In this document: positions 1 to 64,000 of the stretch, piece by piece
Position numbering within the stretch: position 1 is the stretch's first letter
Layout: every line of letters starts with the position of its first letter
Assembly (NCBI GenBank): GCA_020852515.1
Contig: JADZAS010000015.1
Location: forward strand, 1 to 64,000
Reading direction: 5' to 3'
DNA: 64,000 nucleotides
From: Phycisphaerales bacterium
Lineage (GTDB): Bacteria > Planctomycetota > Phycisphaerae > Phycisphaerales > UBA5793
Notes under the pieces: model-generated
What the model saw: only the letters and a program-made list of their open reading frames with translations
What the model was told of the DNA's origin: nothing
Databases searched by the model: none
Made by a program: the position numbers and the translations under genes

Positions 1-2
1 AC

Positions 3-266
3 AGCATCGCCAAGCTCGCGCAGTTCGGCGGTGGCGGACTTTTCGCGACCGTGCTGACGCTCGCGGCGACGACTGATATCCCGCCGTCGATTCTCATCAC
101 GGCGCTCATCTGCGCCGCGCTGCTCGGACTGGCGCCCACGCTCCACTACATCGCCAGCCGCCGCGCACTCAAGTGCGAGCAGTGCCGGGCCCAGGCGGAT
201 GTGAACAAGACCATCGTCGCGAAACAGGCCGCCGCAGCGGGAAGGGACACCGCGCGCACGGCCTGA
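3..266 (+). CDS. Small membrane protein, prophage (5' end cut by window)
   Basis: The reading frame is open from the first bases of the window, so the start codon lies to the left and the visible 87 residues are a C-terminal part. Two hydrophobic stretches can be seen, a Gly/Leu-rich one at the beginning and a clear one around ILITALICAALLGLAP, followed by a short polar tail with a CEQC pair. Lying just ahead of the phage head genes, it could be a holin or other lysis-region membrane protein, as Mu-like phages keep lysis genes here. That role is positional inference; no family is recognised. Confidence 0.55.
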   Translation, partial: SIAKLAQFGGGGLFATVLTLAATTDIPPSILITALICAALLGLAPTLHYIASRRALKCEQCRAQADVNKTIVAKQAAAAGRDTARTA

Positions 267-333
267 CCTATGGGTGGCTGGGAAAGCGCACGGAGGCGCT
301 CCCCGGCCTTGAACGTTTCACGCAAGGAACGCG

Positions 334-744
334 ATGTTCACACTCGCAACGAACTCGATGGGTTGGAACAGCCCCGCCTGGCTCATCGTCCTGATGTGCC
401 TCGGCTCGTTCCTGTCCTTCGTATCCGCCGCCGGCGTGACCGTCATCGGCTGGTACATCTACGGCGTGCGCGATCGCATGGGGCGCATCGAAGACCGCCT
501 GGAGCGCGGTGATGAGAAGTTTGAAGAGATCGTGCGCGACCAGGCGACGGCCGCCGTCGACGTCGCGATGAAGAACGGCGACGTGCGCGAGCAGATGTAC
601 CGGAACTTCGTCACGCGCGAGGAGTTCGAGAAGCACGCCGACCGCATGACAGGCTTTGAAACCGAGACGCTCAAGGGCATGGCCAGCGTCGGCACCAAGC
701 TCGATCTCCTGCTCAGGCGAGAGGAGGCACGTCATGACACCTGA
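334..744 (+). CDS. Phage membrane protein with coiled coil (Mu gp25 / DUF2730 position)
   Basis: This 136-residue protein has one strong membrane segment at about residues 15-43 (AWLIVLMCLGSFLSFVSAAG and onward), then a charged helical region rich in Glu/Arg that looks like a coiled coil. Mu-like phages carry a small one-pass coiled-coil protein at this place, just before the gp26-like gene; family membership here is inferred from position and architecture. An AAGGA ribosome-binding site stands a few bases upstream of the ATG. The 3' end overlaps the next gene by 11 bases, suggesting coupled translation. Function unknown. Confidence 0.6.
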   Translation: MFTLATNSMGWNSPAWLIVLMCLGSFLSFVSAAGVTVIGWYIYGVRDRMGRIEDRLERGDEKFEEIVRDQATAAVDVAMKNGDVREQMYRNFVTREEFEKHADRMTGFETETLKGMASVGTKLDLLLRREEARHDT

Positions 745-1051
745 GCAGGCCGCGCTGCGCGATGAGAAGCGGCAACGGCGCGGACAGATCCTTGAGGCGC
801 TCGCCATGTTCCGGGAACACGGCAGGGCGAGCGTCTCTCTCAACCAGCTCGAATCGCTCCTACGCAACGTGCCGCGCGCCGAGATCGAAGCGCACATCGA
901 CTTTCTCATCGAGGCCGGCTACGTCCAGGACGCGGCGCCACCGACGAACGTGCGAGTGCGCCACCAGGTCACCGAAGTGCGCATCACCAACAGTGGCAGC
1001 ATTCTCGTCGACGGCTGGAAGGGCGACGACGGAGTCAAGTTCGGAGCATGA
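734..1051 (+). CDS. Small winged-helix phage protein (Mu gp26 / VpaChn25_0724-like)
   Basis: This 105-residue protein has the layout of the small winged-helix-like family found before the terminase of Mu-like phages: an N-terminal helix (RRGQILEALAMF), a middle helix pair ending HIDFLIEAGYVQ, and a wing-like segment VTEVRITNSGSILVDGWKGD. The ending corresponds to the usual T-x-x-G-x-x-V-A-x-G pattern of that family. The ATG at 734 is preferred over upstream in-frame codons because the gene then overlaps its neighbour by only 11 bases and begins MTPEQAALRDEK. Its stop overlaps the next start in an ATGA arrangement. DNA binding is inferred from the fold. Confidence 0.65.
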   Translation: MTPEQAALRDEKRQRRGQILEALAMFREHGRASVSLNQLESLLRNVPRAEIEAHIDFLIEAGYVQDAAPPTNVRVRHQVTEVRITNSGSILVDGWKGDDGVKFGA

Positions 1052-1785
1052 CCAACCAGGTCAACAGCACGATGCCCGCTCCCGGCGAGATTCGTCTCGA
1101 CCGGGATTCGCTCGTGCGCCTGGCGCTGGAGCGCATGTCGATGGAGACGCGGCGCGGCACGCGCAGCGCCATCGACGATCTGCCCGAGGGCGTCAGGCAC
1201 AGCATCGGCATCCTCAAGGCCCAGGGCTGGAAGCATGCCGACATCCACACCGAGACGATCAAGGCCCTCGGGCTCGAGCCTGATGATGACGAAGCGCCGA
1301 ATTACCACGCGATCAACCGCTGGCTGGTGCGCTACGAGTTCGTGTACAACCTGGTCCGCGCCGCCGAGCGGAGCAAGCTCGTCGCGCAGATCGAACTGGC
1401 CAAGGCGACCGGAGATCTCCGCGACGGCACGATCATCGCCAACCAGATGATCCTCCAGCGCATCATGGACACGATGGCCGAGTGCCCGGACTTCCGCGAT
1501 CTCAACAACGGCCAGATGGGCAATCTCATCAGCGCCCTGAGCGTGGCGACGAAGGCCGGCCTGGATGATCGCAAACTCGACAAGGCCATTCAGCTCGCCG
1601 ATGCGCGGATTGCGAACCTCACCACGCGCACGGTCGAACTCCAGACGAAGATCGACAATCAGCGCAAGGCCGTCGAAGCGGCCAAGGCGCAGCTCGAAGC
1701 GAAGGCGCAATCCGGCGACGGCAAGACGGTGGACCTCCAGTCCGTCGCCGCCATGCTCGATCAGATCATGCGGGAGGCCGCATGA
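1048..1785 (+). CDS. DUF3486 family protein, putative small terminase (Mu gp27-like)
   Basis: This 245-residue protein carries the DUF3486 signature near its N-terminus: RSAIDDLPEGVRHSI, then a helix-turn-helix-like stretch ending YHAINRWLVRYE. In Mu-like phages this family sits directly before the large terminase and is thought to recognise phage DNA for packaging. The rest is long amphipathic helix, with a likely coiled coil at about residues 195-225, which fits an oligomeric small terminase. It overlaps the gp26-like gene by four bases at its start and the large terminase by four bases at its end. The packaging role is inferred from family and position. Confidence 0.75.
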   Translation: MTNQVNSTMPAPGEIRLDRDSLVRLALERMSMETRRGTRSAIDDLPEGVRHSIGILKAQGWKHADIHTETIKALGLEPDDDEAPNYHAINRWLVRYEFVYNLVRAAERSKLVAQIELAKATGDLRDGTIIANQMILQRIMDTMAECPDFRDLNNGQMGNLISALSVATKAGLDDRKLDKAIQLADARIANLTTRTVELQTKIDNQRKAVEAAKAQLEAKAQSGDGKTVDLQSVAAMLDQIMREAA

Positions 1786-3218
1786 CAGAAGCACCCATTG
1801 TCATCACTCTTCCGAAGGCACGCAGCCCGCTGCTGCCGTACCAGCAGCGGTGGATGGCCGACGAGTCGGATCTCAAGATCTGGGAGAAGTCGCGGCGCAT
1901 CGGCGCGACCTACGTCGAAGCGTGTGATGTCGCGTTCAGCCGCCTCAGCGGCAGGCGCAACGAGGATTACTGGTTCTCATCCGCCGACGAGTCCGCCGCG
2001 TTCGAGTTCATCGAGTACGTCAAGTTCTGGTGCAAGGTCGCCGGCAGGGTGCTCGAATCGTTCACTGAGCAGGTCGACGACGGCACCCGCAACGGCGCGA
2101 CGGCGTACTGCGTGCGCTTCCCCAGCGGCAAGCGCTGCACCGCGATGAGCAGCAATCCGCGGCGCTTCCGCTCCAAGGGCGGCGACGTCGGCCTGGATGA
2201 GTTCGCCTTCCACGAGCAGGCGAGCGAGATGTACAAGGCCGCATCGCCGTGCACGACGTGGGGCGGGCGCCTGCGCATCCTCTCCTCACACAACGGCGAG
2301 CAGAGCAAGTTCAACGAGTTCGTGCAGATGGCCCAGCGCCACGCCGCCGGGAGCCCCAAGGCCGGCGATGTGAAGTTCAGCCTGCATCGGACCACGATCG
2401 AAGACGCCGTCGCCGACGGACTCGTTGAGAAGATCAACGAGGTCAAGGGCACGACGTACACGCGAGAGTCATTCCTCGCCGATTGCCGCGCCAAGTGCGC
2501 CACGCAGGATGACTGGCTGCAGGAATACATGTGCGTGCCGTCGGCCGAGACCGAGGCGTACCTGCCCTACGACCTGCTCAACACCTGCCTTGCCAGGCAC
2601 GGCCTGTGCGCGGCGCCGACGGATGACCTGGCGAAGTATGCCGACGACCTGCGCGCCTACACGTCCGGCGCCTCGGCGATTTACGCCGGCAACGACATCG
2701 GCCGCACCAATGATCGCTTCGTGCTCTGGACGATTGCCCGCTTCGGCGGCACCTGGTCGACGGCGGGGCTGCTCCGCTGGCAGAATCGCAAGTTCAGCGC
2801 GATGGAAGAGGCGATCGCCGCGACCATGAACTTCCGCAGCGCCGATGACAAGCGTGTGCGGCGCATCTGCATCGATCGCACCGGCCTGGGCATGCAGCTC
2901 GCCGAGCAGGCGTGCGAGAAGTTCCGCACCCGCGCTGAGGGTGTGCATTTCGGAAACGAGACGAAAGCGGAGATGGCCCCGCGCGTGCTCGTTGCGTTCC
3001 AGGAGGGGACGATCAAGATCCCCGATGACCGCCTGCTCAAGGATGACCTGCACAGCCTGCGCAAGAGCATGACGAGCAGCGGCAACGTGCGCTACGCCGG
3101 CGAGCGCGGCGCCAACGGCCACGCCGACCACTTCTGGGCGCTCGCTCTGGCGCTCGAAGCCGCCGACAAGCCCGTCGCCCAGGGCCGCGCCGTCACCGTC
3201 ACCGGAGGATCGATCTAA
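1782..3218 (+). CDS. Phage terminase large subunit (Mu gp28-like)
   Basis: This 478-residue protein is the probable DNA-packaging motor. The ATPase half shows LLPYQQRWMAD at residues 17-27, a degenerate Walker A loop EKSRRIGATY at 35-44 and a Walker B strand VGLDEF at 136-141. The nuclease half has RNase H-like acidic motifs: YAGNDIGRTND at 301-311, ICIDRTGLG at 362-370 and a late GHADHFWALALA. Length matches the gp28-type terminases (about 450-550 residues). It lies between the DUF3486 gene and the portal gene, overlapping both by one to four bases, as expected for a packaging operon. Confidence 0.9.
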   Translation: MTEAPIVITLPKARSPLLPYQQRWMADESDLKIWEKSRRIGATYVEACDVAFSRLSGRRNEDYWFSSADESAAFEFIEYVKFWCKVAGRVLESFTEQVDDGTRNGATAYCVRFPSGKRCTAMSSNPRRFRSKGGDVGLDEFAFHEQASEMYKAASPCTTWGGRLRILSSHNGEQSKFNEFVQMAQRHAAGSPKAGDVKFSLHRTTIEDAVADGLVEKINEVKGTTYTRESFLADCRAKCATQDDWLQEYMCVPSAETEAYLPYDLLNTCLARHGLCAAPTDDLAKYADDLRAYTSGASAIYAGNDIGRTNDRFVLWTIARFGGTWSTAGLLRWQNRKFSAMEEAIAATMNFRSADDKRVRRICIDRTGLGMQLAEQACEKFRTRAEGVHFGNETKAEMAPRVLVAFQEGTIKIPDDRLLKDDLHSLRKSMTSSGNVRYAGERGANGHADHFWALALALEAADKPVAQGRAVTVTGGSI

Positions 3219-4975
3219 TGGCGATCGCCACCGCGACGAACCTCCGCGAATCCGCCGCCGACAAGGCCCGCTACAACGCCATGCGCGATCGCGTCTGCAT
3301 GGGCCGCAAACTCTTCAAGGGCGCCTGGCGTCAGCTCCTCAAGGACCTCAGCCAGTTCTACTTCCCCTCGATCAAGAATCATCGCGGCGTCGTCGAAGAG
3401 CTGATGGCCAAGGTCAACGCGTACCGCCTGGCGGTCATGACGCACACCAAGTTCCTCGCACTCAACGAGCCCACCATCACCTTCGCCGACGGCTTCGAGA
3501 TGCAGGCCCAGCGCTGGGCCGAGATCTCGCGCGACTGCCTGTTCTCGCAGCGCGTCTTCGAGTCGATCCTCACGCAGTACCGCGACAGCGTGTCCTGGTG
3601 GCGCATCACCGCGCGCGAAGGCAGCGCCTGCCTGAGCGTCGCCGACGCCCTGCAGGTTCATCCCCTGGGCGCCTTCGGGCACGACGACCAGCCCACCGCG
3701 GTGGATCTCCGCTGGGTCATCACCAAGACGATCGACCGCAAGGATGTGCACTACCTGCTCGTCGAACGGCACACGCCAGGGCTCATCGAAAACGTCGCGT
3801 ACCAGGTCGACAGCAAGTACGCCTGCGCCATCCCCGACAAGGCGCAGCCGGTCGATCTCAAGAGCGTCCTGGGCGATGAAGCGCCCGAGCCGATGCAGTC
3901 CACCGGCGTCGATCGACCGCTGCTGTTCCGCGCGGCGCTGTGCGTGGTGGATGATGAACCGCTGGCGCTGATCGAGAAGGAAGACTTCGACATCCTGGAC
4001 GCCAACGCCAAGGCGCTCAGCCAGCTGCTCATGAATCAGGATCGGCACGGCTCGCCGTTCCTGCGCGTGGACGAAGGCCATCTCGAGAAGGACGGCACCT
4101 TCGACGCGAGCAAGCGCGCCCGCATCGACCCCGACAAGCAGCTTGAGTTCGTCGAGTTCGACGCCAAGGTCGTCGAGGGGCTCGACGCGTTCGCGCGCAT
4201 CCTTCGTTATCTCATGATCCAGCTGGAAATGTCGCCCGAACTCATCGGCCTCAAGGAAGGGGCGGCCGTTGAGAGTTACGAGAAGCTCATGCTCCAGGCC
4301 GTGGTGACCACGAGCCGGGCGCAGCTCACGCGGCAGTACAACGAGCCAGTCATCGAGCGCGTCATCGACACCGCGTGCGCCTTCGACGCCCATCTCCATC
4401 CCCTGGGCTACGCCACGGCGCCCGTCGATGTGACCATGCACCCGGGCCTGCCGCGCACGCCCGAGGAAACCAACCGCGGTCTGGCTGAGATGCACGCTGC
4501 CCGTCAGATCGACGGCTTGAGCATGCTCGAACAGATCCACGGCCCGGTGAAGGCGAAGACGATCGCTGAGCGGCTGCAGGCGGAAGATGACCGCCGCGCC
4601 GCCGATCTCATGCGCGGCTTCGAGGCGGCGGCATCGACAGGCGGCGAACCGGGCGAAGGTCTCGACACAGAGAACACGGAGAGCGCCGAGCGAGGCACGG
4701 CGCCGGCGGAACCCGGGATCGATCCCGTCACCGGCGAGCCGGCCGACGTCGCCCCCGCCGTCGTCACGACCGAGCGCGTCCTCAACGGCGCACAGATCCA
4801 GGCGGCGACGCTCATCGTCCGCAACGTCGTCGACGGCGTCATGCCGCGCGACGCCGGAATCGGCCAGCTCATCACGCTCTTCAACCTCACCAACGAGCAG
4901 GCCGAGGCGATCATGGGCACCGCCGGCAAGGGCTTTGTTCCCAAGGTCATCACTCAGGAGACTGCGCCCGCATGA
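3218..4975 (+). CDS. Phage portal protein
   Basis: This 585-residue protein follows the large terminase and precedes the minor head gene, the canonical portal position. The C-terminal domain (NGAQIQAATLIVRNVVDG, RDAGIGQLITLFNL, AEAIMG) is the helical tail common in portal proteins of gp6-like and DUF935-like groups. The middle holds an aromatic, Arg-rich segment (DSVSWWRITAREGSA) and a helix with RYLMIQLEMSPELIGL. Around residue 485 an in-frame stretch LDTENTESAERG is encoded by a CACAGAG-type short repeat that looks inserted (see findings). Portal assignment is strong by context; the exact subfamily is uncertain. Confidence 0.85.
   Translation: MAIATATNLRESAADKARYNAMRDRVCMGRKLFKGAWRQLLKDLSQFYFPSIKNHRGVVEELMAKVNAYRLAVMTHTKFLALNEPTITFADGFEMQAQRWAEISRDCLFSQRVFESILTQYRDSVSWWRITAREGSACLSVADALQVHPLGAFGHDDQPTAVDLRWVITKTIDRKDVHYLLVERHTPGLIENVAYQVDSKYACAIPDKAQPVDLKSVLGDEAPEPMQSTGVDRPLLFRAALCVVDDEPLALIEKEDFDILDANAKALSQLLMNQDRHGSPFLRVDEGHLEKDGTFDASKRARIDPDKQLEFVEFDAKVVEGLDAFARILRYLMIQLEMSPELIGLKEGAAVESYEKLMLQAVVTTSRAQLTRQYNEPVIERVIDTACAFDAHLHPLGYATAPVDVTMHPGLPRTPEETNRGLAEMHAARQIDGLSMLEQIHGPVKAKTIAERLQAEDDRRAADLMRGFEAAASTGGEPGEGLDTENTESAERGTAPAEPGIDPVTGEPADVAPAVVTTERVLNGAQIQAATLIVRNVVDGVMPRDAGIGQLITLFNLTNEQAEAIMGTAGKGFVPKVITQETAPA
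4664..4700 (+). repeat. CACAGAG/CACGGAG-type short repeat inside the portal gene
   Basis: A purine-rich run built of ACACAGAGAACACGGAGAG and related units lies inside the portal coding frame and adds the low-complexity peptide LDTENTESAERG. The same kind of motif, in opposite orientation, occurs at 4978-5018. Such runs are widespread intergenic repeats in several bacterial phyla (recalled, not searched), so this copy is read as an in-frame insertion. Confidence 0.5.
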
Positions 4976-4977
4976 AA

Positions 4978-5018
4978 CTCTTCGTGCCCCTTTGTGTCCT
5001 TTGCGCCATTGTGGTGAG
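4978..5018 (-). repeat. CACAAAGG/GGCACGAAG-type short repeat at a gene start
   Basis: On the minus strand this stretch reads GGCGCAAAGGACACAAAGG followed by GGCACGAAGAG. It is the same class of repeat as at 4664-4700 but inverted. It lies exactly between the portal stop codon and the likely true start of the minor head gene, adding an 18-codon hydrophobic false leader (MKLFVPLCVLCAIVV) in frame with that gene. Confidence 0.55.
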
Positions 5019-5025
5019 GGTTCTC

Positions 5026-6024
5026 ATGGTCGACCTGCCGCAGAACTACAACTCCGGCGTGCCGAATGCGGCCGTCGCTGAGATGGTGAAGATCTACGAC
5101 CGCGCCGCGAGCGAGATCGTCAAGGCCCTGGCCGTCGCCATCGACACGACGAATCCGAGCGAGCAGTTCAAGCGTGCCCGCGCCGCCCGGCTCGCCCTGG
5201 CGATCGACAACGCGACGCGCCGCTTCGGCGCCTCGATCCGCCCGCACATCGAAGACGTCTCGAGGGAGTCGTATCAGCTCGGCCTGCGTCAGGGCATCAG
5301 CCAGTTGAAAGCCCTGGGCGTGCGCGACCATGACACGTTCCGCGGCACGTTCGCCGGCGTCGATGAGCGCGCTGTCGAGATCATCGCGCGGGACATCGCC
5401 GTCGCGAGCGTGCAGGCCGTCGACCAACTCGGCCAGCAGAGCCAGCGATTCCTCCGCGCCATCAGCGCCAAGGAGATCTCCGATCCGGCCGTGAGCCGCG
5501 CCATCGCGCAGGGCTTGGTCACCGGCGATCCCCGCATCGCCATGCGCGAGGTGCGCGAACTGTTCCGCGAGCCCGGCAGCCAGGAGGATTTCCGGCAGCT
5601 GGGCAATCGCCAGGTCAAGGTCGGCAAGGCGACGATGTCTGTTCGCGCGTACAGCGAGATGCTCGTGCGCACGCGGACGCGCGAGGCGACGGTGCAGGCG
5701 CGTCACAACCGGCTGCGTGAGAGCAACGTTGACCTGGTCATCATCACCGGCCGCGTGAGCAAGTGGTTCTGCACTTCCTACCTCGGGCTGATCTGCTCGA
5801 TCGACGGCAAGAGCGGCAAGTGGCCGGCGCTCAGCTCGCTGCCGGGCGGCGGCCCGCCGTTTCATCCCAACTGTTCGAAGGGCACTCGACCGTACGTCGA
5901 AGGCCTGTCAGACCCGGCCGAGGAAGAGGCGGGGTTGCGGGCGCTCAGCGAGTTCCAGGACCGCGGCTCATCGCGGCAGCCGCTGAGCCCCGACGAAGTT
6001 TCCGCCGCGCGAGGACGAATCTAA
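5026..6024 (+). CDS. Phage minor head protein (head morphogenesis)
   Basis: This 332-residue protein sits directly after the portal, where tailed phages place the Mu F/SPP1 gp7-type minor head protein. The C-terminal region has the typical signature: VRTRTREATVQARHNRLRE, then a Cys-containing segment KWFCTSYLGLICS and PPFHPNCSKGTRPYVEG, a metal-binding-like HPNC block shared by these proteins. The start is placed at the ATG at 5026, preceded by GTGAGGG five bases away. An in-frame ATG at 4972 overlaps the portal stop but would translate a repeat-encoded hydrophobic leader. The protein likely acts inside the procapsid. Confidence 0.8.
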   Translation: MVDLPQNYNSGVPNAAVAEMVKIYDRAASEIVKALAVAIDTTNPSEQFKRARAARLALAIDNATRRFGASIRPHIEDVSRESYQLGLRQGISQLKALGVRDHDTFRGTFAGVDERAVEIIARDIAVASVQAVDQLGQQSQRFLRAISAKEISDPAVSRAIAQGLVTGDPRIAMREVRELFREPGSQEDFRQLGNRQVKVGKATMSVRAYSEMLVRTRTREATVQARHNRLRESNVDLVIITGRVSKWFCTSYLGLICSIDGKSGKWPALSSLPGGGPPFHPNCSKGTRPYVEGLSDPAEEEAGLRALSEFQDRGSSRQPLSPDEVSAARGRI

Positions 6025-6413
6025 TGGCACGCACCGCACTCACCGTTCAAACACTCGACCCCGCTTCGCCCACGGGCCTCACGCCGGCGCCAACGGCCGG
6101 CCAGGCCGATGGGCATTACTTCGCCAACGCGGCGAGCAACGCGCGCTACGGCACGCACTTCGCGCTGGTGACCAACAACGGCGTGGCGAGCCGCGACATC
6201 ACCTTCCAGACCGGCGCGACGGTCGAAGGGATCGACATCGAGGAACTCACCTACGCCATTCCCGCGGGCGCGACGCGGATCATCGGCCCGTTCACGCCGC
6301 GCGTCTTCAACCGGCCCGCGGGCGGCGCCGATCCCGACACCGTCTACGTCGATTATGACGCCGGCAACGAGGCAGACCTGGACATCGAGATCTTCGAGAT
6401 GCCGGTCTCGTAG
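6024..6413 (+). CDS. Small phage head-region beta-rich protein
   Basis: This 129-residue beta-rich protein matches a common small-protein pattern near head genes of tailed phages: an N-terminal MARTALTVQTLDP, a central strand-rich part, then PAGATRIIGPFTPRVFN and a closing VYVDYDAG. The consensus 'pAG.trxiGPFpp' is typical of these small proteins, some of which may be decoration or stabilisation proteins. The start codon overlaps the stop of the minor head gene (TAATG). No enzymatic motif is present. A structural role is inferred from position and composition. Confidence 0.6.
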   Translation: MARTALTVQTLDPASPTGLTPAPTAGQADGHYFANAASNARYGTHFALVTNNGVASRDITFQTGATVEGIDIEELTYAIPAGATRIIGPFTPRVFNRPAGGADPDTVYVDYDAGNEADLDIEIFEMPVS

Positions 6414-6480
6414 CGCACATCAACTGGCACGGACACGCCACACACGTCAACACGAGCAACACCAGAAAGGACGCTCACCC

Positions 6481-7062
6481 ATGACACCCGAAGAGATCAA
6501 TGCAGCGATTCAGAAGAGCGTGACGGATGCGCTCAAGCCCATCACCACGCAACTCGCCACGTTCAGCGAGAGCATCAAGCCCATCGCCGCGCTCCAGGAG
6601 CAGGTGAAGGGGCTCGTCGAAGCCGATTCGGCCAAGACGATCGAGGGCAAGGGCAAGGCGCCCGAGAAGGGCAAGGAGACGGACGCCGCCGCGACCGGCG
6701 CCGGCCTCACCACCGAAGCGGCGACGGCGCTCTTCCAGAAGATGCTCGCTGATCGCGACACGGCGGCGCAGACCACGGCGCAGCAGCAGGCCGCGCACGA
6801 GGCGTGGATCAAGAAGAACGCATCCAAGCTCGCCGGCACCCCGACGGGCAAGCGCATCTTCGCCGGCTGCAAGACCGACGAGGAGCGCAAGGCCGCGCTC
6901 GACGAGTACGTCGCCGATCTCAAGGCCAGCGGCGTCAAAGCGCCCGACCTGGGCGCGACGGCTGAAGGCGAGGGCGGCGCCGCCACCGCCGCCGACACCG
7001 CCGAAGCGAAGAAGGCCGCCGCACTCGAAGCCGCCAAGGGCCTCAAGCCCGTCACCCTGTAA
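6481..7062 (+). CDS. Phage scaffold-like protein
   Basis: This 193-residue, highly charged protein is rich in Ala, Lys and Glu and predicted almost wholly helical, with coiled coil at about residues 1-45 and a low-complexity linker (EGKGKAPEKGKETDAAATG). It stands immediately before the major capsid gene, the usual scaffold position. There is no Ser-His protease motif, so it looks like a scaffold without protease. A strong AGAAAGGA ribosome-binding site precedes the ATG. Expected role: an internal core for procapsid assembly, inferred from composition and position. Confidence 0.7.
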   Translation: MTPEEINAAIQKSVTDALKPITTQLATFSESIKPIAALQEQVKGLVEADSAKTIEGKGKAPEKGKETDAAATGAGLTTEAATALFQKMLADRDTAAQTTAQQQAAHEAWIKKNASKLAGTPTGKRIFAGCKTDEERKAALDEYVADLKASGVKAPDLGATAEGEGGAATAADTAEAKKAAALEAAKGLKPVTL

Positions 7063-7165
7063 CACGCCACAGGCCGCCGGCCTGAGACCTCCGGTCGGGA
7101 GAGAGAGCCCGGCGGGGAGAGAGATCAAACGTACCCCTCAACTCTGAATCGAAAGCGAGAATGCA

Positions 7166-8308
7166 ATGAATCCCAACACGACCAAGGCCTTCGGCGGCGT
7201 GATGTACCCCGAGGTCGCGCAGCAGATCTTCGTCAACATCGCGGCCAAGGATGCGCCGCTCACCGCCATCCTGCTCGGCACCCAGCGCGAGCGCCCGACC
7301 TCCAAGCCGGAAATCAACTGGTACGGACAGGGCCTCGCCACGCGCACGACGCAGATCAATGAGGCCGCAGGCTACCTGTCCACCGACACGGTTCTGACCG
7401 TCGACGCCGGCGAGGTGTTCGTGGCCGGCGATCTCATCCATGTCGAGCGCACGAACGAACTCATGAAGGTCGTCTCCGTCGCCGGCGATGATGTGACGGT
7501 CGTGCGTTCGTTCGGCTCGGTCGCCGCCGCCGCCCTCGTCGATGACGACTACCTGCTCAACATCGGCCCGGCGAAGAAAGAGGGCGACACCAACTCGGAC
7601 ATGCGCACGAACGCGACGACGAAGTACACGTCGTACACGCAGATCTTCCAGCGCTCCGTGCAGCTCACGGGCACGCTGGATGCCAGCACCACCAACACCG
7701 AGCAGGAACGCGCCCGCCTTCGCCAGGAGCAGATGTACGAGATCGCCCGCGACATGGAGCTGGCGGCACTGTACAGCAATCCCGGCGAGTACACCACCAA
7801 CGAGGTGCGCCGCTCGACCTCGGGCATCATGTCCTTCGCCACCGCCAACGTCGCCGACGCCAACGGCACGCTCACGAAGGCCGAGTTCCTGGACTTCCTC
7901 TCCACGGTCTTCGCCAAGGGCAGCCAGAACAAGATCGGCTTCGCCGGCCCGGCCGTCGCGGCCATTCTGACCAGCCTCTGGTCCTCGACCGAGCGCACGA
8001 CCGTGCAGAGCACCGTGGTCGGCCTCACGTTCCAGCGCATCGCCACGCCGTGGGGCAATCTCGATCTCATCGTCAACCCGCACATGACGGGCACGACGCA
8101 CGGGGCCGAGCTGCTCGTGGTCGATCCCGAGCAGTGCGAGGTGCGCCCGCTGGTGGGCAACGGCAAGGATCGCCGCCTCAAGCTGCTGGAGGACACGCAG
8201 GCGAAGAACACCGACGCGGCCGAGGACAGCTGGTTCGCCGAACTGGGCTTCACCTGGGGCAACCCCGACGCCCACGGCATCCTGAGCAACATCGACGCGG
8301 CCGGATAA
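7166..8308 (+). CDS. Phage major capsid protein (SU10 / DUF5309 type)
   Basis: This 380-residue protein is the main shell subunit. It shows the DUF5309/SU10 capsid layout: an N-terminal arm ending in a W-Y-G-Q segment (INWYGQGLATRTTQINEAAG), a barrel-like module HVERTNELMKVVSVAGDDVT with VVRSFGS, then TKYTSYTQIFQRSVQLTGTL, and a C-terminal LDLIVNPHMTGTTHGAELLV with CEVRPL. The same ordered motifs occur in the separate capsid gene at 34498-35679, so the two are homologous. It follows the scaffold gene and precedes small connector-region genes. Assignment is strong. Confidence 0.9.
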   Translation: MNPNTTKAFGGVMYPEVAQQIFVNIAAKDAPLTAILLGTQRERPTSKPEINWYGQGLATRTTQINEAAGYLSTDTVLTVDAGEVFVAGDLIHVERTNELMKVVSVAGDDVTVVRSFGSVAAAALVDDDYLLNIGPAKKEGDTNSDMRTNATTKYTSYTQIFQRSVQLTGTLDASTTNTEQERARLRQEQMYEIARDMELAALYSNPGEYTTNEVRRSTSGIMSFATANVADANGTLTKAEFLDFLSTVFAKGSQNKIGFAGPAVAAILTSLWSSTERTTVQSTVVGLTFQRIATPWGNLDLIVNPHMTGTTHGAELLVVDPEQCEVRPLVGNGKDRRLKLLEDTQAKNTDAAEDSWFAELGFTWGNPDAHGILSNIDAAG

Positions 8309-8430
8309 GCCGGCTCCTGACGCGGGGGTGCGGGCAGGAAGAAGGGCCTGCCCGCACCATACCGCGACGACCCTTCAACGCCTCTTCGAATTCAACTCAA
8401 CCCCCACACGACACGCAACGGAGATCATCC

Positions 8431-8721
8431 ATGAGCAAGAACGAAACGAGCAAGGGCGCTGGATCATCCGGCGTCACCTTCGCCAGCCGCAGTCCGAACT
8501 TCACGCTCTTCCTGGACAGCGGCCGGCCGGTGCCCGGCCAAAACGGGCAGATCGAGTACAAGGACCGCATCACGATCCGCTTCCAGAACAACCGCTACAG
8601 CACGAGCGATCGCAGCGTCATCACGGCGATGCGCATGTGCAAGTCGTACGGGAAGCAGTTCCAGGAGGTCAACGAGCCGGCCCGCGCTGAGGCCGCCGGG
8701 GCCGCTGCGCCCGCCGCCTGA
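8431..8721 (+). CDS. Small hypothetical phage protein after capsid
   Basis: This 96-residue protein starts MSKNETSKGAGSSG and has a strand-rich centre (VTFASRSPNFTLFLDSG, YKDRITIRFQNNRYSTSDR) and an Ala/Pro-rich tail. It lies between the capsid gene and the LamG-type gene in the late operon. No family is recognised; a virion or connector-associated role would be a guess from position. The upstream 120 bases are free of genes and end in ACGGAGATC ahead of the ATG, a fair ribosome-binding site. Confidence 0.6.
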   Translation: MSKNETSKGAGSSGVTFASRSPNFTLFLDSGRPVPGQNGQIEYKDRITIRFQNNRYSTSDRSVITAMRMCKSYGKQFQEVNEPARAEAAGAAAPAA

Positions 8722-8775
8722 CGATCGAACCCCACGAGAGGCCGGCTCGGGCGGAAACGCTCGGCCGGCCATTTG

Positions 8776-9069
8776 ATGAGCGACAGCAAGTACTACATCG
8801 TGCGCAATCCGATCGAGCAGACGTGGGATCGCACGCGCACGACGCGCGAGGCGTCCGACCGGCATCGCTTCATCGGCCAATCGCGCGAGGCGACGGCTCG
8901 CACCAACGCCGACGGCACGCAGTCCATCGTTGAAGTGGCGCCGCGCGAGGGCGCGCCGCAGGGCGTGCGCATCGTCGCCGGGCCAATGACGTCGATCGAG
9001 TGCCGGGACTATCTGGCTGTGCACCGCCGCGACTGGCTGGCGCTGCTGCCCAATGAGGAGGGACGCTGA
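8776..9069 (+). CDS. Small hypothetical phage protein
   Basis: This 97-residue protein starts MSDSKYYIVRNPIEQTWDR and ends in LAVHRRDWLALLPNEEGR. It is charged, mixed alpha/beta and has no membrane segment. The ATG at 8776 is preferred to a TTG one codon earlier. Its stop codon overlaps the next start (TGATG), so it is coupled to the LamG-like gene. No known family is recognised. Confidence 0.6.
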   Translation: MSDSKYYIVRNPIEQTWDRTRTTREASDRHRFIGQSREATARTNADGTQSIVEVAPREGAPQGVRIVAGPMTSIECRDYLAVHRRDWLALLPNEEGR

Positions 9070-9854
9070 TGGCCACGCCCTTCTCTGATGCGCTCAACAC
9101 CATCTTCGGCGCGAATCTCGTGCGCCACTGGAAGATGTGGGAAACCTCCGGCACCGTCGCAGACGATGCGACCGACAACGTCGACGCCAACTATGTCAGC
9201 GGGCCAACGATCAATCAGACCCCACTCTCGGCCGACGCGGGCGCGAAGTCCGTGCTGCTCGATGGCGTCGATGACGCGGTGAGGCAGGCGACGGGCGGCA
9301 TCTTTGGCGCGACGACCGGCGCCGAGTGGACGTGCGGCGTCCTGTTCAACAGCAGCGATGCCGCGCAGTTCGCCGCGATCATCTCGATGGGCCGCACGAA
9401 CACGTCTTTCGGCCACATGATGCTCTACGTGCAGGACGGCGATCTGAAACTCGGCTACTGCAACACCGACGGCACGTCCTGGACGACGCAGTTTAACTGC
9501 ACGGTGGATGTGTGCGACGGACAGACGCACCTGCTGACTTTCACTAAGACGACCAATATCGAGAACCGCGTCTACGCCGACAACGACAAGACAAGTTCAA
9601 CATTGGGCACCGGCAACCCGGTGGACAATTCGAACTTCCGCATGTTTGTGGGTGAGCCGACGCGGGCGCTAGCCATTGGTCCGACCGACCGGTTCGACGG
9701 CAAGGTCGAGCAGTTCTTCTTCGCCAACCAGGCCATCACGGATGAACAGGTGGCGACACTGGTCACAGCGATCACGCCCGCCTCGGGCCAGCCGGCGCGG
9801 AAGCGCTGGGGCGGGATCAACTACGCCGCCGCGGGACAGAGAGGGGTGTGGTAG
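9069..9854 (+). CDS. LamG/concanavalin-like fold phage surface protein
   Basis: This 261-residue protein resembles LamG/concanavalin A-like lectin domains in one repeat: ANLVRHWKMWETSG at the start, KSVLLDGVDDAVRQ, then AEWTCGVLFNSSDAAQFAAI, a VYADNDKTSST strand and the closing FDGKVEQFFFANQAITDEQ that is typical of these beta-sandwiches. In phages such domains decorate capsids or fibres and bind polysaccharide. Its position between capsid and connector genes favours a head decoration or surface-binding role, which is inference. The gene overlaps its upstream neighbour by one base and ends directly before the next ATG. Confidence 0.65.
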   Translation: MATPFSDALNTIFGANLVRHWKMWETSGTVADDATDNVDANYVSGPTINQTPLSADAGAKSVLLDGVDDAVRQATGGIFGATTGAEWTCGVLFNSSDAAQFAAIISMGRTNTSFGHMMLYVQDGDLKLGYCNTDGTSWTTQFNCTVDVCDGQTHLLTFTKTTNIENRVYADNDKTSSTLGTGNPVDNSNFRMFVGEPTRALAIGPTDRFDGKVEQFFFANQAITDEQVATLVTAITPASGQPARKRWGGINYAAAGQRGVW

Positions 9855-11246
9855 ATGGCTGAAGTCACGGCCATGCGCAACAACGCCCTGCCCTATCCCG
9901 TCTACGCCGCGCCGTACGCGCTGGTGTTCCCGATCCTCGACGCCGACGGCGATCCCGTCACCAGCGCGGTCACGCCCGACTCCGAGGTGAGCAAGAACGG
10001 CGACACCTTCGCCGACTGCACCAATGAGATCGTCGAGATCGGGGCCACCGGCATCTATTACCTGCTGCTCACCGCGGCCGAGATGACCGCCGACGTCGTC
10101 GCCGTGCGCGTGACGACGGGCTCGGCCAGCGCCAAGACTTCGGTGCTCACGCTCTACCCGCGCAAACTCGTACCCCTTCGCAGCGGCACCGCCCAGGGCG
10201 GCGCGGCCGGATACATCACGCTCGACGCGGGCGCGGGCGCTGTCAATGACAAGTGGAACGGCGTGCTGTGTGTGGCCACCATCGACGGCAACGTCGAAGC
10301 CCGCATCATCGACGACTACGACGGCTCGAATCAGCAGGGCAGCGTCACGCCCGACTGGAACGTCGCGCCCGACGCCGATGACACGTTTGTGCTCTACCTG
10401 CCCGAGGGCGTGCAGATCCCCAACGGCGAACCGATGCGCGGCACCGACAGCGCCTTCCTCGCCGCGAGTGCGCCCGACAACTTCTCCGCGCTGCTCATCA
10501 ACGCCAATGGCCACATCAGCCGCGTGAGCCTCGTCGATCTGCTCACACTCATCGACACGAACGGCATCCCCGCGGCCGCTCTGAGTGCCGCCGCCGTCAC
10601 CAAGATCGAAGCGGCGCTGCTCAACGAGGGCGATGGGCAGGCTCTGATTGACGCCATCGTGCAGGCGATCGACGCGGCCGACATCGACACGGACATCCTG
10701 CCCGCGCTCATCCGCGACGCCATTTTGAATCGCGTGCTCGCCGGCAACCACGACACCGCCGGCAGCGTGGGCAAGGTGCTCCAGGACATCATCGCCGACA
10801 CCGGCACCGACATCCCGGCGCTCATCGCAGCCCTGAACAACCTCAGCGCCGCCCAGGTGCGGACCGAGGCCGACGCCGCGCTGGCCGCCTACGACGGCCC
10901 GACGAACACGGAGATGAACGCGCGAACGCTGGCCAGCGCTTCGTACGCCACGGCCGCCAACCAGACCACGATGGACGGCAAGCTCGACACGCTGCTCACC
11001 CGCATCACCGCCACGCTGTTCGCGGGCATCACGAGTCTGGCCAACTGGCTCGGCGCCATGGCCGGCAAGCACGCGCCCGATGCAACCGCCGAAACCGAGA
11101 TCAACGCGACCGGCGCCGGCGGCGGTGACTTCAGCGCGGTCACTGACTCACTCCAGGCGAATCGCGACAGCGGCGGCGGCGGTGGGGGCGGCACCAACGT
11201 GCACGTTGAGCAGCAGAGCGTGGTCATCAAGGGGAGCGCCTCGTAA
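9855..11246 (+). CDS. Phage fibre-like structural protein
   Basis: This 463-residue acidic protein has an N-terminal Ig-like beta domain (ALVFPILDADGDPVTSAVTP, KNGDTFADCTNEIVEIGATG) like those of baseplate-upper or fibre-associated proteins. A second beta region follows, then about 200 residues of Ala/Asp-rich helical repeats (IEAALLNEGDGQALIDAIVQ, DIDTDILPALIRDAILNRVL). It ends in a Gly-rich linker GGGGGGG and VHVEQQSVVIKG. The helical stalk plus glycine hinge looks like a trimeric fibre or spike. No catalytic motif is seen. It starts immediately after the preceding stop and overlaps the next start (TAATG). Confidence 0.55.
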   Translation: MAEVTAMRNNALPYPVYAAPYALVFPILDADGDPVTSAVTPDSEVSKNGDTFADCTNEIVEIGATGIYYLLLTAAEMTADVVAVRVTTGSASAKTSVLTLYPRKLVPLRSGTAQGGAAGYITLDAGAGAVNDKWNGVLCVATIDGNVEARIIDDYDGSNQQGSVTPDWNVAPDADDTFVLYLPEGVQIPNGEPMRGTDSAFLAASAPDNFSALLINANGHISRVSLVDLLTLIDTNGIPAAALSAAAVTKIEAALLNEGDGQALIDAIVQAIDAADIDTDILPALIRDAILNRVLAGNHDTAGSVGKVLQDIIADTGTDIPALIAALNNLSAAQVRTEADAALAAYDGPTNTEMNARTLASASYATAANQTTMDGKLDTLLTRITATLFAGITSLANWLGAMAGKHAPDATAETEINATGAGGGDFSAVTDSLQANRDSGGGGGGGTNVHVEQQSVVIKGSAS

Positions 11247-12028
11247 TGACCGACCTGAAACTCCGCATCGTCGCCAGCGAAGGGGGCAGCCCGCCCGATG
11301 CCGTCGTGCTCAGCAGCGCCGATGGAACCTTCGGCGTGCGCCGCCAGGACACGCTCGCCGTCATCGTCGCCGATGGCACGGCGATGGTGCAGGACGCTGG
11401 CGATCCCACGGTGTGGACGTATACCGTCGCGGGCGTCGTCGCCGGCGTCGTGTACGAGTGGGTTGCCGAAGTCCAGTTCCCCAACTCGACGCATCACTTC
11501 GAGGGCGAGGTCACCGCGGCGGCCGAGGCCGACTGCGCTGCGATGATCAGTATCGCCGACGCCGATGCGCTGCTCGCTGTTCACGTCCTCAGCAGCGAGC
11601 TGGCCGACTGGTCGGGCCTGAGCAGCGCTGACAAGGGCGTGCTGCTCTGCCGCGCGCAGCAGATGATCGAGGCCGGCCGCTGGGACGGCGTCGTGTACGA
11701 CGACGACCAGGCGTACGCGTTCCCGCGCAAGGATGACGACGGCGATCTCATCGGCGATGACAATCCCGCCGATCCCGACAGCCCGCTCGCGCCCCTGGCC
11801 GTGCGCGAAGCGCTCGCCCTGCTCGCGTTCAGCTTCGTCAACCGCGCCGATGCGTGGGAACAGCACGAGTCGCGTCTGGCCGGTCTGGCGAGTCACAGCG
11901 CCGGAGGCATCTCCAAGGCCTACACGACGCCCGCAGGCCGCAGCCACGCCCAGCAGGCCCTCCAGGTCATCCCGGCCGTGTGGACCCGCCTGGCGCGATT
12001 CTGGTTCCGCGGAGGGCGCATCGTATGA
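11246..12028 (+). CDS. Head-tail connector (DnaT-like_2 family) with N-terminal Ig-like domain
   Basis: This 260-residue protein has two parts. Residues 1-95 form a beta-rich module (LKLRIVASEGGSPPDAVVLS, VWTYTVAGVVAGVVYEWVAE). From about residue 98 a helical domain follows the head-tail connector pattern: MISIADADALLAVHVLSSE, a hydrophobic-spaced helix KGVLLCRAQQMIEAG, then WDGVVYDDDQAYAFPRKDDD and the closing VREALALLAF. That helical part is what phage annotations often call a DnaT-like ssDNA-binding protein, but it is a connector of the gp6/gp15 kind. The extra N-terminal beta domain is less usual. It overlaps the next gene by four bases. Confidence 0.7.
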   Translation: MTDLKLRIVASEGGSPPDAVVLSSADGTFGVRRQDTLAVIVADGTAMVQDAGDPTVWTYTVAGVVAGVVYEWVAEVQFPNSTHHFEGEVTAAAEADCAAMISIADADALLAVHVLSSELADWSGLSSADKGVLLCRAQQMIEAGRWDGVVYDDDQAYAFPRKDDDGDLIGDDNPADPDSPLAPLAVREALALLAFSFVNRADAWEQHESRLAGLASHSAGGISKAYTTPAGRSHAQQALQVIPAVWTRLARFWFRGGRIV

Positions 12029-12387
12029 GCCTCACCTCCGGCCTCACCGGACTCACCAACGCCAAGCTCACCTCGTGGCGCAAGCTCGAAGCCGCCGACG
12101 AGCAGGGCCGCGCCCAGTACGGCGCTGAGCAGATCGCCGCCTGGCAGCCGCGCATCGTGGTGAGCCTGCCCGGCTACAAGCACACGAAGACCGCCGAGGC
12201 CTCGGGCTTCGCGGTGTCGGCTGTGCTGCTCGTGCCCATCAGCCTCGATGTCAACGCAGGCGATCGCGTCATGAGCGATCATCCCGACGTCGCCGGCAAG
12301 GCGCTCATCATCCGCCTGCGCAAGACGGTCAACGTGCCCGGCCTGAAGGCGCGCGAACTCCTGTGCGAATGGGAGGTCGGCGCGTAA
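12025..12387 (+). CDS. Small phage neck protein (head-closure position)
   Basis: This 120-residue mostly beta protein has SWRKLEAADEQGRAQYG near its start and ends in GKALIIRLRKTVNVPGLKAR and ELLCEWEVGA. Its size, beta content and position between the helical connector and the HK97 gp10-like gene fit a head-closure (stopper) protein. It begins in an ATGA overlap and ends in a TAATG overlap. Assignment is by gene order rather than a recognised motif. Confidence 0.6.
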   Translation: MSLTSGLTGLTNAKLTSWRKLEAADEQGRAQYGAEQIAAWQPRIVVSLPGYKHTKTAEASGFAVSAVLLVPISLDVNAGDRVMSDHPDVAGKALIIRLRKTVNVPGLKARELLCEWEVGA

Positions 12388-12776
12388 TGCCTGGCGAGAC
12401 CGGAATCAAACTCGACCTGACCGAGTTCAACGCCAAGCTCGAGGAGTTCGTGCGCATCAGCGACGGTGAGGCCGCGACGTTCACGGTGCAGGTCGGCGAG
12501 GCCATTCTCTCGCGCGCCCAGAAGCGCACGCCCATTTTGACCGGCTTCCTCCAGAATTCGAGCCTGCGCGTCGAGGTGAACGGGAGCAAGGGACTCGCCC
12601 ACGAGATCGGCTTCACCGCCAAGTACGCCGCCGCGGTGCATGAGCGGCCCGAACTCACGCACAAGCAGGGCCAGGCGTTCTACCTCAAGGCCGCGATCGA
12701 CGAAGACGGCCCGGGCATCATGCAGCGCGCGGTGCCGCTCATGGCCCAGCGCATCGCGGGGAGGCTGGGCTCATGA
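12387..12776 (+). CDS. HK97 gp10-like neck / tail-completion protein
   Basis: This 129-residue protein has the HK97 gp10 pattern: FNAKLEEFVRISDG, a helix ending in AILSRAQKRTPILTGFLQNS (the R-x-P-x-x-T-G-x-L motif), then the strand LAHEIGFTAKYAAAVHERPE and a C-terminal helix GIMQRAVPLMAQRIAG. These proteins join the connector to the tail. The ATG at 12387 overlaps the upstream stop as TAATG and is preferred over an in-frame ATG 24 bases earlier. The 3' end overlaps the tail-terminator gene by four bases. Confidence 0.8.
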   Translation: MPGETGIKLDLTEFNAKLEEFVRISDGEAATFTVQVGEAILSRAQKRTPILTGFLQNSSLRVEVNGSKGLAHEIGFTAKYAAAVHERPELTHKQGQAFYLKAAIDEDGPGIMQRAVPLMAQRIAGRLGS

Positions 12777-13210
12777 ACGCGACGCCGACCAACCTGCTCA
12801 CCGAACTGGCCAAGGTCGTCGCGACCGCGACGACCTTCATCCTCGATCCCGGCCAGGGGCAGAGCCGCAGCCTGTACATTCATCACCTGCCCGACACGCA
12901 TCAGGGCTGGCAGCGGGATGCGGTGCTGCGCATGGCCGGCGGCGCGGCCAAGGCGCACGACCCGCTCGACCGCCTGAGCGTGCAGATCATGGTGCGGGCG
13001 GCGGACCAGGCGTTGGCGTGGGACGGGGCGTGGAGCATCTACAACGCGTTCGTCGACAGCGTCGGCCTGCCCAAGCGCCGCGTGAGTCTCGGGGACAACT
13101 GGCTCGCGCTCGAACTCGACATCGCCGCGCCGCAGTCGATCGGAATCGACGGAAGCGGCCGGTACCTGATCACGATGAACCTCAACCTCACCGCGGGCCA
13201 GCTCGCGTAG
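12773..13210 (+). CDS. Tail terminator-like protein
   Basis: This 145-residue protein follows the gp10-like gene and precedes the tube protein, where tail terminators lie. It starts with a helix (TNLLTELAKVVATATTFILD), then a strand RSLYIHHLPDTHQG, a segment DRLSVQIMVRAADQALAWDG and a closing pair of strands RYLITMNLNLTAGQ. The pattern of a helix followed by sheet with DRxxVQIxVR is common in phage minor capsid/tail-terminator proteins. The start overlaps the upstream stop (ATGA). Confidence rests on order and size. Confidence 0.65.
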   Translation: MNATPTNLLTELAKVVATATTFILDPGQGQSRSLYIHHLPDTHQGWQRDAVLRMAGGAAKAHDPLDRLSVQIMVRAADQALAWDGAWSIYNAFVDSVGLPKRRVSLGDNWLALELDIAAPQSIGIDGSGRYLITMNLNLTAGQLA

Positions 13211-13220
13211 GAGAAGTGCA

Positions 13221-13739
13221 ATGCCGTTTCATCTCAAGAGCAACTTCTGGAATGGCGAGGGCGTGCAGATCTTCGACGGCGCCGCCGCCGGCACCAACAT
13301 CGGCATCACCGCCGAGGTGACCATCGAACGCGTCTACACACTCAGCCCCATCAAGGGCCAGACGACGGGCGAGACGATTCTGGGCCATCGCGTGACGGGT
13401 TGCTTCTACCGCGTCACCGTCGACTTCACCGAGATCGGCGAAGCGAATCACTTCCTCAACTACTGGTTCGACGGGCACGCGGCCGCCGGTGGCGTGATCG
13501 ACCTGCATCCGGGCCGGAGCTTCACGCTGCCGACGCGGCGCATGCGCTTCCACCCGGTGAGCATGGCCGCTGACACGACTCGCGACTTCGTGTTCGAGGC
13601 GCTGGCGCCCGTGAGCGGACCGAGCGCCACGTTCAACGGCTCGGGCGAGCATCGCCACCGCGTCGTGTTCGAGAGCATGCCCGTTGAGGCGGATCTGCCC
13701 ACGCTCAACGCCGGCAAGTTCAACTACGTCCCGGCTTGA
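13221..13739 (+). CDS. Probable major tail tube protein
   Basis: This 172-residue beta-rich protein is in the tube-protein position, after the terminator and before the tail-assembly chaperone. It contains FDGAAAGTNIGITAEVTIER, ILGHRVTGCFYRVTVDFTEI and HRHRVVFESMPVEADLPTLN, a strand-rich arrangement compatible with the single-sandwich tube fold. An AGGAGAAG ribosome-binding site just before the ATG suggests strong initiation, unlike the overlapping neighbours, which fits a high-copy protein. No sheath gene is present nearby, so the tail looks non-contractile (inference). Confidence 0.65.
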   Translation: MPFHLKSNFWNGEGVQIFDGAAAGTNIGITAEVTIERVYTLSPIKGQTTGETILGHRVTGCFYRVTVDFTEIGEANHFLNYWFDGHAAAGGVIDLHPGRSFTLPTRRMRFHPVSMAADTTRDFVFEALAPVSGPSATFNGSGEHRHRVVFESMPVEADLPTLNAGKFNYVPA

Positions 13740-13795
13740 TGACGCGCCGTCGACGGCGCTTTGACGACTGTTGAATCACCCATCGTGGAGGCATC

Positions 13796-14320
13796 ATGCG
13801 AGAGATCATCGACATCGACCAGCTCAGCCAGTGGTGTGTGCCAGTGCGGGTGCGCGGCCATCTCATCGAGACCCGCAATCCCCTGCGCGGCGACATGACG
13901 CTGCTCGACACGCGCATCAAGCGCGGCGACTACGAATCGGATGCGGAACTGTCCGCGGCCCGCAAGAAGCTGCTCGACGAGATGATCGACGCAATGTTCG
14001 TCGGCGACGAGTGGGGCAAGCTCAAGGAGAAGATCGCTGCGGGACAGGAAGAGCCGCTGTCGATGTTCGAGAAGCTCTCGATCGTGCTCCAGTACAGCAT
14101 CGCGCATGAGTTCGCGGTGAATGGGCGCGAAGCGGCCGCCCGCCTGGGAGAGCGCCCGTTCACGCTGATCGAAGACGAATCGCCGGTCGCGCCGGCAACC
14201 GCGGCGTCGCCGGCAGTGCGCAAGCGGGATCTCCCGCCGGGCCTGATCATCGGCGGCGACGGCGGCGAGCGACCCATCAGCGAAGCGAACCTCGGCGTGG
14301 AGGAACTGGCGGCTCACTGA
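13796..14320 (+). CDS. Probable tail assembly chaperone
   Basis: This 174-residue protein lies between the tube and tape-measure genes, the place of tail-assembly chaperones. It is mainly helical and acidic (LSAARKKLLDEMIDAMFVGD, LSMFEKLSIVLQYSIAHEF) with a disordered Ala/Pro/Gly-rich tail. A TGGAGG ribosome-binding site precedes the ATG. Many phages make a second, frameshifted form from this gene. Here the downstream gap holds a host-type octamer repeat instead of an evident second frame, and no slippery heptamer was seen near the stop. Confidence 0.55.
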   Translation: MREIIDIDQLSQWCVPVRVRGHLIETRNPLRGDMTLLDTRIKRGDYESDAELSAARKKLLDEMIDAMFVGDEWGKLKEKIAAGQEEPLSMFEKLSIVLQYSIAHEFAVNGREAAARLGERPFTLIEDESPVAPATAASPAVRKRDLPPGLIIGGDGGERPISEANLGVEELAAH

Positions 14321-14358
14321 CTCGATGCCTCGCGCCTCGATGCCTTGATGCCTGAGTG
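14321..14358. repeat. Octamer minisatellite (CCTCGATG/CCTTGATG) inside the prophage
   Basis: Directly after the chaperone stop codon there are about five degenerate units of the 8-bp motif CCTCGATG / CCTTGATG. The same motif family occurs at 22908-22922, 33728-33768, 42921-43008 and 55773-55790, so a host-genome repeat type has entered the phage late operon. Confidence 0.7.
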
Positions 14359-14365
14359 AACCAAC

Positions 14366-15397
14366 ATGCCCGGCTTCGACCTTGGATCAATTCGCGCCAC
14401 GATGGGCCTGGACAACAGCAACTTTGTTGCTGGCATGCTCGACTCGCGCACCGCGGCTGGGATCTTCGGCCAGGACATCGTCAACCTGGTCAACAATCCG
14501 CTGCTGGGCACGATCAGCATCTTCAAGCGCGTGGCCGTCGGTGCGGCCGAGGTCGTGAAGGAAACCGCGTTCGCCAATCAGGAGTTCGCGCGGATGGCCG
14601 ATCGCACCGGCGCGAGCATCCGCACGCTCACTGGCCTGCGCGTCGCCTACGAAGACTTCGGCCTCACCGTCCAGGACATCGAAAAGACCTTCTCCGAACT
14701 GGCCAAGCGCATCGAGGAGACACGCACGAGCGAGGATGCCAAGAAGCGCTTCGCCGACCTCGGCGTGCAGGTCAAGGACACGCAGGGCAACCTCCGCGGC
14801 ATCGACGAGATTCTGCGCGACGTGTCCGACGGTCTGGCGAACATGGAGGACAAAACCCGCGCGATGGCCATCGCGCAGCAACTCTTCGGCGACAAGGGTG
14901 TGCAGCTGCTCTCGATCTTGGGGAAGGGGTCTGAGGCGATCGACGACTTCCGCAAGAAGGCTGAGAACATGGGTTACGTGCTCACTGAGAGCGCCGCGAA
15001 GCAAAGCGACCGGTTTGCCGGCGCCCTCGGCGATCTCAAGTTCTCGATCGACGGCGTGAAGGAGGCAATGGCCACCGCATTTATCGAGGGATTCGCCGGC
15101 AACCTCACCGATGCGCAGCTTACCTCCGACGGTCTGGCGAGGGCGATCAAGGACACGCTGGTGCCGGCGGTCAAGGAACTCGGCGAGGCGATGTCAACAC
15201 TGCTCAAGATCCTGCAGCCTGTGCTCCAAATCCTCACACTGCTCCAAAAGGCGGACCTCGGTCACAAGCTCATCGGCGGGCCGATTCTCAGCGGGATCAA
15301 CAACCTGCTCGACCGCGTCGATCTGGACGGTGATCCGGTCGAGTCGGTCCGACGCATCCTCAGCGCCCAGCAGCGGCAGATTCGGGCGCTTGAGTAA
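14366..15397 (+). CDS. Short tail tape measure protein
   Basis: This 343-residue protein shows tape-measure features. It has an N-terminal FDLGSIRATMGLDNSNFVAG, the common opening of these proteins. A minor-tail segment follows with RTGASIRTLTGLRVAYEDFG, LTVQDIEKTFSELAKRI, DEILRDVSDGLANMEDKTRA and AIAQQLFGDKGVQLLSIL. Next comes FAGALGDLKFSIDGVKEAMA and a hydrophobic helix region at about residues 290-320. At 343 residues it is short for a tape measure (often 600-1500), implying a short tail if length scales as usual. The last base overlaps the next start (TAATG). Confidence 0.8.
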   Translation: MPGFDLGSIRATMGLDNSNFVAGMLDSRTAAGIFGQDIVNLVNNPLLGTISIFKRVAVGAAEVVKETAFANQEFARMADRTGASIRTLTGLRVAYEDFGLTVQDIEKTFSELAKRIEETRTSEDAKKRFADLGVQVKDTQGNLRGIDEILRDVSDGLANMEDKTRAMAIAQQLFGDKGVQLLSILGKGSEAIDDFRKKAENMGYVLTESAAKQSDRFAGALGDLKFSIDGVKEAMATAFIEGFAGNLTDAQLTSDGLARAIKDTLVPAVKELGEAMSTLLKILQPVLQILTLLQKADLGHKLIGGPILSGINNLLDRVDLDGDPVESVRRILSAQQRQIRALE

Positions 15398-16872
15398 TGG
15401 CCCCGACGCAGACCCAACTTCGCACGGTGAACAAGTTCACCTTTGGCAGCGCCACCCACCGCGTCCTCGGCTCCACCATGACTTCGCGCCTGGAGCGGCG
15501 CGGCGCCAACCACGACGCCTTCCGTGTCTACACCTTCTCGATCCGCAGTGAGATCGAGGGCGCGAGCAAAGCAGACCTCAAAACGCAGCTTGACACGCTC
15601 CGCAGCGAGTGCATCGCCTCTGCCCAGAACTTCAGGCTGTACCGTGAAGATCAGATCACGTATGAATTGCTCACCGCCGACTGCCATCATGGCCCGGTGG
15701 CGACGATCCAGGCGGACGGGCGCGAGCAGCACGGCCTGATCGAATCGTTCACGCTGAACGTCGAGGCCTCGGTTCCTGTGAGCGTCGATGGTGAAGGCCT
15801 TATCGCCCATCACTACACCGAGCGCATCAGGGAAGATGAGGATGGAACGGCCGAGACCGTCCGCACCGGCCAGGTGACCACGGCCGCGGGCGACAGCGCC
15901 GCCGACTGGATCAGCGCCAACGTGCCCGCCCAACCGGCCGGGTACCTGCGCACGCTGGAGATCAGCGCTGACGACACCGACACGGAGGCAACCTACACGC
16001 TCACCGATGCGCGCAGCGATCGCCGCAACGTCTCGGCGACCGTGCGCAATCACATCTACACGCACGCCACGGTCAAGATCGACGGCGACCTGACGCAAGA
16101 AGTCTGGAGCGGCAGTGTCACGATGGCGCCGGCCAACAGTGCCCGCGCGTTCATCGAAGCGAACCTTCCAGCGCAGGGTGAGAAGACGAGCCGGACTGTC
16201 CAGATTGCCAATGCCGATGATGATCTCACCGGCACCTACACCGTCACCGATGTACCTGCTGAGTGGAGCACACTCCCGGGCATCGAAGAGGGCAGCCAGT
16301 CCAACCAGGTGGAGACGGATGAGCACAACCGGCTGCGCTACGTGCGCAGCGGGTACTTCATCGGCGCCACCGCGCAGCAGCAGATCGACCAGGTGCGCGA
16401 GACGCTCGCGGCCCTTGGCCGCATTGTGAGCCAGACGCTCACCTATGACCTCTACGGCGATCAGCGCATCACGTTCCAGTTCACCGCCCTTGCCGCGTCC
16501 GACGGCACGGGCATCATTTCCTGGGAGGAGAGCGTGAGCCGGCGCGGCGGCCGCAAGCGCCGCGTGGCGGATCTCTCGCCCGATCAAGAGCCGTATTTCT
16601 TCTTCGACCTGACCCAGCCGATCGTCGTCGAGATCGTCGGCCGCGCGGTGGCCTTGCGCAATGCCGACGGCACTGATCGCTACGTCAAGCCGCCCCTGCC
16701 ACCCATCCTCGAAGGCGGCATCTTCTACGCCGACTGGCAGGACGGAGACACCGAGTACGAACTGGCGCGCGTCGATGCGCATCACTGCCAGACGACGTGG
16801 CGGCAGACGTTCTTCGTCCCTGTTGGCACGCCCATTCCCGTTCCCCGAGGCCCCTTACCCGACTTCTTCTGA
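15397..16872 (+). CDS. Tail distal/baseplate protein with internal duplication
   Basis: This 491-residue protein follows the tape measure, where distal tail and baseplate proteins lie. It is beta-rich. Two segments are duplicates: residues 158-206 (GQVTTAAGDSAADWISANVP ... YTLTDAR) and 238-287 (GSVTMAPANSARAFIEANLP ... YTVTDVP), each with the same strand-helix-strand order. The C-terminal third has YFIGATAQQQIDQVRETLAA and the Pro-rich end PVGTPIPVPRGPLPDFF. No enzymatic site is seen. Junctions on both sides overlap by one base. A structural role is inferred from order; the subfamily is unknown. Confidence 0.6.
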   Translation: MAPTQTQLRTVNKFTFGSATHRVLGSTMTSRLERRGANHDAFRVYTFSIRSEIEGASKADLKTQLDTLRSECIASAQNFRLYREDQITYELLTADCHHGPVATIQADGREQHGLIESFTLNVEASVPVSVDGEGLIAHHYTERIREDEDGTAETVRTGQVTTAAGDSAADWISANVPAQPAGYLRTLEISADDTDTEATYTLTDARSDRRNVSATVRNHIYTHATVKIDGDLTQEVWSGSVTMAPANSARAFIEANLPAQGEKTSRTVQIANADDDLTGTYTVTDVPAEWSTLPGIEEGSQSNQVETDEHNRLRYVRSGYFIGATAQQQIDQVRETLAALGRIVSQTLTYDLYGDQRITFQFTALAASDGTGIISWEESVSRRGGRKRRVADLSPDQEPYFFFDLTQPIVVEIVGRAVALRNADGTDRYVKPPLPPILEGGIFYADWQDGDTEYELARVDAHHCQTTWRQTFFVPVGTPIPVPRGPLPDFF

Positions 16873-19127
16873 TGCCACAAAGCCCGTACCTCATTCATCA
16901 TCTGCTCGTAACCTACGGCGACGATCCGCCGCAGAACGTCACGGTGCGTGGCATGGTCAAGGGTGCTGTCGCGCGCGGCCTGGGCATCTGGCCCGAGCAG
17001 GTCGTCGTGAAGATCAATCAGCCTCAGCGCGACCTGCTGCCCGCTGACCTGAGCACCATCAACGCGATCACCTTGCGCATCGGCCTCAGCAACACGGAGT
17101 ATGTCGACATCGTCGGTTGGGAGATTGTCGATGTGCGCGAGGCCGAATGGGGCTCGACGACGAGATCGGGCAACGCGCTGCCGCGCGTGTGGGATCTGTA
17201 CCTCGAAGATTCACGCTCGAAACTCAATGGCGGTCGGGGTGGCTGCCTGTTCGACGGTCTGCTCAATCCGGTCGATCCCACAGGTCAGATCGTCACACCG
17301 ATCACCACGTGCAGCGCCCTGGTGGCCAAGTGCATCGACGCCATTGGCGTGCTGACCTATCGCGAGGGCTCCCTGCCAGGATCGCTCATCGAGTCGCTCG
17401 ATGTGTTCGACCCTCCGATGGAGATCCTCTGGGCCGGTGCTGATGCGCCCGTGGAATTGCAGCGTTTGCTTGAATGGACGAGGCACGCCTTCGCGTTCAA
17501 TCAGGATGGCACCTATTCGATCGTTAAGCTGGTCGATCCGCCCACGTCGCCCACGGCGCCCGACGTTGGTGTGCCGCCGATGCCATCGGCCGAGATCGCC
17601 ATCAAGCCCAACACGCCGGGCAAGTGCATCATCACCAGCGCACCGACGCGCCATCTCATCGAACGCAACCGCACGCTGGTTAGCGGCATGGGCGAGTTGC
17701 CGATGGAGTTCGTCGGCCTCGACGTGGATGGATCGATTGCGCCTCTCACGACCCTTTCATGGTGGCCCAGCGGCAAGACGGCGATCGAAGTGTTCCGCAA
17801 CGAGTACGCCGCCGTCGCCGAGGAGCATCGCGGCCTGGCTGAGGCGTCGATCTACCGCATGTTCCGGCTGCACGCGGATGACATCGCCGAGGGCTGGACG
17901 TTCGTCTCGCGCCTCATCGACGCCGCGGGCGATGACCCGGCCAAGTTCATCCTCAAGAGCCGCGCCGCCCGCGAGGACAACTTGAAGATGTGGGCGAACC
18001 CGGCCAATGACGCCGTAGAGAGCGGCGCCCAGTTCGACCTGCGCAATGGCGTCATCACCACTCCGCGCCCGCTCGTGCGCGTGAGCGGCCGCACCGCAAC
18101 CTTGAACGCCGCCGCGGTGCAGCTCGGCGATGATGAACTCGACTTCACCTTCGGCCATCATCCCAGCGCTGGCGACTACACCGATTACTTCATGAGTGTG
18201 TTCTACTTCACTGGCGGCGGCGCTGTGGTTGGAGATGACACTCCCTCAGTGATCGATGATGCGCTGGCTGAGGGGGTGCCGGTGTACAAGTTCACAGATC
18301 TGCAGGTGCAGTATCGTGAGACGCCTGGCACGCCCGGCCCGGTCACCGAAGTTAACCTCGATGAGATCAAGGCGATCGCCCTGCAGTACGCCACGGCGCT
18401 GCTCAAGCAGCAGAGCGCCAAGATCCAGATCAAAGAGTACCGGGGCATGCACGACGTCGATCCCGACGGCTCGGTGACGCGCGTGGCGTGGGTGGCCAGC
18501 GGCGGCGTGCTGCGCACCGTTGTGCACTTGGGCATGCACGATCAGATCACCAGTGAGTACCTTCAGCGTGTGATTGCTTCGCGAGCATCGCGCGGCCCGG
18601 GCGTTGGCGCGGCGGCAGCCCGCGGTAATCTGATGGGGGTGAGCCGAGCCGCGTCTGGCCCGGCCGGATCGAAACTCTCCGGCCCGTCATCGGGCGCACG
18701 CGATGGTGTCACGCACGCGCAGGCGCCGGCGCCTCCGGCCACGCGCACGCCCTTGCTGCCGTTCAGCGCCAAGATCACCTCGCAGACGCCTGGCACCAAC
18801 GTGTGGACCTACGGCTTTGAGGAGGTCTACAAGAGCGACACCGGCTTCGGATCATCGAAGTGGACGACGGTTAGCGGCGGCATCAGCGGCAACGCGATGA
18901 ACCGCTTCGAACTCATCAACGACGCCACCGGCGCCAACTACCTCGGAATCGGCGTGACGAATGACGAGTTGAACGACACGGCCAACAGCGGCGCCTGCGC
19001 CCTTGACCTGCGGCCCGTGCCCATCGGCATGATCGTGCAGATGTGGCCCGAGGTCGTGCGCAAGAGCGATGGCACCGTGGCCATCGAGTATCTCTTCACC
19101 TGGGCCAATGGAGTGTTTGAAGAGTAA
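16872..19127 (+). CDS. Large tail-hub / baseplate protein
   Basis: This 751-residue protein is the largest in the late operon and occupies the tail-hub position after the distal protein. Visible parts include an N-terminal beta domain (LLVTYGDDPPQNVTVRGMVK), a middle with ECHR-like charged helices (LEWTRHAFAFNQDGTYSIVK, IEVFRNEYAAVAEEHRG), a region FTFGHHPSAGDYTDYFMSVF, a low-complexity Ala/Ser/Gly linker at about residues 575-640 and a C-terminal beta domain FGSSKWTTVSGGISGNAMNR. The ATG at 16872 overlaps the preceding stop as TGATG. The hub role is positional; no peptidase or lysozyme motif is evident. Confidence 0.6.
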   Translation: MPQSPYLIHHLLVTYGDDPPQNVTVRGMVKGAVARGLGIWPEQVVVKINQPQRDLLPADLSTINAITLRIGLSNTEYVDIVGWEIVDVREAEWGSTTRSGNALPRVWDLYLEDSRSKLNGGRGGCLFDGLLNPVDPTGQIVTPITTCSALVAKCIDAIGVLTYREGSLPGSLIESLDVFDPPMEILWAGADAPVELQRLLEWTRHAFAFNQDGTYSIVKLVDPPTSPTAPDVGVPPMPSAEIAIKPNTPGKCIITSAPTRHLIERNRTLVSGMGELPMEFVGLDVDGSIAPLTTLSWWPSGKTAIEVFRNEYAAVAEEHRGLAEASIYRMFRLHADDIAEGWTFVSRLIDAAGDDPAKFILKSRAAREDNLKMWANPANDAVESGAQFDLRNGVITTPRPLVRVSGRTATLNAAAVQLGDDELDFTFGHHPSAGDYTDYFMSVFYFTGGGAVVGDDTPSVIDDALAEGVPVYKFTDLQVQYRETPGTPGPVTEVNLDEIKAIALQYATALLKQQSAKIQIKEYRGMHDVDPDGSVTRVAWVASGGVLRTVVHLGMHDQITSEYLQRVIASRASRGPGVGAAAARGNLMGVSRAASGPAGSKLSGPSSGARDGVTHAQAPAPPATRTPLLPFSAKITSQTPGTNVWTYGFEEVYKSDTGFGSSKWTTVSGGISGNAMNRFELINDATGANYLGIGVTNDELNDTANSGACALDLRPVPIGMIVQMWPEVVRKSDGTVAIEYLFTWANGVFEE

Positions 19128-19753
19128 TGCCCCTGCTGCTGCGACGAGAACGGTGCTGCAGGTGCGGCGATGTCTGCACGGCATGCTGCTACGCCGGCGA
19201 GTCGGCCGGCTTCACCGAGCGCTGCTGCCTCGGCCTCAAGTCGATTACGAAACCGCACGTGACGGCGTGGTCGGCCAGCTGGAACGTCGAGAGCAATGAC
19301 GGCCCGCTTTCGGGCGAGACGGCCAACGCGTCATTCACGATGGCGGGCGGGCCGTACGAGATCACCAAGCGCATGGACGGCGACTGCGAAGTCACCATCA
19401 ACGTCAACGGCAGCTGGACCAGTTCGCTCTCTGAAGACGTACAGACGTTCACGAATGAGCCGCTCACGATCCGCCTCGATCGATTCTCGGGCTGGTGGAC
19501 GATGGACTTCCCGCATCACCCCGACTCGGATGTCGATTGCCTCGCACCGCACAACTGCATCACCGGCTCGGTTTCCGGCGAGCACACCTGCAGCGGCGTC
19601 GACTTCTCCGCGCCCGGCAGCGAGATCGTCGACTGCGAAGACTGCCTGGGATTCCCGCTGGACGTGCTCAGCGCGGCCTACGAACTGACCATCGGCGATG
19701 CGCAGCTCGATGCGTGCGAGTGGGACTCGCTGGAGGGCTGTGTATGCCTGTGA
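19127..19753 (+). CDS. Cys-rich tail-end protein
   Basis: This 208-residue protein contains about 17 cysteines, concentrated at both ends: RRERCCRCGDVCTACC near the N-terminus, ERCC shortly after, and VDCEDC, DACEW and GCVCL at the C-terminus. The centre is beta-rich (HVTAWSASWNVESNDG, GGPYEITKRMDGDCEVTINV). The spacing suggests metal binding or disulfide-stabilised folding, as expected for a tip or fibre-tip component. It overlaps the hub gene by one base and the next gene by ten. No family is recognised. Confidence 0.6.
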   Translation: MPLLLRRERCCRCGDVCTACCYAGESAGFTERCCLGLKSITKPHVTAWSASWNVESNDGPLSGETANASFTMAGGPYEITKRMDGDCEVTINVNGSWTSSLSEDVQTFTNEPLTIRLDRFSGWWTMDFPHHPDSDVDCLAPHNCITGSVSGEHTCSGVDFSAPGSEIVDCEDCLGFPLDVLSAAYELTIGDAQLDACEWDSLEGCVCL

Positions 19754-20253
19754 CGCGGCAGGAGATGATCGAGGCGCTGCTCAAGCGGCCACGCAAGGCC
19801 AGCGGCCGAGCGTGCCGGCGATGCGCACCCGTCGATGCTCACGCGGGCCGTCTGCTCCAGGTGAGCATCGAGGGCCGGCGCCATGACGTGGCGCAGTGGT
19901 CGCGGATCTGCCGGGTGATGAGCGAGCGGCCGCTGGAGTGCGCGCAGTGCATGCTTCTCACCCGCTGGTCCGGGCTGTACTGGTGTGGCGCGCCGTGGCC
20001 GGTGCGCCAGTGGCGGCGGTGGATCGCCCCGCTCCTGGAGGAAGTGACGTGCGGCCTGGTGCCGGCGATGCGATCGACGCACGACGCCGGCTGCGCATGC
20101 TGCCTGAATGTGAAGTGGAGGATGCTCACCACGCCGCGCACCTGGTGGCGCATGGCGGTGGCGACGGTGCGATCGCTCGCCCTGGGCGAGCCGTGGGAGT
20201 GGGAGGAGACCGAGGCGGCGTGTCCGTTTGGACGATGGCCGGCCGCCCTTTGA
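19744..20253 (+). CDS. Cys/Trp-rich protein at end of late operon
   Basis: This 169-residue basic protein has Cys pairs RACRRC, LECAQC and AGCACC and many Trp residues (SGLYWCGAPWPVRQWRRW, EPWEWEETE). The paired cysteines could form a zinc-ribbon-like site. It is translated from an ATG inside the 3' end of the previous Cys-rich gene, and its stop codon opens the inverted repeat at 20252-20296 that probably ends the operon. No known family is recognised. It could be a tail-tip, host-interaction or regulatory protein. Confidence 0.55.
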   Translation: MPVTRQEMIEALLKRPRKASGRACRRCAPVDAHAGRLLQVSIEGRRHDVAQWSRICRVMSERPLECAQCMLLTRWSGLYWCGAPWPVRQWRRWIAPLLEEVTCGLVPAMRSTHDAGCACCLNVKWRMLTTPRTWWRMAVATVRSLALGEPWEWEETEAACPFGRWPAAL

Positions 20254-20296
20254 CGGGTGTTCGAATGGCCGTTCAGCGGCCCTTCAAACGCCCGTC
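20252..20296 (+). terminator. Inverted repeat at end of prophage late operon
   Basis: GACGGGTGTTCGAA at 20252-20265 pairs with TTCAAACGCCCGTC at 20283-20296 (12 of 14 positions), with a 17-base loop. It begins within the last stop codon of the late operon. There is no T-run after it, so it may be a weak or factor-dependent terminator or an RNA-stabilising hairpin. Confidence 0.5.
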
Positions 20297-20331
20297 GACA
20301 ACCCGTTGAGGGCTGGCTCATCAGCCCACGA

Positions 20332-20517
20332 AAAAGCCCGGGCAAGGCACCCGGGCGATGTGCTGCGCTAGATGGTCTGGCGGTTTCGTGTCGCATCTGG
20401 CGGTTTCGGTCGCGCCGCTACGAGAAAAGCCCGGGCAAGGCACCCGGGCGATGTGCTGCGCCCTGTGGTGTTGCCACTTTGGTTCCCAAAACGCCACTTT
20501 GATCGTCCCGCTACGCC
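20332..20517. repeat. Two tandem 93-bp units: hairpin plus paired 20-bp-spaced core motifs
   Basis: An identical 37-bp sequence occurs at 20332-20368 and 20425-20461. It contains the hairpin GCCCGGGCAAGGCACCCGGGC preceded by an A-run; read on the minus strand this is a GC hairpin followed by Ts, like an intrinsic terminator. Each copy is followed by two core motifs exactly 20 bp apart: TCTGGCGGTTTCG at 20376 and 20396 in unit 1, GCCACTTT at 20473 and 20493 in unit 2. Both units close with CGCTACG. The pattern recalls the multiple terminal repeats of IS21-family elements, but no transposase gene is present. Confidence 0.6.
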
Positions 20518-20674
20518 TGAACGACCGCTCGATCGGCCGGAGTGAGGAACAGCGCGCGATGCAGAACCCAGTCGTCATCGCTTCGCTGCTCGGGCCGCTG
20601 GTCGATCAGCACGCCGCGCCCGGGGTTATTTTGAGAATTCGGATCCGCCGCCGCCACGTTCTGGAGGAATTCGC

Positions 20675-20703
20675 TTGACATGACGGCAGTAGTATGTTAG
20701 GCT
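20675..20703 (+). promoter_or_regulatory. Putative promoter of the repressor gene
   Basis: TTGACA at 20675-20680 is a perfect -35 box. Seventeen bases later TAGGCT (20698-20703) is a weak -10 box. Transcription from here would give a leader of about 185 bases before the repressor ATG. Confidence is moderate because the -10 is poor. Confidence 0.4.
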
Positions 20704-20895
20704 TTTATACGGTGTCAAGAGGAGAGTTTACGAAGTCGTGAACAACGCGCGCCCCTGTGCGCGAATCTGAAGCGGGAACCATCACGGCCAGAGCGGAAGA
20801 GACTCCAACAGAATCCGTAACCGGTTCGGATCCAGAGTCTTACGTCCGCAACGTGCTCGCCCGGCCGTGAATGGTGAGTTTGAGCGGAGCGACAC

Positions 20896-21693
20896 ATGCC
20901 CGGAATCGGATGCATGATCAGGCAGCGCCGGCGGTCTCTGGGGCTCACGCTCCAGCAGGTCGCCGATCGTGTCGGATGCGGCCGGGCGTACCTGTCGATG
21001 ATCGAGACTGGCGCCCGCTCCACCCCCGGCGAGCCGCTGCTGGCGGCGCTCGAGCAGGCCCTGAACCTCGATCCGGGGCAACTGGTCGATGCCGCGTCAT
21101 GGGAGGCTACGCCGCGCCCCATTCAGCGCGAACTCGAAGCGATGCGCCAGCGCGAACAGCGCGCCGCCGCCGTGGCCCGCTGCCTCATCCAGAATGGACC
21201 GAACCTCGATGCCCTGCTCGAAACCGGCATGTTGCGGCGGTTCATCGAGGACCACACCGCCAATCTCGACGGCCCCGAGCCGTTGCGCATGCGCGTGCCG
21301 GTGATCAACGACGTCGCCGCCGGCGTGCCGCGCGACTTTACCGACCTGGACTACCCCGCGGCCATCGCCGATGACTACCTGCCCTGCCCGGACCTGGGCG
21401 ACGCCGACGCGTTCGCGGCGCGCGTGGTGGGCGACTCGATGGAGCCGCAGTACCGCGAAGGCGATGTGATCGTCTTCTCCCCCGCCGCAGCCACGCCCAG
21501 CGGCAGCGACTGCTTCGTCCGCCTCGAGCGCGACGCCGAGACGACGTTCAAGCGCGTGTTCTTCGAAGGTGATGACGAGCGGCTCATTCGCCTCCAGCCG
21601 CTCAACGGCAAGTACGAGCCGCGCCTCGTCGATCGCGAAGAGGTCGCGGGCCTGTACGCGGCGGTATACGTGATGCGCCCGGTGGGGCGCTGA
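20896..21693 (+). CDS. XRE-HTH / S24 peptidase repressor (CI/LexA type)
   Basis: This 265-residue protein has an N-terminal helix-turn-helix at about residues 8-60 (RRRSLGLTLQQVADRVGCGR, YLSMIETG) and a C-terminal S24 self-cleavage domain. The predicted cleavage site is Ala142-Gly143 in NDVAAGVP. The catalytic Ser181 lies in VVGDSMEPQYREGDVIVFSP and the general-base Lys219 in ETTFKRVFF. It is the expected design of a phage repressor that self-cleaves on RecA activation during DNA damage. It lies just beyond the late operon on the same strand, the opposite end from Mu's repressor. It could control this prophage or be a separate host regulator. Confidence 0.85.
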   Translation: MPGIGCMIRQRRRSLGLTLQQVADRVGCGRAYLSMIETGARSTPGEPLLAALEQALNLDPGQLVDAASWEATPRPIQRELEAMRQREQRAAAVARCLIQNGPNLDALLETGMLRRFIEDHTANLDGPEPLRMRVPVINDVAAGVPRDFTDLDYPAAIADDYLPCPDLGDADAFAARVVGDSMEPQYREGDVIVFSPAAATPSGSDCFVRLERDAETTFKRVFFEGDDERLIRLQPLNGKYEPRLVDREEVAGLYAAVYVMRPVGR

Positions 21694-21765
21694 GCCATAC
21701 GATCCAGCAGCGGCCAGCGCGAGCCGGTGCCAACCGACTCCGGACTCAGTCCCTGGTCGCTACTT

Positions 21766-22197
21766 TTACATCTTCGACACGCCATACCCGCCCCATGACA
21801 TGAGCGCGGTCCACAGCGTAAGCAGTACGAGCACCACGGCCAGCGCCCACCAGCGGCGCGAGGCGAGGTAGGTGGCGCCGCCGAGGATGATCAGCGTCGC
21901 CGCGCCCATGACGATGAACTCCAGCGGCTCGCGGGGATGGAGCAGGAAGCCGAAGTAGAAGCCCGGCATGATCGGCCAGAGCCAAAGCCACACCTGCTGA
22001 TGCTGGAACGGAATCCAGAAGGCGAACGGCGCGTAGGCGCAGATGAGCACCGCGATCAGCACTGCCCACCAGCGCGGCCGGCGGATGGACTGCTCTTTCG
22101 CCAGCGCCGCCGGGTCGAACGGTTCGCCGCACTCCGGGCAGCGGTTCTCGCTCAGGCCCGTCAGGTCGTAGCGGCACTTGCGGCAGTGCAGTTTCAC
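21766..22197 (-). CDS. Zinc-ribbon membrane protein (planctomycete type)
   Basis: This 143-residue protein opens with a zinc ribbon, CRKCRYDLTGL ... CPECG (Cys 5, 8, 20, 23), followed by four hydrophobic segments (about residues 43-62, 68-86, 92-110, 114-133). The CRKCRYDLTGL-type opening is very common in Planctomycetota and supports the taxonomic assignment. Function unknown. It begins in an ATGA overlap with the end of the NYN-domain gene, so the two are co-translated. Confidence 0.75.
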   Translation of the reverse strand: MKLHCRKCRYDLTGLSENRCPECGEPFDPAALAKEQSIRRPRWWAVLIAVLICAYAPFAFWIPFQHQQVWLWLWPIMPGFYFGFLLHPREPLEFIVMGAATLIILGGATYLASRRWWALAVVLVLLTLWTALMSWGGYGVSKM

Positions 22198-22865
22198 AGG
22201 AAGTCACCGGTGTTGAGCGAGTCGATGTCGATCTCAGCGCCGTCTTCCAACGCGTCAAACGGCGCTCGCTCGCGTGATCGCGTTTCAGCCGCTTGCGTGT
22301 TGCCACGATGATCGCGCTCGCGCCGCAGCGCCTTTGGCGCGTGCGTGACGCGCGGCTCCTGCTCGGCCATGCGCGGATCGAGGCCGAAGTACTGCCTCCA
22401 CCACTCGATGCTGCCGGGGTCGAGCGGGATGCTGTACGCCTGCGTCGGCGGCGCGGCCTTGCGTCCCGCGCGGCGCCAGTCGGACTCGAGCGTTTCAAGA
22501 AAAACTTCCGAACCCATCACGCGGCAGCGCCGCCGGCGCGCCGCGCGCACGATGCGCCGGTCCGATGACACCACGTTGAGCCGGTGTGGATCGGTGCAGG
22601 CGCGCACGGCGCGCTCGATGTGCGAGTCCGCATCGCGGTGATTGCCCGCATAGTAAATCGTGATGCCGTGATCGACGGCCGTGCTCGCCTCGTCGGGGCC
22701 GCGCACGCCCGGGCCGAGCCCGTCGCACACGAGCACCACGGGCATGTGGCGGAAGCGGCTGGTCAGGATGAGATCGCGCAACTCGAGCACGCCCAGCCCG
22801 GCCAGATCGGGCGGCAGCACGCCGGTCGTGTGCAGGACGTTGTAGGTGTCAACGAGCAGCGCCAT
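22194..22865 (-). CDS. NYN-domain ribonuclease, YacP/Rae1-like
   Basis: This 223-residue protein has the PIN-like NYN fold. It shows the first catalytic Asp in LLVDTYNVLH, a second in VVLVCDGLGPG, then ITIYYAGNHRDADSHIERAV with an acidic pair, and LNVVSSDRRIVRAARRRRC with a further Asp. This matches YacP (Rae1), a ribosome-associated endoribonuclease. The C-terminal 80 residues are charged and probably flexible. The gene is translationally coupled to the zinc-ribbon gene and is separated from mnhG by about 70 bases containing an octamer repeat. Confidence 0.8.
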   Translation of the reverse strand: MALLVDTYNVLHTTGVLPPDLAGLGVLELRDLILTSRFRHMPVVLVCDGLGPGVRGPDEASTAVDHGITIYYAGNHRDADSHIERAVRACTDPHRLNVVSSDRRIVRAARRRRCRVMGSEVFLETLESDWRRAGRKAAPPTQAYSIPLDPGSIEWWRQYFGLDPRMAEQEPRVTHAPKALRRERDHRGNTQAAETRSRERAPFDALEDGAEIDIDSLNTGDFL

Positions 22866-22907
22866 GGGCGATGGTAGGGCGCGGCAGCGCTCCGCTGCGC
22901 AGCGCTA

Positions 22908-22922
22908 GATGCCTCGATGCCC
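22908..22922. repeat. Short copy of the octamer repeat
   Basis: GATGCCTCGATGCC is a two-unit copy of the CCTCGATG octamer family that is also seen at 14321, 33728, 42921 and 55773. It lies in the gap between mnhG and the NYN gene. Confidence 0.55.
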
Positions 22923-22934
22923 GCACCCCCTCCG

Positions 22935-22967
22935 CCTCACACCGCCGCGGATATGCGCGGCGTGAGG
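22935..22967 (-). terminator. Hairpin overlapping the mnhG stop codon
   Basis: CCTCACACCGC at 22935-22945 pairs with GCGGCGTGAGG at 22957-22967 (10 of 11), overlapping the last codons of mnhG. It could end or stabilise the antiporter transcript. No T-run follows on the minus strand. Confidence 0.4.
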
Positions 22968-23395
22968 TCGGCGCCTGACGGGCCGCCGGACTTCTTGTTC
23001 TGCGGCCCGAGGCGCAGATCGCGCGGCGCATTACTGAGCGACTTTCCCGACTGGCGGTCCTTGTCCTGCTGAAGTTCATCGGAGAGTTGCCGGTCCCACG
23101 GTTTCATGCCGTCAATGTGCGCCGCCTTGGCGAGCATGTGCGAGCCGACCGGCGCCGCGACGAAGGCGAAGACGATCGTCATCAGCGCCTTGGTCGTCAC
23201 CGCCAGCGTGCCCACGTGAAACACCGCCGCCAGCGCCAGGCCCATGATGCCCAGCGTCGAACACTTGCTCGTCGCGTGCAGGCGGTTGTAGGCGTCGGGC
23301 AGGCGCACCACGCCGATGGCGCCGACGAACATGAAGAAGATGCCCGCCAGCGCGCAGAAGATGCTCAGCGCATCGCCGATCGTTTGCCAGATCAT
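22937..23395 (-). CDS. mnhG: Na+/H+ antiporter subunit MnhG/MrpG
   Basis: This 152-residue protein has three membrane segments and the MnhG core: IGDALSIFCALAGIFFMFVG, AIGVVRLPDAYNRLHATSKC (the diagnostic R-L-P-D-x-Y-x-R-x-H motif), then GIMGLALAAVFHVG and LMTIVFAFVAAPVGSHMLAK. The MnhG part ends near residue 100; a polar C-terminal extension of about 50 residues follows. MnhG is part of the hetero-oligomeric Mrp cation/proton antiporter. The ATG at 23395 overlaps the mnhF stop in ATGA. Confidence 0.92.
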   Translation of the reverse strand: MIWQTIGDALSIFCALAGIFFMFVGAIGVVRLPDAYNRLHATSKCSTLGIMGLALAAVFHVGTLAVTTKALMTIVFAFVAAPVGSHMLAKAAHIDGMKPWDRQLSDELQQDKDRQSGKSLSNAPRDLRLGPQNKKSGGPSGADLTPRISAAV

Positions 23396-23763
23396 GATTC
23401 CGTCCGCCTCTTGAGGTTGCCGATGTACTGCGCGAACGCAAGCGTGCTGGCGAAGCCGATGATGGCCACGACCAGCGCCGCATCGAGATACACGGTCGAT
23501 TCGAGCCGCACCGTGAGCAGAATGACCAGCCCGACCACCTGAAAGGCGAGCGTGTCGCCCGAGAGGACGCGGTCGGCCAGGTGCGGCCCGGACACCATGC
23601 GATAGAGACACAGCATCATGCCCGCGATGGCGAGCACGGCTCCGAGTTCGAGGACGAAGAACAGCACCGGCTGCAGCGGGCTGGCCGCGTGGCTTGCCGA
23701 GACGAACTCGTGCCCCGCCGGCCCTTCGGCCAGGGTCAGGATCATGGAGCGCAAGTGGTTCAA
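23392..23763 (-). CDS. mnhF: Na+/H+ antiporter subunit MnhF/MrpF
   Basis: This 123-residue protein has three membrane segments and the MnhF pattern: LYRMVSGPHLADRVLSGDTL (the G-P-x-x-x-D-R-V-x-x-x-D motif), then FQVVGLVILLTVRLESTVYL and DAALVVAIIGFASTLAFAQY. The start is set at a TTG at 23763: an AGGAGG sequence lies seven bases before it and TTGA overlaps the mnhE stop, as at the other junctions. An ATG seven codons downstream (23745) is the alternative and lacks such a site. Confidence 0.88.
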   Translation of the reverse strand: MNHLRSMILTLAEGPAGHEFVSASHAASPLQPVLFFVLELGAVLAIAGMMLCLYRMVSGPHLADRVLSGDTLAFQVVGLVILLTVRLESTVYLDAALVVAIIGFASTLAFAQYIGNLKRRTES

Positions 23764-24236
23764 GTGAACACCTCCTGCTTGAGCCGGTTGTGGAGATCGC
23801 GCAGTTCGGCGATCGCGCTCGACCGGTCGAGAGCATACATGCAGTGGACGTAGAGCCACTTGTGGTCGTCCGAGACGTCGATGACCAGCGTGCCGGGTGT
23901 GAGCGTGATGCTGTTGGCCAGGATCGTCAGTTGCGTGTCGTTCAGGTCCGACACGTCGTGTCGGAGGATGCGCGGCGTCTGCGAAAGCCCGGGCGTGATG
24001 CACTCCCACGCGATCTTCAGGTTGGCCTGCACGAGGATCTTGAGGAAATACGCGCCAAAGCGCGCCAGCCGCCAGACCTTCCCGGGATAGGTCGGCCCCT
24101 TCCTGGTCAGCCCGGAGACCGAGATCACGAAGAAGCCGATCGCAAAGCCGACGATGACGTTCGGCGTGGACGAGTTGGCCGTCAACATGACGTAGACGAC
24201 CGTCAGGAACAGGTTGAGCAGAAACCCCCAGATCAT
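23760..24236 (-). CDS. mnhE: Na+/H+ antiporter subunit MnhE/MrpE
   Basis: This 158-residue protein has two N-terminal membrane segments (IWGFLLNLFLTVVYVML, VIVGFAIGFFVISVSG) and then the MnhE cytoplasmic domain: LARFGAYFLKILVQANLKIA, LTILANSITLTPGTLVIDVS and HKWLYVHCMYA. The S-I-T-L-T-P-G-T signature is diagnostic of the family. The subunit is needed for Mrp complex assembly and activity. It is coupled to mnhD through a four-base overlap. Confidence 0.92.
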   Translation of the reverse strand: MIWGFLLNLFLTVVYVMLTANSSTPNVIVGFAIGFFVISVSGLTRKGPTYPGKVWRLARFGAYFLKILVQANLKIAWECITPGLSQTPRILRHDVSDLNDTQLTILANSITLTPGTLVIDVSDDHKWLYVHCMYALDRSSAIAELRDLHNRLKQEVFT

Positions 24237-25846
24237 GGCGTCACCTCCACGGCCGCTGCGGCCAGCGCCGCCGACTCGGCGCGGGCCCGCGCCAGATCCG
24301 CAATCACTTCGGGGCCGAGCACAGCCTGAATATACGCCTCAGGCGCGGCCAGTTGCTCGCCGGCGCGATAGGCGATCTCATACACCGGCTGCGCGCCGAA
24401 GCCCAGGAACAGCGCCACGCACACCAGCAGTGTTGCCCCGACGTATGCCGGCCGCAGCGAGCTCGTGTTGGGCATGTTCGCCGGCGTGCGCTCGATCGAC
24501 TCGCCCGAGGGCGACGAGAAGCAGTAACTCCAGATCTTGAGCATCGACAGCAGCGTGAGCGCGCCCGTGAGCAAGCCGAAGATCGACAGCCACCACATGC
24601 TCTCGCGCCAGCCTTCGCGGATGATCACGAGTTTGCCGAAAAAGCCGCTCAGCGGCGGTAGACCGACGAGGCTCATCGCGGCGATGAAGAACACCACGCC
24701 GAGGTACGTATCGCGCTTGAGCAGCCCGCCGGACTTGTCGAGATCATCCGTGCCCGTGTGGCGCTCGACGATGCCGCAGCACAGAAACAGGCAGCTCTTG
24801 ACCACCATGTGCTGGATCATGTAGAACAGGCAGCCGGCCAGAGCGACTCTGGTCATCAGCGCCAGGCCGAAGACCATGTAGCCCACCTGGCTGATGACGT
24901 GCACCGCGAGGATGCGGCGGATGTTGTGGTGCGATACCGCGCCCAGCACGCCCAGAAACATCGTAAACGCCGCTGAAATCGCCAGCAGCGGCATGACGAC
25001 TTTGGCGGCGTCCGAGTTGCCGTGCGCGAAGATCATCGGGAAGGTGCGGGCGATGGCGTAGATGCCGACCTTGGTCAGCATGCCGGCAAACAGGCCCGCG
25101 ATCGAGACGTTGCAGGTGTAGTACGTGTCGGGCAGCCAGAACCACAGCGGGAAGATGGCGCCCTTGAGCCCGAAGACCAGCAGCAGCGAGATGGACAGCG
25201 CCGCAAAGCCCGGCGGCAGCGCCTCGCCGCGCGCCTGCCGCTCGGCGACGAAGCGCGCCAGGTCGGCATAGTTCAGCGTGCCCGTCATGCCGTAGACGAG
25301 CCCGGCGCCGATCACGAACAGCGTGGAGCCGACAAGGTTGAGCAGGACATACTTGTACGCCTGGGTCATCTGCAGCCGCGTGCCGCCGAAGGTCAGCAGG
25401 CAGTACGACGCCATGAGCATGATCTCGAACGAGACGAACAGGTTGAACAGATCGCCCGTGAGAAATGCGAGATTCACCCCGAACATGAGCAGCTGCACCA
25501 TGGGGTGGAAGTAGCGCTTCTCGGCGACGGGATCGACCGTGGAAAACGAGTGCACGTAGCAGGCCAGCGCCACGACCGACGACGCCGCCAGCAGCAGGCC
25601 CGACAAACTGTCGAAGACGACCGAGATGCCAAACGGCGCCGGCCAGGCGCCCATCTGCGACACGAGGATCCCCGTCGGATCCGAGCGCAGGTGCACGAGC
25701 AGGCCGATCGCCAGCGCCGAAGTCGCCAGAAAACTCAGCACGCCCAGCACGCGCGCGAGCTGCACTCGCTGCTTGAGCAGCACCCCGATGACGCCCGTGC
25801 CCATCGGAATCACGATGAAGAGGATGATGAAGTTCTCGAGTTCCAT
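24233..25846 (-). CDS. mnhD: Na+/H+ antiporter subunit MnhD/MrpD (NuoN/M-like)
   Basis: This 537-residue multispanning protein is the MrpD proton/cation channel-like subunit related to complex I NuoM/NuoN. Key regions are FLTGDLFNLFVSFEIMLMAS with the conserved TM5 Glu, GLKGAIFPLWFWLPDTYYTC with the TM7 Lys, and VSHHNIRRILAVHVISQVGY in the core. About 14 membrane segments are present. The MrpD family is usually around 500 residues; a short C-terminal extension is visible. It lies four bases after mnhC and overlaps mnhE, in the standard gene order. Confidence 0.92.
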   Translation of the reverse strand: MELENFIILFIVIPMGTGVIGVLLKQRVQLARVLGVLSFLATSALAIGLLVHLRSDPTGILVSQMGAWPAPFGISVVFDSLSGLLLAASSVVALACYVHSFSTVDPVAEKRYFHPMVQLLMFGVNLAFLTGDLFNLFVSFEIMLMASYCLLTFGGTRLQMTQAYKYVLLNLVGSTLFVIGAGLVYGMTGTLNYADLARFVAERQARGEALPPGFAALSISLLLVFGLKGAIFPLWFWLPDTYYTCNVSIAGLFAGMLTKVGIYAIARTFPMIFAHGNSDAAKVVMPLLAISAAFTMFLGVLGAVSHHNIRRILAVHVISQVGYMVFGLALMTRVALAGCLFYMIQHMVVKSCLFLCCGIVERHTGTDDLDKSGGLLKRDTYLGVVFFIAAMSLVGLPPLSGFFGKLVIIREGWRESMWWLSIFGLLTGALTLLSMLKIWSYCFSSPSGESIERTPANMPNTSSLRPAYVGATLLVCVALFLGFGAQPVYEIAYRAGEQLAAPEAYIQAVLGPEVIADLARARAESAALAAAAVEVTP

Positions 25847-25850
25847 GAAT

Positions 25851-26234
25851 TCAGTCGTCCTGCGTCGCCACGACGCCGAGTTCTTCGATGCTCAGCGTGC
25901 CCGTCTTGCGCGACGTGAGCACGAGCAGCGAAAGGAGAAAGGCCATGACGGCAAAGCCGATGACGATCGCGGTCAGAATAAGCGCCTGCGGCAGGGGATC
26001 GACGATGCTGCTCATGGGATGAGCCGGATCGAAGCCCTCTGTGAGGATCGGCGCGCCCTTGAGCAGTTGGGGCTCGTGCCGCACCGGGGTGCGGCTCATG
26101 GCGATGATGCTCAGGTTCGCCGCGTGTCCCAGCAGAAACACGCCCATGGCGATGCTCTTGAGTTCGCGGCCGGTCATGAGATACAGGCTCACGGCGAACA
26201 CGACCGCGACGCAGATGGAGAGGATGACGGTCAT
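25851..26234 (-). CDS. mnhC: Na+/H+ antiporter subunit MnhC/MrpC (NuoK-like)
   Basis: This 127-residue protein has three membrane segments and is homologous to NuoK of complex I. Motifs: VAVVFAVSLYLMTGRELKSI, AMGVFLLGHAANLSIIAMSR (G-x-x-L-x-x-x-A-x-N-L) and DPLPQALILTAIVIGFAVMA (D-P-L-P-Q-A-L-x-L-T-A-I-V-I), which is diagnostic for MnhC. It overlaps mnhB by four bases. Confidence 0.93.
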   Translation of the reverse strand: MTVILSICVAVVFAVSLYLMTGRELKSIAMGVFLLGHAANLSIIAMSRTPVRHEPQLLKGAPILTEGFDPAHPMSSIVDPLPQALILTAIVIGFAVMAFLLSLLVLTSRKTGTLSIEELGVVATQDD

Positions 26235-26659
26235 TCCAGTTCCTCGCTCAGTTGGCTGATCATCCCGACCCCCACGCCCACGACCACGAGCATCACGCCA
26301 AGGTCAAAGGCCATCGCCGAGGCGTAGTGAAACGCGTGGCCGCTGAAGGGCAGGTGGAACACGCCGACGGCCGAGCGCAGAAACGGCTCGCCCAGCAGCA
26401 GCGGCACGGTGCTCGTTCCCAGCGCCAGGCCCAGGCCCAGGAAGATGAACACGCGCGGGTGCACGGGCATGAGGCGCAGCTGCGCCGCGAAACCGTGCGA
26501 CATGCGATAGGTGCAGATGGCCGTGGCCATGATCATGCCGCCGATGAATCCGCCGCCCGGCTCGTTGTGCCCCTTGAGCATCGCGTACAGCGCGTAGAGC
26601 AACATGAGCGGCAGGATCAGCCGCATCGAATTGCGCAGCACCGGTGAGGAAATCGTCAT
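26231..26659 (-). CDS. mnhB: Na+/H+ antiporter subunit MnhB/MrpB
   Basis: This 142-residue protein has four membrane segments. The motif LKGHNEPGGGFIGGMIMATA is the conserved G-H-x-x-P-G-G-G-F-x-G-G of MnhB. The C-terminal FDLGVMLVVVGVGVGMISQL is also typical. In the complex it packs against MrpA. ATGA overlaps on both sides show tight coupling with mnhA and mnhC. Confidence 0.93.
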   Translation of the reverse strand: MTISSPVLRNSMRLILPLMLLYALYAMLKGHNEPGGGFIGGMIMATAICTYRMSHGFAAQLRLMPVHPRVFIFLGLGLALGTSTVPLLLGEPFLRSAVGVFHLPFSGHAFHYASAMAFDLGVMLVVVGVGVGMISQLSEELE

Positions 26660-29142
26660 AGCGCCACTCCCCTGGCCATCTGGTCGTCAAACTCGAGTTC
26701 CGTCGGCAGCGGCTTGCGGCGCGGGAACAGCGAGAACACGCCCAGGGCCGCGATGGACAGCACGGTGATCTCGCCGAGCGTGTCAAAGCCGCGGAAGTCA
26801 ACGAGGGTGACGTTGACGATGTTCTTCCCGCCCCCGCCCCGCCCGTCGGTCATTTCCGTGCCGCTGTAACTGTGCTGTGCAAAGAACGCGCCCAGCCGCG
26901 GCTCGGCCCCGCTCTGCGCCGAGACCAGCGTGAGCCAGCCGATCGCCACGCCCGTCAGCGTGCCCAGCGAGAAGCGCCACCAGCGCCCGCTGGCGCGGTC
27001 CGTCTCGCCCTTGTCGGGCAGCATGCGCAGCACGAGCACGAAGAGGATGACCGAAATGATCTCGAACATGAGTTGCGTCAGCGCCAGGTCGGGCGCCTGG
27101 TAGAGCAGGTACATGCCCACCACGCTGAAGCCGCACGAGCCGAGAATGATCACCCGCACCACGCGCGACTGCACGATGGGCATGAGAATCGCCGTCGTGC
27201 AGATGATCGCTCCCAGCAGCATGCCGGGGAAGAACTCAAACGGCGATTCGACCTGCGGCCAGTCAAGCATCGTCGGATCGAGCACCATCGACGCGACGTA
27301 CGCCGCAAGGAACGCCAGAAGCACGAAGACCAGGTAATTGCGGAATCGCCCGGTCTGAACAAGCCGGAACGCCCGTCCGCCGCCGGTGACTGACAGCCAG
27401 TACATCGCCGGGTAGATGCGGTCGTGGATATCGACGATGGCGCCTCGCATCAGGCCGCTCAGGCCGATCGACACGCCGCAGATGATCGCGATGAGCGACA
27501 CATAGAGCGGCACGCCGGGATGCGTAAACGCGTGCAGCGCGCTGGGCACGCCCTCGGCGAAGTGGTGCATGTTCGTCTCAAGCGGCGCAAACCACTGCGA
27601 CCACAGCCCGGGCGCCAGCCCACCGACGTACTGCAGCGACACAAGCGCCAGCGCCGGAATCCAGATCATCTGCGCCCACGGGCCGTGCTCGTGCTCGCCG
27701 TGGCCGTGACCGTGACCGTCATCATGCCCGTGGCTTGCCGCCGGCTTCATCCCGCCGGGCCAGCCCATGAGCGTGGTGAGCAGGCGCACGAAGATCGCCA
27801 CGTTGCACATCGCCGTCACCGCCGCCATGGCCATGAGCAGCATCCACCACGGCCCGATCGACTCGGCCGACTCGTGGATCGCGTGCAGGAAGAACTCCTT
27901 GGCGGGGAAACTCACCGTGCCCGGCCCGGCCGCGAGCGCGTAGCCGCCCAGCAGCATGGTGAGCACCATCCACGGCTGCTTCCTGAACGCGCCGTTGAGT
28001 TCCGTAATGTCGCGCGAGATGTAATGCCCCAGCGCGCCGGCGATGATGAACAGCGGCGCCTTGTAGAACGCGTGGTTGGCGATCTGCGTGATGCCCCACT
28101 CGATGTTCGGATGCCCGCCCGCTTCCATGCCGCCAAGGCCGTACACGCACATGAGCAGGCCGAGCTGGCTCACCGTCGTGTAGGCGAAGATGCGCTTGAG
28201 GTCATGCTGGTTCAGCGCCACCACGGCGCCGAGCACCATGGTGAAGGCGCCCAGCGGCACGAGGATGTTGCTCCACAGATGCAGCACCGCAAACACGGGA
28301 AACATCCGCGCCACCAGAAACACGCCGGCCTTGACCATCGTCGCCGAGTGCAGGTACGCCGACACCGGCGTCGGGGCCGCCATCGCGCCGGGCAACCAAT
28401 AGTGGAACGGCCACTGCGCGCTCTTCGTCGCGGCTCCGAACAACATCAGGGCGAACGATGCGATGATGAACGGATCGCTCGGGCTGATGCGGCCCGGGCC
28501 CAGCGCCAGCACCTCGCTCCAGCGCCATAGCCCGCCACCGCCGTGGCCGATGTCCGTGGCAAAGCCGAACATGAGTACCCCGCCCATGAGAAACATCCCG
28601 CCCAGGCCGGTCGTGAAGAACGCCTGCATGGCGAGTTTCACCGCGTGCTTGTCGTAGCGGTCCCAGCCGATGAGCAGGAACGAACTGATCGAGGTCAGTT
28701 CCCAGAACAGCACTGTCACGAGCAGGTAGTCGGAGAGGACGATGCCCATCATCGCCGTGGTGAAAAAGCCCAGCGTGGGGTAGAAGCGATAAAGCGATGC
28801 TTCATCGGGTCCGAAGTAGCCGCGCGCGTAGAGCACGATGAGGATGCCGATCCCCGAGACGAGCAGGCCGAAGAACGCGCCCAGCCCGTCGGCCAGAAAC
28901 GACAGGTTCATGTTGAGCAGCGGGATCCACGAGATGACCGGCGTCGCGACCGGCTCGCCCGCCACCGCCACGCCGTGGCTGCTCAGGTGCTGCCCCAGAA
29001 TGACCATCGACAGCACCGGGCCGGCCAGCGCCAGCAGCGTCCGCACCGTGATCGCCTTCCTGGGCAGAAACAGCGTGGCCAGGCCAAGCAGCGTCGGCGC
29101 GAGCACGCACAACAGAAGCCAGATCGTCGTGGATGCGGTCAT
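26656..29142 (-). CDS. mnhA: Na+/H+ antiporter subunit MnhA/MrpA
   Basis: This 828-residue protein is the large NuoL-like subunit that carries the proton path. Landmarks include the SVTVLFWELTSISSFLLIGW-like region with its conserved Glu (LVTVLFWELTSISS), AATKSAQWPFHYWLPGAMAA with the K-S-A-Q-x-P-x-H-x-W-L-P motif, LNQHDLKRIFAYTTVSQLGL and HALGHYIS-like loops. The C-terminus contains the DUF4040 and MnhE-like helices ending in RGFDTLGEITVLSIAALGVF, so A-type and extra C-terminal modules are fused as in typical full-length MrpA. A His/Gly/Asp loop HGHDDGHGHGHGEHEHG in the middle may bind metal. The ATG at 29142 starts MTASTTIWLL. Confidence 0.93.
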   Translation of the reverse strand: MTASTTIWLLLCVLAPTLLGLATLFLPRKAITVRTLLALAGPVLSMVILGQHLSSHGVAVAGEPVATPVISWIPLLNMNLSFLADGLGAFFGLLVSGIGILIVLYARGYFGPDEASLYRFYPTLGFFTTAMMGIVLSDYLLVTVLFWELTSISSFLLIGWDRYDKHAVKLAMQAFFTTGLGGMFLMGGVLMFGFATDIGHGGGGLWRWSEVLALGPGRISPSDPFIIASFALMLFGAATKSAQWPFHYWLPGAMAAPTPVSAYLHSATMVKAGVFLVARMFPVFAVLHLWSNILVPLGAFTMVLGAVVALNQHDLKRIFAYTTVSQLGLLMCVYGLGGMEAGGHPNIEWGITQIANHAFYKAPLFIIAGALGHYISRDITELNGAFRKQPWMVLTMLLGGYALAAGPGTVSFPAKEFFLHAIHESAESIGPWWMLLMAMAAVTAMCNVAIFVRLLTTLMGWPGGMKPAASHGHDDGHGHGHGEHEHGPWAQMIWIPALALVSLQYVGGLAPGLWSQWFAPLETNMHHFAEGVPSALHAFTHPGVPLYVSLIAIICGVSIGLSGLMRGAIVDIHDRIYPAMYWLSVTGGGRAFRLVQTGRFRNYLVFVLLAFLAAYVASMVLDPTMLDWPQVESPFEFFPGMLLGAIICTTAILMPIVQSRVVRVIILGSCGFSVVGMYLLYQAPDLALTQLMFEIISVILFVLVLRMLPDKGETDRASGRWWRFSLGTLTGVAIGWLTLVSAQSGAEPRLGAFFAQHSYSGTEMTDGRGGGGKNIVNVTLVDFRGFDTLGEITVLSIAALGVFSLFPRRKPLPTELEFDDQMARGVAL

Positions 29143-29484
29143 GATCTTGACTTGCACTCCTTGAGCGCGCGGCCCCGTGTGCCTCGGCCGCGCCGATGCC
29201 AGACGAACCGTCCGGATGGAATCGGAGCATCCGGCACGGGTCCGGGAATACATCGTCAAAAAATCAGGCCCCTCCGCGAAATCGCGCAGCGCACGGGGTG
29301 AATTACCTCAAATGGACGATGCGCTCGCGCGGCACGCGCAATTCCTGCGCCCTGCCCCGAAGACCGAAGGCCGAGACGAGCCGCGCTTGTCAGGGTCTGT
29401 TGCCCAAAGGTGCGCCGGCACCGTCATGCCTGCGCAGGCATGACGGCATGCGCCGCGACGGCGCATGCCGGAGCCCTTCGCGGC
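29143..29484. other. 342-bp intergenic region, mnhA to cysteine desulfurase
   Basis: No gene is seen. It contains the presumed mnh promoter side and, at its left-hand end near the desulfurase stop, two adjacent perfect palindromes at 29423-29444 and 29445-29469 (listed separately). Confidence 0.6.
29423..29469. repeat. Paired perfect palindromes (REP-like)
   Basis: GTCATGCCTGCGCAGGCATGAC at 29423-29444 is a perfect 22-base palindrome; it is directly followed by GGCATGCGCC (29445-29454), a 5-base loop and GGCGCATGCC (29460-29469). The first half shares GCCTGCGCAGGC with the element at 32580-32656. It sits downstream of the cysteine desulfurase and could act as a bidirectional terminator or a REP element. 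Confidence 0.6.
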
Positions 29485-30825
29485 TCACCCCACCGGCAGC
29501 ACGCGCTGCAGCCGGCGGACCACCTCGACGATCACCTCGACTGCGCTTTCGATCTCCGCATCCGTCGTCTCCTGGGCGAGGCTGAAGCGGATCGAGCCGT
29601 GTGCCAAGCGCTCTTCGATCCCCATCGCCAGCAGAATCGGCGAAGGATCGAGCGAGCCGCTGCTGCACGCCGCGCCCGCCGAGGCGAACACGCCGCGCTC
29701 GCTCAGGCCGAGCAGGATCGCCTCGGCCTCGAGCCGGTCAAAAGCAATGTTGGTCGTGTTCCACAGCCGCCTGGCCGGGTCCGTCGCACCGTTCACGGCG
29801 CAGCCGGGCACTTCATTAAGGAGTCGCTGCTCGAGCCGGTCGCGCCGCGCCGCAGTCTGCCCGGCCGCGGGATGATCACTCTGCAAGTGCCGCAGCGCCA
29901 GCTCCGCCGCGACTCCCAGGCCGATGATGCCCGGCACATCCTCCGTCCCGCCGCGCCGCTCACGCTCGTGCGGCCCGCCGAGGATCTGCGCCTGCAGTCG
30001 CACGCCCTTGCGAACAAACAACCCGCCGACGCCCTTGGGCCCGTGGAACTTGTGCCCCGCGAAACTCAGCAGATCGACCGGCAGGGCCCGCACATCGCAC
30101 GGCAACTTGCCCACCCACTGCACCGCGTCCGTGTGAAAGAGCGTCTTGCCATCCGCCTCGCGCACCGCACCGAGCAACGCCTCCATCGGCTGGATCACGC
30201 CCGTCTCGTTGTTGGCCCAGATGATCGACACCAGCGCCACGCGCCCGGCGTGTTCCGCCATGGCCGCGGCGAGATCATCCGGCCCGATCAGCCCCTCGCG
30301 TGACACCGGCAGGCGAACGACCGTGAAGCCTTCCTTCTCCAACCGCTCCATCGGCTCGCGCACCGCCGAATGCTCGACGGGCGTGGTGATGATGACATCG
30401 CGCGCGAGGTGGCCCTGCTCCCTCCCCCGGCTCTGCGGGGGAGGGTCGGGGTGGGGGCTGCCTTTGTCATTCCCGCGCAGGCGGGAATCCAGTCTCCCTC
30501 CCCCGGCTCTGTGGGGGAGGGCCGGGGTGGGGGTCTTCTTCCCCTGCTCCCCTGCTCTCCTGCTCACCTGTCTGTATGCCACTCCAAAGATCGCCAGGTT
30601 GCACGACTCGGTCCCGCTGCTCGTAAACACGATCTCGCCCGGCGTTGCGTTGAGCAGCCGCGCAACCGACTCGCGGGCCAGCTCCACTTTTGCCCGCACC
30701 TGCTGGCCGAAGCGATGCACGCTCGACGGATTGGCCCAGTCGCAGCGCATCGCCTCCGCCATGGCCTGCACGACTTCATCGGCCGGCCGCGTCGTTGCGT
30801 TGTGATCGAGGTAGATCGCCCGCAT
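29485..30825 (-). CDS. Cysteine desulfurase (IscS/NifS family) with repeat-encoded insert
   Basis: This 446-residue PLP enzyme converts cysteine to alanine and passes sulfur to Fe-S scaffolds. Family motifs: IYLDHNATTRPADEVV at 4-19, TSSGTESCNLAI at 68-79, TTPVEHSAVREP at 147-158 (His152), ANNETGVIQP at 204-213, HTDAVQW at 231-237, SFAGHKFHGPKG at 254-265 with PLP-binding Lys259, and SAGAACSSG at 382-390 with catalytic Cys387. Residues 94-139 are absent from normal IscS. They are low-complexity Pro/Arg/Gly sequence encoded by intergenic repeats inserted in frame, in the loop before the IITTPVEH strand. All catalytic residues survive, so activity is plausible. Confidence 0.85.
   Translation of the reverse strand: MRAIYLDHNATTRPADEVVQAMAEAMRCDWANPSSVHRFGQQVRAKVELARESVARLLNATPGEIVFTSSGTESCNLAIFGVAYRQVSRRAGEQGKKTPTPALPHRAGGGRLDSRLRGNDKGSPHPDPPPQSRGREQGHLARDVIITTPVEHSAVREPMERLEKEGFTVVRLPVSREGLIGPDDLAAAMAEHAGRVALVSIIWANNETGVIQPMEALLGAVREADGKTLFHTDAVQWVGKLPCDVRALPVDLLSFAGHKFHGPKGVGGLFVRKGVRLQAQILGGPHERERRGGTEDVPGIIGLGVAAELALRHLQSDHPAAGQTAARRDRLEQRLLNEVPGCAVNGATDPARRLWNTTNIAFDRLEAEAILLGLSERGVFASAGAACSSGSLDPSPILLAMGIEERLAHGSIRFSLAQETTDAEIESAVEVIVEVVRRLQRVLPVG
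30419..30533. repeat. Composite repeat block inserted within the cysteine desulfurase gene
   Basis: Two 39-bp copies (30419-30457 and 30495-30533) share a CCCTCCCCCGGCTCTG core and a GTGGGGG end, differing at two positions. Between them at 30469-30488 lies ATTCCCGCGCAGGCGGGAAT, matching the ATTCCC-N8-GGGAAT pattern known from Neisseria dRS3. The block length keeps the reading frame open and has no stop codon in that frame. Confidence 0.75.
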
Positions 30826-31276
30826 GGCGGAGAATCATAGATCGCAGCGCGGCAGCGCCCGCTGGTGCCAATCGCCGTCGCGCACGGCCAGCTTCACGGA
30901 GAATGCATACAGGGCGGCGTGGCGCTTTCGCCCCGGAGGGGCGCCAGTGTGTAGCCACGGGTGGAGCGAGCCGAGGCGCAGCCCGGCGAGTGGAACCCGT
31001 GGTCGGCGGCGCGCAAAGATTTCACCGCCCCGAAGGGGCGGCGGAGGCGTGCGCCCGCTGCACGCACAGGACGAACGAAAGCGCGCGCCTGGACTTCGAC
31101 CGTCTCCATCGCCCCATCCGGGGCGAGTCGAATCGAAGAGCGCCCGCATCCACGGGTTCCGCGATGCAAAGCATCGCTCCACCCGTGGCTACCCTCCTGA
31201 ACCCCTCCGGGGTCAAATCCAACAACTCCGCGCCCGTGCCATAAGCCTGGACTACAGGCGCACCGCCCACTCTGAC
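30826..31276. other. 451-bp intergenic region with large nested palindrome
   Basis: No gene is seen between the cysteine desulfurase start and the truncated secreted-protein gene. Most of it is the nested inverted-repeat structure at 30929-31213. Confidence 0.65.
30929..31213. repeat. Nested inverted repeat structure (about 285 bp)
   Basis: GTAGCCACGGGTGGAGCG at 30951-30968 is perfectly inverted at 31175-31192. Inside, TGGAACCCGTGG at 30991-31002 is mirrored by CCACGGGTTCC at 31150-31160. Four local hairpins occur: CGCCCCGGAGGGGCG (30929), CCGCCCCGAAGGGGCGG (31025), CGCCCCATCCGGGGCG (31108) and ACCCCTCCGGGGT (31201). The structure could fold into a large cruciform or RNA hairpin. Confidence 0.7.
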
Positions 31277-31830
31277 TCACTCATCTCGCTCAAACCCGTA
31301 CGCCTCGGCCAGATCGATCGTGAACGACACCGTCGTCCACGGCGAGACTTCGATGACCTCCGGCCGGTAGTCGTTCACATCCTCGCGCGGCAGCATCCAC
31401 GGGTCCACCGCCTCAACCGGCAACTTCGCCGCCCGTTCTCGCGCGGGTCGCTGTTGTCCGTTGTCGAGAACCACACGCGCGGGCCCAGGTGCAGGTAGCG
31501 GCCGCGGCCGATCGTTCCGATCTCCTCGAAGCGCGCGTGCGCCAATGGAAGCGGCACGCCATCTTCGAACAGCCGCAGCCCGGTCTGCCGGTCGTCGCGC
31601 TCGTTGGGCGCGAGCAGGGGAATGCGGGCGACGTAACACAGGCCGCGCTCGGCCTTGATGTCCGTCAGCGGCAGACGGACCTGGTCGATCGCCTCGATCG
31701 CCGGCCCGCCGCCCGAGGCCGACTCGGCCGCCGCGGGCGACTGGGCGCGCAGCACTCCGTAGCCGCCGGCGCCGACAGCCATCACGGTCAGGATGACCAG
31801 TTTGAGGCGTGTTCGAAGCGTCGTGTGCAT
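31277..31830 (-). pseudogene. Secreted/anchored protein gene with a -1 frameshift near 31433
   Basis: The ATG at 31830 opens a frame with a signal-anchor MHTTLRTRLKLVILTVMAVG, then EAIDQVRLPLTDIKAERGLC and YLHLGPRVWFSTTDNSDPRE. After this the frame reads into Arg-rich noise, while the -1 frame continues sensibly as AAKLPVEAVDPWMLPREDVN and SFTIDLAEAYGFERDE to a stop at 31277. One missing G in the run near 31432-31434 would restore a protein of about 184 residues. It is therefore a frameshifted gene or a sequencing error. No slippery heptamer is visible. Function unknown. Confidence 0.6.
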
Positions 31831-31996
31831 TCGAGCGACCTCCGCTCAGGGGCGGCCGGGGCTGGCCGCCGGACCCCCCCGTGCAGGGCAGGGATCCGTC
31901 GCATACTAGCCCACCGGGCACGACGGGGCCCGCCTTGGCGCGTATCATCTCCGCTCAATCCGCAACGCGCCGCGCATCCACGGCGGGAGAAAAATC

Positions 31997-32557
31997 ATGA
32001 AGTCCACCGAACTCCGACCCGGCAACGCCGTCCGCATCGACGGCAACATGTACGTCATCACCCAGTTCCAGCACATCACGCCGGGCAACTGGCGCGCCAT
32101 GGTCAACCTCCGCCTCAAGAACGTCCAGACCGGCCTGGTCATGGAAAAGCGCTTCCGCTCCGGCGAAGACATCGAGCAGATCGACCTCGACCGCCGCGAG
32201 ATGGAGTACCTCTACACCGACGCCTCCGGCCACGTCTTCATGGACAACGTCACCTACGACCAGTTCACCTTGTCCGACGAATTCCTCGGCAACGCGATGC
32301 AGTTCATGAAGCCCAACACGACCGCCAACGTTCTCGTGTGCGAAGGCAAGCCGCTGACCATCGAACTGCCCGCGACGGTGGACCTGCTCATCACCGAGAC
32401 CACCCCGGCCATCAAGGGCGCCACCGCGACCAACCAGCTCAAGGAAGCGACCCTCGAAACCGGCCTCAAGACGCGCGTGCCCCCCTTCATCGAAGAAGGC
32501 GAACTCGTGCGCATCAGCACCGCCGACGGCTCCTACCAGAGCCGCGCGAAAGAATAA
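31997..32557 (+). CDS. efp: Translation elongation factor P
   Basis: This 186-residue protein has the three-domain EF-P layout and usual length: domain I MKSTELRPGNAVRIDGNMYV, then MEKRFRSGEDIEQIDLDRRE, EYLYTDASGHVFMDNVTYDQ and the C-terminal GLKTRVPPFIEEGELVRIST. EF-P relieves ribosome stalling at polyproline. At the loop where E. coli has PGKGQAF with modified Lys34, this protein reads PGNWRAM, so Asn31 replaces the modifiable Lys/Arg. A GGGAG ribosome-binding site precedes the ATG. Regulation is not evident; a REP-like element follows the gene. Confidence 0.93.
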   Translation: MKSTELRPGNAVRIDGNMYVITQFQHITPGNWRAMVNLRLKNVQTGLVMEKRFRSGEDIEQIDLDRREMEYLYTDASGHVFMDNVTYDQFTLSDEFLGNAMQFMKPNTTANVLVCEGKPLTIELPATVDLLITETTPAIKGATATNQLKEATLETGLKTRVPPFIEEGELVRISTADGSYQSRAKE

Positions 32558-32579
32558 AGAGCAGGCGCACGCCCAAGTC

Positions 32580-32656
32580 CGTCATTCCTGCGCAGGCAGG
32601 AATCCAGTCGAGCGTGCTGCCAGGTTCGTTGGAGCCTGCCTGCGCAGGCATGACGG
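32580..32656. repeat. REP/dRS3-like inverted element after efp
   Basis: ATTCCTGCGCAGGCAGGAAT at 32584-32603 and the inverted partner CCTGCCTGCGCAGGCATGAC at 32635-32654 form a two-headed element about 75 bp long. Both share the GCGCAGGC core seen at 29423 and 30469. It lies between the convergent efp and lipoprotein genes and may also serve as a terminator. Confidence 0.65.
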
Positions 32657-32662
32657 CACCCT

Positions 32663-33241
32663 CTACCGCAGCGCCAGCGTCAACCCATCGTTCATCCGCT
32701 GCTCGCCGAAGGTCGCCGTTACCTTCAGATGCGCTTCATCAGGCAGGCTCTCGACGCCCTCGAGACCGAGGCGGAAGAGGTATGTGCGCGTCACGTCGTC
32801 GTAGTGGTCCATGCTCGTCTCCACGGCGCGCACATCGATCTCCCACTCGGCCAGGCGCCGACCGCCTTCGCCGGCGCTGAGTTCAAACCGCACGAGCGCC
32901 AGTCCCTTGGTGGTGTCGCCGAAGCGGTCAAAGAACTCGAGCCTCGCCTCAATGATCGACGCGGCCTCCTCGCCGCGCAGCGCGTGCGTCAGCGGGTGAA
33001 GGCGCATCGACTCGGGTCGAAACGGCCAGTTGATGGCGCGGCCCTGGCCGCCGGCACCGGAGCGATCGGGCCGCTCGGAGCTCGCGTTTGTGCGAGGGGG
33101 GCCGTCGTCCCAATGGGTGGTCGGTTCGAGCGGCACGTGCTGCTCGGCGGTGTCGGTGATCCCGCGCTTCTGCCCGCACCCGGGCAGGGCACAGGCGACG
33201 GCGAGGATCGCAACCGGGATGCTCTGCAGGAATCGTCGCAT
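32663..33241 (-). CDS. Lipoprotein of unknown function
   Basis: This 192-residue protein starts MRRFLQSIPVAILAVACALP and then GCGQKRG; the LPGC lipobox puts the lipidated Cys at residue 22. A flexible Thr/Arg/Asp-rich region follows, then a beta-rich domain (ASIIEARLEFFDRFGDTTKG, LALVRFELSAGEGGRRLAEW, RTYLFRLGLEG, HLKVTATFGEQRMNDG). It resembles a periplasmic beta-sandwich anchored in a membrane. No family is recognised. The gene converges on efp. Confidence 0.7.
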   Translation of the reverse strand: MRRFLQSIPVAILAVACALPGCGQKRGITDTAEQHVPLEPTTHWDDGPPRTNASSERPDRSGAGGQGRAINWPFRPESMRLHPLTHALRGEEAASIIEARLEFFDRFGDTTKGLALVRFELSAGEGGRRLAEWEIDVRAVETSMDHYDDVTRTYLFRLGLEGVESLPDEAHLKVTATFGEQRMNDGLTLALR

Positions 33242-33297
33242 GATCGAAGATGGCCGCGCGCCCCGCCCCGGGCGCCATCCTCCAACGATAGATGCCC

Positions 33298-33606
33298 TCA
33301 GCCCGCCTGATCCAACGGCCGGGTCCGCGGAAGGGCCGCCCGCGACTGGCGCAACTCCCCCGCCACCTGCTCGCACGCCTGCGACAGCCGCTCCTGACCG
33401 CTGTGCACGGCGGCCAGCGCCGCGGTGTTGTCCTTCACCACGCCGATGAGTTCGCCAAGTTCGGTGCGGCTTTCCATGAGGCGAACGTGCGCTTCGGTCA
33501 GTTCGCGCTCGCGCTGCGCCCCGTGCCGCCGTTCGAGCACCCAGAGCAACCCCATGAGCCCCGCCGCCCCCAGCTGGGCAAGATGTTGAACGATGGTTTC
33601 TTCCAT
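33298..33606 (-). CDS. Small membrane/coiled-coil protein, end of second phage module
   Basis: This 102-residue protein has one hydrophobic segment (LAQLGAAGLMGLLWVLE) and then a long charged helix (RERELTEAHVRLMESRTELG, SQACEQVAGELRQSRAAL). This TM-plus-coil design matches small phage proteins such as the one at 334-744. It is the last gene of the capsid module on the minus strand. A holin-like or accessory role is a guess. Confidence 0.5.
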   Translation of the reverse strand: MEETIVQHLAQLGAAGLMGLLWVLERRHGAQRERELTEAHVRLMESRTELGELIGVVKDNTAALAAVHSGQERLSQACEQVAGELRQSRAALPRTRPLDQAG

Positions 33607-33727
33607 TGGTGCGAGCCCCTTCCATCACTGCCGTGAAGCGCTCCGCTCGGCAAAGCCTCCGCGTCGTCATTCGACCCTGAGGCTCATGACCCGAAGGGCG
33701 GCGAACTGAGCGCCTGCTGCCTCGGTC

Positions 33728-33768
33728 CCTTCGATGCCTTGATGCCTCGATGCCCCGATGCCTTCTTC
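33728..33768. repeat. Octamer minisatellite copy (about 5 units)
   Basis: Units CTTCGATG, CCTTGATG, CCTCGATG, CCCCGATG and CCTTCTTC follow one another in the gap between two genes of the second phage module. It belongs to the family also found at 14321, 22908, 42921 and 55773. Confidence 0.65.
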
Positions 33769-33769
33769 C

Positions 33770-34417
33770 TCACCACCTCACAAACTGCACCACGTTCAGG
33801 TGCCGCACGACATCGACCTCGCCGTCGCCATCGAGATCGAGCCGCACCCGGGCCCGCTGCCGCGCCGACGAGAAGCGGTCGCGATACGACGCAGCCCGCA
33901 ATCGCAGATACGGCTCATCCGCCAGGATCGACGCCGCCGACGCAAAGATGCCCTCCAGCGCACCCAGCGCTTCGACCATGGCGATCTCATCGCCGTTGAG
34001 CACTTCATCGACCATCGGCGCTTCGCTCGGCTCGCCCAGTCCATCCGGCTCGATGCCGGCGGCGCGCATGATCTGCCGGTGCAGCATCTCCAATTGCGGC
34101 CGAAACGTCCGCACGCCATAGGTCAGCGCCGCTCCGGCCGGTGGCGGCACGGCCGGATCTTCCGAGTGCGCCCGCAGCAGCGAGACCGTCAGTTCGGTGC
34201 CGGAGACGACTTCGATAACTTCCACCGGCACGTCGCTCACGAGCACGACGTGCCCGGCGTCGATCCCGGCGGCGACAAAGTCCGCCGACGCTGAAGTGAA
34301 CGACGTGCCCGACACGACGCCGTCCGTGCCGCCGGCGAGCAATTGCGAGGCGAATGCGATGTCGCGAAAGAGATTCGGTTCGAGCACGAGCAGATCGCGG
34401 TCGGTTGCAAATGCCAT
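33770..34417 (-). CDS. Phage connector-like protein of the second module
   Basis: This 215-residue protein directly follows the capsid gene. Its first half is beta-rich (GVVSGTSFTSASADFVAAGI, HVVLVSDVPVEVIEVVSGTE, LTYGVRTFRPQLEMLHRQIM). The second half is helical and contains a dockerin/EF-hand-like calcium-loop string DLDGDGEVDVV near the C-terminus. Position after the capsid suggests a head-completion or connector role. It has no clear counterpart in the first prophage. Confidence 0.55.
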   Translation of the reverse strand: MAFATDRDLLVLEPNLFRDIAFASQLLAGGTDGVVSGTSFTSASADFVAAGIDAGHVVLVSDVPVEVIEVVSGTELTVSLLRAHSEDPAVPPPAGAALTYGVRTFRPQLEMLHRQIMRAAGIEPDGLGEPSEAPMVDEVLNGDEIAMVEALGALEGIFASAASILADEPYLRLRAASYRDRFSSARQRARVRLDLDGDGEVDVVRHLNVVQFVRW

Positions 34418-34497
34418 GAATGGCCTCGTTTCGTTCGGAGTGGGGAAACCGGCCGCGAGCCTTTCGGCCCGCGACCGGGAGCGGGAGGAGAGATGAG

Positions 34498-35679
34498 TTA
34501 CGAGCTGGTCGTGCCCAGGGCGCGGATGACCGCGTGGGCGTTTTCGTTGCGCATCTCCAGCGTGTACTCGCCGATCAGCTGGCCGACCTCCGAGTCGCCC
34601 GTGCTGCTCAGCGGTTTGTAGTGGAAACTGCGCCCGCCAAGGGGCATCACCGCCAGACGCGAGCGATCAAGCAGCAGCACCGTGTCCGCCGGCACCCAGC
34701 GGCTGAGGATCACGCGGCACACGCCAAAGTCCGACTCGTACACCGAGACGAACTCGCGCAGCCGATCGTCGTCGGCCGAGTAGCTGCGGTTCGGAAACAG
34801 CATCGAGTTGATGCGCCGCTTCTGGAAGCCGTTGACGACGATCGTGTCGATGGTGCCCGAACTCGACTCCCACGCGATGCGCAGGGCCGCGTTGAGAATC
34901 TCCTCGGTGAGCAGGTCCGAATTCGTGCCTTCGCCCGGCGGGATCTCGCCCACGCCCGGCTGGAAGATGTTCGTGCTCACGCGGCGGATGATGCCATCCA
35001 TCGTGCGCCGCACCGTGCTCGAACCTTCCGGATCGGCAGACGGCGACGTGCCGTTGATGACACAGTTCTCCAGGTCGCGCACGAGTTCGCGCAGGCGCTG
35101 CTGCTTCTGGTAGTCGGCCTCGTCGGCGATGGCGTGCTGCCGCGCCGCCTGCTGCGAGCCTGAGACCTCGACGCTGGCGGTGAAGATCTGCGTGAAGTTG
35201 CGCTGCCGCGTGCGATTGGTAAAGCGGCTGGTGGGCCGGTCGGCGCCTTCGAGGGCCGCGTTGCCCAGGATGTGCAGCACCTGGTTGTCGGCGAGATTCT
35301 CGGCCGTCGTGCCACCGTAGCCGCGCACCACCGTGATCGAGCCGAGGCCCGTGTTCACCGTCGTCACGAGCATGACCTCGCGGCTGCCCTCGACCTGGAT
35401 CTGGTCGCCGACCTTGAAGATGTCTTCATCATCGACGCCGAAGGTCGTATCCGCCATCGGATCGGTGTAGGTCGCGTCATTGATCTGCCCGCGATTGGGC
35501 AGCAGCGTGTCTTCGAGCCACTCGTGAATGGTGCTGACCGCCGGCCGCTGAGCATCGCCGAGATGATCGAGCAGCGGCGTCTCGTAGGGGCTGACAATTC
35601 CGATGATGTCGGCGACGTCTTCGACGAGTTCGGGGAGCGTGGCGCCCGCGCTGTACGTCGCCTTTCCGGTAAATGGCAT
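34498..35679 (-). CDS. Major capsid protein of second phage module (DUF5309)
   Basis: This 393-residue protein has DUF5309/SU10 capsid motifs: LVEDVADIIGIVSPYETPLL with HLGDAQRPAVSTIHEWLEDT, a barrel VEGSREVMLVTTVNTGLGSI with TVVRGYGGTTAENLADNQVL, then RTRQRNFTQIFTASVEVSGS, STVRRTMDGIIRRVSTNIFQ and DTIVVNGFQKRRINSMLFP, ending in VCRVILSRWVPADTVLLLDR. These match the order of motifs in the capsid protein at 7166-8308, though sequence identity is low. No stop or frameshift is present, so the gene appears intact and under selection. Neighbours are a scaffold-like protein upstream and a connector-like protein downstream. Confidence 0.85.
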   Translation of the reverse strand: MPFTGKATYSAGATLPELVEDVADIIGIVSPYETPLLDHLGDAQRPAVSTIHEWLEDTLLPNRGQINDATYTDPMADTTFGVDDEDIFKVGDQIQVEGSREVMLVTTVNTGLGSITVVRGYGGTTAENLADNQVLHILGNAALEGADRPTSRFTNRTRQRNFTQIFTASVEVSGSQQAARQHAIADEADYQKQQRLRELVRDLENCVINGTSPSADPEGSSTVRRTMDGIIRRVSTNIFQPGVGEIPPGEGTNSDLLTEEILNAALRIAWESSSGTIDTIVVNGFQKRRINSMLFPNRSYSADDDRLREFVSVYESDFGVCRVILSRWVPADTVLLLDRSRLAVMPLGGRSFHYKPLSSTGDSEVGQLIGEYTLEMRNENAHAVIRALGTTSS

Positions 35680-35788
35680 GTGCTGTTCCTTTCAATGATT
35701 CGCTGGTGTTTGAGTTGTCTTGGGGCGCCTGTCCCCCGAGGTGCAGCGACGGTGCGAGACCCGCTTGCGTCTTCGCCTCTTCCGCACT

Positions 35789-36346
35789 TCAACGCGGCGC
35801 GCTGCGCCGCAGATTCATGTAGTGCATCACATCCGCGTTGTGTCCGCTGCGCCGCGCGATGTTGGCCGCCCGCTGGATGTCCCGACTGCCGTGGTCGGCC
35901 GCGTGCACCGCCGGCCCCATCGCGCTGCCCGCCGCCGCGCCGGCCGCGCGGAACAACTGCGGCCGCTGCCGCCGCACAGCCTGCACCGCCGCGGCGACTT
36001 CCAGGCCGGCATCTTCGCTCAGCGCCGCCTCCACGAGCAGGTGCGCCGCCTGCAGGTCCGCCGCGCCCGCCTCGGCAAGTTGCGCATCAATCGCCGCGCG
36101 CCGCTCGACCTCCGCCAGGCGATCCTGCACGGCCTGCGCCTCCTGCTGCGACTCGTTCAGTTGCGTGCGCAACTGCTCCAGTTCCTTCTCCGCCGCCTGG
36201 GCTCGCTTGCGATAGCGGATGGCTTCGGCCACGTTCACCAGGCGCGGCGATGGCGTCTCCGCATCGTTCGCCTCCGCCTCGCCTGCCGGATGAGCCTCGC
36301 TCGCCTCGATTTCCACCGGATCCAACTGCTGCCGCACGTCATTCAT
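35789..36346 (-). CDS. Scaffold-like protein of second phage module
   Basis: This 185-residue protein has a coiled-coil centre (RYRKRAQAAEKELEQLRTQL, QEAQAVQDRLAEVERRA) and an Ala/Arg-rich C-terminus (DADVMHYMNLRRSAPR-like end). It stands immediately upstream of the capsid gene on the minus strand and downstream of the portal gene, the usual scaffold position. Sequence composition fits a scaffold, with no protease motif seen. Confidence 0.65.
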   Translation of the reverse strand: MNDVRQQLDPVEIEASEAHPAGEAEANDAETPSPRLVNVAEAIRYRKRAQAAEKELEQLRTQLNESQQEAQAVQDRLAEVERRAAIDAQLAEAGAADLQAAHLLVEAALSEDAGLEVAAAVQAVRRQRPQLFRAAGAAAGSAMGPAVHAADHGSRDIQRAANIARRSGHNADVMHYMNLRRSAPR

Positions 36347-36381
36347 GGGTTCAACTCCGTTGTTTCGAATGTGTCAGGCCG

Positions 36382-37893
36382 TCAACTGCCGCCTCGGCGC
36401 GGCGAAGCACCGGGCCGGTCGCCGTAGCCCAGTTCAGAGAGAATCACTTCACTCGGCACGCCGAGGTCGCGCTTGACCAGCGCATCCGCCAGCACGCGCG
36501 ACTCATCCTGCGGGATCGGCGGCGCCCACAGCGGCTCGACGCAGCGGTCGCACTGCTCGGTGCGCAGCCAGCCCGCCCGGTCGAGCGCCGTCAAAGCCAT
36601 GGTGATCAGATCGCTCAGGCCGCGGCCGTAGAGCTGCCGAAGGCGCAGCGTCTTGCTCAGAATGCCCAGCAGCGAGATGCGCATCGCGTTCTCGCTCGAG
36701 AGCGTGCCCACCTTGGCGCGGATCAGCCCCGCCGCAAGAGGCGTCACCGCCGAGATCTTGTCGAGCGCTTCGCGCACTTCGCGGATGTGGTTGTCTTCGC
36801 TGGGGCTCTCGGCGTCGCCGCCGAACGCCTGGATCGACGCCTCGGGATTCTCCGTGATCCACATCTGCCCCGGCGAGACGGGCCGGTCGCCGAAGCCGTC
36901 GATGCCGCGGCCGAGATACATCTTGAAACTCTGCAGCGTCACGCGGTTGGCCCGGTCGCTCAGGCGGGTGTTGAGTTCGTTCTGCAGCGCGATGAGCGGC
37001 TCGACCTCGCCCAGTCCAGCGTACTCGAACGGCCGACGCTGGTGCTGGATGTGAATCGCCGGCACGAAGCCCAGCGCATTGGGCTCGCTGAGCACGAGCT
37101 GCTCATCCTCGTACACCTGCCGGTGGGTCGCCGAGATGATCTCCGTCACCGTCGTCGTCGCGCGCCGGGGCGGCGCATCGACCCGGCTGCGCTTCATCCA
37201 CAGCCCGAGCCTCGACAGGAACCCGCCGTCTTCCACGTCGTTAAGCCATCGCTCGTGATGAATGATGAACGCATCGATGCGGCGATAGTCGCTCGCGTTG
37301 AGCAGCGCCAAGGCGCGGGGGCGCTCGATCACTTCGATTCTCATGGAGCGCGCGACGTCGAGGAGCGCCTCGAGGCCCGCTTGCGCCTTCGCTTCTCGCC
37401 GCGGCAGTTCGCCGACGCGCAACACCAGGTCCACGTGCCCGTAGATGGCGCCCAGCAGAACCGCCTCCTGGATCAGTCCCGTGCCGCCGTTTGCTTCGAG
37501 CAGCGCCTCGACGACTTCGCCGACGATCTGCGCCACCTCGCCATCGCGGGCCCGCGGCACGAAGGACACCTCGCGCCCCGCGACGTAGTCCACCACCGTC
37601 TGCACGCGCCAGCCGATGTCGTTCTCGATCACGATCTCCTTGGGCGGCGCGCCGTCGATCGGCCGCGTCAGCCGCTCGGGCAGGCCGGCGATCTGTGCCG
37701 GCCGCCAGTTGACGGCCCCGTCGCGGCCCGGCGCCGGCTCCTCGTCGTTGCGAAAATACGACAGAAGTCGATCGCACGCGGGCAGCGTCGCCTCCTCGTG
37801 CTCTTCGATGAGCAGCCGCAGCAGCGATTCGGTGAGTTGGATGTCGGCAAAGGGTGCGAGTTGGTAGGGCACGCCGCGCTCCTCGTGATGCAT
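36382..37893 (-). CDS. Phage portal protein of second module
   Basis: This 503-residue protein has a portal-like architecture: FADIQLTESLLRLLIEEHEE at the N-terminus, IGWRVQTVVDYVAGREVSFV, YEDEQLVLSEPNALGFVPAI with HIQHQRRPFEYAGLGEVEPL, IALQNELNTRLSDRANRVTL, and a C-terminal RAKVGTLSSENAMRISLLGI with DERVLADALVKRD-like ends. The A-L-x-N-E-L-N-x-R-x-S-D-R-A-N-R-V block is typical of gp6-type portals. The start is placed at ATG 37893 (MHHEERGVPYQLAP). The open frame continues upstream to 38040, but that part is Arg/Ala-rich and unlike portal sequence. Confidence 0.75.
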   Translation of the reverse strand: MHHEERGVPYQLAPFADIQLTESLLRLLIEEHEEATLPACDRLLSYFRNDEEPAPGRDGAVNWRPAQIAGLPERLTRPIDGAPPKEIVIENDIGWRVQTVVDYVAGREVSFVPRARDGEVAQIVGEVVEALLEANGGTGLIQEAVLLGAIYGHVDLVLRVGELPRREAKAQAGLEALLDVARSMRIEVIERPRALALLNASDYRRIDAFIIHHERWLNDVEDGGFLSRLGLWMKRSRVDAPPRRATTTVTEIISATHRQVYEDEQLVLSEPNALGFVPAIHIQHQRRPFEYAGLGEVEPLIALQNELNTRLSDRANRVTLQSFKMYLGRGIDGFGDRPVSPGQMWITENPEASIQAFGGDAESPSEDNHIREVREALDKISAVTPLAAGLIRAKVGTLSSENAMRISLLGILSKTLRLRQLYGRGLSDLITMALTALDRAGWLRTEQCDRCVEPLWAPPIPQDESRVLADALVKRDLGVPSEVILSELGYGDRPGASPRRGGS

Positions 37894-38079
37894 GTGGCCG
37901 GCGCATCGCCGAGCCTCTGCACCACGCTGCGAGCGCGCAGCGGCGCGCGGCGGCGGGCGCGCCGGAGATCGAATCGGCGCCCGCGCCATGCGGGACGCGC
38001 CTTGCGAAAGCCCTTTGCCGCCATTTTCAGAAAAGCACAACGTGCGCGGCGGGCGGTGCGCCCCTGCGCGCCGGCGGAA

Positions 38080-38598
38080 CTACGCGCCGTGAGCCGGATC
38101 GATCTGCTCGATCAACCGCTCGATGTAGCGCCATGCGTTGAGTTCGTGGCGGATCGCGCGCAGCGGGCTGTCGCCGTCCGCCTGTTCGGCCTGGCCAAAC
38201 AGTTCGCCCACGCGCCGGTGATGCTCCGCCCGCTGCGCATCAGCCCACTGCTCAACCTCGCGTCGGGCTTGCGCATCGCCGGCTTCCATCGCCTGCTCAA
38301 GTTGCTGGCGCACGTCGAGGATGTCCATGAGAAATCCGTCGGGCAGGCTCTTGTCATCGCCCTTGCCCGGCCCGCCCAGCAGCGCCAGCAGCGCCTCGGC
38401 GCGCTGCTCGTCATCTTCGAGGATGTCTCGCGCGCCATTGACCTCGGCGGAGCGCTGCTCGGCTTGCCGCCGCTCGACCGGGTCGGCGAAGCGATCAGGG
38501 TGCCACTTCGCCGCCTCGGTCAGATACGCGCGCTGCACGCGCGCGCGATCGACGTCGTAAGTGCGCTCGAGTCCCAGCACGGCAAATGGATCGAACAT
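38080..38598 (-). CDS. hscB: Fe-S cluster co-chaperone HscB
   Basis: This 172-residue J-protein has the HPD motif at residues 33-35 (AAKWHPDRFADPVERRQAEQ) in an N-terminal J domain, then the HscB C-terminal helical domain starting FLMDILDVRQQLEQAMEAGD, the typical F-L-M-x-x-x-x-x-R-E/Q-x-L-E pattern. HscB stimulates HscA ATPase and delivers the IscU scaffold for Fe-S transfer. Length matches E. coli HscB (about 171). No hscA or iscU is present nearby. The desulfurase gene lies 7 kb downstream, separated by the second phage module. Confidence 0.85.
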   Translation of the reverse strand: MFDPFAVLGLERTYDVDRARVQRAYLTEAAKWHPDRFADPVERRQAEQRSAEVNGARDILEDDEQRAEALLALLGGPGKGDDKSLPDGFLMDILDVRQQLEQAMEAGDAQARREVEQWADAQRAEHHRRVGELFGQAEQADGDSPLRAIRHELNAWRYIERLIEQIDPAHGA

Positions 38599-38678
38599 GG
38601 GCGATGATACGTCCTCGCCCGCGCAGACGGTGGAGTTCCCGCGCTGAGGGAATCACGCCGGGCCCGCTGCTGCGAACG

Positions 38679-39746
38679 TCAGCCCGCAGCGCGCGTGGCG
38701 CTTGGCCGCCCGCCGCGCGCCTGGCGCTTGCTCGACGAGGCTCCTGCGGTGCCGCCTGGCTTGCCGTGCTTGCCATTGCCCTTGCCATTGAGCAGGTGGC
38801 AGCCGAATCGGCCGCGCGCTTCGATGAAGAAACGGCTCGGCTTGTCGCCATTGATCTGGTCGTTAAGTTTGCTCAGCGCCTCGCACTCGATCTGACGCAC
38901 CCGCTCGCGCGTCAGCCCGATCTCCCGGCCGACTTCTTTGAGCGTGCGCGGCTCGCGCCCGTCCAGGCCGAAGCGCAGTCGCAGCACCGTCGCCTCGCGG
39001 TCGTCGATCGCTTCGAGCAGCTTTCGAATGGTGCGGATCTCATCGTCGTAGATGATCGACTCCTCGGGTTGATCGCTGCGGTTGTCCGCGAAGATCTCCG
39101 AGAAGTTGATCACCTCGCCGTCCTTGCCCGCCGGGGCCTGCGTCGAACACTGCAGAGCCCGCACGGCGCGCCGGATGACGAGCACTTTCTTCACCGGCAG
39201 TTCGAGCACTTCAGCCAGTTCGTGCAGCGACGGCGAGCGGCCCAGCGTCCGCTCGAGATCGTGCGTCGCCTGCTTCCACTTGGCGATGTGCTCGACCATG
39301 TACGCCGGGATGTTGATCGGCTGGCCGGCGTTAATCAGAGCCCGCTTGATCGCCTGCTTGATCCACCATGAGGCGTAGGTGGAGAACCGCGCGCCTTGGG
39401 CGGGGTCGAAACCTTCTACGGCCCGAATCAGCCCGACGTTGCCCTCTTCAATAAGGTCCGCCAGGTGCATCCCTCGGTTGAGGTACTTCTTGGCGATGGA
39501 GACGACCAGGCGCAGATTCGCACGCACGAGCAGATCGCGCGCTTCGGGATCGGAGTCGTTGACGACGCGCCAGCCGAGGTACTTCTCCTCGAGCGCTTCG
39601 AGCAACGGTGTTTCGTTGATGTGCCGGAGGTACAACTGCAGCTCAGTCTGCAGCCCTGCATCCTCGGCTGTCCCCTTGACGCTTCGCGTGCTCAAACGAG
39701 ACCTTCCCCTGCCTGGCGCCAGTGCCGTTGTCGTGGCTTGATCCAC
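38679..39746 (-). CDS. RpoD-like sigma factor (sigma-70 family)
   Basis: This 355-residue sigma factor has region 1.2 ([20 protein letters not shown]), region 2 ([57 protein letters not shown]), region 3 ([39 protein letters not shown]) and region 4 ([35 protein letters not shown]). It lacks the acidic region 1.1 of classic RpoD and has a basic, Gly-rich C-terminal tail of about 45 residues. It could be a primary sigma of a planctomycete or a group 2 sigma. A gap of 80 bases leads to hscB. Confidence 0.85.
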
Positions 39747-39978
39747 CGGGCCGGCTGTGCTGGCGCTGCCCGATGGTATTCACCCCCAAGATCAGCCACC
39801 ACGAGAAGCGAATCGACCGCAGCGACGGTGCGGCTCGCGCCGGGGCGGAGGGCCTGAGGCCACCGTACTATTCGTCCGTACTCCATTTTGGTTCGACTAT
39901 TGACGAGAAACACTTGAGGCCGACTCGCCGCAAGAAGGCCTCTGCGCAATGGATGTCGGGCCGATAAGGATTTCCAGC

Positions 39979-40743
39979 ATGACCGACGATGATCTCACGC
40001 CCATCTTGCGAAACTGGCCCTACGTCAGCGGTGAGGTCAACGTCCGCCTCATCCAGGCCGGCGACGGCCGGATGATCATCCAGATGCGCGTCGATCTGGG
40101 CATTCTCCAGATGGAAACCTCCGGCCGCCCTGACGGAACCCGGCCGGACGGATTCGAATCGCTCCTCGAGGCCTGCGCCGCCGCCCTGCAGAAGCACGTC
40201 GATGAGCACGACGACGCCGAGGGGTTCATGCTCACCTCCGACCACTGCCGCCGGCTTCGGGAGGAAGCCATCCAGTATTACCACCGCTATGTGAGCCTCC
40301 TCGCCCTCGAAGAGTACGACGGCGTCATGCGCGACACCGAGCACAACATGCACATCATCGAGTTCTGCCGCGAATTCGGCGAAACCGAATTCGATCAGAC
40401 CGTCATGGAGCAGTTGCGCTGCAACACCCTCATGATGCACGCCCGCGCCGAGGCCAGCCAGGCTGTCGCCGCCAAAGACACCCGCGCCGCCCTGGCCGCC
40501 ATCGACCGCGGCCTGGAAGCCATCCGCGAAGCCCTTGAAACGCAGGACGTTGAAGAAGAGGAGGCGTTCGACTCTTCGGCTGAGGTGCAGTTGCTTCGAT
40601 CCATGCGCGAGGCCCTCGTGCCCAAACTGCCCGTCAGCCAGCGCAGCGAATTGCACGATCGCCTGAAAGCGGCTTTGGCGGCGGAAAACTACGAACTCGC
40701 CGCGATCCTCCGCGATGAACTCCGCCTGCTCCGGGATGAGTGA
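39979..40743 (+). CDS. UVR-motif protein
   Basis: This 254-residue protein ends in a UVR motif (ELHDRLKAALAAENYELAAI then LRDELRLL), the UvrB-UvrC interaction motif that also occurs in McsA/ClpC-related adaptors. The rest is helical and acidic, with a beta start (LRNWPYVSGEVNVRLIQAGD, RMIIQMRVDLGILQMETSGR). Proteins of this layout are common in Planctomycetota; the exact role is unknown. The start at 39979 has an AAGG ribosome-binding site; an ATG ten codons upstream is less likely. Confidence 0.65.
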   Translation: MTDDDLTPILRNWPYVSGEVNVRLIQAGDGRMIIQMRVDLGILQMETSGRPDGTRPDGFESLLEACAAALQKHVDEHDDAEGFMLTSDHCRRLREEAIQYYHRYVSLLALEEYDGVMRDTEHNMHIIEFCREFGETEFDQTVMEQLRCNTLMMHARAEASQAVAAKDTRAALAAIDRGLEAIREALETQDVEEEEAFDSSAEVQLLRSMREALVPKLPVSQRSELHDRLKAALAAENYELAAILRDELRLLRDE

Positions 40744-40763
40744 TTTGCAGCCCCTCGGCGTGT

Positions 40764-41183
40764 CTACGCCGCGCGAACGGCAGCCGCGTGCCGCAGACCG
40801 ATGTGGAAGTGCCGCGGCCGGATCACTGCGCCCGTCGCGCAGTCGATCTGAGCGGGGATCTCTTCGCAGCGCACCACCTGCGCGATGCGGCCGCGCACGC
40901 GAAACGGCGCCAGGCGCACTTCGATGTATTCACCGACCGGGATGGCCCGCTCGCAGCGCAGGCCGAGGCCCGATGGGCTGACATCCGCCAGCTCCGCCGT
41001 GCCGCCGAGAAATGACTTGAAAGGATCGAGACAAATCACGCGCGCCCAGCCGGCCGTGCTCGCCCGACTCTCGCGGCGCCGGTCAAAGGGCAACGGGCGA
41101 TCCAGATCCGCGCCGCGGAGCGCGTCGGCCCGCTGCGGCTTGGGGATTAGAAGATTCGCATGGTGGCTGAGTTTGAGCGCCAT
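40764..41183 (-). CDS. PilZ-domain protein
   Basis: This 139-residue protein has PilZ features: the Arg-rich loop RRRESRAS, the core ELADVSPSGLGLRCERAIPV (D-x-S-x-x-G) and GEYIEVRLAPFRVRGRIAQV. PilZ domains bind cyclic di-GMP through the RxxxR and D/NxSxxG motifs, both present here. The ATG at 41183 is chosen because the sequence from it (MALKLSHH) is well-formed; earlier in-frame ATGs are possible. It converges on the UVR-motif gene. Confidence 0.7.
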   Translation of the reverse strand: MALKLSHHANLLIPKPQRADALRGADLDRPLPFDRRRESRASTAGWARVICLDPFKSFLGGTAELADVSPSGLGLRCERAIPVGEYIEVRLAPFRVRGRIAQVVRCEEIPAQIDCATGAVIRPRHFHIGLRHAAAVRAA

Positions 41184-41591
41184 TCTATCGATCCCGGCGG
41201 AGCAGTCGTTTAGATCATCTGCCCCCTCAGGCGAAATCATCGGACGCTGCCCCCGACGCCTTGAAGCGGACCGCTGTTTTCGGGCGTCGGCAGCCGCGCG
41301 TCCCGGACACCGGCTCACGCCATTTCAGGAAGGGAACTCGGCGTCCTTGGGACAAGGGCCCGATAACCAGACGTCAAACCGGATTTCCAACTTTTTTCAG
41401 CGACTGGGATGCTTTTGGGGTTGACGACCACTCGCTTTTGAGGTATTACCTTACCAGCACTTCGGAGGAGGGCCGATCGCGGGCAGTCGCCCAACGTCGC
41501 TTGATCCGTCTGATTTGCCGCCGCGGGCGTGGCTGTCCCGGGCTTCGTGGCTTCTTGTGTCGTTTGATCCAACTCAGAAGGGGAGACTTCC
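41184..41591. other. 408-bp region with a PEP-CTERM gene promoter
   Basis: The left part may hold the PilZ gene promoter on the minus strand; the right part holds the promoter at 41421-41449 and a 5' leader of about 135 bases for the PEP-CTERM gene. No coding sequence is convincing here. Confidence 0.6.
41421..41449 (+). promoter_or_regulatory. Sigma-70 promoter of the PEP-CTERM gene
   Basis: TTGACG at 41421-41426, a 17-base spacer and TATTAC at 41444-41449 form a good sigma-70 promoter. Transcription would start near 41456, giving a leader of about 135 bases before the ATG at 41592. Confidence 0.7.
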
Positions 41592-42230
41592 GTGAAACCT
41601 GTATTGACTGCCTTTGCATGCATGGCCAGCCTCGCGCTGGCGCCCGTCGCGATGGGCGACGTGCTGAACGCGAATCCATCGGCGAACAACGGCGGCTCGG
41701 CCGGGTGGGGCATTTTCTTTGACCTGACCTCCAATGGCTCGGCCCTCGACGTCACTCACATGACCACCGCCAGCAGCGCCCCGGCATTCGCCAACTTCAA
41801 TATCGAAATCTACGTCCGCGATGGCAGCGGCCTGGGCAACCCCGGCCCCGGTCAGTCGCCCACGGGCTGGACGTCGCTGGGCGTCACGCAGGCGACTCAG
41901 GGCAGCACTGGCAGCGGCATCTCCCAACTCATCGACATTCCCGACATCGCCGTCGGCGCCGGCCAGACGGTCGGCGTGGGCATCGTCTTCACGGTGTCCG
42001 GGCCTCGCTACTTCGGCACCGGCAGCCCGCCGCACCAGATCTTCGAAGACGCCAACCTCAAACTGACCACCGGCGACGCACGCTCGGCTCCGTTCACCAG
42101 CGGCGGCTCGTTCTTCTCGTCGCGCGGCCTCGTCGGCTCGCTTACCTACGAAGTTATCCCGGCGCCCGGCACGCTTGCCCTCATGGGCATCGGCGGCTTC
42201 CTCGCCGTCGGCCGTCGCCGCCGCGACTGA
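41592..42230 (+). CDS. PEP-CTERM-type exported protein
   Basis: This 212-residue protein has a signal peptide (MKPVLTAFACMASLALAPVA then MGD), a beta-rich Gly/Ser-rich body (GGSAGWGIFFDLTSNGSALD, FANFNIEIYVRDGSGLGNPG) and a PEP-CTERM-like sorting tail: PAPGTLALMGIGGFLAVGRR followed by RRD. The tail has the P-x-P short motif, one hydrophobic helix and an Arg cluster, as used by exosortase systems of Planctomycetota. It is likely processed at the cell surface and may be part of the matrix. It is followed by a hairpin terminator. Confidence 0.85.
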   Translation: MKPVLTAFACMASLALAPVAMGDVLNANPSANNGGSAGWGIFFDLTSNGSALDVTHMTTASSAPAFANFNIEIYVRDGSGLGNPGPGQSPTGWTSLGVTQATQGSTGSGISQLIDIPDIAVGAGQTVGVGIVFTVSGPRYFGTGSPPHQIFEDANLKLTTGDARSAPFTSGGSFFSSRGLVGSLTYEVIPAPGTLALMGIGGFLAVGRRRRD

Positions 42231-42266
42231 TCGCCCTGCTTCTCTTTCCTTCTTGTGCATCTGCTC

Positions 42267-42292
42267 AGCCCCCGGTCTTCGGATCGGGGGCT
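42267..42292 (+). terminator. Hairpin after the PEP-CTERM gene
   Basis: AGCCCCCG (42267-42274) pairs perfectly with CGGGGGCT (42285-42292) over a 10-base loop containing CTTCGG. It lies about 36 bases after the stop codon and before the convergent release-factor gene, so it probably ends transcription in this gap. No strong T-run. Confidence 0.65.
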
Positions 42293-42308
42293 GTCGCTTG
42301 CGCTGCGC

Positions 42309-42830
42309 TCAGCGGTACGGCTTGAGTCCCTGCTGCGCCCGCCGCGCGTTGAGATCCGCCAGCGCCGGCGGGAACTCCTTGAGCAACTTGATGATCTGCG
42401 TTCGCGTCAGGTCCGTCAGGAGCGCCGCCTTGCCCACGTCATCGTGCACCGCGTGCATGACGTCGAGCACTTCGGCGAGGATCGCCGGAGCGTCGCGATG
42501 CGATGGATTGAGCGCGAGTTTCCCGCTGCGCACGCGGGCCCGCAGCCGCGCGCTCGGCTCGTAGCCGGGGCGCGGCACGCCCATGCGCTGCTCGAGCGCG
42601 AGTCTGACCCGCAGCCGCTGAATCGCCACCTGGCGGTTGCGTTCGGGCTGGCGCGATTCGCTCGCCTGGGCCTGCACGCCCGTGGGCTCGTGCGTGAGAA
42701 AGACCGCCGTGGCGACCTTGTTGCGATGCTGCCCGCCCGGCCCCGACGTCCGGCCGCGCGTCATGCGGCACTGCTTGAGAAACACTTCCTCATCGAGCGC
42801 CGCAGGATGCGAATAGACAAACTCACTCAC
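42309..42830 (-). CDS. GGQ-domain release-factor-like protein (ArfB/short RF family)
   Basis: This 173-residue protein has the GGQ motif in TSGPGGQHRNKVATAVFLTH, typical of ribosome-rescue or class I release-factor catalytic domains, but it has no codon-recognition domain. Its C-terminus continues with LEQRMGVPRPGYEPSARLRA and KLLKEFPPALADLNARRAQQ. It may free stalled ribosomes, as ArfB or short RF-like proteins do. The start is a GTG at 42830 (MSEFVYSHPAALDEE), preferred because upstream sequence is repeat-rich. It converges on the PEP-CTERM gene. Confidence 0.75.
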   Translation of the reverse strand: MSEFVYSHPAALDEEVFLKQCRMTRGRTSGPGGQHRNKVATAVFLTHEPTGVQAQASESRQPERNRQVAIQRLRVRLALEQRMGVPRPGYEPSARLRARVRSGKLALNPSHRDAPAILAEVLDVMHAVHDDVGKAALLTDLTRTQIIKLLKEFPPALADLNARRAQQGLKPYR

Positions 42831-42920
42831 AGCGCATGATAGAGACGGCGAAGCGCCGAGAGCGTTGGCGGCAAACTGCCGAAAGAGTGGAGAGTAGAAA
42901 GTCCAGAGTTGGCCATGCGG

Positions 42921-43008
42921 CCTCGATGCCTTGCTGCCTTGCTGCCTTGCTGCCTTGCTGCCTTGCTGCCTTGATGCCTCGGTGCCTTGCTGCCTTGGCG
43001 CCTTGGCG
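42921..43008. repeat. Octamer tandem array, 11 units of CCTTGCTG-like 8-mers
   Basis: Eleven consecutive 8-base units begin at 42921: CCTCGATG, five CCTTGCTG, CCTTGATG, CCTCGGTG, CCTTGCTG and two CCTTGGCG. It is the largest member of the octamer family, in the gap between the HAF-repeat and release-factor-like genes. Confidence 0.85.
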
Positions 43009-43112
43009 CCTCCCCTCATGCCTGGTCCCTAGTGCCTAGTGCCCGGCGCTTCGCCGCCCTGTCGACGATCCTGAGCCCAGTCGAAGGGAGCGAGGCTTTG
43101 CGAGTCGAAGGG

Positions 43113-44477
43113 TCACTCAAACTCATGCACGACGAGTTGGCTGATGGCGCACTCGTTCTGGACGACGGCCTGGAAGAGGATCGACTTGTTCTGCGCGATC
43201 AATGGGACGGTGCGGGTGATGGTGGCGGTGCCGTTGGCGTCGGCGATGGCGGTGCCGATGAGTGTTGGATTCTCAAGTTGGAGGGCGTTCTGCTGAATGG
43301 TGCAGCCCGGGATGACGGCGCCGCCGCCGTGAATGGAGTAGTAGAAGCCGATGGTCGCGCCGGGCGTGGCGCCCATGATGCGCAGAGTGTTGCTCACGCC
43401 GGCGATGCCGGGCGAGGGCGCTTCGAGCGTGAAAGTCCAGTTGACGGGGGTGAGGAGGAAGGCGTGGCCAATGCCAAAGCCGCTGTCGGCGCCGCGCTTG
43501 CCATGCCCGACCATCTGGGCTGAGTCGTTCAGGTCATCGACCGTTTCGATATTTCGCCAGAGCGACTGCGGCGGAAGAAGATCCTGCACCTCGGTGTAGG
43601 GAGCATCCGCGTTGGGCCAGATCACGTAAACATCATTTCCACTACTATTTCGCTGCACGCGGCCGACGATGTGGCCGGAGTTGTTGATGTGCAGTGCAGT
43701 TACACCGCTGAAATCATTCGGCCGGAGGCGGAGAGCCTGCGGGACGCCGTGGTCCCAGAGGAGCGCAAGAGTACCAGAGCGGGCGCCAACTATTTCAGCG
43801 GAGTCATTCATCCCCCTCGCATTCGTGGTCTCGCCTTCGGCCCATTCCAGTTCTGTCATGTCACCATTCCGCCACAGGAATGCTCTGCTCACGTCGCCGC
43901 TTGATAGACCGACAATCTCGCCGACTTCGTTGATGTCGTGCGCAGTCGAGCGATCATGCCCCGGCAGCGGCAGCACGCCGAGACTGGTCATTTGCCCGTC
44001 TTTCCATAAGATGGCTCGCCGGAGTTCGTTAACCGATGGATCATTGGCCTCGCCAGCCACTTCTCGGGCATTGTTGATCGCCCACGCCTTTGAATAATGG
44101 GTTTGCCACGTGTCGAGATCGCTTACCCGGCCCTGAGCATCCCAGAGCGTCGCGGTCACCAAGCGTCCGTTGGTAAGGTACGTCTCGCCGACAACTTCGT
44201 CGAGGTCATTGATCGCGCGGCCGAGAGCGTCGCGGCCGTCCGCCAGCAGCGGCAACTCCGTCATTGCACCGTCACGATAGATGTACGCGCGGTAGGTAGT
44301 ATCGCTTACGAGATAAGCACCGCCGGTGACGTGACCGAAAGAATTGACACCGCGCGCGCTCGTGAATTCTCCGCCAAGCCCTGGAATCGTGACAATCGCG
44401 AACCGCGGGGGGTTTGACTCCGGCCCTGACGCCAGAAGCGCTGCTGCGCAAGCGAGAGTCAGCGTGGAATGAATCAT
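43113..44477 (-). CDS. HAF-repeat extracellular protein
   Basis: This 454-residue protein has a signal peptide (MIHSTLTLACAAALLASGPE) and six or seven short repeats of the HAF type: a G-x-x-N-x-x-G-x-V-x-G strand pair such as ARGVNSFGHVTGGAYLVSD, GRAINDLDEVVGETYLTNG, AWAINNAREVAGEANDPS, AHDINEVGEIVGLSSGDV and ARGMNDSAEIVGARSG. It then ends in a small beta domain (LEAPSPGIAGVSNTLRIMGA). These repeats form a propeller-like fold in exported proteins of Planctomycetota; binding partners are unknown. Confidence 0.8.
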   Translation of the reverse strand: MIHSTLTLACAAALLASGPESNPPRFAIVTIPGLGGEFTSARGVNSFGHVTGGAYLVSDTTYRAYIYRDGAMTELPLLADGRDALGRAINDLDEVVGETYLTNGRLVTATLWDAQGRVSDLDTWQTHYSKAWAINNAREVAGEANDPSVNELRRAILWKDGQMTSLGVLPLPGHDRSTAHDINEVGEIVGLSSGDVSRAFLWRNGDMTELEWAEGETTNARGMNDSAEIVGARSGTLALLWDHGVPQALRLRPNDFSGVTALHINNSGHIVGRVQRNSSGNDVYVIWPNADAPYTEVQDLLPPQSLWRNIETVDDLNDSAQMVGHGKRGADSGFGIGHAFLLTPVNWTFTLEAPSPGIAGVSNTLRIMGATPGATIGFYYSIHGGGAVIPGCTIQQNALQLENPTLIGTAIADANGTATITRTVPLIAQNKSILFQAVVQNECAISQLVVHEFE

Positions 44478-44721
44478 CGTAATCTCCCGGCAGGCGCCGA
44501 CGATCCGTCGCTGAGTCTTCGCGTCCTTCGGTCACAGAACCCATCCCACCCGACGAGCAACGATCCTGGGGCGGCGGGAAAGCCGCAATACAACCTACCC
44601 GATCCTGCGGACTTGTGCAAGGGCGAATGAGGAAAAGTAGTTGGAATTGGGCGCAAGCAGGGCAGGCTCCCCGGAGGCGGGTGATCAACTTCACGGCCCG
44701 CCTCGCCCCCTAAACTCCCCC
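44478..44721. other. Intergenic region upstream of the HAF gene and 44722 ORF
   Basis: This 244-base gap between divergently oriented genes (HAF-repeat gene leftward, membrane protein rightward) should hold both promoters, but no clear -35/-10 pair was seen. Confidence 0.5.
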
Positions 44722-45429
44722 GTGATACTGCCTCGGCATCTTCGTCTGCCCCGGGCCCTGCTGTTGTGGTGGTCGCTGTGGCTGCTGGCGTCGTGGATCA
44801 CGGCCTTCGGCTGGCGCTGGGGCATGCAGCCGTCCATCGCAATGTACATGACCGCGTCCAAGCGGATGATGCTCAGCGTGATGCTGGGCGTCACGATCAT
44901 CTGGCCGCTCTATCGCCTCGTGCTGCGGCCGGCGCACACGCCGCGCCTGCTGCCGCTGCTGGACTGGGCGGCGATCTTCGCGACGCTGCAGGTGCTGCTC
45001 TGGCCGATGCGCGTGCCGACGCAGTGGTCGGCCCTGGATGTGCTGCTCATCGACCTGACGATCTTCGCGTGGGGCCTGCTCTACGCGGCGCTCATCGCCA
45101 TCGGCACCGCGGGCGCCGGCCGGCGGCACCGGGCGCTCATGATGCTCGTGTGCATTGCCATCGCCGCAGCCGCGCCACTTGCCGCCGCCACCTCAAGCAC
45201 GTTTGACACGATCGCCCAGAGCGACTGGCTGCACTGGTCGCCGATCACGTCGCTGTGGCTGCACATCAGCCGCACCACGGTGCAGATCGAGCCGCAGGCG
45301 TGGCAGCGCACGGCGATCGTCGCGGCTGCGGCGCTGCTCGTGTGGCTCGGCCTGATGCTCTGGCCGGTGAAGACGCCGCCGCGGCGCGGGCGATCGGCGC
45401 CGACGCGCCCCGCCCGGCCTGCTTACTGA
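44722..45429 (+). CDS. Integral membrane protein of unknown function
   Basis: This 235-residue protein has six or more hydrophobic segments (LLLWWSLWLLASWITAFGWR, MMLSVMLGVTIIWPLYRLVL, LDWAAIFATLQVLLWPMRV, VLLIDLTIFAWGLLYAALIA, ALMMLVCIAIAAAAPLAAAT, TAIVAAAALLVWLGLMLW) and a basic tail. The GTG at 44722 is chosen as start since translation from it begins close to the first membrane helix; an upstream ATG at 44641 would add a polar leader. It converges with the GT39 gene and overlaps its end by seven bases. Confidence 0.55.
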   Translation: MILPRHLRLPRALLLWWSLWLLASWITAFGWRWGMQPSIAMYMTASKRMMLSVMLGVTIIWPLYRLVLRPAHTPRLLPLLDWAAIFATLQVLLWPMRVPTQWSALDVLLIDLTIFAWGLLYAALIAIGTAGAGRRHRALMMLVCIAIAAAAPLAAATSSTFDTIAQSDWLHWSPITSLWLHISRTTVQIEPQAWQRTAIVAAAALLVWLGLMLWPVKTPPRRGRSAPTRPARPAY

Positions 45430-47096
45430 TCGCCGGCGCGGATGAGCAGATCGAGTTCGACCCCGCGTCCCTTGGAGATGAGCGTGCCGCGCACCGTGCC
45501 GATCAGTTCAGTTTCCAGGCCCATTTCGCGCGCGGCAGCGTCAAACAAGTCGCGCCGGTCGCGGTCGATGATCACGCCGCGCACTTGCCCGCTGTTCAGC
45601 GCCTCGGCAGCGCGCGCCGGGCCGAGCAGTCGCGTGAGCGTGCCGAGTTCGAACACCAGGCTCGGCTCGTGGTCGCCCACGGCGGCCCAGGGTTGAGCGC
45701 CGGAAAGGCCGCGCGCTTCGATCAGCCTCGCGACGGAGCGCGTCGGCCAGAGGGCCTCGATGCGCGGCAGCACAACCATCATCGTCGGCCCAAGCAGCAG
45801 CGCCGAACACAGGGCCAGCACACCCAGCGCCGCCGGCGCTGCATCGAGCCGCCGCACCGCGGCAAAGCCGATCGCGACACAGAGCAGCGCGGCCCCCGCC
45901 GGGAGCAGCGACCAGGGCTCCAGCGCGCCATCAAGCGCGATCGGCAATGCGATGATGACGGCGGCGAGCGCGAGCGTGACGAGCGACCAGACGATCCAGC
46001 CGATGAGCAGCGCGCGCCGGCTCGGCCGCTGCGGCTCCACCGGACCCGCCGCCCAGCGCACCACCTGCGCGGCGGTGATCGTCGCCAGGGCGGGATAGAG
46101 CGGCAGCACGTAATGCGGCAACTTCGTCGGCACGAGTTCAAACACGATCCACGCCGGCACGAGCCACGCGAGCATGAAGCGCATGAGCGGCTCAGTCTTT
46201 TCGCGCCATGCGCTGCGCAGCGCAAAGCCCGCCAGCAGCGAACCCGGCCAGAACGTGAGCGTCACCAGCAGCAGGTAATAACCCGGCGGAAAACCGTGCG
46301 ACTCCTGCCCCGAAACGAGTTTGGGAAACAGATCGCCCGCGAATGCATCGACAAAGAACGATCCGCCCGTCGCGCGCGACACGGCGAGCACCCACGGCAG
46401 AATGATGAGCAGCGCCAGCGGCAGGCCGATCCACGCGTGCAGCAGGCGCAGCGGCCGCACGCGCGCCCCGCCCAAGCGCATGCCCAGCAGCGTGAAAATG
46501 GAAACCAGCGGCGCGATCGGCCCCTTGATGAGCACCGCCAGCGCCTGCGAGATCCAGAATACCAGCGACCACGCGAGCGGGCGCGCATCAGGCTCCATCA
46601 GCCGGCGCATGAGCGCTCCTTGCGATGCGACGACGCAAGCCAGCAGCAGCGCATCAGTCGTCGCCAGGCGCGCTTCCACGCTCATCAGCACGCTCGATGC
46701 GAGCAGCGCCGCAGCCAGCAGCGCAGCGCCCTCGCCCGCGATCGATCGCAGGAAGAAATACAGCAGCCACACCGCCAGCGCCGCGCCCAGCACCGACGGC
46801 AGCCGATACGGCCAGATCGCATTCTCGTCGGCAAGCGGCGCGGATAACCTGGCGGCGGCCGCCTGCGCCCAGTGAACGCCGATGGGCTTCTTGTGGCGCG
46901 GCTCATCCTGGAACCGGATGTTGATGAAATCGCCCGACTCGATCATCTGCCGCGTCGCCTGCGCGAAGCGCGCTTCATCGCGGTCCACCACCGGCAGCGA
47001 CCACAGTCCGGGCAGGTAAAGCAGCGCGCACAACGCCAGCAGCAGCGCCGTGGGCCAGAGTCGGACAGGTGCAGCAGATCTCGCAGCGGCAGGCAT
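45423..47096 (-). CDS. Glycosyltransferase family 39 (ArnT-like) membrane enzyme
   Basis: This 557-residue protein is a polytopic GT39-type glycosyltransferase using polyprenyl-phosphate sugars. The first periplasmic loop has VVDRDEARFAQATRQMIESG (the D-E-A-R-Y/F motif with catalytic Asp) and FQDEPRHKKPIGVHWAQAAA (the K-K-P-x-x-x-x-W motif). About 12 membrane helices and a C-terminal soluble domain (RSVARLIEARGLSGAQPWAA, GVIIDRDRRDLF) follow. ArnT-like enzymes modify lipid A or surface glycans. Start at ATG 47096 (MPAAARSAAPVRLWPTALL). Divergent with the sulfotransferase gene. Confidence 0.85.
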   Translation of the reverse strand: MPAAARSAAPVRLWPTALLLALCALLYLPGLWSLPVVDRDEARFAQATRQMIESGDFINIRFQDEPRHKKPIGVHWAQAAAARLSAPLADENAIWPYRLPSVLGAALAVWLLYFFLRSIAGEGAALLAAALLASSVLMSVEARLATTDALLLACVVASQGALMRRLMEPDARPLAWSLVFWISQALAVLIKGPIAPLVSIFTLLGMRLGGARVRPLRLLHAWIGLPLALLIILPWVLAVSRATGGSFFVDAFAGDLFPKLVSGQESHGFPPGYYLLLVTLTFWPGSLLAGFALRSAWREKTEPLMRFMLAWLVPAWIVFELVPTKLPHYVLPLYPALATITAAQVVRWAAGPVEPQRPSRRALLIGWIVWSLVTLALAAVIIALPIALDGALEPWSLLPAGAALLCVAIGFAAVRRLDAAPAALGVLALCSALLLGPTMMVVLPRIEALWPTRSVARLIEARGLSGAQPWAAVGDHEPSLVFELGTLTRLLGPARAAEALNSGQVRGVIIDRDRRDLFDAAAREMGLETELIGTVRGTLISKGRGVELDLLIRAGDQ

Positions 47097-47217
47097 GGGA
47101 TGGCAGTGTAGATCGTTCGCCCACCTCGCCAAAGCACGCCTGAAGGCACGCGCCGCCAGGCCGCACGCCCAGAGCCGCCGCGCCTCACCTTCCGCCGCGG
47201 CTAATCTTTCCTGCCGG

Positions 47218-48840
47218 ATGAGTGACACGCGCGATTCACGAACCTCTCCCATCGCCTTTCCCTACCCGCACTTCATGGCGCTGGCGCCGCTCGATGCGTG
47301 GGCGCGGCTGCTCCTGTCACCGCCGCTGGCGGTGCCGCCGCGCTACTGGCTGCGCCTCGCCGCCGGCCTGGGGACGTCGCTCCTCGGCACGGCCATCACC
47401 TTGCCCGAGCGTCTGCTCCTCTCGCCGTGGCTGAGCATGTCGTTTCAGTCAGGCGGCGGCTCGCTCGATCACGCCCCGGGCGCGCTGGTCGTGCTTGGCT
47501 ACTTCCGCACGGGCACGACGCACCTGCACTACCTGCTCAACTGCGATCAGCGCTTTATCACGCCGCGCTGGGCGCACGTGACCGCGCCGCAGGGTTTTGT
47601 GGCGAGCTGGATGTTTCTGCGGCTGTTTCTCGTGCCGTTTCTGGCCAGCCGCCGGCCGCAGGATGACGTCGCCTTCGGGCCCGACTGGCCCGCCGAAGAT
47701 GACTTCGCCTGCCACAACTGGGCGTGCGCTTCGAGCCTGCGCGGCCGGCTCATCGCGCCGTCGCGCTACGACTCTGACCGGCGCTTTCATTTCCTCGACG
47801 GCCTGACCGCGCGCGAGATCGAGCGCTGGCGCTATGTGCAGTGGGCGTTCCTGCGCAAACTCATTGTGTTCGCGCCGCGCCGCCCCCTGCTGCTCAAGTC
47901 GCCCAGCCACACCGCGCGCGTCCCTGAGCTTCAGCGCCTGCTCGGCCGCGAGCGCGTGCGGTTCATTCACATCAGCCGCGATCCGATCGACGTCGTCAAC
48001 TCCAACGTGGCGATGCTCAAGCGGCTGTCGATCTTTCATCTGGAGGATCCGCCGGAGGATGAAACGCTGCGGCAGCGCGTGATTGCCGAGTATGCCCAGA
48101 CCGAACAGGCGTATCTCGAGTCGCGCCGCCTGATTCCGCCGGGCCAGTTGCACGAGATGCGCTACGAAGACCTTCGGGCTGATCCGATCGGCGAGATGCA
48201 GGCGGCGTACCGCGCGCTCGATCTCGCGTGGACGCGCGATGTGGAGCGCAGCGCCGCGCGCTACCTGCACTCGGTGCGCGACTACCGGCCGGCATCGGAT
48301 TCGAGCGCCCGGCAGCGCGCCCTGGCGGTCATGCATGAGCGCCTTGAGTTCATCGTGCGGGCATTTGGGCACGACCAGCCCGCCGCGGCGCCGGGCCCCG
48401 CGCCTGAGCCTGAGCCTGATGCGCCGCCGCCGCGCGACCGGATGTGGCCGGCGTGGGCGGGCGCGATCCTCGCCGCCGTGCTGCTGGGCCTGCTCTGGCA
48501 CTGGACGGTGCGGCAGACGCTCAACCGCTACGACGCGTTCGCGTGGCCGGTGGGCATCATCATCGGCGCTGTGGCGCTGCGCCTGGCCCGGGCCGGCTCG
48601 GCGCGGCTGGGCTGGTTCTGCGCGGTGCTGACCGTCATCGTCGCGCTGAGCGTGGCCGTGCCCAACACGCGCTGGGCGTATTACAAGCGCTACGACCCGA
48701 CGCGGCAGCACGTCAGCGCGCGCGACCTGCTCGTCTCGACGCGCCAGGAACTTCTCACGGGCATGAGCCTGTTTCTCATCTTCATGGGCGCCGCCACGGC
48801 CTACCGCTTCGGCTCGCGCCCGCCCATCACCCCCCGTTAA
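47218..48840 (+). CDS. Sulfotransferase-family protein with C-terminal membrane domain
   Basis: This 540-residue protein has a sulfotransferase domain: LVVLGYFRTGTTHLHYLLNC (5' PSB loop that binds PAPS phosphosulfate), then CDQRFITPRWAHVTAPQGFV, and 3' PB motif RVRFIHISRDPIDVVNSNVA (S-R-D-P-x-D-x-x-x-S). KSPSHTARVPELQRLLGRE fits the family. After a Pro-rich linker (residues 390-408) come three or more C-terminal membrane helices (WAGAILAAVLLGLLWHW, AWPVGIIIGAVALRL, LGWFCAVLTVIVALSVAVP, LLTGMSLFLIFMGAA). The tail is unusual and would hold the enzyme at a membrane. Paired with a GT39 gene, it may modify surface glycans. Confidence 0.75.
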   Translation: MSDTRDSRTSPIAFPYPHFMALAPLDAWARLLLSPPLAVPPRYWLRLAAGLGTSLLGTAITLPERLLLSPWLSMSFQSGGGSLDHAPGALVVLGYFRTGTTHLHYLLNCDQRFITPRWAHVTAPQGFVASWMFLRLFLVPFLASRRPQDDVAFGPDWPAEDDFACHNWACASSLRGRLIAPSRYDSDRRFHFLDGLTAREIERWRYVQWAFLRKLIVFAPRRPLLLKSPSHTARVPELQRLLGRERVRFIHISRDPIDVVNSNVAMLKRLSIFHLEDPPEDETLRQRVIAEYAQTEQAYLESRRLIPPGQLHEMRYEDLRADPIGEMQAAYRALDLAWTRDVERSAARYLHSVRDYRPASDSSARQRALAVMHERLEFIVRAFGHDQPAAAPGPAPEPEPDAPPPRDRMWPAWAGAILAAVLLGLLWHWTVRQTLNRYDAFAWPVGIIIGAVALRLARAGSARLGWFCAVLTVIVALSVAVPNTRWAYYKRYDPTRQHVSARDLLVSTRQELLTGMSLFLIFMGAATAYRFGSRPPITPR

Positions 48841-48848
48841 AAAAAGGT

Positions 48849-48878
48849 GCCAGGTACCTTTTCCGTCGGGTACCTGGC
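48849..48878. terminator. Perfect GCCAGGTACC hairpin
   Basis: GCCAGGTACC (48849-48858) pairs perfectly with GGTACCTGGC (48869-48878) over a 10-base loop. An A-run of seven precedes it, next to the sulfotransferase stop; on the minus strand it is followed by Ts, so it could end transcription of the LolA-like gene. The AAAAAGGTGCCAGG arrangement recalls a widespread short repeat. Confidence 0.65.
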
Positions 48879-48920
48879 CCCTGGATTTTCCTGCTCTGGT
48901 CGAGCGACGTCAGCGACCGA

Positions 48921-49826
48921 TCAGCCGCCGTCCCTGGCCGGCTCGGGCTTCTCCTCTTCTTCGCCTTCGGGTTTCTCATCGCCGCCGGCGTTCCGCTTCT
49001 CGACGAGCGCCTTGATGTCGGCGGGAAGTTCGAACTTCTCGGCCGGCACGCTGTCGAGTTCGACGGTCGTAAACGTGAGCACGCGGGTGGCGCCCATCAT
49101 CTCGATCTCGGTTCGCACCGGCATCTTCACGCCGCCGAACTCCTTGAACTCCTTATTGATGTTCGTCATGTCCATCGGCCCCATCGGCCCTTCCTGCGTC
49201 TGCGACATGCCGCGCAGCAGGCCCGATTCGGTTTCAAAGTAATGGGTCGATTCGTTGTCGGAGTTGTCAACCATCTTCAGGGCGTAGCACTTGACGCCGT
49301 CGAACTCGCGCTCGTCGATGGTCTCCATCGACTTGTAGCGCTTGTCGAAGTTGAGTTCGCTGTAGAAGTCTGCCTGCTCGCGCATCTGCTCGAGTTCGGC
49401 GCCGTCGAGGATGTTGGTCCCCATCATGGGATCGATAACCCATGCGACCTCGCCGTCATAGCCCTGCTTCATCTCGCCGTAGCCCTCCATCGAGAACTCG
49501 AAGAGCATCTTGTTTGGCGCGGCCGAATAGATGGCGAGATCGGCCGACATCTCTCCGCCCATGCCGTCCGGGAAGGTCATCTGGCCCTTCATCATGCGCG
49601 AGCTGTGGCTGCGAATGGCGGCCTCGCCGCCGATGGCCTTGACGTAGCGGGCGATGACCTCCTTGGCCTCAGGGACCGAAGCCGCCTCCGCCTTCGGATG
49701 CTCGCCGGTGGGATGCTCGGTGGGATGGTCCTGGGCAAACAGCGGCGATCCGGCCATCGCCATGGCAAAGCACGCGGCAGCCATGCCGGAAGTGATGCCA
49801 AAACGACTCGAAGACAACGATTTCAT
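48921..49826 (-). CDS. LolA/DUF4292-like periplasmic protein
   Basis: This 301-residue protein has a signal peptide (MKSLSSSRFGITSGMAAACF then AMAMAGSPLFAQ), a His/Glu-rich linker and a beta-rich domain with the pattern of outer-membrane lipoprotein-sorting-like proteins: YVKAIGGEAAIRSHSSRMMK, MLFEFSMEGYGEMKQGYDGE, VAWVIDPMMGTNILDGAELE and VKMPVRTEIEMMGATRVLTF. The C-terminal tail is Glu-rich. The start at 49826 is preferred to one six codons upstream because AAAGGA lies within that leader. It is divergent with metH. Confidence 0.65.
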   Translation of the reverse strand: MKSLSSSRFGITSGMAAACFAMAMAGSPLFAQDHPTEHPTGEHPKAEAASVPEAKEVIARYVKAIGGEAAIRSHSSRMMKGQMTFPDGMGGEMSADLAIYSAAPNKMLFEFSMEGYGEMKQGYDGEVAWVIDPMMGTNILDGAELEQMREQADFYSELNFDKRYKSMETIDEREFDGVKCYALKMVDNSDNESTHYFETESGLLRGMSQTQEGPMGPMDMTNINKEFKEFGGVKMPVRTEIEMMGATRVLTFTTVELDSVPAEKFELPADIKALVEKRNAGGDEKPEGEEEEKPEPARDGG

Positions 49827-50055
49827 TGAGTGATTTCCTTTCAAGGTGAATCCGCAAGTCTAGGGCTGCAAGGCTCAGGCGGACAGGGACGCGAATCCTT
49901 GCCCACCGCCGCCGGCCCGCCCCAGAGCTCTTCTTTATCGCTCTATCCGGATGAACGGTTGAAAGCACTTCTCCGCCCCTCTATCCTCCTTCGGCCGGCC
50001 TCCGCCCCGGGCGCTGCGCCGGCCGTCCTCTGCCTGATCGGATCGGAGCACCTCC
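49827..50055. other. Divergent promoter region of LolA-like gene and metH
   Basis: This 229-base gap separates a leftward and a rightward gene. No SAM, SAH or cobalamin riboswitch core could be recognised upstream of metH. A GGAG ribosome-binding site precedes the metH ATG. Confidence 0.5.
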
Positions 50056-53000
50056 ATGAGTCTCTTCCTGCGCCACGCCGCCCAGCGCGTGCTGTTCTTC
50101 GACGGATCGATGGGCGCCACCATCCAGAGCCTGCCGCTGGAGATCGATCGCGACTACCTCGGCCGCGAGAACTGCGTCGATGTCCTCGTGCGCAGCCGAC
50201 CCGAACTGGTGCAGCAGATCCACGAGTCCTTTCTCGCCGTCGGCGCCGACGCCGTCGAGACCGATACCTTCGGCGCCAGCCGCCACGTCTTCGCCGAGTT
50301 CGACGAAGAACTTGTAAGTTGGACCCGCGCTCTCAATAAGGAAGCGGCCGAGATCGCTCGCGCCGCCTGCGATCGGCATTCGACGTCCGACAAGCCGCGT
50401 TTCGTCGTCGGCTCCATCGGCCCGGGCACCAAGCTCATCTCCCTCGGCCAGATCACCTGGCAGCGCATGCTCGACAGTTACTGCGAGCAGGTGCGCGGCC
50501 TGCTCGACGGCGGCGCCGATGCGCTGCTCATCGAAACATGCCAGGACCTCCTCCAGGTCAAGTGCGCCATCAACTCCTGCCTCAAAGCGCTCGACGAGCG
50601 CGGCAAGGGCCCCACTGATATTCCCATCATGGTCAGCGTGACCATCGAGACGACCGGCACGATGCTGCTGGGCTCCGAAATCGCCGCGGCCGTGCACGCG
50701 CTCAAGCCCTATCCCATCGCCAGCCTCGGCCTGAACTGCGCCACCGGCCCAGTGGAAATGGCCGAGCATCTCAAAGTGCTCAGTCGGCACTGGGATCGGC
50801 TCATCTCCGTCATGCCCAATGCCGGCCTGCCGGTGATGGTCGAGGGCAAGACGACTTTCCCGCTTCAGCCCGCCGGGCTGCGCGATGCGCTGCGCAAGTT
50901 CGTCGATGACTTCGGCGTCAACTTCGTCGGCGGCTGCTGCGGCACCGGGCCGGAACACATCAGGCAGGTGGTTGAGGCCATCGGCGTGCACAAACCTGTG
51001 CCGCGCGGCTGCGAATCGACCGGCCCCTCCGGCCTCACGCGCCTCGCTCCCGTCGAGAGCGGCCTCTACGTCCAGCCTCCCGCCTGCGTCACCTCGCTCT
51101 ACAGCCCCGTCGAGTGCCGGCAGGAGAATTCATTCCTCATCGTCGGCGAGCGCCTCAACGCCTCGGGCTCGCGCAAGTTCAAGCGTCTGCTCGAAGAAGA
51201 GAACTGGGATGAGATCATCTCGCTCGCCCGCGAGCAGAAGCGAGAGGGCGCCAACGTGCTCGATCTCAACGTGGACTACGCCGGCCGCGACAACGCGCGC
51301 GACATGGCCGAGATCGTCACCCGCGTGGTGCGCCAGGTTGACTGCCCGCTCATGATCGATTCGACGCAGATCGCCACGCTCGAAGCCGGCCTCATGCACG
51401 CCGCGGGCAAGTGCATCATCAACTCCGCCAACTTTGAAGAAGGGCCGGAGAAGTTCGACGAAATCTGCACGCTCGCCCGGCGCTACGGCGCAGCGCTGGT
51501 CATCGGCACGATTGACGAGGACAAGGAAGCGGCAATGGCCCGCACCGCCGATCGAAAGTTCTCGATCGCGCAGCGCGCCCTGCAGCGGGCCACGCAGGTG
51601 CACGGTTTCGACCCGGCCGACGTCTTCTTCGATCCGCTCGTGCTGCCCATCTCGACGGGGATGGACGCCGACCGCCGCTCGAGCCTCGAACTCATCGAGG
51701 GCACGAAGCGCATCAGCAAAGCCTTCCCGCAGTGCCAGATCACCTGCGGCCTGAGCAACGCGAGTTTCGGCCTCAAGCCCGCCGCCCGCGTCGTGCTCAA
51801 CTCCTGCCTGCTGCACGAACTGCTCGAAGCGGGCATGACCAGCGCCATCGTCCACGCGTCGAAGATCCTGCCGCGCAATCGCATCAGCGATGAGCAGTGG
51901 AGCGCAGCGCTCGATCTCATCTACGATCGTCGCGCCGAGTCCAAGGGCGGCACGGGCCTGCCCGAAGGTGTCACCGACGAGTCCTTCGATCCCCTTCAGC
52001 ACTTCATCGGCCTCTTCAAGGACGAAGATGCCCTCTCGCACAGCGTCGAAGAGCGCGTGCACTCGCTTGAAGAGGCGCTCCAGGCCCACATCGTCGAAGG
52101 TGAAAAGCAGGGCATGACCGAGCGCCTCGACGAGGCGCTGCAGAAATATTCGCCCCTGGAGATCATCAACGACCATCTCCTCGCGGGGATGAAGACCGTC
52201 GGCGAACTCTTCGGCAGCGGACAGATGCAGCTGCCCTTCGTCCTGCAGAGCGCCGAGGTCATGAAGATGGCGGTCGCTCACCTCGAGCCGCACATGGACA
52301 AGGTCGCCGGCACATCGCGCGGCTCGATCGTCCTGGCCACGGTCAAGGGCGATGTTCACGATATCGGCAAGAACCTCGTGGACATCATCCTCACCAACAA
52401 CGGCTACAAGGTGCACAACCTCGGCATCAAGCAGCCCATCGGCTCCATCGTCGATGCGCTGCGGGAAACCGGCGCGCTGGCCATCGGCATGAGCGGCCTG
52501 CTCGTCAAATCCGTCGGGGTCATGGAGCAGAATCTCGCCGAGATGAACGAGATGGGCATCGACGCCCCCGTCCTGCTCGGCGGGGCGGCGCTGACGCGCA
52601 AGTACGCCGAGGGCCGGCTGCGCGGCCTCTATCGCGGCCCGCTGTTCTATGGCCAGGATGCATTCGAGGGTCTCCGCATCATGGATGCCATCACCTCGGG
52701 CCAGGCGGCCCGGCTCAACGGTGAAATCGACCAGCGCGTCGTCGAACGCGGCTGGGGCGAAGCGCGCGCCGATCTCGAAGCCCACTCCTGCGCCGCAGCC
52801 GGGGCCGAAGCGCGCAGCGGCCGGGCCGGCGGCAGCGCCATCGCGACCGTCGCCGCCGTCAGCGCTCCGCCCGCCGCGCCCGCTCCGCTCGAGCCGGCCG
52901 ATGTTCCCGCCGCGCCCTTCCTGGGCACGCGAGTCATCGAGTCGATCGACCTCGATCAGATCTATCCCTACATCAACACGACCGCGCTCTTCCGCGGCCA

Positions 53001-53697
53001 GTGGGGCTTCAAGCGCGGCTCGCTTTCCGATCCCGAGTACCAGCAGACGCTCACGCAGACGGTCGAGCCGCTGTTTGCCCGCCTCAAGACGGAGATGCGC
53101 GAAAAAGGCATCCTCACGCCGCGCGTCGTGTACGGCTATTACCCCGTCGCATCGGAGGGCAACGACGTCATCGTCTTCGATCCGAACGACCCGCAGCGAG
53201 AGATCGAGCGATTCTCCTTCCCCCGCCAGCAGGCCGGCAAGCACCGCTGCATCGCCGACTTCTTCCGCCCGGTCGGGTCCGAGGCGCCGGATGTGCTCGG
53301 CCTGTTCGTCTGCACGATGGGGCCGCAGGTGAGCGAAGTCGCCCGCCGCCTCTTCGAGGGAAACGAGTACACCGAGTACCTCTACACCCACGGCATGGGC
53401 GTCGAGACCGCCGAGGCCCTGGCCGAACTCTGGCACAAGCGCATGCGCCAGGAACTGGGCATCGACGGCGACGACGCCACCGAGATCCGCCGCCTCTTCA
53501 GCCAGAAGTACCGCGGCAGCCGCTACTCCTTTGGCTATCCCGCCTGCCCGAACATGGAGGACCAGGCGATCCTCTTCCGCCTCCTCCAGCCCGAGCGGAT
53601 CGGCTGCCAGCTGACGGAGAACTTCCAGATCGACCCGGAACAGTCCGTCAGCGCCATGGTGGTCCACCACCCCGGGGCCAAGTACTTCAACGCCTGA
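50056..53697 (+). CDS. metH: Cobalamin-dependent methionine synthase MetH
   Basis: This 1213-residue enzyme transfers a methyl group from methyl-tetrahydrofolate via cobalamin to homocysteine, producing methionine. Domains: homocysteine-binding (FFDGSMGATIQSLPLEIDRD; zinc ligands Cys228 in LNCATG, Cys294 and Cys295 in VGGCCGTGPE); folate-binding (FLIVGERLNASGSRKFKRLL to about residue 620); cap; cobalamin-binding with GDVHDIGKN at about 765-773 (His768); and a C-terminal reactivation domain (RVVYGYYPVASEGNDVIVFD, RYSFGYPACPNMEDQAILF). Length is close to E. coli MetH (1227). It is a full-length single-gene enzyme. Confidence 0.97.
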   Translation: MSLFLRHAAQRVLFFDGSMGATIQSLPLEIDRDYLGRENCVDVLVRSRPELVQQIHESFLAVGADAVETDTFGASRHVFAEFDEELVSWTRALNKEAAEIARAACDRHSTSDKPRFVVGSIGPGTKLISLGQITWQRMLDSYCEQVRGLLDGGADALLIETCQDLLQVKCAINSCLKALDERGKGPTDIPIMVSVTIETTGTMLLGSEIAAAVHALKPYPIASLGLNCATGPVEMAEHLKVLSRHWDRLISVMPNAGLPVMVEGKTTFPLQPAGLRDALRKFVDDFGVNFVGGCCGTGPEHIRQVVEAIGVHKPVPRGCESTGPSGLTRLAPVESGLYVQPPACVTSLYSPVECRQENSFLIVGERLNASGSRKFKRLLEEENWDEIISLAREQKREGANVLDLNVDYAGRDNARDMAEIVTRVVRQVDCPLMIDSTQIATLEAGLMHAAGKCIINSANFEEGPEKFDEICTLARRYGAALVIGTIDEDKEAAMARTADRKFSIAQRALQRATQVHGFDPADVFFDPLVLPISTGMDADRRSSLELIEGTKRISKAFPQCQITCGLSNASFGLKPAARVVLNSCLLHELLEAGMTSAIVHASKILPRNRISDEQWSAALDLIYDRRAESKGGTGLPEGVTDESFDPLQHFIGLFKDEDALSHSVEERVHSLEEALQAHIVEGEKQGMTERLDEALQKYSPLEIINDHLLAGMKTVGELFGSGQMQLPFVLQSAEVMKMAVAHLEPHMDKVAGTSRGSIVLATVKGDVHDIGKNLVDIILTNNGYKVHNLGIKQPIGSIVDALRETGALAIGMSGLLVKSVGVMEQNLAEMNEMGIDAPVLLGGAALTRKYAEGRLRGLYRGPLFYGQDAFEGLRIMDAITSGQAARLNGEIDQRVVERGWGEARADLEAHSCAAAGAEARSGRAGGSAIATVAAVSAPPAAPAPLEPADVPAAPFLGTRVIESIDLDQIYPYINTTALFRGQWGFKRGSLSDPEYQQTLTQTVEPLFARLKTEMREKGILTPRVVYGYYPVASEGNDVIVFDPNDPQREIERFSFPRQQAGKHRCIADFFRPVGSEAPDVLGLFVCTMGPQVSEVARRLFEGNEYTEYLYTHGMGVETAEALAELWHKRMRQELGIDGDDATEIRRLFSQKYRGSRYSFGYPACPNMEDQAILFRLLQPERIGCQLTENFQIDPEQSVSAMVVHHPGAKYFNA

Positions 53698-53725
53698 GCG
53701 GATTCCGTAGCCGCTCGCCCCCCTG

Positions 53726-53753
53726 TTGCTGTGGGCCGCAGGGCGGCTATACT
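53726..53753 (+). promoter_or_regulatory. Putative promoter of the RRM-protein gene
   Basis: TTGCTG at 53726-53731, a 16-base spacer and TATACT at 53748-53753 give a good -10 and fair -35. A transcript would carry a leader of about 118 bases, with hairpin GGTAGGC/GCCTGCC near its 5' end and a TGGGG/CCCCA stem after it. Confidence 0.5.
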
Positions 53754-53877
53754 GGTAGGCGTCAGTTCTGCCTGCCATGGGGGCCCCGCCCCACAGGCCG
53801 AACGCCAAAGCAGGTGAGAGCCCGGGTATCCGCAGCGGCAACAGTATGACAATCTTCTCGGGCTGGAAATCTGCATC

Positions 53878-54240
53878 GTGACGAACATCTACGTAGGCAA
53901 CATCTCCTTCAAGACCACCGACGCGGAACTCGAAGCCCTGTTCAGCGAACACGGCAAAGTGGACCGCGCCAACGCTGTCATGGACCGCGAGACCGGCCGG
54001 TCGCGCGGCTTCGGCTTCGTTGAGATGCCCGACGCCAACGAAGCGCGGGCAGCCATCGAAGCGCTCAACGGCAAGGAGTACGGCGGTCGCACCCTCACCG
54101 TCAACGAGGCCCGCCCGCGCGAGCCGCGCTCCGGCGGCGGCGGTGGTGGCGGTTATGGCGGCGGCGGCGGCGGCGGCGGCGGCGGTTATGGCCGCGGCGG
54201 CGGCGGCGGCGGCGGTCGCGGCGGCAATCGCGGCTACTAA
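53878..54240 (+). CDS. Glycine-rich RRM RNA-binding protein
   Basis: This 120-residue protein has one RRM: RNP2 IYVGNI, then [20 protein letters not shown] and RNP1 RGFGFVEM, ending in [11 protein letters not shown]-terminal Gly-rich tail (about 40 residues of GGGGY/GRGG repeats) follows. The architecture matches cyanobacterial and planctomycete Rbp/cold-shock RNA-binding proteins. The GTG at 53878 is the start. The gene ends with a strong terminator and has a structured leader, so post-transcriptional control is plausible. Confidence 0.9.
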
Positions 54241-54278
54241 GCCCGAGCGCTCCGGCTATTGACAACTCGTCAGCCCAC

Positions 54279-54317
54279 CATGACCACGCCGCCCGTCGGC
54301 GTGGTCATGTGCTTTTT
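54279..54317 (+). terminator. Intrinsic terminator of the RRM-protein gene
   Basis: CATGACCACGCCG (54279-54291) pairs perfectly with CGGCGTGGTCATG (54297-54309) over a 5-base loop and is followed by TGCTTTTT. This is the clearest intrinsic terminator in the window. Confidence 0.9.
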
Positions 54318-54348
54318 CTCCGCGCCGATGCGCCATCCTTTGCGCGTC

Positions 54349-54378
54349 TTGGCGCGATCCGCCGCGACACCATACAAT
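54349..54378 (+). promoter_or_regulatory. Putative promoter overlapping the first ATG of the NtrC-type gene
   Basis: TTGGCG (54349-54354), an 18-base spacer and TACAAT (54373-54378). The -10 box covers the first in-frame ATG (54377), so transcription would begin close to the second ATG (54386) and produce an almost leaderless mRNA. Confidence 0.4.
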
Positions 54379-54385
54379 GCACCGC

Positions 54386-55765
<1,380 letters not shown>

Positions 55766-56164
55766 GGGAGAAGGCATCGAGGCATCGAGGGAATGAGGGA
55801 GCGAGGCCGCTGGATCGGCTCTTCTCTCTCCTCTCTACTCTTCACTCTCTCCTCTCTCGGCGCCTCGCCGCTGGCGCTTCGCCGCGCCCCCTGACCTTGA
55901 CCGAACATCGGGAAGTCGTACACTGGCCTTCGATGGCCAAGCGAGTCAGCCGCAAGTCGGTTCCGCGGAAGAAGGCTTCGAGAGCCGGGGCATCGGAGCG
56001 AATGGGCCGCTCAGGCACCGCTACCACCGCGGCGGCTTCGTGGCGTTCACATCTACCACGTGCCGTGCCGTTCGCCAACTCACTTGGTAGGATGATTCGG
56101 CCCTCTCACCAGTTATAACAATCTAAATCGGGAGTAGGCGCAGAAGATGTGAGGAGTTGATTCG
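55766..56164. other. 399-bp gap after the NtrC-type gene
   Basis: It opens with an octamer repeat copy at 55773-55790 and a pyrimidine-rich CTCTCTCCTCTC stretch. From 55933 a short open frame reads MAKRVSRKSVPRKKASRAGA and continues to 56118 (61 residues); it looks like the N-terminus of a lost or truncated basic protein rather than a gene. The first GGAGTAGGCGCAGAAGATGT motif (56131-56150) stands just before the next small gene. Confidence 0.5.
55773..55790. repeat. Octamer repeat copy (inverted orientation)
   Basis: GGCATCGAGGCATCGAGG is the reverse complement of two CCTCGATG units. It lies eight bases after the NtrC-type stop codon. Confidence 0.55.
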
Positions 56165-56517
56165 ATGAACAGGGGTCAGCGTCGCGTCATTGCCGAAATG
56201 ATTGCTTCGACCGTTCGAGTCCTCGAACTGTTGGGCCTGGATTATGAAGTGACCGCCCCGAAGAACCAGCGGAAGAAGGGCAACAAGTCGCCGCGCGTGG
56301 TCTACGCCAAGATGAAGGACGAAGAGATCGTTCGCATCTACAACGACTGGAATGGGCACATCTGGGCGAACCGAGGCGACGGAAAGCCGATCAAGGGAGT
56401 TCGAACGACCGAGGAGCTTCACAATTACCTTTACGAGAGGCTGAAGTCCAGCAGGTAGAATCATCAAGCTCCTCGTCGTCCAGGAGATTCTGGATGAGGA
56501 GTGGGTGCAGAAGATGT
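56131..56517. repeat. Direct 20-bp leader repeats before two small ORFs
   Basis: GGAGTAGGCGCAGAAGATGT at 56131-56150 and GGAGTGGGTGCAGAAGATGT at 56498-56517 differ at two of 20 positions. Each stands 14-18 bases before the start of a small ORF (56165 and 56536). A bulged hairpin (CTCCTC ... CCAG / CTGG ... GAGGAG, 56469-56501) overlaps the second copy. Confidence 0.55.
56165..56458 (+). CDS. Small hypothetical protein in a repeat-bounded unit
   Basis: This 97-residue basic protein begins MNRGQRRVIAEMIASTVRVL and ends ELHNYLYERLKSSR, with a centre WNGHIWANRGDGKPIKG. No family is recognised. It lies between two 20-bp direct repeats and has lower GC than its neighbours, which suggests transfer or a cassette-like origin. 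A GAGGAG sequence stands shortly upstream of the ATG. Confidence 0.55.
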   Translation: MNRGQRRVIAEMIASTVRVLELLGLDYEVTAPKNQRKKGNKSPRVVYAKMKDEEIVRIYNDWNGHIWANRGDGKPIKGVRTTEELHNYLYERLKSSR

Positions 56518-56885
56518 AGAAGGCAAGGCTGTGGTATGTCCGTTCGTGCACGGATAGAAGATGCTCTTATCGCACGGTGCTATGGGCGCCACGAAGGCGC
56601 ACTTCTGTCGACCTTGGTCGCGATCGCGGCTACATCTCGTCAGCGTTATCCTCGCCATGAGGTGACAGGGGTTCTCAAGAAAGACATGGTCGTGCCTGAG
56701 TCTGATCGAAGGCTGCGACCGGCGGGCCACGCATCAGCGCCGGGGAGTTGCGGTTTGATTCGCTGATCGCCGGTGTGCTCACGTGGTCTGCGCTTGCAGA
56801 GCCGCGCTTGACCACGGCACCGCGCTTCGCGCAGGAATGGCGGGCTCCGGAACGGGCCGTCGCGGCGTGTCGTCATGCCGGCGCG
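56459..56885. other. 427-bp region with hairpin, leader repeat and a truncated ORF
   Basis: The bulged hairpin at 56469-56501 and the second leader repeat at 56498-56517 come first, then the short frame at 56536-56766. The remaining 120 bases up to the convergent DUF4328 gene show nothing recognisable. Confidence 0.5.
56536..56766 (+). pseudogene. Possible truncated small ORF after the second leader repeat
   Basis: Translation from ATG 56536 gives MSVRARIEDALIARCYGRHE, then GALLSTLVAIAATSRQRYPR and HEVTGVLKKDMVV, before losing protein character (RRLRPAGHASAPGSCGLIR). The first 50 residues resemble a small helical protein whose gene is broken off. It is preceded by the second leader repeat. 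Low confidence. Confidence 0.35.
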
Positions 56886-57566
56886 CTAGATTCGCGAAGG
56901 CGGTCCGGTTGGAGCCTCGCTTTCCGCGGAGAACCCGGCGGGCAGCGGCTCGAGGTAGTTTCTCGCATAGGCCTCGCCGATCGACTTGACCATCATCAGA
57001 GCGACCAGCGCGAGGAAGACATCGAAGACGTCGGAAACCACGTACGCGAGGGCGGACACGGCATAGTCGTTCGCGTCTTCGGCGCGGATGCTGAGCCGGA
57101 ATGCAAGGCGTCCGAGGAACGCTGAGATGAGCCAGAGACTCCACCACCAGACCAGGATCGAGTGAGGCGCATCCTCGTCCTTATGACTCACCATCCAGAT
57201 TTCCTTCATCGACTGGTACGGCTTGAACAGGTTTGCAATGGGGACGAAGTACCATCCGACCGACCAGCCCGGGGTGAACTCCATGGGCTCATCGGACAGG
57301 GCCCGGAGGTTCTTGTTGCTTCGATGTATCCATCGAAGAAACGTGATGGCCGTGACGATCCAGAGGATGAACTGAATCAGGCCGGTAAGCGCGACGGCGG
57401 CGTCCGACGCGAGCAGAACTTCATTCGGGTCCACATCCGCTGGAAGAGTGGCGTACGAGTAGTAGTCATAGACGCCGGCTGCCGCGGCGATGCCTGCCAC
57501 GAAGACGGTCATTGTCAGAAGAATGCGCAGGGCGCGCGTCAGTCCAGCGTGCGGCTTGAAGTCCAT
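56886..57566 (-). CDS. DUF4328 membrane protein
   Basis: This 226-residue protein has DUF4328 architecture: four membrane helices (RALRILLTMTVFVAGIAAAA, AVALTGLIQFILWIVTAITF, FTPGWSVGWYFVPIANLFKP, ILVWWWSLWLISAFLGRLAF) and the conserved loop RWIHRSNKNLRAL followed by PIANLFKPYQSMKEIW. Function unknown; the domain is common in Actinobacteria and Planctomycetota. The ATG at 57566 has a good GGAGGTG ribosome-binding site. Confidence 0.85.
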   Translation of the reverse strand: MDFKPHAGLTRALRILLTMTVFVAGIAAAAGVYDYYSYATLPADVDPNEVLLASDAAVALTGLIQFILWIVTAITFLRWIHRSNKNLRALSDEPMEFTPGWSVGWYFVPIANLFKPYQSMKEIWMVSHKDEDAPHSILVWWWSLWLISAFLGRLAFRLSIRAEDANDYAVSALAYVVSDVFDVFLALVALMMVKSIGEAYARNYLEPLPAGFSAESEAPTGPPSRI

Positions 57567-57889
57567 GGCGCGGCCACCTCCGTGGAGAACACCGACCCGT
57601 CTCGCGATCCCGGAACGGTGGCATCGTATGCACTGCAGAGTAACAGAGGCGACCGCCGTCGGTGGTTGCAGCTCGCCCGTGGCTGAGCGCTCGTTGCGCC
57701 GTGATGGATCGAAGGTCCCTGCCCGCTTGTAGATTCCCGCTTGCGGGGGAATGACGGATTCGGGCGCTGCGGCACGTTCGCACTCAGCAGCGGCCTTCGA
57801 TGCGACTCGGGCCAGGGAGCCGGATGCTGAGTGGCGCCCTTGGTTATGGCGCGAGTGGGACGACATTGCATGTTCGCGGCCGGCGGTGC
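57567..57889. other. 323-bp gap with a dRS3-like element and one of two direct repeats
   Basis: It holds ATTCCCGCTTGCGGGGGAAT (57733-57752) and the first of the two direct repeats that flank the DUF305 gene (57772-57842). No gene is seen. Confidence 0.6.
57733..57752. repeat. dRS3-like palindrome
   Basis: ATTCCC, an 8-base spacer and GGGAAT fit the ATTCCC-N8-GGGAAT pattern, as does the copy inside the cysteine desulfurase gene at 30469-30488. Confidence 0.65.
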
Positions 57890-59024
57890 TTACTCGTCTG
57901 AGGAGAGTCCTGCGGGCGGAACTGCCGGTGGGCTGTTCTCGGGTACGATGCGCCAGATCACGCCCGTGCCGGGGACCGGTCTGGGCTTGTCGCCCACGGC
58001 CATGGAGCCGAAGTCGGCAACATAGAGCGCGTTGCCGTCGGGCGCGAAGCGCACATCGAGCAGCCGGCGCGGCCCGGCGGGATCGCCTTCGGGTGAGATG
58101 CGGAGGATGCGAGGAGCCGGCAGGTCGTCGCCGTATGAATAGCCCGCCTCGGCGATGTACATCTCGCCGCTGTCTCCGAACTCGACGCTCGTGGGATAGG
58201 TCAGGCCGCTGACCACGACCTCGACGCGGAAGCCCTCGGGCACCTCGACTTCGGACGCGTCGGGCGGCGGCACTTCGGGGCCGAGGAGCATCTGCGTTGC
58301 AGTCTCGCGATGCGGCGCTTCCTGCGTGCCGTTTTTTCTGATGTCGTCAATGAGCACCTCCATCTCGGCGATTTCGCGGCGCTGGGCGGCGATGATCTCA
58401 TCCGCGAGTTTGCGGACACGCGCATCGCCGATCTGAGCCCGTTCGCTGGTGAGGATGGCGATGGAATGGTGCGGGATCATGGCCTCCATGTAATCCACAT
58501 CATCGACCGTCACCTGGCTGCGCACCAGCCAGAGCGAGACTGCGAAGATCGCTGTGCTGGCGACATAGATGGCGACGTTGAGAACCCGGTTCTTGTGCAT
58601 GCCGAGCATGAACGTCAGCATGATGACCGCCATGCAGGCGCCCATGATGAGCGCCATGAACACCCGCGTTTCGCTGAAGTGTGCGTGCCCGATGATCTGA
58701 TACGAATTCACGTACGTCAGAAGGTACATGAACACAATCGAAGTCGCGATCATCAGGGCAAAGCGAACGTAAGGATTCATGGCGGGCGCTCCTTTGACTT
58801 CATCCGACGCGGAGGCACTCTGACGTGCAGCAGTTCGCGTCGCTGCAGCGCGCTGCCGACGGCGGAAAACGTCGTTCTATGTTGCGGCAAAGGAGGTATA
58901 GCCTGCGCGGCACGGCAGGGGCCTAAGCAGGCGGCCTAGAGACCTGAAGGGAGCGCGGAGGCGGCGTACGGCACTGCACGTTCGCACTCAGCACCCCAGA
59001 GCCGGATGCGCAGTGGCGCACTTG
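57772..59024. repeat. Direct repeats flanking the DUF305/propeller gene
   Basis: GCACGTTCGCACTCAGCA (57772-57789 and 58976-58993) is identical in both copies. A second block, GAGCCGGATGC ... AGTGGCGC ... CTTG, matches at 23 of 26 positions (57817-57842 and 58999-59024). Copy 1 carries a 22-base longer spacer between the blocks. The copies face the same direction and bracket the 1.1 kb gene region. Confidence 0.6.
57890..58780 (-). CDS. DUF305 membrane protein fused to a short propeller fragment
   Basis: This 296-residue protein starts with three membrane helices (VRFALMIATSIVFMYLLTYV, TRVFMALIMGACMAVIMLTF, VLNVAIYVASTAIFAVSLWL), then a DUF305 domain (DYMEAMIPHHSIAILTSERA, RKLADEIIAAQRREIAEMEV) with the metal-binding-like H-H pair. 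From about residue 180 a beta-propeller-like segment follows (PEGFRVEVVVSGLTYPTSVE, LDVRFAPDGNALYVADFG, TGVIWRIVPE). Sorbosone-dehydrogenase-type propellers are 300 or more residues; only about 115 remain here, so the domain seems shortened in frame. It is flanked by direct repeats. Confidence 0.7.
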   Translation of the reverse strand: MNPYVRFALMIATSIVFMYLLTYVNSYQIIGHAHFSETRVFMALIMGACMAVIMLTFMLGMHKNRVLNVAIYVASTAIFAVSLWLVRSQVTVDDVDYMEAMIPHHSIAILTSERAQIGDARVRKLADEIIAAQRREIAEMEVLIDDIRKNGTQEAPHRETATQMLLGPEVPPPDASEVEVPEGFRVEVVVSGLTYPTSVEFGDSGEMYIAEAGYSYGDDLPAPRILRISPEGDPAGPRRLLDVRFAPDGNALYVADFGSMAVGDKPRPVPGTGVIWRIVPENSPPAVPPAGLSSDE

Positions 59025-59124
59025 CATCGCGCGAACAGGGCGTGGCTGCCCGTTTGTGGATGCGGATCTTCCGCGCCACCGTGAGGCGAAGAACCTCCCT
59101 GACGGTCGAGGCTCAGTTCAGCGC
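58781..59124. other. 344-bp region after the pseudopilin operon
   Basis: It contains the second direct repeat (58976-59024) and presumably the 5' region of the DUF305 gene. A purine-rich AAAGGAGG is present near 58888, but no gene follows it on this strand. No other structure was seen. Confidence 0.5.
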
Positions 59125-59625
59125 CTACTGCGCGGTGAGGAATCCGAGTTCGGCGTCGATGGTGATGACCGTCTGCGAGGTGCCGCGCGAGAGAGTGATG
59201 ACCGCGTCGGTGCTCTGGCTCAGGCGGCCGTAGGCGTCGTAGGCGAACTCGTCAGCCACCATGCCCGAGACGGCGATGGCGACGTCCACCGCGAGATCGG
59301 CGCGACCGACGCCCATGGTCGTGTCGTACGGGTCGCCGTTGGTCATGGTGAACGGCGTGGCCGGATCGGACGCCGGCGTGATCCACCAGCGGGCGTTGGC
59401 CGTATCGAAGTGAACGGCCACGTCGTCGGTCGGTTCGTTGATGGCGGTGGCCTGGGCGAAGTCGAGGTCGCTGACCATGAGCGCCGCTCCGGCCGAGACG
59501 TAGGCGGAGTCGGACGTGCCGAACATGGGTATGACCATGGCTGCGGCAATCATCATCAGAATCGCGGTGAGCATCACTTCGAGCAGGGTGAAGCCGCGTT
59601 GTTGGATTCGTGGCAAGCGGGTCAT
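59125..59625 (-). CDS. GspH-like pseudopilin
   Basis: This 166-residue protein has a type IV pilin/pseudopilin signal: QQRGFTLLEVMLTAILMM, with cleavage Gly11|Phe12 and Glu at position 5 of the mature form, followed by a 20-residue hydrophobic helix and a beta-rich domain (VMVSDLDFAQATAI-like part, ADLAVDVAIAVSG, VITLSRGTSQTVITIDAELG). This matches GspH/FimT. It is the last gene of the operon. Confidence 0.8.
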   Translation of the reverse strand: MTRLPRIQQRGFTLLEVMLTAILMMIAAAMVIPMFGTSDSAYVSAGAALMVSDLDFAQATAINEPTDDVAVHFDTANARWWITPASDPATPFTMTNGDPYDTTMGVGRADLAVDVAIAVSGMVADEFAYDAYGRLSQSTDAVITLSRGTSQTVITIDAELGFLTAQ

Positions 59626-59641
59626 GTCGGTTCTTTCACTT

Positions 59642-61264
59642 TCAGCCTTCGACGTCGGCGGAAGCGGTATCGGTCTGATCGCCGGCCGGCTCGATGCCCG
59701 TGCGAAGCAGGGTCCACTCGACGAGCCGGTTGCGCGGGCTGGGATCGTTGACGCCCAGCAGCGGCAGCGGAAGCGGAATGTTGAGCGCTGCGGCGAGGGA
59801 TGCAAGCGAGGCGTCGCTGATGTTGGTCACGGTGGCGAGCAGGACGGTGTTGAGCGTGCCGTCGTCGTTGTAGAGCGGGCCCTCGGTGTTCGTGTAGCCG
59901 CCGCGGTTGTCGAGTCGCGGGTCGTAGTGAAGCACGCTTGACGAGAGGACGCGCGCCTGCTTGGCGAGGAGGGCGCCCATGAGGCACGAACCAGTGGCGA
60001 TGCTGACATCTGCATTGGGTGCATAGATGCGGGCGACGGCGATCGAGCCGTTCTGAAAGCGCCAGGTCTGGTGGTTGGTGAGACTGCCCTGGTAGATCTG
60101 GCATTCGGCCGGGTTCTTGTAGGCTTCCAGGCCCCGCTCAATGTCGCTGACGGTTGCAGCCTGTGCGAGTGAGAGGCCGATGGCGGCATCGTCCACGGTA
60201 AGGCTGCCGCTGACCCAGATGCGGCAGCGCACGCCGGGACTGACGTTGATAGTCGAGCCGTTGCGGATGGTGAGGTTGCCGTCAATGACGAAGTCGTGGT
60301 CGGTTTCGACGAGCATGCGGCCGCCGTTTTCGATCGTCACGTTGCCCGTGACGCGCCGGGTCACGAGCGAGCCGGAGTTGACGCGGACAACGCCGGAGTC
60401 GGCGATGCGCACGGAGGAGAGGATCCACGAGTCATTGGAGAGAACAGTGTTGCTCGTGATGTTGACGTTTGGCGTGGGCGAAGGAGAGCACATGGACGTG
60501 TTGGCCGGCGGCGGGTTGAGCAGCGGAAGCGTCAGGTTGGCCGCGAGCGAGCGGATGCGCAGGTCGCTGCCGTCGCTGGACGCGTCGCTGACGACTGAAG
60601 CGCCGCCATCGCTGTCTACATGGACGCAGCCGTCCAGGACGTGCGCGGAGCCGGAGACCAGTACTTCCCCGCCGGCGATGTTGTTGGTTCCGAGCCAGAG
60701 GGGCGCGCCCCACCGCGCGTCCGGCGATGCGGCCCAGCGCGTGACCACGGAGTCGGTGACTTGGACGGTGCTGCCGCCGAAGAGCGCAAAGTCGGCAAAC
60801 GTAGGCATCGGCGCGGCGTCGTCGAGTTCGACGTGGGCGCGGGCCTCGGCGATCTGCGTCATGCCGTTGCACGAGCCGGTCGCGGTGATGTGGAAGTACT
60901 GCGTACCCGGAGCAACGGGCGTGCCGTCGAGCGCGGTGACTTTGACCGTAACCGTAGCGTTGCCGACGGGCTCGCTGTCGATGAGCACGCCGTTCACCAT
61001 CGTGTCACGGAAGTCGGCGTCCTCGCACTCGAAGATAGCCCGCGCCATCTGGAGGCCGGCGGACGCGGCCATGCGCGCCGTCGAACCGCTGGCCACATTG
61101 CTGCTCAACTGCGGGGCGTTCTCGCGGCTGGCGATGTAAGCGGCGGCCATGATCGACGCGGCGGCGAGGCAGAAAACCACGAGCATCATGGCAATGCCGC
61201 GGCGCCGGCGCGCAGGTGCAAGTGAACAATGCGCACGATGAAGTTCGGTTGAGGCGCGTTTCAT
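59642..61264 (-). CDS. PilX-like protein with beta-helical domain (paralogue 2)
   Basis: This 540-residue protein has an N-terminal membrane helix (GIAMMLVVFCLAAASIMAAA, YIASRENAPQLSSNV) like PilX, then a region with beta-strand ladders at about residues 290-380 (GSLVTRRVTGNVTIENGGRM, FVIDGNLTIRNGSTINVSPG, CRIWVSGSLTVDDAAIGLSL), which is the pattern of polymer-forming beta-helical proteins. It ends with RNRLVEWTLLRTGIEPAGDQ. It is homologous to the gene at 62360-64000 over its full length. The likely role is a minor pilin or tip protein in a type II/IV-like system. Confidence 0.65.
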   Translation of the reverse strand: MKRASTELHRAHCSLAPARRRRGIAMMLVVFCLAAASIMAAAYIASRENAPQLSSNVASGSTARMAASAGLQMARAIFECEDADFRDTMVNGVLIDSEPVGNATVTVKVTALDGTPVAPGTQYFHITATGSCNGMTQIAEARAHVELDDAAPMPTFADFALFGGSTVQVTDSVVTRWAASPDARWGAPLWLGTNNIAGGEVLVSGSAHVLDGCVHVDSDGGASVVSDASSDGSDLRIRSLAANLTLPLLNPPPANTSMCSPSPTPNVNITSNTVLSNDSWILSSVRIADSGVVRVNSGSLVTRRVTGNVTIENGGRMLVETDHDFVIDGNLTIRNGSTINVSPGVRCRIWVSGSLTVDDAAIGLSLAQAATVSDIERGLEAYKNPAECQIYQGSLTNHQTWRFQNGSIAVARIYAPNADVSIATGSCLMGALLAKQARVLSSSVLHYDPRLDNRGGYTNTEGPLYNDDGTLNTVLLATVTNISDASLASLAAALNIPLPLPLLGVNDPSPRNRLVEWTLLRTGIEPAGDQTDTASADVEG

Positions 61265-61905
61265 GATGTCGGCTCCTCCCACTGCTGGACGCTTGCCGCC
61301 GTGACGACGGCAGCGCCGCCGATGGCGTCTTCGAACGTGATGGTGAAAGTGACCAGGCGCTTGGCCTGCTCGGTGCTGGTGAGATGGTGGACGTCGAAGG
61401 TCCCGACGCCGTCGCACAGGCGCACGGTGTTTGTATAGGTCAAGAGTTCGTAGGATTGCAGCGTCGCCCACCAGTCGGTGGTGGCGACGGGCAGCACCAC
61501 GTCGAGCAGGTCGCGCTCGACGGGCGAGAGCGAGTCGGGGAACGAAACGTAGTGCAGCCGAATCGTGCCCGTGTCGGGATCATGGTCGATCCAGCGGACT
61601 TCGGTGGCGTGGACGGTCTGGCTCTCGCGCGTGTCGTCGAGCCAGATGACCAGGCGGCTCGTGTCGGACGAAAGAACGCAGCGCGCCGGCGAAACGTAAC
61701 TGGCCAGGCGCACCATGGCGGCCTGCGAGCGGACGGTGGTCTGGCGCGTGTGCTGGTCAAGTTCGGTGGCGCGGGCGACGGCGGTGACCATCCCTCCCAT
61801 CGCCACGGAGATGAGCGCGGTGACCATGAGCGCCAGGAGAAACTCCAGCAGCGTCATGGCCCGGCGCGCATGGCGGCGGATCGGGATGTGCCGCAGCGGC
61901 TTCAT
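61261..61905 (-). CDS. Pseudopilin (GspJ-like)
   Basis: This 214-residue protein has the prepilin signal ARRAMTLLEFLLALMVTAL, with Ala16 at -1, Met17 at +1 and Glu21 at mature position 5. Ala instead of Gly before the cleavage site is less usual but tolerated by prepilin peptidases. The rest is beta-rich (LVIWLDDTRESQTVHATEVR, TLQSYELLTYTNTVRLCDG, LVTFTITFEDAIGGAAVVTA). It resembles GspJ/PulJ in size. ATGA and one-base overlaps show coupling with both neighbours. Confidence 0.7.
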   Translation of the reverse strand: MKPLRHIPIRRHARRAMTLLEFLLALMVTALISVAMGGMVTAVARATELDQHTRQTTVRSQAAMVRLASYVSPARCVLSSDTSRLVIWLDDTRESQTVHATEVRWIDHDPDTGTIRLHYVSFPDSLSPVERDLLDVVLPVATTDWWATLQSYELLTYTNTVRLCDGVGTFDVHHLTSTEQAKRLVTFTITFEDAIGGAAVVTAASVQQWEEPTS

Positions 61906-62360
61906 CAGGATGCGGGCTCCACGATGAACACGACCAGGGTGACAAGCGTGCGGTCGTTGAGGTCGTAGGTCTCGACGGCGACTTCCTTGCCGCGCACCTT
62001 GACGCCCCACTCGGGCATGTCCTTGAGCAGTTCGAGCACGGCGACGCGCCGGCCCACTCGGTAGAACGATTCGGGATAGTTGACGCCGGCGAACGTCTGC
62101 ATGGTGCCGGGCGTTTCGTCGCGGCCGTCGTAGGTGTCGAGCGCGTTGTAGTCGAGGGCCATGACTTCGGCCAGGAGCGCCTCGGCGGCAAGCGCGCCCT
62201 GCATCTGATCGACCGCCTCCGTCGCGTGCTGCCGCCCGCCGCCCAGCGCCATGGAGAGGGCGGTGACGGTGAGCGACATGATCACCAGCGCGATCATCGC
62301 CTCGAGCAGTGTGAACGCAGGTCGAGGCCGGCCGGGATGAGCGAGGGAGGCGTCGAGCAT
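61905..62360 (-). CDS. Pseudopilin (GspI-like)
   Basis: This 151-residue protein has the signal RPRPAFTLLEAMIALVIMSL, with Ala15|Phe16 as cleavage and Glu20 at mature position 5. The soluble part is GVNYPESFYRVGRRVAVLEL, EWGVKVRGKEVAVETYDLND and TLVTLVVFIVEPAS. It resembles GspI/PulI in size. Its stop overlaps the next gene's start. Confidence 0.7.
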   Translation of the reverse strand: MLDASLAHPGRPRPAFTLLEAMIALVIMSLTVTALSMALGGGRQHATEAVDQMQGALAAEALLAEVMALDYNALDTYDGRDETPGTMQTFAGVNYPESFYRVGRRVAVLELLKDMPEWGVKVRGKEVAVETYDLNDRTLVTLVVFIVEPAS

Positions 62361-64000
62361 CAGCCCCCTCCCGCCGCGATAACGTCTTCGACGGGCGTGG
62401 CGCGATCGCGCTCGACCTTGACGCCGTAGCGTTTCATCCAGCGCGCCGTCACGCGCGCCTTGTCGCGCGGCGTGGCGGCGAAGGGATCGATGGGAATCGG
62501 CAGCGGCGGCGGGGCGGCCAGCAGCGCCAGGATTGATCCGAGCGTGCTGTCGTTGAGGTCGGTGAGCAGCAGTCGGATGTCGTCGCGCAGGTCCATGTCG
62601 GCGGCATAGAGCGCGCTCTTGGGATTCGTGTAGCCCGTGCCTTGGTCGAGGCAGTGGTCGTAGTAGACGACGCTCCCATTGGCGAGAATGATGCTGCGGC
62701 CCACGACGTTTCCGAAGATCGCCGTGCGGTTATCAATGGAAATGTCAGCCTTGGCGGCGCCGTACACGCGGGCGCAGATGTAGGAGCCCTGGTTGAGAAT
62801 CCACGATTTGCTCGTGTTGTCGCTCCAGACCCACGTGGCGGCGGTGTCGAGATCGAGCAGGTTGATATCCACCGAGTTGATCGACGTGATGCGGTAGATC
62901 GTGCACAGGCGCGGGTCGAAGTACTCATCCATGCCCTTGCGCGCATCGCGCGAGAAGTCCCGCCAGCGCACGGGCAGGCCGATGACCGAGTCGTTGATGG
63001 ACATCGTCCCGCCGGCGAAGATGCGCAGACTCACGCCCGGACCGATTTCGATCGCGGCTCGATTGAACATGTTGAAGGCGCCGGTGACGACGATGTCGAG
63101 CTGGCCGTTCTCGACCTGCAGCACGGCTTCGTTCTGGATCGTGAGCGGGCCGGAGATGGCCATGGTGCGCTTCACGCCGCCCAGATCGAGTTTGAGCGTG
63201 GCCCGGTTATCGATGGTGATGCTGTTGTAGCGGCGATCGCCGGGCGACACGACCGTGGTGTCGGTGGTGATGGTGGGAGTCCGGGCGCTGGCCCAGAGCA
63301 GGCCGCTGAAATCAGGCGTCGGACAGGCCGGCAGCAGCACCGTCTCGTTGTTCGAGAAGTTCACGCGGCGGATCGGGACGGTGACCTGGGCGGAGTCGCT
63401 GATGGTGCCCACGGCCGCGGTCGCCATGACGTAGCCCAACGCGTCGGGCGCGTTGGTCTTGGCGGCAATAATGAGCGAGCCGCGCGTCGTGGCGTTGGTG
63501 CCCACCTTGACCGGCAGGCCGATTTCGGACATCGGCGCGGCGGGCCAGCGCGCGATCCAGCCATTCATGACGTTGATGGACGAGGCGCCGAACGCGGCGA
63601 ACTCGCTCAGGTCGACGCTGACGGTCTCTTCTTCGATCTTCTCGGGAAGCGGCGTACGGACCTGCATCCCTACGAGTTGGCGCATGTCGCCCACGCTGCC
63701 GCTCGTGACGACGACGGGGTATTCGCAGGTTGAACCGGGATTGGCGCCGGAGATGTCCTTGACCCGGATATCCACCTTGCCGTTGCCGATGGGAAGGCCG
63801 CTCACGAGAACGCCGTCGCTCTGAGCGCTGCGCCAGTCGAAGGTCTCGCATTCCATAATGGCCGTGGCGAGATCAGCGCCCGAGTCGGCGATGTAGCGCG
63901 ACTGAATGCCGTCGTTCACGTTCGACACGATCTGCGGCGCGTTCAGCTGGCTGGCGACGTACGCCGAGCCGATGACGGCCGCGGCGGCGACGGCGACGAT
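62360..64000 (-). CDS. PilX-like protein with beta-helical domain (paralogue 1, 5' end beyond the window)
   Basis: The reading frame stays open to the right edge, where it reads IVAVAAAAVIGSAYVASQLN then APQIVSNVNDGIQSRYIADS, matching the N-terminal helix of paralogue 2. Thus the start lies outside the window and at least 546 residues are visible. Beta-helical ladders are seen (RYNSITIDNRATLKLDLGG, ISGPLTIQNEAVLQVENGQL, AFNMFNRAAIEIGPGVSLRI). A GTG at 63928 could be read as a start but would remove the membrane helix. It is the first visible gene of the pseudopilin operon. Confidence 0.7.
   Translation of the reverse strand: MVAVAAAAVIGSAYVASQLNAPQIVSNVNDGIQSRYIADSGADLATAIMECETFDWRSAQSDGVLVSGLPIGNGKVDIRVKDISGANPGSTCEYPVVVTSGSVGDMRQLVGMQVRTPLPEKIEEETVSVDLSEFAAFGASSINVMNGWIARWPAAPMSEIGLPVKVGTNATTRGSLIIAAKTNAPDALGYVMATAAVGTISDSAQVTVPIRRVNFSNNETVLLPACPTPDFSGLLWASARTPTITTDTTVVSPGDRRYNSITIDNRATLKLDLGGVKRTMAISGPLTIQNEAVLQVENGQLDIVVTGAFNMFNRAAIEIGPGVSLRIFAGGTMSINDSVIGLPVRWRDFSRDARKGMDEYFDPRLCTIYRITSINSVDINLLDLDTAATWVWSDNTSKSWILNQGSYICARVYGAAKADISIDNRTAIFGNVVGRSIILANGSVVYYDHCLDQGTGYTNPKSALYAADMDLRDDIRLLLTDLNDSTLGSILALLAAPPPLPIPIDPFAATPRDKARVTARWMKRYGVKVERDRATPVEDVIAAGGG

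Follow-up and report, generated by a model that had tools for sequence, protein, structure and literature searches.

The two repeat units that lie side by side at positions 20332–20515 of the window, by which we mean the whole 64-kb stretch of Phycisphaerales DNA analysed here, are very probably the right-hand termini of two related Mu-like transposable prophages, each furnished with putative sites for a MuA-type transposase. The element tips, the target duplications, the empty insertion site, the paired sites and the use of unit 1 as the end of other prophage copies are observed directly. The window holds one two-copy repeat family, at 20332–20422 and 20425–20515 (91 nt each), the copies being 93 nt apart and 74% identical, with the first 37 nt identical between units; the hairpin pattern, with up to 3 mismatches allowed, is present twice in the 64 kb, while 0 of 100 shuffles reach two occurrences. 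The repeat search therefore confirms the first-pass annotation in its description of two units with a common 37-bp segment and with cores that agree at a 20-bp distance within a unit but differ between units. Unit 1 carries the core CTGGCGGTTTCG at 20377–20388 and 20397–20408, and unit 2 the core GCCACTTTG at 20473–20481 and 20493–20501, both pairs with a spacing of 20 bp. The 93-bp boundaries proposed for the units hold as a repeat and not as limits: unit 1 ends with CGCTACG at 20422, and unit 2 starts at 20423 and ends with CCGCTACG at 20515, these being shifted because the limits are the termini of the elements.

Both ends read on the minus strand, where the order from the tip inward is CGTAGC, a core at nt 15–26, a core at nt 35–46, GCGCAGCACATCG, a terminator-like hairpin and T. 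Right end A (unit 1, 20332–20422) has its tip at 20422, with the inner core CGAAACCGCCAG at 20377–20388, the same sequence as outer core at 20397–20408, and the hairpin at 20336–20356 (−17.5 kcal/mol, z −3.6), which faces transcripts coming from outside. Right end B (unit 2, 20423–20515) has its tip at 20515, the inner core CAAAGTGGCAAC at 20470–20481, the outer core CAAAGTGGCGTT at 20490–20501, and a hairpin at 20429–20449 (−17.5 kcal/mol, z −3.9). The two cores of each end are thus two helical turns apart, as putative transposase sites, and the terminators would block outside transcription from entering the end. A second small hairpin is seen inside end A (window 20311–20328; L035 15–33), its stem being kept by paired changes (GGGCTG/CAGCCC versus GGGCCG/CGGCCC).

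The position of the prophage boundary is established from the interrupted chromosomal gene to the right of unit 2. Its 5' part (20521–20680, minus strand, the outer limit set by eye) belongs to a gene that is intact in genome G004, and its remainder was located in the window's own genome (G000), close to the end of contig C11, where it is followed by CGTAACGGGAACAC and then by phage sequence. The left flank ends in CCTGA, near the end of C11, and the right flank starts with the same five bases at 20516–20520; the joined host flanks match G004 over 113 nt at 87% and gap-free, which indicates that unit 2 is the outer boundary of the prophage and that unit 1 lies just inside it. The left end on C11 carries the B core CAAAGTGGCG, with one clear B core only, the first site reading CACAACGGCG. 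In genome G001, contig C68 (L084, ~5291) has a left end with core D in the chromosomal gene that the window prophage interrupts (20516), in the same orientation and ~30 bp off as judged by eye, which would reflect either a preferred target or an old insertion common to both. Further into the chromosome, a run of minus-strand open reading frames (window 23100–29260) resembles, by eye, a Mrp-type antiporter operon.

A 451-nt query around the units, searched against G000, evidences that unit 1 recurs at two contig edges (start of C9 and end of C10, 95% identity over 126 nt), and that a shorter match with the same core lies at the edges of C35 and C18, so that core A is found at other sites of the genome. 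Within its 4.7 Mb there are three occurrences of the double core A and a single one of the double core B. A stretch of exactly 127 nt is common to C9 and C10, and another of that length to C35 and C18, which identifies the former pair as right ends and the latter as left ends of a repeated element that the assembly has cut; joining the flanks of C10 and C18 results in the 5-bp duplication CCAGC (GCTGG on the other strand), and joining those of C9 and C35 in CAACG. The ends at L036 and L034 show an A prophage splitting a gene that resembles, by eye, a membrane methyltransferase-like protein. A complete element with both ends is present in G001, a related genome of the same genus (UBA5793), on contig C49 at 20951–55859 (34,909 bp); it is flanked by the duplication GCGGC and has a third core type, C, CGAAATGTCG. 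A 5-bp duplication is found in all four elements for which both flanks are known, and these four also have CG...CG termini, against the TG...CA usual in Mu-like phages. Repeated cores, putative transposase sites, are present in the right and left ends catalogued, and we would file the elements as a variant of the Mu-like group despite CG...CG, since the terminal dinucleotide is known to vary.

The gene content is that of such phages. The prophage late region occupies 1–20296 of the window on the plus strand, with genes for terminase (1782–3218), portal (3218–4975), minor head protein (4972–6024), SU10-type capsid (7166–8308) and tape measure (14366–15397) and further tail genes; together with the length of the C49 element, this corresponds to the expected ~35–40 kb with head and tail genes. 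Contig C17 of G000 encodes a transposase of 736 aa with the Mu Igamma, catalytic and C-terminal domains (PF09039, PF02914, PF09299), which matches phrog_310 (E 5.5e-72) and, in a sequence search of the PDB, the Mu transpososome 4fcy (E 1.1e-12). Residues 85–489 of its predicted model align with MuA 88–475 of 4fcy_B (Z 13.7), an alignment that has to be read domain by domain given the rmsd of 20.0 over 318 residues, and which is all that was taken from a model of mean pLDDT 62.6 and pTM 0.35. Contig C31 of G000 bears the C-terminal half of another transposase followed by a gene for a MuB-type ATPase (L031:1350–2471; phrog_296, E 5.5e-48), and in the C49 element the transposase gene reads toward the left end. 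Counting its own genome, a related transposase is found in 7 of 61 genomes near that of the window and in 41 of 397 of the class, none of them close outside the genus. A scan of viral contigs with one transposase protein gave no close relative, a scan with the transposase alignment gave 23 loci, all at 20–32% identity, and a search of named phages gave 47 records, all below 60% identity.

Other origins have been considered for the units. The first-pass annotation had suggested sites for two different proteins, which we take as right in the sense of putative transposase sites of two core types, or the ends of two related elements in tandem, of which the tandem ends stand, as Mu-like right ends, while their assignment to the IS21 family does not. 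IS21 elements also carry repeated sites at their ends, and the IstA structures 8b4h and 8q4d are among the fold matches of the transposase; however, the element between such ends on C49 is a 34.9-kb phage with MuA, MuB, head and tail genes and neither istA nor istB, and the rve-domain matches in G000 (C9:102274 and C5:221755) lie far from the ends, which makes insertion-sequence ends in tandem highly improbable for phages of ~35 kb with MuA/MuB genes. The units also have phage late genes on one side and an S24 repressor gene (20896–21693, plus strand) on the other, a location that had led to their being proposed as its operators. Yet the repressor is no phage gene: it is chromosomal, outside the prophage and beyond the target duplication, it is 96.6% identical in G004, a genome in which no Mu-transpos_C protein was found, and 78.5% identical in G002 and G003, and such sites are also present at the edges of prophages distant from it, so that an operator function appears extremely unlikely. 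The 37 nt identical between units could also have come from a simple tandem duplication of one unit, with the cores changing in concert later, but unit 1 is found elsewhere without unit 2, a left end of the matching core class is paired with unit 2, and the unit boundaries are element tips; we regard this origin as very unlikely. The units are best understood as two prophage right ends.

The manner in which the two ends came to be stacked is less clear. B-type ends inserted the window prophage into the chromosomal gene, creating the CCTGA duplication, and an A-type right end would then have transposed into end B, just on the phage side of the B terminator. Unit 1 stops exactly at its tip and the interior of the B end, AGAAAAGCC, directly adjoins it, which is what an A right end transposing into end B would leave; the would-be target duplication of such a jump is AGAAA at 20423–20427, for which no left partner was found in G000. 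An assembly error was considered as a source of the arrangement; the junction lies outside any shared repeat, and several contig ends of G000 have exactly 127 nt in common. We see about even chances that what remains is a relic of recombination, in which similar A and B prophages in the same orientation would have recombined to give one phage with the left arm and the outer ends of B and, inside them, an A right end that is inactive. Alternatively, a whole A prophage may still be nested inside B. The nested prophage needs a third left end A, which was not found in the G000 bin and so speaks weakly for recombination, yet the bin is without short and repeated phage contigs, making the missing end weak evidence. 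Contig C7, which precedes the window with an exact overlap of 111 nt, shares its left part with C6 but not with the A contig C17, and it is C6 that it resembles near the transposase, which also weakly favours a relic; against this, the presence of both C6 and C7 could mean two phages at the window locus, and no contig connects C11 or C31 to C7. That such exchanges occur is indicated by contigs C12 and C13 of G001, which are 96–99% identical on either side of a far more divergent MuA-MuB stretch. A B enzyme would move the outer ends of the stacked prophage, and the inner A end is without an A partner on the left, as left end B shows no A core.

Further arrangements of this kind are seen in G001. 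The divergent MuA-MuB stretch between near-identical flanks of C12 and C13 (L046, L045) represents an exchange of the transposition module. On contig C11 of the same genome (L083, 2760–2840) a pair of core-A left ends is arranged head to head with a distance of 14 bp. The segments L049 9238–11834 and L083 1–2795 overlap by 23 nt, which would make up a deleted element of 5.4 kb with both A ends, although its flanks are without a duplication and the join may therefore be wrong.

The catalogue of ends comprises 9 right and 8 left ends, C9/C10 and C18/C35 among them being copies. All 9 right ends have the tip CGTAGC and all 8 left ends the tip CGTAAC, a constancy that is partly one of choice, as several ends were found through homology to those tips. 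The cores fall into six types, which occur in four of the genus's five genomes: A, CGAAACCGCC, in G000, G001 and G002; B, CAAAGTGGC, in window unit 2 and C11 of G000; C on C49 of G001; D, AACTGCC, on C68 of G001; E, CAAAATGGCC, on C56 of G001; and F, CAAAGTGGCC, on C3 of G003. Cores B, E and F are alike, making four a possible count also, and no phage end was found in G004. Beyond the tip, CGTAACCGGAC follows in left ends of types A and C, and CGTAACGGGAAC in those of types B, D and E. The variation in related genomes is thus patterned and is not a drift without order: cores within one phage agree, though imperfectly, and for 20 core 10-mers of the six end types the identity is 9.04/10 within and 6.25 between types, a gap reached by 0 of 20,000 label shuffles, which describes the pattern and is no independent proof, sites and types having been picked by eye beforehand. 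The types overlap, with a lowest within-type identity of 6 and a highest between-type identity of 9. A blind terminus scan of G045 and G013 gave hundreds of candidates, the known C49 ends taken as control being absent among the eight candidates listed.

We have compared the five full-length transposases of the genus over their N-terminal, Ibeta, Igamma, catalytic and C-terminal parts. The parts of MuA that bind the ends are Ibeta (77–168) and Igamma (178–242) (PMC3362531). Between C17 and C12 the identities of the five parts are 95, 54, 90, 95 and 95%, and between C13 and C49 they are 62, 51, 89, 89 and 88%. The transposase on C9 of G003 gives 56, 66, 78, 63 and 74% with C13 and 70, 42, 78, 65 and 74% with C49, meaning that the Ibeta of C13 is closer to that of G003 C9 than to that of C49, a relation contrary to that of the remaining parts. 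In alignment columns 101–150 the amino-acid identity of C17 and C12 drops to 45–56%, and 7 of 14 fourfold sites differ there, versus 7–38% in most other windows and 62–70% in columns 201–250; with so few sites, either rapid amino-acid change or a short imported piece would account for the divergence. Ibeta is among the less conserved parts in most other family pairs, so part of this divergence is ordinary, but the C17–C12 pair exceeds the ordinary trend. From the order of domains and sites we infer contacts of Igamma with the conserved tip and of Ibeta with the variable core. Each end would then be bound by two or three transposase molecules, the helix-turn-helix of Ibeta reading the core, and the ends would be paired, cut at CG and joined to target positions 5 bp apart.

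Transposase and end code probably change together, judging from the sequences, the link having been traced for two transposases only: core C to its transposase within one contig (C49), and core A through one chain of overlaps, in which exact overlaps of 19, 127 and 68 nt lead from C17 via C8 and C27 to core-A left ends, the first join being that of only 19 nt. C31, whose N-terminal half was not recovered and which differs from C8 by 6% over 559 nt, is assigned to core B by elimination only. The transposases on C12 and C13 of G001 were tied to no end when the starts of 30 further contigs of that genome were checked, two of which (L213 and L235) have phage genes and no ends. Our prediction would pair C13 with core E and C12 with core D, since C13 and G003 C9 share the helix LSYRQLREW and the genomes that contain them carry cores E and F, which are similar; the contig overlaps C11/C68 and C12/C13 of G001 suggest that C12 and C13 could instead be paired with cores A and D. 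More tentatively, and with the odds rather against it, the family may be a code-switching system, in which Ibeta and the end cores would be swapped or diversified jointly on a near-constant transposase, several phages per genome would be blind to each other's ends, and stacked ends would be intermediates for gaining a new code. A joint change of Ibeta and cores would stop cross-reaction among related phages.

Recognition of the ends by MuA is a textbook system, and to our knowledge few natural variants of its specificity exist. Phage Mu itself (L1–L3, R1–R3) has in common with the present elements MuA and MuB type genes, a 5-bp duplication and repeated transposase sites at both ends, whereas here the termini are CG...CG, the transposase gene reads toward the left end, the identity to Mu A is ~24% and the cores vary among close relatives. 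TnsB of Tn7/CAST elements and IstA of IS21 have a related fold and multiple end sites, but no tns or ist gene set is seen between the ends here. The Mu-like phages of Pseudomonas aeruginosa (PaMx73 group) likewise have putative transposase sites near both ends; in that group these are reported to be well conserved along with transposase A, and the triplet 5'-TGT is found at the termini (PMC4378225), while here cores switch between near relatives. Transposable prophages of Leptospira are described with TA-TA ends and a 6-bp duplication (PMC8705779), unusual termini being what they share with the present elements, which have CG-CG and 5 bp instead. A literature search, most subscription papers lying outside it, gave no report of natural MuA specificity variants or CG termini, nor of such Mu-like phages in the host group of the window.

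The solid part of these results is the biology of Mu-like phages with unusual CG termini; the joint change of Ibeta and core is the more interesting one, supported by a small set. The CG...CG termini question the strictness of the CA-3' rule. With about six end codes, and with five full-length transposases that include a pair differing mainly in one subdomain, the recognition code becomes directly testable, and the family might yield transposases that ignore each other's ends. Stacked ends with different transposase sites suggest that these viruses keep changing the code that their enzyme reads.

Follow-up and report, generated by a model that had tools for sequence, protein, structure and literature searches.

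A repeat block of 135 bp lies inside the reading frame of a NifS/IscS-type cysteine desulfurase gene in the 64,000 nt of the Phycisphaerales contig analysed here (the window). We consider it very probable that a GC-rich palindromic repeat and a REP of the CGTC-1/dRS3 type were inserted in a surface loop of this enzyme, where they are translated as a disordered linker, and that the same process took place in at least 12 gene families of the genus. The locus has the following features:

29485-30825, minus strand: NifS/IscS-type cysteine desulfurase gene with the insert (ORF, NCBIfam, Foldseek)
30409-30543, minus strand: repeat block (135 bp) encoding residues 95-139, which are predicted to be disordered
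30418-30457, no strand assigned: GC-rich palindromic repeat, copy 1 (40 bp), with a 9-bp stem CCCTCCCCC/GGGGGAGGG and a GTCGGGGTGGGGG-like tail
30465-30491, plus strand: dRS3/CGTC-1-type REP with TGTC tag, 8-bp stem, 4-nt loop and CCA tail
30494-30533, no strand assigned: GC-rich palindromic repeat, copy 2 (40 bp), in direct orientation and in another frame than copy 1
30541-30575, minus strand: low-complexity stretch adjoining the block and encoding VSRRAGEQGKK

The two GC-rich repeats are direct, 95% identical and spaced by 76 bp, and the palindrome ATTCCCGC-GCAG-GCGGGAAT (ATTCCCGCGCAGGCGGGAAT, positions 30469-30488) is located between them. The sequence-only reading had already described a block of two GC-rich repeats around a dRS3-like palindrome within the desulfurase; this arrangement holds, but the unit measures 40 bp instead of 39 bp and the block corresponds to residues 95-139 instead of 94-139. 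At the palindrome, the TGTC tag of CGTC-1 elements precedes ATTCCCGC and overlaps it as T-GTC-ATTCCCGC, and ATTCCCGC-GCAG-GCGGGAAT-CCA contains the CGTC-1 stem (8 bp, starting with AT), the 4-nt loop and the tail. Both motifs are present in the window above chance, the observed number being reached in none of 100 shuffles. The draft genome to which the window belongs (G000, 4.72 Mb) harbours 13 sites of the GC-rich repeat and approximately 15-20 of the palindrome, and reversed-pattern controls for both motifs gave no site in it. No Rfam family was found in the repeat block.

The GC-rich copies in the desulfurase are read in different frames, as TPTPALPHRAGGG and SPHPDPPPQSRGRE. The GC-rich unit is free of stops in all six frames, whereas one frame of the dRS3 unit contains a stop; that frame is not used in the desulfurase block. 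As had been noted beforehand, the frame is open through both repeats and the palindrome, and the ORF is intact. This is unsurprising in itself, since five of the six frames are open across the entire block, and the main constraint on the block is a net length divisible by three. The adjoining VSRRAGEQGKK stretch has a similar form in the insert-bearing species and is missing in the insert-free species. Judged from this distribution, it probably belongs to the inserted DNA, so the insertion would be longer than the block.

The desulfurase ORF runs from its start at 30825 to its end at 29485 on the minus strand and encodes 446 aa. It remains below the equivalog cut-offs of the NCBIfam models for NifS (440 vs. 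530.75 bits) and IscS (304.9 vs. 643.2 bits), and it is matched as two stretches because the insert splits the match. The PLP lysine (Lys259), the stacking histidine (His152) and the catalytic cysteine (Cys387), all recognised in the first inspection, are invariant in an alignment of 36 sequences. In the AlphaFold model based on 36 sequences (pTM 0.86) the core is mostly above 90, while residues 97-136 have pLDDT values below 50 and are placed between helix 71-94 and strand 144-147, in agreement with the loop position that had been proposed. Foldseek comparison of the model with E. coli IscS, M. tuberculosis IscS and human NFS1 gave target-normalised TM-scores of approximately 0.90-0.96. The core is thus predicted to be intact and the insert to be disordered.

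Comparison with relatives, as the sequence-only reading had advised, revealed that the insert is absent in G001, a member of the same genus, and in distant homologs. In four of the five species the loop comprises 39-97 residues; in the fifth it is short. It contains two GC-rich copies and the dRS3 unit in G000, four GC-rich copies and the dRS3 unit in G004, two GC-rich copies in G002 and one in G003; the G001 loop has no GC-rich copy and reads FGVVRRHPHRTTVITTPVEH. The desulfurase tree puts G001 outside the other species of the genus, whereas the UvrA tree nests this insert-free species beside G000 and G004, implying a loss or parallel gains. All five gene lengths are multiples of three, without internal stop. 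Among 96 homologs the median loop length is 13 residues, and outside the insert-bearing species and one further homolog (L096) no loop is longer than 20 (a long value listed for L140 was produced by the search expression and is not real). In solved structures this position is taken up by 8 residues, compared with approximately 60 in the G000 desulfurase. A non-repeat insert conserved across desulfurases, the finding that would have spoken against an insertion, is thereby ruled out.

Two further extensions were seen in desulfurases. The loop of L096, from the MAG Dive96_bin4.162, has 31 residues; it is extended by another palindrome-like sequence, GGACCGGCTTCCAGCCGGTGC, which is translated as GTGFQPVRP and is probably an independent insertion at the same loop. 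The desulfurases of G002 (L051) and G003 (L069) carry a second in-frame insertion of approximately 50-60 residues near the position of G000 residues 315-319. The inserted DNA is bounded by inverted sequences of the type TTCACCACAGAGGGCACAG...CTCTGTGCCCTCTGTGGTGA and probably represents another repeat family in another loop.

Copies were located by pattern search in 81 genomes of the order and their surroundings were read stretch by stretch. All five genomes of the genus carry the GC-rich repeat, at 6 to 33 sites each, and the other genus of the family has it at one site; none was detected in the 75 genomes from the remaining families of the order. Thus, it is essentially genus-restricted. In-gene copies were called by scoring codon usage on either side of the site and by a Pfam scan of the ORFs. 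By these measures 30 of the 88 GC-rich sites are in frame within family-supported genes, which belong to 12 families: the desulfurase (four species), Mfd and an SBBP propeller protein (three species each), CTP synthase, UvrA and a UDPGP pyrophosphorylase (two species each), and, in one species each, Iso_dh (isocitrate/isopropylmalate dehydrogenase), a MurD-like Mur ligase, squalene-hopene cyclase, a short-chain dehydrogenase (SDR), an LVIVD propeller and a DUF7133 protein. The desulfurase, CTP synthase, Iso_dh, UvrA and MurD cases are better supported than those of Mfd, SBBP, LVIVD, DUF7133 and UDPGP, in which the site falls outside the best-scoring domain stretches, either between two of them or past the last one.

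Clean empty sites at the same position in sister species were found for the three families that were checked:

UvrA: filled in G004, VSVQHKSED-[insert]-TWSDQLYSEHF; empty in G000, VSTQQGAEGTDTWLDQLYSEHF
Iso_dh: filled in G004, AKDYQNI-[insert]-WEANIDAICM; empty in G000, AKDYPGIAAWEANIDAICM
CTP synthase: filled in G004, AMTG-[insert]-GGPADVV; empty in G001, AMTGCDGGPADVV

The UvrA loop is filled in G003 and G004, and the sister of each is without insert, so either parallel insertion or repeated loss has taken place. If random insertion and a coding density of approximately 88% (an assumed value) are taken as a basis, the share of one third of survivors in genes corresponds, as a rough estimate, to the survival of about one coding insertion in fifteen to twenty, with intergenic insertions as the reference.

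Of the six possible frames, five are represented among the 30 in-gene copies, two of them within the desulfurase, and the peptides differ between the units of one gene. The use of five frames argues against a conserved peptide function. The commonest frame per gene family is Gly/Ser-rich (TPSSGSAGEGRGGG), an observation made after the fact, and selection may favour flexible, hydrophilic linkers.

Most likely we are dealing with a selfish or passive repeat which is free of stops in all frames and survives in tolerant surface loops. According to this explanation, the genus-specific, multi-copy GC-rich repeat entered, together with the CGTC-1/dRS3-type REP, the loop connecting helix 71-94 to strand 144-147, the strand ahead of the PLP-stacking histidine. 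Insertions would pass selection if their net length is divisible by three and the loop tolerates a change in length; in-frame insertions would survive because the GC-rich repeat has no stop in six frames. Afterwards, the copy number in the block would change by whole codons, and the same course of events is proposed for the at least 12 gene families. It is tempting to go further and to see in the repeat a general element that introduces disordered linkers into core enzymes irrespective of frame, with linker selection (the TPSSGSAGEGRGGG frame being retained more) shaping the survivors and with recurrent insertion possible at some sites, such as the UvrA loop in two lineages. This extended proposal is tentative and we rate it as rather doubtful.

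The desulfurases of G000 and G004 were compared at the codon level. Outside the insert dN/dS is approximately 0.08-0.11, while the insert shows one synonymous and five nonsynonymous changes (Fisher p=0.007). Strong purifying selection thus acts on the desulfurase sequence around the insert, but the insert peptide is not constrained in this way. The inserts differ at 6 of 126 bases (4.8%), compared with a synonymous divergence of 0.26-0.47 in the flanks. The low divergence suggests homogenisation by gene conversion between copies, turnover younger than the species split, or constraint at the DNA level, and we make no choice among the three.

A rival explanation is an insert with a selected function, be it that mRNA hairpins slow translation, that the linker mediates an interaction or that a G-rich quadruplex tunes transcription. 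The insert is kept in four species with fewer base changes than flanking synonymous sites, the mRNA of the block forms strong hairpins (z -2.8), both GC-rich copies contain a four-tract G-quadruplex-like motif, and most of the gene families carrying the repeat use the same Gly/Ser-rich frame. However, the peptides vary with the five frames and between units of one gene, the copy number ranges from one to four, G001 does without the insert, and within the insert dN does not fall below dS. We therefore regard a selected function as unlikely.

The repeat could also be tolerated because the desulfurase is a dispensable, decaying duplicate whose activity has become unimportant. The search for a second iscS/sufS gene, suggested at the outset, was successful: the G000 genome also carries a canonical IscS (contig C25), which exceeds an NCBIfam IscS cut-off, and a third gene for a cysteine-desulfurase-family protein (contig C11). 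Because of these two genes, the insert-bearing desulfurase is not proven to be essential, as the first reading had called it. Nevertheless, the low dN/dS in the flanks, the invariant catalytic residues, the intact ORF in five species and the GC-rich repeats in CTP synthase, MurD and further conserved genes are at odds with decay, and a desulfurase match is present in all 61 genomes searched, although some matches correspond to the IscS paralog. The gene is not decaying, and the probability that we assign to this explanation is very small. Between the two possibilities that had been offered, a duplicate that has lost importance was thus abandoned, and a tolerated surface loop was retained: the insert is disordered in the model, the core is intact, relatives lack the insert and no peptide is conserved. 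Presumably the enzyme has full activity. The NifS-like gene of the sister genus (G005 C1:1108584-1109776) reads as three pieces with overlapping ends, which suggests frameshifts or sequencing errors.

It is highly improbable that the block is missing from the protein due to removal from the mRNA or ribosome bypass, for which the strong hairpins could be cited, since all supported in-gene copies are in frame and free of stops, neither of which bypass would need, and the stop-containing frame of the dRS3 unit is not used in the block. Hardly any weight is given to an assembly artefact: the genomes are drafts in tens to hundreds of contigs, mostly MAGs, and multi-copy repeats are their most misassembly-prone part, but four separately assembled species show the insertion, each time in this loop, between these flanks and in frame.

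As a class, CGTC-1 elements are characterised by a predominance of head-to-head dimers and by the lack of a dedicated transposase. Genes for RAYT-type transposases (PF01797) exist in all six genomes of the two genera. Units resembling dRS3 flank one RAYT gene on both sides in the related genus (G005) and are located near one each in G000 and G004; they are absent near most RAYT genes examined. Spread of the dRS3 unit by RAYT is plausible. For the GC-rich unit no associated transposase was found: none of 12 RAYT loci had a copy within approximately 1.5 kb. Neither a GTAG nor a CGTC tag is present next to its stem. The idea that the GC-rich repeat is a RAYT terminal repeat was rejected, as the two RAYT genes read closely are flanked by another inverted repeat, CGCCCCGGAGGGGCG...GTAGCCACGGGTGGAGCGA. 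Just upstream of the desulfurase, at 30926-31217, an inverted repeat with 44-nt arms (82%) resembles such RAYT flanks and is without transposase.

The only dRS3-like copies in G000 that we judged to be true repeats within genes are the one in the desulfurase and one in BacA/UppP. The latter (L027:1059-1973, contig C13 near 526645) is in frame and located approximately 700 bp from a RAYT gene. Another candidate (L035, two mismatches) passed the coding filter, yet looks like a chance match.

Palindromic repeats within genes are already known. Rickettsia palindromic elements (RPEs) form in-frame fusions with a conserved peptide (PMC10969869). Like them, the repeats described here are dispersed palindromic elements, found in frame in unrelated conserved genes and presumed to be compatible with folding and function (PMC10969869). 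In contrast to the RPEs, which have approximately 150 bp and are described with a conserved peptide, the GC-rich units have approximately 40 bp and are read in five of six frames, and their host belongs to a different phylum. Intragenic REPs were also reported; their targets include uvrA, uvrB and further repair genes, and loops and linkers were suggested as neutral sites (Di Nocera et al. 2013, PMC3733652). The authors equate the CGTC-1 elements of Neisseria with dRS3 and list Planctomycetes among the REP carriers; the parts consulted make no mention of this planctomycete genus and gene set. Similarly to these GTAG/CGTC REPs, repair genes are hit (here UvrA and Mfd) and the central palindrome fits CGTC-1, with the ATTCCC(N8)GGGAAT core of Neisseria dRS3; the two GC-rich repeats, which make up most of the insert, differ in carrying neither tag. 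Neisseria dRS3 is found mostly in large intergenic clusters (PMC3733652), whereas here the unit occurs singly or alongside GC-rich copies, and within genes as well. The initial statement that such repeats are normally intergenic is thus only partly correct, since intragenic REPs and the Rickettsia elements are published and about one third of the GC-rich copies in the genus are in frame within genes. The GC-rich family is new, untagged and without conserved peptide; a limited literature search yielded no paper on it in Planctomycetota.

In-frame mobile palindromes in core genes, best known from Rickettsia, are now found in a planctomycete genus with genomes of 4.3-4.8 Mb. Its filled and empty orthologs (approximately 85-95% identity) are paired natural experiments on the tolerance of enzymes to disordered inserts and on selfish DNA becoming protein. 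Furthermore, when PTPALPRRAGGG- and LDSRLRGNDK-like peptides appear in predicted proteins, annotation error is not always the cause.

The window contains two further dRS3-like palindromes, at 57732-57753 and at 32583-32604, the latter just past the stop of an EF-P-like gene (31997-32557). At 34498-35679, on the minus strand, it encodes an SU10-type major capsid protein (Pfam PF17236, E 1.7e-84), and phage or prophage genes are therefore located approximately 4 kb from the desulfurase.
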